The translations under genes and the position numbers were made by a program. DNA of 21,248 bases from Syntrophomonadaceae bacterium (GTDB lineage: Bacteria > Bacillota_D > Dethiobacteria > DTU022). The stretch spans positions 1-21,248 of the forward strand of contig PWUG01000282.1 in assembly GCA_003562605.1 (NCBI GenBank), given 5' to 3'. The notes below the pieces were generated by a model. The model searched no databases, had not been told where the DNA came from, and saw only the letters and a program-made list of their open reading frames with translations. Below, piece after piece: positions 1-21,248 of this stretch; positions within the stretch are counted from its first letter, which is position 1; the number at the start of each line of letters is the position of its first letter.

Positions 1-1521
1 ATAGCTAACTCCGACTCTTGTACCCAGATCCTGAAAAGCGCGAACTGCCGGAACATTGTAGGAAAAATAGAGTGCTTCCCTAGCCGTGATCATTCCCCTG
101 AAACGGTTATCAAAGTTTTTTGGCTGCCATCCTCGAGGTCCGGTAAAAGGTGAATCATCAAGTGTTGAACCACCACCGGCAAGGGTGCCTTCTTCAAATG
201 CAGGAGCGTATGTAATAATCGGCTTGATGGCCGAACCGGGCTGACGAAGGGTGGAAAAGCGCAGGACTTCGTCAACCTTTTTATGATAATCACGCCCCCC
301 ACCTAAAGCTTTAATCTTCCCCGTGGTCGGGTCGGCAACGACTATAGCTGCCTGGGGCTGTGGTATCCCGCCTTCCTCATCGACCAGCTCCTGCAATTGC
401 GCCCTTGTTAAATCACGGCCCGGAGGCAGCTGGGCAATTGCTTCCCGAACTCTCGGCATATCAACATATATTGTAGTCGGATAAAGATCAGTCCTCTTTA
501 AAACCTCTTCCACATGTTTTTGCAGCGGCGGTTCCAGGGTCGTGTAGATGCGCAAACCACCGGTATATATAGCACGATAGGCTTCTTCCCTGGAGCCAAT
601 CGAGGGAATCTCACTTAAAATACGGATCAGTTCATTATGAACAACATGGTCGACAAAATGCGGATAGGGGTAATCTAGACTGCGGGGCTCGGCATAATCA
701 ATCTTTTGCTGCAGGGCATGCCTGTATTGTGCCTCGGTTATATAATCAAGCCTCTTCATACTTGAAAGCACAATGCGCATCCGCGCTTCTGTTTCCATTT
801 CATTATCGATGGGATTATATAGATTTGGAGAGCGTACTGCTCCGGCCAGGATTGCCGCTTCGGCAATGTTTAAATCGCCAACACTTTTATCAAAATAGGT
901 TTGTGCAGCCGCCTCCACTCCATAAGCACCGTTACCAAAATAGATGCGGTTTAGGTACATTTCCAGGATTTCGTCTTTCCCATAGCTTCGCTCCAGCTGC
1001 ACTGCCAGCCAGATTTCCTGGATCTTTCGTCTGTAGGTTGTTTCGGTGCTTAAATAAGCATTCTGAGCCAACTGCTGGGTAATGGTACTTGCTCCCTGGA
1101 CAATTGATCCCGCCCTGAAGTTGGCATAAGCCGCACGCATACTGCCGACAATATCAAAACCAAAATGTCTGTAAAAACGTTCATCCTCAATGGCTATAAA
1201 AGCCAGGCGTACATGCTCCGGAACCTGGTTTAAATTAACCACAATCCGGTTCTGTTCTTCATGCAAGGCGACAATTTCATTGCCACCGCTATCGTAAATA
1301 TAAGATGTCTCTACCGTAGCCAAACGGGAAGGATCGAAGGGCGGCGCTTCATTAACATAATTTACCACCACAGCTGCAGTCGCTCCGCCGGCAATAAGAG
1401 TTAAAATCACCAAAAAGACAAAGATAATTTTTAATACAGTTCCGGCACGGCCCGGTTTTTTTCCTTTGTATCTTGCGGGTTTTTCAATTTTAAGATCGAT
1501 TGGAACTTTTTTTTCTGCCAC
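1..1521 (-). CDS. Class A penicillin-binding protein (PBP1A type), N-terminal part
   Basis: Bifunctional peptidoglycan synthase: glycosyltransferase plus transpeptidase, anchored in the cytoplasmic membrane and facing outward. The frame is open from a GTG at 1521 to the window edge, giving 507 residues; the C-terminus, including the KTG motif, lies outside. A lysine-rich tail is followed by one membrane segment (about 30-54). The glycosyltransferase domain has EDERFYRH (catalytic Glu112), QGASTITQQ (142-150) and KDEILEMYLN (182-191). The transpeptidase domain has the active-site serine in PGSAIKP (Ser430, Lys433) and the second motif SYN (487-489). The GTG start is chosen because AAGGGAGG lies about 10 bases upstream and the membrane anchor follows directly. 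The gene is transcribed away from the aminotransferase. The family assignment is secure; the exact paralog name is not. Confidence 0.95.
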   Translation of the reverse strand, partial: MAEKKVPIDLKIEKPARYKGKKPGRAGTVLKIIFVFLVILTLIAGGATAAVVVNYVNEAPPFDPSRLATVETSYIYDSGGNEIVALHEEQNRIVVNLNQVPEHVRLAFIAIEDERFYRHFGFDIVGSMRAAYANFRAGSIVQGASTITQQLAQNAYLSTETTYRRKIQEIWLAVQLERSYGKDEILEMYLNRIYFGNGAYGVEAAAQTYFDKSVGDLNIAEAAILAGAVRSPNLYNPIDNEMETEARMRIVLSSMKRLDYITEAQYRHALQQKIDYAEPRSLDYPYPHFVDHVVHNELIRILSEIPSIGSREEAYRAIYTGGLRIYTTLEPPLQKHVEEVLKRTDLYPTTIYVDMPRVREAIAQLPPGRDLTRAQLQELVDEEGGIPQPQAAIVVADPTTGKIKALGGGRDYHKKVDEVLRFSTLRQPGSAIKPIITYAPAFEEGTLAGGGSTLDDSPFTGPRGWQPKNFDNRFRGMITAREALYFSYNVPAVRAFQDLGTRVGVSY

Positions 1522-1645
1522 CCGCTAAGAGCCTCCCTTGTTAAATGGCGTTGTTAAGATAAATTACCTCTATTTGCATTAATAGGTGATTAACAGAGTT
1601 TTAAACTGCTGTTAAAAGCTGTGCAAAAAGGAGGTATACTACATT

Positions 1646-1676
1646 ATTATAACACAATCAGGCAATAACCAATCAA
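1646..1676 (-). promoter_or_regulatory. Candidate sigma-A promoter for the PBP gene
   Basis: On the minus strand a perfect TATAAT (1646-1651) is preceded by TGT, giving an extended -10 (TGnTATAAT). A TTGATT (1671-1676) lies 19 bases upstream, a long spacing, so recognition would depend mainly on the extended -10. The site is about 125 bases before the GTG start. Based on consensus matching only. Confidence 0.5.
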
Positions 1677-1852
1677 AAGCTTGTGCCTTCAGGCTCGGCT
1701 GGAAAGCCCGGTTTTCTCAAAAATAAAAAAGCAAACCAGACCGTTCTCAAATCTGATAAAAACCATATTGAAGAAGAGCCAAAAATGTTATTTTAGTTTC
1801 TTTTAATTGACTATTAAGGGATAATAAAAGTTCCACCGGGACCTTTTGCTAT

Positions 1853-1880
1853 TTGGCATTACTATTGCTATAGATATAAG
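1853..1880 (+). promoter_or_regulatory. Candidate sigma-A promoter for the aminotransferase gene
   Basis: TTGGCA (1853-1858) and TATAAG (1875-1880) are separated by 16 bases, about 35 bases before the ATG at 1916. A GAAAGGGGA ribosome binding site lies at 1898-1906. Based on consensus matching only. Confidence 0.45.
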
Positions 1881-1915
1881 CAAACCATCAAAGTTTAGAA
1901 AGGGGAATATTAAAG

Positions 1916-3259
1916 ATGGACCGGGAAGCAGTAATCAGGGAAAGCAGCCGCATTATTGACTTCATTCTTAAAGATGAACTTACAGATGATGAAAAAAACC
2001 TTATTGTATCAGATTCAATAAAGAATTATTCGGAATATGTTAATCCGGCAATTCTCGCCGCACGCAAATCGGTTTCTTCGGATTACTCATTTGTTGAATG
2101 GGAAGACGAAGGAGCCGTATTCAGAGATACCCAGGGCGTTGAATTCATCGACTGCCTGGGGGGATTCGGCATCTACATGCTGGGGCACCGTAACCCAAAA
2201 GTGGTCGAAGTAGTTCAGGCACAATTAAACCGTTACGCCCTGCACAGCCAGGAACTGGTTGAACCCCTGCGCGGTTATTTATCGAAACTGGTGGAGATGA
2301 TTACCCCCGGTGATCTTCAATATTCTTTCATCTGCAACGGCGGCGCCGAGGCCGTGGAAATGGCGCTCAAGCTGGCTCGCCTTGCTTCCGGTAAAACGTG
2401 GTTTATATCTACGGTTAATGCCTTCCATGGTAAATCGATGGGAGCGGTATCGGCAACCGGTAAAGGGGTTTATCGTCAACCCTACATTCCTTTGATTCCC
2501 GGCTTTCAGCATGTAGAATATGCTGATGCTGATGCTGTAGAAAAAGCGATTAAAAACCTGATTGCGGTCGGTGAATCTGTAGCAGGGGTAATTGTAGAAC
2601 CGATCCAGGGTGAAGCAGGAATTATAGTTCCATCTCCCGGTTACCTGCCGGCCCTGCGTGAAATCTGCGATCGCTACGATGTTTGCCTGATTACTGATGA
2701 AATACAAACCGGGATGGGCCGTACCGGGACAATGTGGGCGGTAGAACAGGTTGACACTGTTCCTGATATTCTGATCATGGGCAAAGCTTTCGGCGGCGGG
2801 GTGATGCCGATTACCGGTATTGTAGCACGACCGCACCTGTGGGAAAATATGCTTGAAAACCCATGGATACTCGGCTCTCCCACCTTTGGCGGCAACCCGC
2901 TAAGCTGTTCGGCGGCAATAGCTGCGATCAAGTACACCGTGGAGTGGGATATCCCGCAGGCCGCCGCAGAAAAAGGCAGCTACATAATGGCCAAATTAGA
3001 AAGACTGAAAAATGATTATCCGATATTAAAAGATATCCGGGGCAAAGGGCTGCTCATCGGAATGGAGTTTCCCGGCGATGAAATTGGTTTTGAATTGGCA
3101 AAAGGATTATTCGATCAGAGAGTACTTGTGGGGGGTACTTTAAACAATGCCCGGGTAATCCGCATCGAACCGCCTGCGATAATCAGTTATGAGCAAATTG
3201 ATACTGTATTAGATGCGTTGGAAGCGACCTTATCTGAACTTCAGAAAAAGTACGCCTAG
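1916..3259 (+). CDS. patA: Putrescine aminotransferase-like class III aminotransferase
   Basis: PLP-dependent enzyme expected to transfer the amino group of putrescine (or a related diamine or omega-amino acid) to 2-oxoglutarate in the cytoplasm. The 447 residues match my memory of E. coli YgjG/PatA over nearly the whole length: the N-terminal EYVNP segment, FIDCLGGFGI (77-86), the GHRNP block (90-94), LHSQEL (109-114), AFHGKS (169-174) and VEPIQGE (227-233). The PLP-binding Asp is in DEIQTGMGRTG (261-271), the Schiff-base Lys290 in MGKAFGGGVMP, and the phosphate-contact motif TFGGNP is at 323-328. The C-terminal VLVGGTLNNARVIRIEPP block is also typical of this subgroup. The gene stands alone with its own promoter candidate and terminator. 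Cadaverine or another omega-amine remains possible as substrate. Confidence 0.9.
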   Translation: MDREAVIRESSRIIDFILKDELTDDEKNLIVSDSIKNYSEYVNPAILAARKSVSSDYSFVEWEDEGAVFRDTQGVEFIDCLGGFGIYMLGHRNPKVVEVVQAQLNRYALHSQELVEPLRGYLSKLVEMITPGDLQYSFICNGGAEAVEMALKLARLASGKTWFISTVNAFHGKSMGAVSATGKGVYRQPYIPLIPGFQHVEYADADAVEKAIKNLIAVGESVAGVIVEPIQGEAGIIVPSPGYLPALREICDRYDVCLITDEIQTGMGRTGTMWAVEQVDTVPDILIMGKAFGGGVMPITGIVARPHLWENMLENPWILGSPTFGGNPLSCSAAIAAIKYTVEWDIPQAAAEKGSYIMAKLERLKNDYPILKDIRGKGLLIGMEFPGDEIGFELAKGLFDQRVLVGGTLNNARVIRIEPPAIISYEQIDTVLDALEATLSELQKKYA

Positions 3260-3328
3260 CTGCCTTCGACCTGTCTATAATTTATCCAGCTGAAAATAAA
3301 TTATCTTTAAGAGACACCTAAAGCAAAT

Positions 3329-3370
3329 ACAGGGAACCTGTTTCGTCAAAGGCGGGTTCCCTGTTTAATT
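3329..3370 (+). terminator. Rho-independent terminator of the aminotransferase gene
   Basis: Perfect 10-base-pair stem ACAGGGAACC (3329-3338) with GGTTCCCTGT (3355-3364), a 16-base loop, then a short T-rich tail. It lies 70 bases after the stop codon. Confidence 0.85.
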
Positions 3371-3402
3371 CCTCTGCAACCAATCATATTATCGTTTATT
3401 TA

Positions 3403-3435
3403 GATAGAAAAGATAAACAGGCATTGAAAGGCCTG
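3403..3435 (-). terminator. Rho-independent terminator of the leftward operon
   Basis: On the minus strand CAGGC (3431-3435) pairs with GCCTG (3418-3422) around an 8-base loop, followed by TTTATCTTTTCT. It faces the terminator at 3329-3370, as expected between converging transcripts. Confidence 0.6.
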
Positions 3436-3490
3436 CTGTTACTTTATTTCATTGCCTGTGCACAAATATTGTTATTATTGTTCCAGCGAT

Positions 3491-3631
3491 TTATTCCCCG
3501 GAGTTATGAAACGGATTGTTGACTTCTTTACTGCAATAACAGCATTCAATTACTTCCTTATCCCTTTCAGGATTGGAACTGTAAAACTTTTTATGACAAT
3601 GCGGACATTCCCACTCAAACAATAAACTCAT
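3491..3631 (-). CDS. Small zinc-ribbon protein, function unknown
   Basis: A 46-residue protein with two cysteine pairs, CPHC (Cys9, Cys12) and CCYC (Cys30, Cys33, plus Cys31), separated by 17 residues. This is the spacing of a zinc ribbon. I do not recognise a specific family. The frame extends upstream into the hydratase gene (to an ATG at 3727), but the ribbon begins just after the ATG at 3631. The start is uncertain: AAAGGA directly abuts that ATG, which is too close, and is 9 bases before a TTG at 3622 that would give a 43-residue protein. It is the last gene before the leftward terminator and probably shares a transcript with the enoyl-CoA hydratase. It could bind nucleic acid or a protein partner; the sequence does not say which. 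Confidence 0.65.
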   Translation of the reverse strand: MSLLFEWECPHCHKKFYSSNPERDKEVIECCYCSKEVNNPFHNSGE

Positions 3632-3680
3632 TCCTTTAAAATTTTTTCTATGCTTTATTAATGTTAAAGCTATCGCCTCT

Positions 3681-4460
3681 TCACCGCCCTTTCCACTTTG
3701 GCTCCCTTTTCTCCATAAAAGCGGCAATGCCTTCCTGAAAATCTTCAGTCTGCAAAAGAAACCCGAGAGCTTCCTGCTCCAGTTTTAAACCCGACTGCAA
3801 ATCAACATCTATGCCGTTGTTAATAACTTCCTTGATTTTTTTCAATCCAAGCGGGGGCTTGCCGGCCAGTTTACCCGCAAACTCAGAGACAATCCTATCC
3901 AAACTTTCCTTGTTGGAAACTTCATCGACAAGGCCGATTTCTTTCGCTTCAATTCCGTTTACAGTTTCACCACTGAGAATCATTCTCTTGGCCAGGGGGA
4001 CCCCGACTCGGCGAGGCAGACGCTGGGTTCCGCCCCACCCGGGCAACAAACCGCGGCTTATTTCCGGCAGGCCGAGCTCGGAATTATCTGAGGCAAAAAT
4101 AAAATCGCAAGCCAGGGCTATTTCGCAGCCTCCCCCAAGCGCAAAACCATTTACCATAGCAATTACAGGCTTCTCGTAAGCGGCAAGCATTTCTACAACC
4201 GGTTCCACCGGAGCGGTTTCCGAAAGATCCCAACCGGCAGAGAAGCAGTGCTTGATCTCCTGCTGACCGTCCTTTTCCCTGATCCTGGGATTACCTGTAA
4301 TAACCAGGACTCTGATCTCGTCATCGGAGGCAATCTCTTCCAGGGCTTCTTTCATCTCTATGCCAAGGGTGCTGTTGATTGCATTCAAACGCTGGGGCCG
4401 GTTAAAAGTTATCCGCGCCACATTATCATTCTTTTCGACAATAATTGTCTGATAAGCCAT
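3681..4460 (-). CDS. Enoyl-CoA hydratase/isomerase (crotonase) family protein
   Basis: Crotonase-fold enzyme of 259 residues, likely hydrating a 2-enoyl-CoA or doing a related acyl-CoA reaction in the cytoplasm. The oxyanion-hole regions are FSAGWDLSE (73-81) and NGFALGGGCE (104-113). Both acidic residues of classical hydratases are present: Glu113 in GGGCE and Glu133 in LPEI, followed by GLLPGWGGTQRLPRRVG. A longer frame starts at 4517, but the ATG at 4460 is chosen because AGAGGTG lies 6-7 bases upstream and the protein then begins as the family does. Before FSAGWDLSE there is an insertion of roughly ten polar residues (about 57-71) not found in ordinary hydratases. It follows korAB and two small genes in the same direction. 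The exact substrate cannot be told; a role in fatty, aromatic or amino-acid-derived acyl-CoA degradation is equally possible. Confidence 0.88.
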   Translation of the reverse strand: MAYQTIIVEKNDNVARITFNRPQRLNAINSTLGIEMKEALEEIASDDEIRVLVITGNPRIREKDGQQEIKHCFSAGWDLSETAPVEPVVEMLAAYEKPVIAMVNGFALGGGCEIALACDFIFASDNSELGLPEISRGLLPGWGGTQRLPRRVGVPLAKRMILSGETVNGIEAKEIGLVDEVSNKESLDRIVSEFAGKLAGKPPLGLKKIKEVINNGIDVDLQSGLKLEQEALGFLLQTEDFQEGIAAFMEKREPKWKGR

Positions 4461-4531
4461 TTCAGACACCTCTTTTCTCTTTAATCCCGGACAATACGTT
4501 ATTTCAACATATATCAATATATTCCTGCCGG

Positions 4532-4720
4532 TTACTTGCCTCTCAATACAGGTTCGATTCTGCTTTTAAGCGGTTCAGGTACGTTTTTAAACATGAAATG
4601 GTCGACTTTTCGAACGACTGAGCTGCTGACTTTAACCATCAGGGCCAGCTCCTGTGCGGTCAAGCCCTGATTTTTACGCAGTTCTTTGACTGTTTTACTG
4701 CCAAAGGTTCTAAAAAACAT
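4532..4720 (-). CDS. Small helix-turn-helix protein
   Basis: A 62-residue protein that is mostly one XRE-like helix-turn-helix: VKELRKNQGLTAQELALMVKVSSSVVRKVD (about 11-40), with the typical hydrophobic spacing of an LxxRxxxGLTxxELA pattern. It lacks a sensor or dimerisation domain. The start is well supported by GGAGGG five to six bases before the ATG. It lies 14 bases after the small membrane-protein frame and 71 bases before the hydratase, all in one direction after korAB. It may regulate this operon, or the fold may serve protein contacts. No target site is proven. Confidence 0.75.
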   Translation of the reverse strand: MFFRTFGSKTVKELRKNQGLTAQELALMVKVSSSVVRKVDHFMFKNVPEPLKSRIEPVLRGK

Positions 4721-4734
4721 AGTAACCCTCCACT

Positions 4735-4860
4735 TTAAATATGCGTATTATAAAGAAATAGAAAACCAATCGCCATGAAGTAGGCTACAATACCAAGAGC
4801 AAGCAGTGACAGCCCTTTCTCGAACAGATCTATTTTTCGCTGCCGCTCCAGGCAGTCCAT
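4735..4860 (-). CDS. Small single-span membrane protein, probably the 3' part of a frame-broken gene
   Basis: The 41-residue frame from the ATG at 4860 reads MDCLERQRKIDLFEKGLSLL and then a strongly hydrophobic segment (about 17-37), ending before the helix-turn-helix gene. This ATG has only a weak ribosome binding site. A good one (AAAGGTGA) instead precedes an ATG at 4895, just after korB, but that frame stops after 21 codons. Upstream of 4860 the membrane frame stays open and reads NFEKVPLC before MDC, giving a CMDC pair that looks like a metal- or thiol-type motif. One extra A in the four-A run at 4883-4886 would join both parts into a 53-residue protein starting MDNKNFEKVPLCMDC. I read this as one small korAB-linked gene with a one-base deletion or a sequencing error. 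I do not recognise the family. Confidence 0.55.
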   Translation of the reverse strand: MDCLERQRKIDLFEKGLSLLALGIVAYFMAIGFLFLYNTHI

Positions 4861-4910
4861 GCATAATGGAACTTTCTCAAAATTTTGTTATCCATAAGTT
4901 AAAATCACCT

Positions 4911-5762
4911 TTATAAAAATTCATCCTGAACATGAGCAAATTCCTTTGGGTCAAAGGTCTTAAAGGCCAGGGGATCACCTTTTAAAACAGCAAGGGATGA
5001 TTCGAAAGTCGGGCGGGGCCGGTTGTAAAAGACGCCCAGGGGTATTTTGTCACCCCACTGGCGGGAAAGTTCGATCGCGCTTGTCCAATCCTGCGGATCC
5101 TCAATTTCCGGGAAATAGACCCGCTCATTATACCAACCATAGGTGTTGATCTTGTTAAAGCTTACGCAGGGCTGTAAAATATCAACCAGGGCGTAACCGG
5201 GGAAATTAATTGCCGCTTTCATCGTCTCTTTCAGGTGATCTTTTTCTGCGCTGTAACAACGGGCTACAAATCCCGCTCCCAGTACCAGGGCCAGAGCAAG
5301 GGGGTTAAGGGCCGGCAGAACTACCCCGCTCACCTGCACACCTGTCTTCATCCCCGGATCGCTGGTTGGGCTGGCCTGTCCTTTTGTTAAACCGTAGATC
5401 TGGTTGTTATGGACAAAATGAGCAAGATCGGGATTGCGACGGACATTGTGTATGAAATGATTACCACCTTCGCCGTAACTGTCGCCATCGCCCGATTCGA
5501 CTATTATTTTTAAATTTTTATTTGCTGCCCGGGCACCCAGGGCAGGTGGAAGAGCACGCCCGTGAAGACCGTTGAAACCGTTGGCCTTAATATAGTGAGG
5601 TATCTTCGCCGCTTGCCCGATACCGGAGCAAATCAACACTTCATGGGGAAACAGTTCAAGTTCAGCCAAAGCTCCGGCCAGCGCACTGCGTATACCAAAA
5701 TTTCCGCACCCCGGACACCAGGCAGTCTCTCCGATCAGATAAGCTTTAAGATCAGGCATCAT
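4911..5762 (-). CDS. korB: 2-oxoacid:ferredoxin oxidoreductase, beta subunit
   Basis: Thiamine-diphosphate-binding subunit that, with KorA, oxidatively decarboxylates a 2-oxoacid plus CoA to acyl-CoA, passing electrons to ferredoxin. The 283 residues show CPGCGNFG (16-23), the TPP/Mg motif GDGD (91-94) with the following GGNH (99-102, Asn101), and TKGQASPTS (126-134), all characteristic of this family. The ATG at 5762 (or 5759) is preferred over a TTG at 5768 because AAAGGAGG lies just upstream. The start overlaps the end of korA by about ten bases, indicating translational coupling. The family includes 2-oxoglutarate enzymes; other 2-oxoacids (branched-chain, pyruvate-like) cannot be excluded. 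No separate ferredoxin subunit is encoded next to it. Confidence 0.92.
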   Translation of the reverse strand: MMPDLKAYLIGETAWCPGCGNFGIRSALAGALAELELFPHEVLICSGIGQAAKIPHYIKANGFNGLHGRALPPALGARAANKNLKIIVESGDGDSYGEGGNHFIHNVRRNPDLAHFVHNNQIYGLTKGQASPTSDPGMKTGVQVSGVVLPALNPLALALVLGAGFVARCYSAEKDHLKETMKAAINFPGYALVDILQPCVSFNKINTYGWYNERVYFPEIEDPQDWTSAIELSRQWGDKIPLGVFYNRPRPTFESSLAVLKGDPLAFKTFDPKEFAHVQDEFL

Positions 5763-7452
5763 TCTCAACCTCCTTTACAATTTCATGGGCCATAAAAGGC
5801 CGCCCGTCATATTTGAGTATTGAACCTCCAACCGAAAGCCCTGTTTCACGACAGATGAGAGAGGCCAATTGTCCGGTAGCATTATTTTCAACACAATAAC
5901 TTCTTCTAACCCCGGGAAGTAAATTTTTCAACCTTTTCTGAGGTAAAGGCCAGATATCACTGAAGTGAAGCATAGCTGTTTTCGTTCCCGAGGACGAAAG
6001 TGCGTCTACCGCTTCGCGTAGAACACCATAAGTAGAGCCCCAGCCGACCAGGAGAAGCTCCGGGTGAGGATCGCCGTATAAATCCGGTTCATCCATCTCT
6101 TCTGCCAGGGCTTTAAGTTTACGCATCCGTTTATCTACCATCAGGCGTCTTGTCTCGGCATCTTCAATAATATTACCGTTTTCATCATGCTCATCACTAT
6201 CCACCAAAACTACCTCATCCTTAAACTGTCCCGGAATAATCCGTGGAGAGATGCCATTATCAGTCAGGCGGTAGCGTTTGTAGGGTTTCTCAAAATCGCC
6301 TTCTTCGGCAATAGCGCGGTTATAACCGAGCCGTCCAAAATCGAATGGCTCGATTGAACGGTGAGTATCGGCAAAATTTTGGTCCGACAAAAACATAACC
6401 GGCGTCTGGTAACGATCGGCGAGTTCAAATGCTTTGTTAAGCCTGTAGAAAGCATCTTCATGCGAAGTTGCGCTGAGAACTGCCCGAGGGAATTCACCGT
6501 GCCCGGCATGAATGACAAACCCCAGGTCACCCTGTTCAGTTCGCGTGGGCAATCCTGTAGCCGGGCCCGGGCGCATGCCGACAATAAGGACCAGGGGTGT
6601 TTCAGTCATCCCGGCAAGCGAAAGCCCTTCCACCATCAGGGAGAATCCGCCTCCTGAAGTTGCAGTAAGGGCTCTAACTCCGGCGTACGAGGCGCCCAGC
6701 GCCATATTTATAGCTGCGATTTCATCTTCGGCCTGCTCAACAACCAGCGGATAATCGATGCCTTTTTCAGCCAGGTAATTCATAACTCCGGTAGAAGGAG
6801 TCATCGGGTAAGCTGAGTAAAACCGGCAGCCGCTGGCCAGCGCAGCCATACCCAATACCTGGTTTCCATCGATGAAAAGTTTTTTTTCGTCTTCATTTGG
6901 GGGGGGCAGATCAAAGCAGGCGTTGCAAGAATCGGCAGCTGAATCCATACCTGCCCTCAGGGCATTAATATTTTTTTCTGCTACCCCTTCTTTATCAGCA
7001 AAAGTTTCTTTTAGCAATACTTCCACGGCCTCACTCTGCAGACCGATCAAGACCAGCAGTGCGCCGACAGCCACAGTGTTGGCCATGACCTTTCCGCCTG
7101 CTTCTTCAGCAAGCTTCTGCAGTTGGACAGGTACTCCCCTGTCCTCATCATCAGGCAGGGAAAATAACTGTGGGTCGAAAATTACCCGGCCCGAAGAAGC
7201 CAGATTGCCGCAGTGTTGGTTGTAAGTTTCTTCATTCAGGGCCACCATTATGTCGATCGATTCGATATTGGTCCAGGGTTTACCCGCGGCTATACGCAGC
7301 CTGGAAAAGTTATGGCCGCCCCGGACACGGGACATGTAATCCTTGGTATAGATCAACCCGTAACCTTTTCTGACCAGGGCTTTACCAAGCAAGTTCATTA
7401 CTGTATCCATACCCTGACCGGCTGCACCTCCGACAAGGATATTCACTTCCAT
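5752..7452 (-). CDS. korA: 2-oxoacid:ferredoxin oxidoreductase, fused gamma-alpha subunit
   Basis: Partner of KorB, 566 residues. The N-terminal gamma domain (about 1-180) opens with the nucleotide/CoA-type loop GGAAGQGMDT and carries SRVRGGHN (41-48). The alpha domain begins near 193 and contains YPMTPSTG (215-222), VVEQAEDEIAAI (237-248), TSGGGFSLM (265-273) and the RPGPATGLPTRTEQGD stretch (294-309). The C-terminal domain runs to the end. This gamma-alpha fusion is the standard layout of the KorA group. The start lies 41 bases after the thioredoxin-CcdA gene, so the two may share a transcript. The AAAGGAG site is about 13 bases from the ATG, rather long, but the upstream frame is closed by a TGA so no earlier start exists. 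Confidence 0.93.
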   Translation of the reverse strand: MEVNILVGGAAGQGMDTVMNLLGKALVRKGYGLIYTKDYMSRVRGGHNFSRLRIAAGKPWTNIESIDIMVALNEETYNQHCGNLASSGRVIFDPQLFSLPDDEDRGVPVQLQKLAEEAGGKVMANTVAVGALLVLIGLQSEAVEVLLKETFADKEGVAEKNINALRAGMDSAADSCNACFDLPPPNEDEKKLFIDGNQVLGMAALASGCRFYSAYPMTPSTGVMNYLAEKGIDYPLVVEQAEDEIAAINMALGASYAGVRALTATSGGGFSLMVEGLSLAGMTETPLVLIVGMRPGPATGLPTRTEQGDLGFVIHAGHGEFPRAVLSATSHEDAFYRLNKAFELADRYQTPVMFLSDQNFADTHRSIEPFDFGRLGYNRAIAEEGDFEKPYKRYRLTDNGISPRIIPGQFKDEVVLVDSDEHDENGNIIEDAETRRLMVDKRMRKLKALAEEMDEPDLYGDPHPELLLVGWGSTYGVLREAVDALSSSGTKTAMLHFSDIWPLPQKRLKNLLPGVRRSYCVENNATGQLASLICRETGLSVGGSILKYDGRPFMAHEIVKEVENDA

Positions 7453-7493
7453 TAGAGATGTTCAACTCCTTTGCATCTTTTATCAGTTTACTG

Positions 7494-8711
7494 CTACCGC
7501 CAGTTAATCCAGGCCAACAGAATTAACCCGAAGAGCACCAGGATAAAACCGCTGGCGTAGCTGAGGTAATGGGTATACTTATTTATCTTCGGTACGCTTT
7601 TGGCTATGCCGGTGAAAGTCCCCGCTACAAGCAGGGGAACCCCATGACCGATCCCGTAGATAAAAAGCAACCCGCTGCCATAAAACGGCTCGGCCTGAAC
7701 TGCTGCATAAGTAATAATCACAGCAAGAACCGGTGTGGCACATGGTGACGCGACCAAACCAAAAAGCATACCCATAACAAGCGAGCCGGCCAGGCCAGCC
7801 TTCTTTAACGGAATTCTATTTAAGCCGGGCAGGTTAAAAGTCAGCACGCCAAGCAGCTGCAGACCCATAATAATGGCCACGGCAGCGAGGATATAATACC
7901 AGACGGCATCAACCTGGCCGAATATCCTGCCAAAATAAGCGGCGACAAAACCTAAAACTGCAAAAGTAACCGCAAGTCCGATTACAAATGACGAAGAGAG
8001 CATAAATCCCCGCGAACGAGGCCCTTCAGCGTACCCACCTATATAACTTACCAGGAGAGGGACCATTGACAGTATACAGGGGCTGATACTGGTGACAAAA
8101 CCCCCGATGAAAACAAGGGCCAGGGTGAGTAAAGACCTCTGCTCAACAACCCGTGGAATGGTTTCCGAAAAAAAAGATTCCAATCGTGAAAAACTTATTT
8201 CTGCATCTTTATCTGTTTCCCCGATAATCGGGTCAATGCGTTGAACCATTTCCTCAAAACTGAAAGCCCCGGCTTCTTCGGCTGTTAATACCCCTTTTCC
8301 ATCAATAAAAAAAAATGCCGGTATATATAAAACTATAAACTCTTCCAGAAGTTTTTCAGTTTTCGGATTCTCCAGGTCAGCAATAATAAAGACAACTTCG
8401 TCGGAATAATATTCTTTTAGAGCCATAATCACGGGCTCCATCAATACGCAGGCGCTTCACCAGCGGGCATAGAATTCAAGAACGATCGGTTTTTCATTCT
8501 GCCGGGCTTCTAAGAAGGCTGCATAAGGATCACCTGTAGGCTTGAATTCAGCATCTGCCGCTTCTTCCGCATCCACTTTCCCGCCTCTACCTGCAATATC
8601 AATCTGATCTTTTTCGGCTGTAGAAAAAAGAGTCTGGTTAGTAACAATCAGGACAGAAATCACCGCAATAGTGACAATTGCCAGGACAGTTAGTTTATAT
8701 TTTTTGGCCAC
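7494..8711 (-). CDS. Thioredoxin-CcdA fusion with probable selenocysteine (in-frame TGA)
   Basis: The frame runs from GTG 8711 (GGAGG seven bases upstream) to the stop at 7494, 405 residues, interrupted only by TGA at 8457-8459 (codon 85). Upstream are a signal anchor (about 7-25) and the first strand of a thioredoxin fold ending EFYARW. Downstream, in the same frame, come SAC, then MEPVI, and the cis-proline motif YIPAFFF (Pro131). TGA therefore replaces the first Cys of W-C-x-x-C, giving W84-U85-S-A-C88. A SECIS-like hairpin follows. The C-terminal half is a CcdA/DsbD-type membrane domain of about six spans with its two key cysteines, Cys212 (SISPC) and Cys324 (VASPC). Likely role: moving reducing equivalents across the membrane to an outward-facing thioredoxin domain. 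A TGC/TGT-to-TGA mutation or sequencing error is the alternative. Confidence 0.82.
8418..8440 (-). promoter_or_regulatory. Candidate bacterial SECIS element
   Basis: In the minus-strand RNA, UGGAGCC (8434-8440) pairs with GGCUCUA (8418-8424), seven pairs including one G-U, around the 9-base loop CGUGAUUAU. The loop starts 24 bases after the UGA codon and has G at its second position followed by U. Bacterial SECIS models ask for an apical loop about 16-37 bases after UGA with G among its first two bases, so this fits. It lies inside coding sequence, as bacterial SECIS elements do. SelB binding is inferred. Confidence 0.65.
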
Positions 8712-8758
8712 AATGCTGCCTCCGATTATATAAATTGTTCCCTTTTTTCTTACACTTT

Positions 8759-8788
8759 ATCATAACATAAAGAGCATATCATTGCTAA
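8759..8788 (-). promoter_or_regulatory. Candidate sigma-A promoter for the thioredoxin-CcdA gene
   Basis: On the minus strand TTAGCA (8783-8788) and TATGAT (8759-8764) are separated by 18 bases, about 50 bases before the GTG start. It lies after the terminator of the CBS-domain gene, so a new transcript is expected to begin here. Consensus matching only. Confidence 0.4.
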
Positions 8789-8871
8789 AATAATGGAGTG
8801 ATCGTTTGCTTAGAAAATGATGGCCGGTGTGGAGGGGATAATTTTTATCAGGGCAGCAGCCAATCCGAGTA

Positions 8872-8905
8872 TAAAAGCAGAATTATAGCTATTTGACGAT
8901 TCTGC
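8872..8905 (-). terminator. Terminator after the CBS-domain gene
   Basis: On the minus strand GCAGAAT (8899-8905) pairs with ATTCTGC (8877-8883) across a 15-base loop and is followed by TTTTAT. It starts two bases after the CBS gene's stop codon. The stem is only moderately stable. Confidence 0.6.
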
Positions 8906-8907
8906 AC

Positions 8908-9366
8908 TTAATTATCTTTCCTGTACAGGCAGCTCATGATATCGCGGCGGGAAACTATACCGACCAACTTATCGTTGTCGTCGACAACCGGGAGCCGATT
9001 AATACTATTTTCCACCATCAGCGTGGCCGCTTTTTCCACCGACTCTTCCGGTTTAACGGAGATTACATTTTTACTCATCAACTGGCCCGCTTCCAGTGAC
9101 ATCGCCCTCTGGAGTTCTTCAACAAACTTTTTTGGACTGCCCAGGTAGATCAACCCACCAAGTATTTCCAGGTATCCTGGGGTCTTTATCCGGGAAGCTC
9201 TTCTGATTAAATCACCCTCGGTTACCATCCCTGCGACTTTACCGCTTTCATCTAAAACGGGCAGGCCGCTAATGTTGTTTTCCTGAAGCAGCTTGGCGCA
9301 TTGTTCTACGGAATCGCTGGTCGAAACAGTTATGACATCTGTGGTCATAATTTCTTTTATTCGCAT
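8908..9366 (-). CDS. Tandem CBS-domain protein
   Basis: A 152-residue protein made of two CBS domains (about 1-56 and 95-150), each with the typical opening (IMTTDVITV; LMSKNVISV) and the closing G-hydrophobic-VT/S-xxD pattern (GMVTEGDLIR; GIVSRRDIMS). Such pairs form a Bateman module that binds adenine nucleotides, SAM or similar ligands. There is no attached enzyme or transporter domain. The linker (about 60-90) is longer than usual. The start has GGGAGGG about nine bases upstream. It follows the alpha/beta hydrolase by only 14 bases. The ligand and the regulated partner cannot be told from sequence. Confidence 0.88.
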   Translation of the reverse strand: MRIKEIMTTDVITVSTSDSVEQCAKLLQENNISGLPVLDESGKVAGMVTEGDLIRRASRIKTPGYLEILGGLIYLGSPKKFVEELQRAMSLEAGQLMSKNVISVKPEESVEKAATLMVENSINRLPVVDDNDKLVGIVSRRDIMSCLYRKDN

Positions 9367-9380
9367 CTTATAATCCCTCC

Positions 9381-10151
9381 CTAGCTTATAACAAAGCTGT
9401 TTATTGCATCCATGTATTTCCCCGAATCGACAAACATGATATCGTTATGGTCAGCTCCCGGAATTACTATAAAATCCTTTTGTTTCGATCCCAGGCTTTC
9501 GAATAAATCCCTGCCCTGGGTTAAAGGAACAAGGCGATCATGCTGACCATGTATCACCAGGGCCGGCAGGCTAATCTCGCCCGTCAGACGGCGATACTCT
9601 TTTTCCAGCGGCGTCAGATCACCGGGCGACGGGAGGCCAAGATGGTGGATTAAACCGGCCACGCTGATAAAGCCACTCTCGATAATCAGGCCTTTGAGCC
9701 GATCCGGATAATGCACAGCAAGCTCCAGGGCAGAGATGCTGCCCAGCGAACGGCCCATGACAAACCAGTCGTTCTCAAAACCATCTTCGGAAAAATTTTC
9801 GAAGACGTATTCAAAAATCACCCTTGCATCTTCGACCATACCCTGAAAACTCGGATTCCCCTGGCTGGCTCCATAGCCGCGGTAATCGGCAACCAGCAGG
9901 TTTATACCTCTTTCATTATACATGGGTGCAATTCCGTTATAGTCGCTGACAACCTCGCCATTGCCGTGAAAATATAAAAGCCAGGGTTTTTTTACATCAC
10001 CCCGGAAGGCACGGCAGACAATCGAAATACCTTCATCAACCGGGACTTCCAGATCAAAAGCGCCGTCAGGCGGTTTGCTGTGCTGCCGACGTGGATAGAA
10101 GAGGTACATCAATAGCGAAGAGCTATCTATCTTGGCATAGAGGTCAGGCAT
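9381..10151 (-). CDS. Alpha/beta hydrolase
   Basis: A 256-residue serine hydrolase of the alpha/beta fold. The oxyanion motif HGNGE is at 62-66, the nucleophile elbow GRSLGS at 133-138 (Ser135), and the likely acid Asp205 is in HGQHDRLVP. The base His235 is in GADHND, giving a complete triad in the right order. No signal peptide is seen, so it should be cytoplasmic. The layout resembles the BEM46/YfhR-like group of small hydrolases, whose substrates are mostly unknown. AGGGTGG precedes the ATG. It lies about 110 bases after the cyclodeaminase gene and may be only loosely linked to that cluster. Confidence 0.85.
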   Translation of the reverse strand: MPDLYAKIDSSSLLMYLFYPRRQHSKPPDGAFDLEVPVDEGISIVCRAFRGDVKKPWLLYFHGNGEVVSDYNGIAPMYNERGINLLVADYRGYGASQGNPSFQGMVEDARVIFEYVFENFSEDGFENDWFVMGRSLGSISALELAVHYPDRLKGLIIESGFISVAGLIHHLGLPSPGDLTPLEKEYRRLTGEISLPALVIHGQHDRLVPLTQGRDLFESLGSKQKDFIVIPGADHNDIMFVDSGKYMDAINSFVIS

Positions 10152-10262
10152 TGGACCACCCTTTCAGGGGAAAAATGTGCTCCACCAATTATTAAACTAA
10201 ATTCTATCTGCCTCTGAAGATTGAAATAAATTTATTATTCCCTTGCATTTGTTGGTATAACA

Positions 10263-10886
10263 CTAGATTTTCTTTTCGATCAGGCTGCAGTTTTTATCAA
10301 ACAGGTCCCGTCCCTGTTTTAAGATTTCATCTGTTTCGAGTTTAAATTTTTCCAGCACATTTTTATCAGAAATCATGCCCAGATTTATCCTGACATTGTA
10401 ACAGGCCCCGGTAAGTCCTGCCATAGCCTGCAAGTTGGCTACCCCGAGGTCGGTAATAGCCGCGGGGTTACCCTTTGAAGCAACTTCGTTCACGATTGAT
10501 AAAACACGCAAGCTACCACGAGCAGTCTGCATGGGAACGTTAGCAGCATTTAACGCAGCGGCCTGAATAGCCATTACCCTTTCAGCTTTTTCTTCCGTGC
10601 TTTCCTTGGGTAAACGGTAGGCTTCCATGACCTGGTTAAAGGCAACCGTATCTTCATCAATTGCTTCCGCCAGCTTGTTCATCAAAAAACGGGCTTCTTC
10701 GCCGGAATGTTGGAGTATATCAACTATTTCACCAAGTTTTTCCCGATTCTGGCTGAGATTGCAATACATCGAAAGCAGCCCTGCGCCCTGAGCTCCGGCC
10801 AGGGCAGCAACACTACCTCCCCCCGGGGCCGGGGAAGAAGAAGCAACCTCACGAATAAATTCTTCTATTGATAACTCTTTAAGCAT
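10263..10886 (-). CDS. fchA: Methenyl-/formimino-tetrahydrofolate cyclohydrolase/cyclodeaminase
   Basis: A 207-residue all-helical protein of the cyclodeaminase family, which opens the 5,10-methenyl ring of tetrahydrofolate or releases ammonia from formimino-tetrahydrofolate. Recognisable features are the N-terminal SSSPAPGGGSVAALAGA block (about 16-32), the IDEDTVAFNQVM segment with its conserved acidic residues (about 76-87), and the C-terminal A-x-x-N-V-x-x-N-L pattern. The length suits the single-domain enzyme, as opposed to the longer formiminotransferase fusion. AAAGGAG precedes the ATG. It follows the two MttB-like genes by about 60 bases, so it may process the C1 unit they release. 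The choice between cyclohydrolase (FchA) and cyclodeaminase cannot be made from sequence. Confidence 0.85.
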   Translation of the reverse strand: MLKELSIEEFIREVASSSPAPGGGSVAALAGAQGAGLLSMYCNLSQNREKLGEIVDILQHSGEEARFLMNKLAEAIDEDTVAFNQVMEAYRLPKESTEEKAERVMAIQAAALNAANVPMQTARGSLRVLSIVNEVASKGNPAAITDLGVANLQAMAGLTGACYNVRINLGMISDKNVLEKFKLETDEILKQGRDLFDKNCSLIEKKI

Positions 10887-10946
10887 TTTAAATAACTCCT
10901 TTTGTTCCTCGTTAAGTTTTCTATTATTATAACAATGATTCTTAAA

Positions 10947-12401
10947 TCAAGCCAGTTCCTTATGGGCATCAATACCAGAAGCGATATCTTTAATTGCCTT
11001 TTCAACTTCGGGAGCCAGCGAAGGCACTTCATGCCACTTCATGATCTCCTTGATTAAAGCATTGGCACTTTCTCCGAAATCTTTGCTTCCGGCTGCCTTC
11101 CAGTTATCATAAGTGTTACGATTGAAAGTCTTTGTAAAATGCATTTCGCTGCGGAAATGGTCCAGCGTATGCTGCTCAGTTATAAAATGCCCACCCGGGC
11201 CGACTTTTTCGATTACATCCAGGGCAAGGGTATCGGGATTGACATCAACCCCCCGGATCATATATTTAACCGCACCGGCTCCTTCATTGCATAAAACCAG
11301 ATATTCGAGACTGCAGGTCATACCGGCACCAATATAACCAAGATCATGAATTAAATTTCCTCCGGCCAACCCTGCCATAAGCAAACTAAAACCAGCTTCC
11401 ATAGCTGCCTGCTGATCAAAACTCTGAGCGTCAGTACAACCGGCTAAAGTAAAATTAGGCAAATTATAATAATCGGCTAACTGAACCAATGATATCCAGC
11501 CTAATACACTTTGAGGGTCACCGTAAGAACAAACGGTCGTAATCATATTAAGTGATGGTGTGCCCCCGCCATATATAAAAGGCGCCCCTTTTGCTTTAAG
11601 CTGGTGGACAACCAACCCTGAAAGGACCTCGGCATTTGCTAAAGCCAGCGCACCGGCAGTCGTAATAGGCCCGGTTGCCCCGCACATTACAGCAGCAGCA
11701 TAAACTAGAGGAATTCTTTCTTCGGCAGCAGTGAGCAGTTTTTGTAATGACCCCGCGGAATGGACAAGTGGTGAGCTGGGCTGTGAAAAATGGATAATAT
11801 ATGGCTTTTCAACAAGTTTTTTTCTGTTTCCGGCAACTAGAGCAGCCATTTCTATAATATCCAGCAGCCCCTGTCGATCATGGGCATCAAAAATAATCGG
11901 CTTTGTACTGTTTAAAGTCATAGCCGCAAAGTGGTGACGGTCCGATCTCTTGTCCGGTACATCCGAGGCCCGGGCCATGGACATAATATAATCGATGTTC
12001 TCAAGAGCATCGGTTATAGTGGAGGCATTAATTGTATCCTGTAAAACAGCCCGCCGCCTCTGGCCGGTATCGATATCAATTATATAAGGTGTATCGGACC
12101 CTGGGCCGAAATAAACTCTGCCTTTCTCCAGGTTCATTGCGCGGTCCCCGTCCCGGTTGTAAATAGCAATTTTACAGGGGGCAGTTTGCAGAGCCTGTTG
12201 AACCATCCAGACAGGTATCTTTACTAAATCTCCGGTTATACGTGCACCGGCCTCGCGTAAAAGTTCAATTGCTTCGGGTTCACATATTTTCACACCAACC
12301 TGTTCAAGAATGTCCAGGGTGGCCAGGTGCAGTTGACCCACTTGATCTGTAGTTAAATTGAGCAATCCCATTCTTTTTTGGAAAAACCTTTTATTAATCA
12401 T
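10947..12401 (-). CDS. MttB-family methyltransferase (non-pyrrolysine), copy 1
   Basis: A 484-residue member of the trimethylamine methyltransferase (MttB) superfamily. Known non-pyrrolysine members demethylate quaternary amines such as glycine betaine, carnitine or proline betaine and pass the methyl group to a corrinoid protein. Here there is no in-frame UAG, so it lacks pyrrolysine. Family-type segments include the HLATLDILEQVGVKI opening, KIPVWMVQQAL, the glycine-rich GATGPITTAGALALANAE stretch, APFIYGGG and GGNLIHDLGYIG. The start at 12401 is chosen over one 51 bases upstream because GGGAGG lies eight bases before it and the protein then aligns with its neighbour. It is 71 bases downstream of copy 2 and closely related to it. 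No corrinoid protein or methyl-THF transferase is encoded nearby. The substrate is unknown. Confidence 0.88.
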   Translation of the reverse strand: MINKRFFQKRMGLLNLTTDQVGQLHLATLDILEQVGVKICEPEAIELLREAGARITGDLVKIPVWMVQQALQTAPCKIAIYNRDGDRAMNLEKGRVYFGPGSDTPYIIDIDTGQRRRAVLQDTINASTITDALENIDYIMSMARASDVPDKRSDRHHFAAMTLNSTKPIIFDAHDRQGLLDIIEMAALVAGNRKKLVEKPYIIHFSQPSSPLVHSAGSLQKLLTAAEERIPLVYAAAVMCGATGPITTAGALALANAEVLSGLVVHQLKAKGAPFIYGGGTPSLNMITTVCSYGDPQSVLGWISLVQLADYYNLPNFTLAGCTDAQSFDQQAAMEAGFSLLMAGLAGGNLIHDLGYIGAGMTCSLEYLVLCNEGAGAVKYMIRGVDVNPDTLALDVIEKVGPGGHFITEQHTLDHFRSEMHFTKTFNRNTYDNWKAAGSKDFGESANALIKEIMKWHEVPSLAPEVEKAIKDIASGIDAHKELA

Positions 12402-12472
12402 AGTTATTGCCTCCCAAACTATTATGATCCCACCCAGGTATGCTCTTCCCATGAATTTAGCAATAAGTTTTG

Positions 12473-13930
12473 TTACTTCTGTCCGGCCGCTTCCTGATCT
12501 CGCTTTATAACAATTTTTCTTATCTCTTTTTCGACTTCAAGGGGCAAAACTGCGGAATATTGGTTCCCGAGAACTGCTTTTATATGCTCGTTTGCTGCCT
12601 CCCCAAAGGTTTTGCCACCTTCGGTTTTCCAGGCATCGTAGTTTTTACGGTTCAGGATTTGCGGGAAATATAGCTCTTTTCGAAAATGGCTCATAGTATG
12701 CTCTTCAGCCAGATAGTGACCGCCGGGTCCGACTTTTTCAATCAGATCCAGAGCCAGATATTCTTCATCAACTTCGATCCCACGCAGCAGGTTTTTTACT
12801 GCACCGACGGCTTCATTGCAGAGAAGTAGGTGCTCCAGGCAAGAGGTCATCCCCACACCCATGTATCCGAGGTTGTGGATCAGGTTGCCGCCGGCCATAC
12901 CGGCAACGACAAGGTTAAAGCCTGCTTCCATCCCGGCCTGCTGGTCAAATGTATGGGCATCGGTGCATCCGGCGGTGGTAAATGAAGGCAGCCTGTAATA
13001 CTGGGATAGTTTAACCAGGGCAATACAGCCGCGGTCACGCTCCGGCCCCCCGTAAGAACAGATCGAAGTACCCATGTGCATCGGGGGAATACCACCTCCG
13101 TGTATAAAGGGCGCCCCCCTGGCTTTAAGCTGATGGATCACCAGGCCGGAAAGGATTTCGGCATTAGCTACAACCACCGCCCCGCCTGCAGTGACAGGGC
13201 CGGTAGCGCCAAGCATTGGCGTTGTGGCATAAACAAGAGGAATTCTTTCTTCAGCACAGGTCAGCAGTTTCTCGAGAGCCTCACGTGAGTGAACCAACGG
13301 TGAGGTTGGTTCAGCATAAAGAGCTATGCCTGGCTTGTCTCTTAATCTTTCTCTTCCTCCGGCGGCCAGTGCGGCCATCGCGATTATTGCTTCCAGGTTG
13401 CGGCGGTTGTAACAGGTAAATAAAACCGGCTTAGTTGTATTCATAAGCATAGCTTCGAACTGGTAAAGATCCGAGGTATCAACCGGCACATCCGATATAA
13501 GACCGAGAGACATAACAAAATCAATGTTATCGAGGACATCAATCAATCGTGAGGAGTTGCAGACGTCAGTTCTTATGACCTTCCGGCGCTGACCGCTCTC
13601 GAGATCGATCGTGAAAGGCACTTCTGAACCGGAGCCATAATAGATCCGCCCTTTTTCCAGGGTCATCGCTACCGAGCCATCGCGTGCCGCTAACGATACA
13701 ACTTTTGGCGCCGATTGCAGGGCGTCCTGGACCATCCAGGCCGGTATTTTAACCAGGTTCCCATCAACCTTCGCCCCGCTGCCATGTAAAAGATCCAGCG
13801 ATTCCGGTTCGAATATTTTTACCCCGACCCGCTCGAGGACATGAAGTGTAGCATAGTGAAGGCGTTCAACTTGATCGACAGTCATTATGTTAAGACCAAT
13901 CGTGCTCTGGGCAAGCTTGTTTACATGCAT
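12473..13930 (-). CDS. MttB-family methyltransferase (non-pyrrolysine), copy 2
   Basis: A 485-residue paralog of the preceding protein and the first of the pair to be transcribed. It shares the same blocks in the same order: RLHYATLHVLERVGVKI, KIPAWMVQDAL, GATGPVTAGGA, ANAEILSGLVIHQLKA, APFIHGGG, AGCTDAHTFDQQAGMEAG and GGNLIHNLGYMG. It has no in-frame UAG. AAAAGGAG precedes the ATG by about eight bases. It lies 114 bases after the iron-sulfur subunit of the molybdenum hydroxylase; I see no convincing promoter or terminator in that gap. The two copies have diverged enough to suggest different substrates or a hetero-oligomer, but this is inference. Confidence 0.88.
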   Translation of the reverse strand: MHVNKLAQSTIGLNIMTVDQVERLHYATLHVLERVGVKIFEPESLDLLHGSGAKVDGNLVKIPAWMVQDALQSAPKVVSLAARDGSVAMTLEKGRIYYGSGSEVPFTIDLESGQRRKVIRTDVCNSSRLIDVLDNIDFVMSLGLISDVPVDTSDLYQFEAMLMNTTKPVLFTCYNRRNLEAIIAMAALAAGGRERLRDKPGIALYAEPTSPLVHSREALEKLLTCAEERIPLVYATTPMLGATGPVTAGGAVVVANAEILSGLVIHQLKARGAPFIHGGGIPPMHMGTSICSYGGPERDRGCIALVKLSQYYRLPSFTTAGCTDAHTFDQQAGMEAGFNLVVAGMAGGNLIHNLGYMGVGMTSCLEHLLLCNEAVGAVKNLLRGIEVDEEYLALDLIEKVGPGGHYLAEEHTMSHFRKELYFPQILNRKNYDAWKTEGGKTFGEAANEHIKAVLGNQYSAVLPLEVEKEIRKIVIKRDQEAAGQK

Positions 13931-14044
13931 AACTTCGACTCCTTTTATGTCTCTTTCTCTAGTAAAAATTAGGTGCGGCGGGCTGTAACTCCACTGAACA
14001 CAGCTTCATTTAAGCCAAATATCAACCCGAAGTGTTTCCTGTTA

Positions 14045-14545
14045 TTACCGGTTATCTCCCGAGTCCTTAATACTGCCCTTTAATTTTTCTGCAGCGCATA
14101 ATATTGCCTCCTCGATCTGTATATAACCGCTGCACCGACAGAGGTTGCCGGAGATTGCTACTTTTATTTCCTCGGAAGTGGGCTGCGGGTTTTCTTTTAA
14201 AAGGGCGTATGCCGACATGATCATCCCGGGAGTGCAAAACCCACACTGTATAGCTCCCTTTTCTACAAATAATTCCTGGATAGGATGAATGTTATTCCCC
14301 CTTGAAAGGCTCTCTATAGTCTCTATTCTGCGCCCCTGGACTTTTCCGACGGGAACCAGGCAGGAATTGACCGCCTGATTGTCAAGAAGTACTGTGCAGG
14401 CCCCGCATTCACCTTTCCCGCAGCCCGCTTTCGTGCCGAATAATCCAAGTTGTTCACGCAAGAGCTGCAATAAATTATCTGCCGGATCGGCATAAACTTC
14501 AACCGGTTCTCCATTCAGGTGAAAATTTATCAGTTGATTTTTCAC
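14045..14545 (-). CDS. Molybdenum hydroxylase, [2Fe-2S] subunit
   Basis: Small subunit (166 residues) of a xanthine dehydrogenase-family enzyme, carrying electrons from the molybdenum centre to FAD. The plant-ferredoxin-type cluster is bound by Cys42, Cys47, Cys50 and Cys62 (GCGKGECGACT, later NSC). The second, helical-domain cluster is bound by Cys101, Cys104, Cys136 and Cys138 (CGFCTPG and CRCSGY). All eight ligands are present and the length is typical. Its ATG overlaps the stop of the FAD-subunit gene (14542-14545), so the two are translationally coupled. Confidence 0.95.
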   Translation of the reverse strand: MKNQLINFHLNGEPVEVYADPADNLLQLLREQLGLFGTKAGCGKGECGACTVLLDNQAVNSCLVPVGKVQGRRIETIESLSRGNNIHPIQELFVEKGAIQCGFCTPGMIMSAYALLKENPQPTSEEIKVAISGNLCRCSGYIQIEEAILCAAEKLKGSIKDSGDNR

Positions 14546-15411
14546 CGGTAATCACCTTCCTCCCTGCCCACTGCTCTTTCAGCCGCTTTTTTCAGAGCTC
14601 TGCCAGCCAGAACACCAATCAGATGACGCCTGTATTGTGCCGAGCAGCGCAGAAGGCTGTTACGTACATCAACCTCGGCAGCAGCTGAAGTTTCTGCGTT
14701 ACGCCAGGTTTCTTCACTGACAGACATTCCTCTAAGCATTTCTTCAGTATGCAATAAGCGGGTCGGAGCCGGCCGGACCGGTGCGACAACCAGCAAAATG
14801 TCCTTCAGGCGGCCTTCAACTATGCGTACCCGCGCTGCAGCATTGACCAGCGGCAATGACAGCGCTTTACGGGATGCAAAGCGGACAAAAGCCGATCCTT
14901 CATCACCGACACAGGTTTCAAGAATTAGCCTGAGCATTATTTCTGAGCTGCTGTCAATAAGAGAAAGGTTATGGTCTTTATATAGATCCTCAACCTTTTC
15001 TTCGCGATATTCTCCTGCAGTATTGATTAAAACTGCATTGGCACCCAGTGCAACCAGCGCCACAGCTGCATCTGCTGCCGGAGCGGCATTTATAACGTTT
15101 CCGCCGACGGTACCGATATTGCGCAATTGTGGTGAGCCAATCAGGGAACAGGCTTCAGCCAGGGCTGTTGCCTTTGATCTGACCAGGGGTGAGCCTGCTG
15201 CAGCTGTATGAGTTACAGTGCTGCCAATAGTCAGGATTCCATCAATTTGTTCAATTTTAGTGGTTTCCGGAATCACTGTAATGTCGATCAACTGATCTGG
15301 CAGTTTCTGTAAATACAGATCGGTCGCTCCGGCAACTACCCGTGCGTTGCCTTTACTGTCGCTCATGGAAGCAAGAGCCTGCTCCAAATTTGAGGCAATC
15401 AAATAGCCCAA
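14542..15411 (-). CDS. Molybdenum hydroxylase, FAD-binding subunit
   Basis: Medium subunit (289 residues) of the same enzyme. FAD-binding signatures are AGATDL (27-32) and RNIGTVGGNVINAAPAAD (about 97-114); the C-terminal part (about 170-280) is the usual CO-dehydrogenase-flavoprotein-type domain. It starts with TTG immediately after the TAG of the molybdenum-subunit gene. GGGAG about nine bases upstream supports this start, and no better one exists nearby. Most family members have AGGTDL where this one has AGATDL. The gene order Mo-FAD-FeS with tight overlaps indicates one heterotrimer-forming operon. Confidence 0.93.
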   Translation of the reverse strand: MGYLIASNLEQALASMSDSKGNARVVAGATDLYLQKLPDQLIDITVIPETTKIEQIDGILTIGSTVTHTAAAGSPLVRSKATALAEACSLIGSPQLRNIGTVGGNVINAAPAADAAVALVALGANAVLINTAGEYREEKVEDLYKDHNLSLIDSSSEIMLRLILETCVGDEGSAFVRFASRKALSLPLVNAAARVRIVEGRLKDILLVVAPVRPAPTRLLHTEEMLRGMSVSEETWRNAETSAAAEVDVRNSLLRCSAQYRRHLIGVLAGRALKKAAERAVGREEGDYR

Positions 15412-17682
15412 CTAGATACACTCCCATCCGGACAAAGCCTGGTAAATCTTTTCAGCAGTAATCGGCAGTTCATTTACCCGGGCACCGGCAGCATCAGCAA
15501 CTGCATTCGCAATCGCCCCTAAAACCGGAACCATGACAATTTCGCCCAATCCCTTTGCCCCGAAAGGCCCTTCCACATCTTCAGTTTCGATGAAAATAGG
15601 ATTTATAACCGGAATATCCAATGCTGTCGGTATTTTATAGTCGGTCAGCGACGCGTTGGCGACCCGCCCATTTTCAAACAGGTACCCTTCATAACAGCTC
15701 ATACCCAATCCCTGGGTAACTCCTCCGTAAACCTGGCCCCGGGCGGACAGTTGGCTGACTATACGGCCGGAATCATGGGCGGCAACAATACGATGTACGG
15801 TCAAAGCGCCGGTTGCTTTATCTATTTCAACCTCAGCGGCATGGGCGGCAAAAGAGTAAGTTACAGAAATGTTGCCGTACCCTGTATCATCATAATCACT
15901 TTCATCCGGAACATATTTGCCTTCTCCGGTTAAATTCAGCCCACTGGTTTGGCTGTGGTAATAATAGGCAATCCCGGACAGTTCATATTGACTGCCGGAA
16001 GCGCTGCGGACAATTCCCTTTTCCAATATAACCGGTTCGCCGGATATCTTGGAGGCTGTCCGAACAATTTTTTCACGCAGCTGTTCAGCTGCCAGCTGGA
16101 TCGCCCTGCCGCCGACAGTAGTCTGCCTCATTGCTAGAGCTCCCAGCGAATACGGGGTTGCCATGGTATCCCTGGAATATACGGTAATCAGCTCCGGATC
16201 CAGGCCGAGTGTCCTGGCCGCAATCTGGGTAAAAGCAGCATGGGCACCCTGCCCGTAATCCTGTTCACCAGTGAAAAGAGATACCCGCCCGTCAATTTCA
16301 AGACGGGCCAGGGCAGACGCCCCGCGCAAATCTTTTCTGATCACAGTACTACCATTGGCATGAATAGCGGCACTAATCCCGTAACCCCGGTCTTTTTTCT
16401 TTTTGTGCCAGCCGATTTCAGAAGCGGCAGAATTCAAACAGTCAGCCAGGCCACAGCTCTTGATCTTAAGCCCGTGTACAGTAATATCTCCCTCGCGGGT
16501 ACAGTTTTTCAGGCGCAGCTCGAGTGGATCCATCTCCAATTCACGGGCTGCCATATCCATTAGCGATTCGCTGGCAAAGTTAGCGGCCTGGTTTCCATAT
16601 GCCCTGTACTGGCCGGTCGGCACTTTGTTCGTATAGACCAGGCGAACCCTTGTTTTTATATTGGGAATGCGGTAAACAGAATCATTGCGTTCAGAAATGG
16701 TTTTCGAAACCCAGGGAGCCTGGGCACTGTAAGCACCGTTATCAGTTATAATATCTGCTAAGCGGGCTAAAATTGTCCCATCCCGACGCAAAGCCATTTT
16801 CATATTAATCTGTGCAGCAATCATCGGGCGCCCTACCGTAAATTCTTCTTCACGGGTCAGCTGCATCTTTACCGGCGCGCCCGCCTGCATTGCCAGCAGA
16901 GAAGCCAGGATGAAGAGTTTGAGATTGCCGTAAACCCTTCCCCCAAATCCTCCGCCCATCACCGGCCCGATTATGCGGACCTTGGAATAAGGCAGGTTTA
17001 AAACCCTGGCAATGATCTCGCGGACCATATCGGGTGATTGCAGTGCGGTATTTAAGACCAGGCTATTGTAGCGATCACTTGCCGCAACGCAGGTAATTGG
17101 TTCAAGATAAACCGGGTGAACCGAGGGAATAGAAAAAGAGCTTTCTACAATTACATCCGCTTCCCTGAGACCAGTTTCGGCATCGCCTCTTGAGAGCGTC
17201 CTCTGCCAGGCGATATTGCCCGGAAAATTATCATGAAGCTGAGGCGCGCCGTCAAATAATGCTTCGTTTGGTTCATACACGGCGGGCAGCAGTTCGTATT
17301 CCACCAGAATAGCCTCCAGCGCCCGTTCAGCTATTTTTTGATTAACAGCAGCTACAGCTGCCAATTCGTCACCGATATAACGCACCCGGTCAACCGCCAG
17401 GGGCATTTCATCATCAACAACAATGCCGAAAGGTTTGCACTGCAAGCCGGATCCGGTAAGCACGGCACGTACTCCGGGCATCGCCTCTGCACCGGAAACA
17501 TCAATGTTTTTTATCCGGGCATGTGGGTGAGGGCTCCGTAATATTTTTCCATAAAGCATTCCGGGGTAGTTCAAATCAATACCGTAAACAGCTTTACCGG
17601 TGGCCTTGGCCCATACTTCCGCGTCTTGAAATTCTTTCCTCACTGCTTTCGGAATATTTATTGTCACCGTGTCCACTTTCAT
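15412..17682 (-). CDS. Molybdenum hydroxylase, molybdopterin-binding catalytic subunit
   Basis: Large subunit (756 residues) of the xanthine dehydrogenase family, which hydroxylates N-heterocycles or aldehydes using water. Cofactor-binding and active-site segments are MGGGFGGR (242-249), YRAYGNQ (359-365), GEQDYGQGAH (472-481), QTTVGGRA (520-527) and GPFGAKGLGE (705-714), the last with the catalytic Glu714. The start at 17682 is preferred over 17706 because AGGAAGG lies six bases upstream. Where xanthine dehydrogenases have FRGFG, this protein has YRAYG, so the substrate pocket differs. The gene lies between an ABC importer and MttB-like methyltransferases, which suggests an imported N-methylated heterocycle, but nicotinate-, purine- or aldehyde-type substrates are all possible. 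No cofactor-insertion gene (XdhC type) is present in the window. Confidence 0.94.
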   Translation of the reverse strand: MKVDTVTINIPKAVRKEFQDAEVWAKATGKAVYGIDLNYPGMLYGKILRSPHPHARIKNIDVSGAEAMPGVRAVLTGSGLQCKPFGIVVDDEMPLAVDRVRYIGDELAAVAAVNQKIAERALEAILVEYELLPAVYEPNEALFDGAPQLHDNFPGNIAWQRTLSRGDAETGLREADVIVESSFSIPSVHPVYLEPITCVAASDRYNSLVLNTALQSPDMVREIIARVLNLPYSKVRIIGPVMGGGFGGRVYGNLKLFILASLLAMQAGAPVKMQLTREEEFTVGRPMIAAQINMKMALRRDGTILARLADIITDNGAYSAQAPWVSKTISERNDSVYRIPNIKTRVRLVYTNKVPTGQYRAYGNQAANFASESLMDMAARELEMDPLELRLKNCTREGDITVHGLKIKSCGLADCLNSAASEIGWHKKKKDRGYGISAAIHANGSTVIRKDLRGASALARLEIDGRVSLFTGEQDYGQGAHAAFTQIAARTLGLDPELITVYSRDTMATPYSLGALAMRQTTVGGRAIQLAAEQLREKIVRTASKISGEPVILEKGIVRSASGSQYELSGIAYYYHSQTSGLNLTGEGKYVPDESDYDDTGYGNISVTYSFAAHAAEVEIDKATGALTVHRIVAAHDSGRIVSQLSARGQVYGGVTQGLGMSCYEGYLFENGRVANASLTDYKIPTALDIPVINPIFIETEDVEGPFGAKGLGEIVMVPVLGAIANAVADAAGARVNELPITAEKIYQALSGWECI

Positions 17683-17705
17683 CACAATCCTTCCTGTCAA
17701 CATCA

Positions 17706-17855
17706 TCAGACTGCAAAGCTTTTTATAATTTTGCGCACTGCAGTGCGAATGAACCTTGGTTGCTTAGCATAGCTCTTCTGCTCCCAGGACATTGGCGTAA
17801 CAGACGATAACCTTTCAAGTTTATCAATCAGATCATTGAATCTTTTTTCCAGCAC
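17706..17855 (-). CDS. Unidentified small open reading frame between importer and hydroxylase genes
   Basis: A frame open from 17900 down to a TGA at 17706-17708. From the GTG at 17855 it encodes 49 residues (VLEKRFNDLIDKLERLSSV at the start, a lysine/arginine-rich C-terminus FIRTAVRKIIKSFAV). The composition is protein-like: an amphipathic helix, then a basic tail. No ATG is present, and the GTG has only a poorly placed GGAG, so the start is doubtful. A CTG near 17886 would add about ten residues. I recognise no family. It may be a small protein, or the 3' remnant of a larger deleted gene. Confidence 0.35.
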   Translation of the reverse strand: MLEKRFNDLIDKLERLSSVTPMSWEQKSYAKQPRFIRTAVRKIIKSFAV

Positions 17856-17907
17856 CTGCTCCGGCCCTAGTTGATGGTCAAAAATCAGGCTAGCCAGCTG
17901 TCACTTC

Positions 17908-18855
17908 TCATTTTCCAACCCGGATCCTGGGATTAAGCAGGCTATATAAAACATCTGCAGCCAGGTTTGAAAAACTGTAAATAGCAACAATAATCATACT
18001 ACCGGCCTGGATTAGAGGAAGATCCTGACGCTGAATTCCATAAACAAGCAATCTTCCCAAACCAGGATAACCGTAAACGGCTTCGGTTACGATCAAACCG
18101 CCCAGTAACCAACCGATGCCCATGGCGACCACGGTTACCGTTGGCAGCAGTGAATTGCGCAGTATGTGCCGGGTCAAAACCTGCCAACCGGGCAGGCCTT
18201 TAAGATCGGCAGCCCGTACGTAGTCGGTGCGAAGTACATCGATAGTGCCCGATCGGGTCATACGGGTAATATAACCGAGCCCGGTCAGGCTGACAGTAAT
18301 AGCCGGTAAAATTAAAAAAGGTAAAGCTTCCATAAAAGTGGAATCCGGATTAATCGAGGAGTTAGCCGGAAACCATTGTAGCCCTATCGCCAAAAAAGCA
18401 ATCAGCAATAACCCACTGACGAATTCTGGAAGGCCGACAAAGGCCATGGAAACACCTGTGATGATCTGGTCAGGCCATTTATCCCGTTTCATTGCCGCAA
18501 TCACACCGAAAATTATGCCAAGCGGGACATAAATAAGCAGGGCCAGTCCTGCCAGCATAGCCGAGTTACCCAATCTTTCCATAACCATAGGCCGAATCGG
18601 AACCCGGCTGACGAGGGAATTACCCCAATCTCCCCGGACAAAGTTTCCGGCCCAGTTTAAATACTGGGTATGCAGCGGTTGGTTGAGGCCAAGTTCTTCC
18701 CGTAAATTCGCAATTGCTGTTTCTGTGGCAAACTGTCCCAGGATTAATTGGGCCACATCTCCTGGTAAAAACTGGGTAACAGAAAATATAATAATTGATG
18801 CCAGGAACATGGTCAGAACAATAAAACCCAGGCGTTTTAGCAGATATCCGGCCAT
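17908..18855 (-). CDS. ABC transporter permease, DppB/OppB type
   Basis: Inner-membrane permease of 315 residues from the peptide/nickel/opine importer family. It shows the family's N-terminal segment (GYLLKRLGFIVLTM), about six membrane spans, the ATPase-contact (EAA) loop DYVRAADLKGLPGWQVLTRHIL (about 211-232), and the C-terminal EAVYGYPGLGRLL block (258-270). The ATG at 18855 overlaps the stop of the ATPase gene (TGATG), with GGGAGG upstream, and is chosen over a longer frame that begins inside that gene. Substrates of this family include peptides, nickel, opines and other amino-acid derivatives, so the cargo is not fixed by sequence. It lies last in the importer genes, whereas DppB is normally first. 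Confidence 0.92.
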   Translation of the reverse strand: MAGYLLKRLGFIVLTMFLASIIIFSVTQFLPGDVAQLILGQFATETAIANLREELGLNQPLHTQYLNWAGNFVRGDWGNSLVSRVPIRPMVMERLGNSAMLAGLALLIYVPLGIIFGVIAAMKRDKWPDQIITGVSMAFVGLPEFVSGLLLIAFLAIGLQWFPANSSINPDSTFMEALPFLILPAITVSLTGLGYITRMTRSGTIDVLRTDYVRAADLKGLPGWQVLTRHILRNSLLPTVTVVAMGIGWLLGGLIVTEAVYGYPGLGRLLVYGIQRQDLPLIQAGSMIIVAIYSFSNLAADVLYSLLNPRIRVGK

Positions 18856-20981
18856 CACAGATCCCTCCCCGGACGATCCGCCTTTTTTTGCAATAAACCG
18901 CTCTGCGCTAACCGGAGTTCGTCCACAGGTATATGACAGCAAATACGGTGATCATTTTCTAATTCCCGCCACGGCGGTTCCTGCTGCTCACAAATATCGC
19001 CAAGCTTACGGGGGCAACGGGTGTGGAAACGGCAGCCCGATGGGATATTCATTGCACTCGGCACGCTGCCCTTTAAGCGAATAGCCTCCTGTTTGATATC
19101 AGGATCGGGGATCGGGATAGCGGATAGAAGCGCTTCGGTGTAGGGATGATACGGAGGCACGAAAACATCTTCGGCAGAACCGATTTCCCAGAGCCTTCCT
19201 AAATATACAACGGCGATCCAATCAGAGATGTGGCGTACCGCGGCCAGATCATGCGATATAAATAAGTATGAAGTACCCTTGGACTCCTGAAGATCCACCA
19301 AAAGATTCATCAGGGATGCCTGTACCGATACATCGAGAGACGAAATCGGTTCGTCACAGATCATCAGGGTCGGTTCGGCGGCAAATGCCCGGGCAATCGC
19401 GACACGCTGTTTTTCTCCGCCGCTCAGTTCATGCGGTAAACGGCTTATAAATTCTGCCGGCAAATTTACAGCCTGAAAAAGCTCACGCACCCGCCCGCGA
19501 ACTTCTTTTCTGCTCATATTACGTAAAAGTATTAAAGGCCTTTCAACGCTGTCCCCGGCCGGGTGCTGGGGATTAAGCGAGGCATCAGTATTCTGAAAAA
19601 CCATCTGCATCTTCTTTAAGGCTTCCCGGGATCTTTTTACAACCGAGTAAGGCATTATTTTGCCTTCGAGCTCAATTTCACCGGAAGTAGCCTCTTCAAG
19701 TCCGACGATACAGCGGGCCAGGGTAGTTTTGCCGCAGCCGCTCTCGCCAACAATTCCCATTGTAAACGAGCGGCGCAAACGGACTGAAATATCATCAACT
19801 GCTTTTACAACAGTTCTACTGCGCTTCCATAATGATGTGAGCCCTCCTGTAACCGGAAAATACTTCTTTATATTCCGCGCTTCAAGCACAAGATCACCCA
19901 GTTCCTGCTCCGCCTCAAAGCGGGCAGGGCAGGTTCCGGAAGCAGCATTTGCATCATTTTGCAGCAGTTCCCACCGGCGGCAAGCGGTCAGATGGCCGGA
20001 CTCAATCTCAACCTGAGCCGGCCTCTTTTCTTCACATGCCGGCTCTACCAGTTCACAACGTGGAGCAAATATACAACCGTCCGGCAGCTGATCCGGCCTC
20101 GGGATAAAGCCTGGAATCGCGCATAAGCTTATATCTTTTTTACTGGCTTCAATGCGCGGGACACAACCTAAAAGTCCCCTCGTATAGGGGTGAAGCTTAT
20201 TCTTAAAAACCTGCTCGATAGTACCTTCTTCCATAACCTCACCGGCGTATAACACGCCAACCCGGTTACAGATGCGGGCAACGACGCCCAGATTGTGGGT
20301 TATATAGAGAACTGATGTATCAAATTCTTTCAATAGATCCCGAACTAAATCGAGGATAACTGCTTCAGTGGTAACATCAAGAGCAGTTGTCGGCTCATCC
20401 ATAATAATCAGCTGTGGATTAGTAGCCATAGCGGTGGCAATCAGCACCCGCTGCAGCATCCCGCCACTTAACTGGTGGGCGTAACGTTTAACTACCGACT
20501 CCGGGTCGGGCATACCCACCTTTGACAGCATCTCGATCGCCCTGGCTTTTGCCTGCTTTTTGGACATGCCGAGATGGGCGCGTACTACTTCGGAGATCTG
20601 ATCACCAATGAGCATGGAAGGGTTAACCGATGCCCCGGGATCCTGATGGACCATGGTTATCCGTGAACCCCAGATGTTCCGCATTTCAGCTCTCGATAAT
20701 CCAAGCAGATCAGTATTTCCAAGCATTACAGTTCCGCTGCTTAAACAGCCATTGGAAGGAAGGTAACGGACAATAGCCCTGGCCAGGGTGGTTTTGCCTG
20801 AACCTGATTCTCCAACCAAACCATAAATTTCTCCGGGCGTTATCTGTAACGTAACATTACGGACAGTATCCAGCGGGCCTTTTTCAGTTTGGTAGGTTAC
20901 AGTTACGTCACGGGCATCAAGAACAAATCTGCCTGCACCCTGATCCCTTTGAATATCAACTGCTGCATCAGGATCAAACAT
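18855..20981 (-). CDS. Fused double ABC ATPase, DppD-DppF type
   Basis: A 708-residue protein carrying both ATPases of a peptide-type importer in one chain. The first half has Walker A GESGSGKTT (57-65), signature LSGGMLQR (171-178) and Walker B LIIMDEP (191-197). The second has GESGCGKTT (412-420), LSGGEKQR (519-526) and LMICDEP (539-545). Each half ends with the oligopeptide-type C-terminal extension, with cysteine groups Cys303/309/316/334 and Cys650/656/664/681. Both sites look intact, so the protein should power import alone, as in GsiA or YejF. The ATG at 20981 overlaps the end of the DppC-type gene, with GGGAGG upstream. Confidence 0.94.
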   Translation of the reverse strand: MFDPDAAVDIQRDQGAGRFVLDARDVTVTYQTEKGPLDTVRNVTLQITPGEIYGLVGESGSGKTTLARAIVRYLPSNGCLSSGTVMLGNTDLLGLSRAEMRNIWGSRITMVHQDPGASVNPSMLIGDQISEVVRAHLGMSKKQAKARAIEMLSKVGMPDPESVVKRYAHQLSGGMLQRVLIATAMATNPQLIIMDEPTTALDVTTEAVILDLVRDLLKEFDTSVLYITHNLGVVARICNRVGVLYAGEVMEEGTIEQVFKNKLHPYTRGLLGCVPRIEASKKDISLCAIPGFIPRPDQLPDGCIFAPRCELVEPACEEKRPAQVEIESGHLTACRRWELLQNDANAASGTCPARFEAEQELGDLVLEARNIKKYFPVTGGLTSLWKRSRTVVKAVDDISVRLRRSFTMGIVGESGCGKTTLARCIVGLEEATSGEIELEGKIMPYSVVKRSREALKKMQMVFQNTDASLNPQHPAGDSVERPLILLRNMSRKEVRGRVRELFQAVNLPAEFISRLPHELSGGEKQRVAIARAFAAEPTLMICDEPISSLDVSVQASLMNLLVDLQESKGTSYLFISHDLAAVRHISDWIAVVYLGRLWEIGSAEDVFVPPYHPYTEALLSAIPIPDPDIKQEAIRLKGSVPSAMNIPSGCRFHTRCPRKLGDICEQQEPPWRELENDHRICCHIPVDELRLAQSGLLQKKADRPGRDL

Positions 20982-21248
20982 CGCTCACACCTCCCGGCAG
21001 CAACATCCTGCGCAATCCGTCACTCATGAAACCGACACCAACTACGAGCAGGGCAATGGCGCCGGCCGGGAAATAGAGAACCCATGGCGCCTGGTGAAAC
21101 CAGGTCCGCGCATCACCAACCATCAAACCCCAGTCGGGCGAGGGAGGCTGCACTCCCAATCCCAGGAAACCCAGGGAGGCTACAAGAAATATCGAGTAGG
21201 AAAAACGCATCGAAGCTTCAACAGCAAGGTGCGGAAGCACATTCGGCA
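20974..21248 (-). CDS. ABC transporter permease, DppC/OppC type, C-terminal part
   Basis: The last 90 or so residues of the second permease of the importer; the 5' part is beyond the window. The frame is open to the edge and begins with PNVLPHLAVEAS, matching the family's PNxLPPLIV block after the EAA loop. It continues with SLGFLGLGVQPPSPDWGLM, the DppC hallmark, and a final membrane span followed by FMSDGLRRMLLP. It overlaps the start of the ATPase gene by eight bases. Confidence 0.92.
   Translation of the reverse strand, partial: PNVLPHLAVEASMRFSYSIFLVASLGFLGLGVQPPSPDWGLMVGDARTWFHQAPWVLYFPAGAIALLVVGVGFMSDGLRRMLLPGGVSDV

Follow-up and report, generated by a model that had tools for sequence, protein, structure and literature searches.

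Does the TGA that interrupts a thioredoxin active site on this contig end translation, or is it read as selenocysteine (Sec)? The window, by which we mean the whole stretch of 21,248 nucleotides that was analysed, holds two minus-strand frames, 8711-8460 and 8456-7494, which lie in the same phase and are separated by a single TGA at 8459-8457, as the initial annotation had described. The TGA falls on the first redox position of the thioredoxin motif (EFYARW-U-SACVLMEPVI), and reading through it gives one product of 405 residues, in which a thioredoxin domain is followed by a CcdA-type membrane domain (Trx-CcdA). We put the probability that this TGA is decoded as Sec within the Trx-CcdA protein at about 0.93. 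The same reading had been proposed when the locus was first inspected, and it is now supported by the codons that homologues carry at this column, by the conservation of a downstream hairpin and by constraint on synonymous codons.

7494..8711, minus strand: putative Trx-CcdA selenoprotein gene, 405 codons and a TAG stop, with a GTG start assigned by position; relatives match residues 1-405
8719..8723, minus strand: GGAGG, a candidate ribosome-binding-site-like motif judged from the sequence, 7 bases before the GTG
8640..8708, minus strand: predicted N-terminal hydrophobic helix, residues 2-24, a probable membrane anchor
8457..8459, minus strand: TGA codon, residue 85, probably read as Sec on the evidence of the homologue codon column and the alignments
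8448..8450, minus strand: Cys88, the resolving cysteine of the UxxC motif, invariant in the alignments

Codons and selenocysteine machinery in relatives

A protein search, which scored the 7999 candidates with the most words in common, returned 393 matches, of which the best 120 were listed. All 120 of the matches listed begin after the TGA and cover at most 78% of the query. Several of the 120 relatives listed, P0002-P0121, are recorded as 'cytochrome c biogenesis protein CcdA', and two of the 120, of 229 residues each, consist of CcdA alone. Because all 120 listed relatives start after the TGA, gene callers have truncated them at about one place. The absence of the pre-TGA part from these 120 records exposes a systematic annotation error, which a Sec-aware profile would correct.

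We scanned species genomes with patterns taken from the CcdA part and, from the 114 encoding stretches obtained, retained 80 loci. The column at residue 85 lies outside 15 of the 80; the 65 loci that cover it carry TGA (n = 48) or TGC/TGT (n = 17) and no other codon, the pattern that the initial annotation had proposed to look for. The TGA form is present in isolates (Desulfosporosinus hippei DSM 8344, D. lacus DSM 15449, D. nitroreducens and D. metallidurans) and in metagenome-assembled genomes (MAGs) of Thermincola and many titled Syntrophomonadaceae. The 17 Cys forms are distributed over Chloroflexota (7), Nitrospirota (6), Zixibacteria (1), Armatimonadota (1) and Bacillota (2, L041 and L042). 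Nine stretches of viral contigs fit a pattern, and none of them encodes a relative.

All 33 full-length rows have U or C at residue 85 and retain C88, C212 and C324 (alignments A2 and A3 are selections of loci). By the Nei-Gojobori method, dN is lower than dS both upstream and downstream of the TGA in seven of eight pairs that include the window gene, with dS near saturation; the eighth pair, with L012, has just 4 upstream codons. In the 12 close pairs listed, too, dN is the smaller of the two on either side of this codon.

The genomes of these relatives were searched for Sec machinery. In the 48 TGA genomes, selB scores over its cut-off in 43 and selA in 42, compared with 2 and 1 of the 14 control genomes, respectively, and tRNA-Sec reaches at least 60 bits in 40. 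We set the 60-bit line ourselves because the Rfam tRNA-Sec cut-off was passed in 5 of the 14 controls and is thus not specific. At least one of selA, selB and a strong tRNA-Sec match is present in 46 of the 48; for the remaining two genomes, G020 and G029, the matches are fragments, one of selB (170.7 bits) and others of selA (218.6 and 196.2 bits). The three components are not each found in every TGA genome, and many of these genomes are MAGs that are perhaps incomplete. Among the genomes with the Cys form, selB scores over its cut-off in 10 of 17, so that Sec users may also keep the Cys form.

A SECIS-like hairpin downstream of the TGA

The bases that follow the TGA fold into a hairpin with a 7-bp stem (8440-8434 paired with 8424-8418) and a 9-base loop, the stem beginning 17 bases and the loop 24 bases after the TGA, as first annotated. 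The placement agrees with the bacterial SECIS rule quoted at that time, which calls for a loop 16-37 bases after the UGA with an early G.

8418..8440, minus strand: SECIS-like hairpin within the coding sequence, proposed from folding, conservation and synonymous constraint; loop CGUGAUUAU at 8425-8433, with GU at 8431-8432

By folding energy alone the hairpin is moderately unusual, which is too weak as proof: the 29-base piece has a folding energy of -9.0 kcal/mol (z = -2.9, 1 of 200 shuffles equally good), the 56-base piece has a z of -2.06 (10 of 200 shuffles equally good), and the 45-base pieces of several relatives fold first into other structures. Comparison across the 49 TGA genes (the 48 loci and the window gene) is more informative. 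GU occupies loop positions 2-3 in 49/49 of them, and also in L179-L184. All five core pairs are formed in 46 of the 49 TGA genes versus none of the 17 Cys genes, in part because the amino acids differ there. When synonymous codons were randomised within genes, the five core pairs appeared in a mean of 4.6 genes and a maximum of 11 over 1000 rounds, a test that, like the synonymous-constraint ranking, carries no correction for shared ancestry. In that ranking, scored against the codon usage of the same genes, Glu92, Val94 and Ala97 take ranks 1-3 of 154 columns, Val94 sitting in the loop, and Pro93 ranks eighth. The codons themselves hardly vary: Glu is GAG in 48/48 (one gene has Gly), Val is GTG in 49/49 and Ala is GCT in 46/49, while the adjoining codon has G as its third base in 49/49, whether it specifies Met, Leu, Thr, Ser or Gln.

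In an alignment of the stem, standard pairs fill 98.6% of pair cells versus 20-53% when the partner strand is slid (48 rows, 47 distinct, added members included); this alignment, A4, omits 7 of the 49 TGA genes, every one of them a duplicate of a kept row over that stretch, and is without L179-L181, whose stem is incomplete. Unpaired cells number 4 of 282, single cells turn to G-U, and there is one two-sided change, from A-U to G-C in L184. Covariation as judged by shuffling the paired letters is not significant (82 of 500 shuffles as high), because the stem barely varies. Taken together, the loop GU, the core pairs, the synonymous constraint and the TGA/Cys column argue from sequence comparison that the hairpin is more than chance. 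Three loci speak against the hairpin as a universal element: L179, L180 and L181 have the loop GU, but of the five core pairs they form 4, 3 and 3, respectively, and the fold obtained for the first two is a different one (z = -0.53 and -1.63). The conserved hairpins make up a natural set of near-identical SECIS-like elements with few variants.

If the TGA were a true stop, the locus would encode a short anchored peptide and a separate CcdA protein restarting at MEPV or MALK. A TTG start is present at 8444, and the recorded starts of the 120 listed relatives, all of them after the TGA, also agree with such an arrangement. A stop here, however, would disrupt the active site of the thioredoxin domain in 48 loci, the residues ahead of the TGA are conserved with dN below dS, and the column is always Cys where it is not TGA; moreover, the genes that are actually split break about 80 residues later, between the domains. 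Termination at this codon is thus very improbable.

Still less probable is that the codon specifies another residue, by a Trp or Gly code or by read-through with a near-cognate tRNA. The frame would be continuous under any code in which TGA is sense, but TGA terminates 7 of the 16 window genes checked, so that it is not a sense codon in general, and Cys is its sole replacement in the 17/17 covering loci without TGA. Both observations bear out the initial annotation, which had taken TGA to be an ordinary stop in other genes here and a Trp reading to be unlikely, and the SECIS-like hairpin and the occurrence of selA, selB and tRNA-Sec in relatives tell against any such reading as well. We give least weight to a pseudogene or a one-base sequencing error. 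The family does have a decayed remnant in one genome (G088, L159), but the identical TGA recurs in 48 loci from genomes of different species, isolates included, and dN remains below dS on both sides of it. The reading that we adopt for what follows is Sec.

Domain architecture and distribution

The second half of the protein, which the initial annotation had left unnamed, is a CcdA/DsbD domain, and it is this half that makes the protein unusual. The thioredoxin model PF00085 matches residues 70-159 with 46.9 bits (gathering cut-off 23.5, Cys written for Sec). Membership of the CcdA/DsbD family is indicated by PF02683, with 103.8 bits over a cut-off of 27.1, together with both conserved cysteines. 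These align with two cysteines of the CcdA structure 5vkv, one in SPC and one in TPC, which we take to be the redox pair of CcdA.

8223..8522, minus strand: thioredoxin domain, about residues 64-163 (PF00085 and a thioredoxin-like model)
7512..8129, minus strand: CcdA/DsbD transmembrane domain, residues 195-400 (PF02683 and the match to 5vkv)
8076..8078, minus strand: CcdA cysteine 1, Cys212, in an SPC motif, invariant and aligned to the SPC cysteine of 5vkv
7740..7742, minus strand: CcdA cysteine 2, Cys324, in an SPC motif, invariant and aligned to the TPC cysteine of 5vkv

An AlphaFold model of moderate confidence (mean pLDDT 79, pTM 0.63) has the thioredoxin order of strands and helices and places residue 85 just ahead of a helix at 86-102. 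A fold search of the PDB with this model returned mostly thioredoxins, and CcdA was absent from its best 50 rows. The first two rows of that search are receptor entries with a poor alignment fit, which we discarded as meaningless.

CcdA continues in frame from the thioredoxin in 37 of the 49 TGA genes. In the other 12 the thioredoxin ORF ends 78-87 codons past the TGA and CcdA comes next, as a separate ORF in 11 and by a translated match in L031. The pairing of the two domains is partly a product of selection, because the 80 loci were found through CcdA patterns. In one split locus, L133, inspection by eye reveals a sequence resembling the start of CcdA in frame a few codons past the thioredoxin stop, beyond a further TGA, which could plausibly be a stage on the way to fusion.

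In a tree of the thioredoxin domain one branch separates the 53 Sec rows from the 17 Cys rows (96/89), with just 124 columns for the 70 rows, a midpoint root and long branches that meet. Fused genes form two separated groups in this tree. The sequences are consistent with several fusions or with one fusion and several fissions, and both histories fit. A further type of Sec-Trx-CcdA gene, the third, carries GATUPTC as its motif and has an incomplete hairpin; L179 (G428) and L180 (G367) are its fused representatives, and L181 (G400) is split.

A stand-alone Sec thioredoxin paralogue, with a frame of 196-235 residues, occurs alongside the fused gene in 8 genomes: L155-L158 (in G001, G003, G018 and G013, respectively) and copies in G004, G005, G011 and G012. 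The stretches around L155-L158 contain no CcdA-family ORF, and all five core pairs of the hairpin are formed in 4/4 of these paralogues. The remnant L159 (G088), at about 3780-4020, keeps the TGA active site and adjoins gene families shared with several Desulfosporosinus loci.

We searched for the spread of the family with the thioredoxin alignment, the position of the TGA being verified for some of the matches. Of the 82 genomes in the class of D. hippei, 16 gave a TGA-holding match, that of G088 being the mere remnant. The corresponding counts are 28 of 97 for the class of L001, 2 of 113 for the class of G046 once G266 was removed, 9 of 10 for the class of G043 and 34 of 398 for a sample spread evenly over the phylum. 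The weak TGA match removed from this count, G266 (L145), is an ordinary Cys thioredoxin with a TGA that precedes its start. L100 and L101, the best matches without TGA in the search of the D. hippei class, do not match the motif pattern used. Four Bacillota genomes of the phylum sample (G049, G050, G362 and G546) gave thioredoxin-like matches of over 100 bits without any stop, which indicates that Cys-like forms also exist in Bacillota.

Relation to known selenoproteins and possible role

The initial annotation had called this a probable new selenoprotein. What stands of that claim is the fused Trx-CcdA architecture, which is absent from the 119 families in Table 1 of a 2026 review (PMC13188914) and for which no NCBIfam 20 model reaches its cut-off with the proteins tried. 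What does not stand is the novelty of Sec in a thioredoxin. The same table includes thioredoxin UxxC, thiol:disulfide interchange protein UxxC and TsoB, and the available portion of PMC1794560 reports that Carboxydothermus has a Sec thioredoxin and that three deltaproteobacteria have a Sec thiol:disulfide interchange protein. The literature searched yielded no Trx-CcdA selenoprotein in the portions of text available, and a term search of the main text of PMC12013277 and PMC5029168 returned no match. As Sec thioredoxins were known already, the novelty, relative to the sources covered, lies in the fused membrane form.

The domain order of DsbD is alpha-membrane-gamma, and we take cd02953 to be the DsbD gamma-domain group. 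DsbD (NF001419) and CcdA (5vkv) have the transmembrane family and the cysteine pair in common with the Trx-CcdA protein. The latter scores 131.2 bits on the DsbD model, under the cut-off of 330, and differs from DsbD in its N-terminal thioredoxin, in that no alpha domain was found and in having Sec for Cys, whereas CcdA alone differs from it in having no thioredoxin domain. TsoB is a protein that Haft and Tolstoy reportedly described in 2025 as a rhodanese/DsbD fusion-like selenoprotein. Like the protein studied here, TsoB (NF045694) contains Sec and combines a membrane part of DsbD type with a thioredoxin-like region. Its profile matches both parts of the Trx-CcdA protein, scoring 138.8 bits here and 143 bits for the D. 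hippei homologue, under the cut-off of 805. In the TsoB profile the membrane part (178-391) comes before the thioredoxin (about 464-551), the reverse of the Trx-CcdA order, and the DsbD matches likewise place the thioredoxin after the membrane part. TsoB is listed with UxxxxU and two Sec (PMC13188914).

The thioredoxin part has counterparts of its own. Thioredoxin selenoproteins (PF00085, UxxC) likewise have Sec for the first Cys of UxxC and are listed in PMC13188914 by the thioredoxin domain alone, whereas here it is joined to CcdA and to an N-terminal hydrophobic helix; the split and stand-alone Sec thioredoxins may already be covered by that entry. Another group with Sec in a UxxC thioredoxin domain is the thiol:disulfide interchange protein (PF13098 in PMC13188914), listed among selenoproteins as 'Trx-like 2 (Thiol disulfide interchange protein), cd02953' in the available part of PMC2398784. 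As a member of what we take to be the DsbD gamma-domain group, Trx-like 2 is possibly the closest kin of the thioredoxin part; the available portions of the two articles mention no transmembrane domain for it.

We propose that the protein would act as a compact, self-contained DsbD-like electron exporter. The N-terminus of the translation is lysine-rich and probably stays inside the cell, which would place the thioredoxin domain outside, tethered by the N-terminal anchor at the outer membrane face. Sec, inserted at the UGA by SelB and tRNA-Sec by way of the hairpin 17 bases downstream, would take the attacking position of U-S-A-C. The CcdA domain would draw electrons from cytoplasmic thioredoxin through Cys212/Cys324 and pass them to the Se-S bond between U85 and C88, and the thioredoxin domain would then reduce disulfides or oxidised thiols outside the cell. 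We infer this topology and electron path by analogy with the CcdA/DsbD mechanism, in which electrons move from cytoplasmic thioredoxin to a transmembrane cysteine pair and on to an outer thioredoxin-type domain. As in selenoenzymes generally, having Sec as the attacking residue should make exchange faster and protect against irreversible oxidation.

On the same analogy, export of reducing power is the general role that we moderately favour. Sec could instead serve a dedicated pathway, such as cytochrome c maturation, metal or selenium handling, or peroxide removal, an alternative that we consider somewhat improbable and that competes with the proposed role alone, leaving the Sec reading untouched. 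Cytochrome c biogenesis gives the CcdA family its name; of the four stand-alone paralogue loci, L157 lies close to a P-type ATPase and L155 to a pyridine-nucleotide disulfide oxidoreductase; and MacB-like permeases and FtrD-like proteins occur near several Desulfosporosinus copies, all of which would suit a dedicated pathway. Against it, the neighbours vary by clade, so there is no constant partner, and Pfam searches on the neighbours of the compared loci revealed none that is shared across clades and would point to a substrate.

We suggest, tentatively, a broader picture. The Trx-CcdA protein would represent an unlisted architecture of Sec thioredoxin and transmembrane donor, widespread in anaerobic Bacillota and fused more than once (in the Syntrophomonadaceae, Desulfosporosinus and GATUPTC clades), and would be the main exporter of reducing power, so that extracytoplasmic thiol balance would depend on selenium. 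If this is true, Sec would sit directly on a transmembrane thiol relay and tie selenium supply to extracellular redox control in anaerobes, among them named isolates such as D. hippei and D. lacus.

The gene order around the locus (3681-13930 of the window) is MttB-like (two genes), FchA-like, hydrolase, CBS, Trx-CcdA, KorA, KorB and enoyl-CoA hydratase-like, and it is largely kept in related MAGs. An MFS transporter lies ahead of Trx-CcdA in 13 compared loci and is missing from the window.

4911..7452, minus strand: 2-oxoacid:ferredoxin oxidoreductase genes of KorA/KorB type, downstream of the selenoprotein and outside it, frequent neighbours in the clade

The FchA-like protein scores 182 bits against a cut-off of 275. 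The first MttB-like ORF (10947-12452, 501 residues) scores 413.7 bits against a cut-off of 525, and the second (12473-13930, 485 residues) is alike by clustering. Neither contains an in-frame TAG break, so that both are apparently non-pyrrolysine members of their family.
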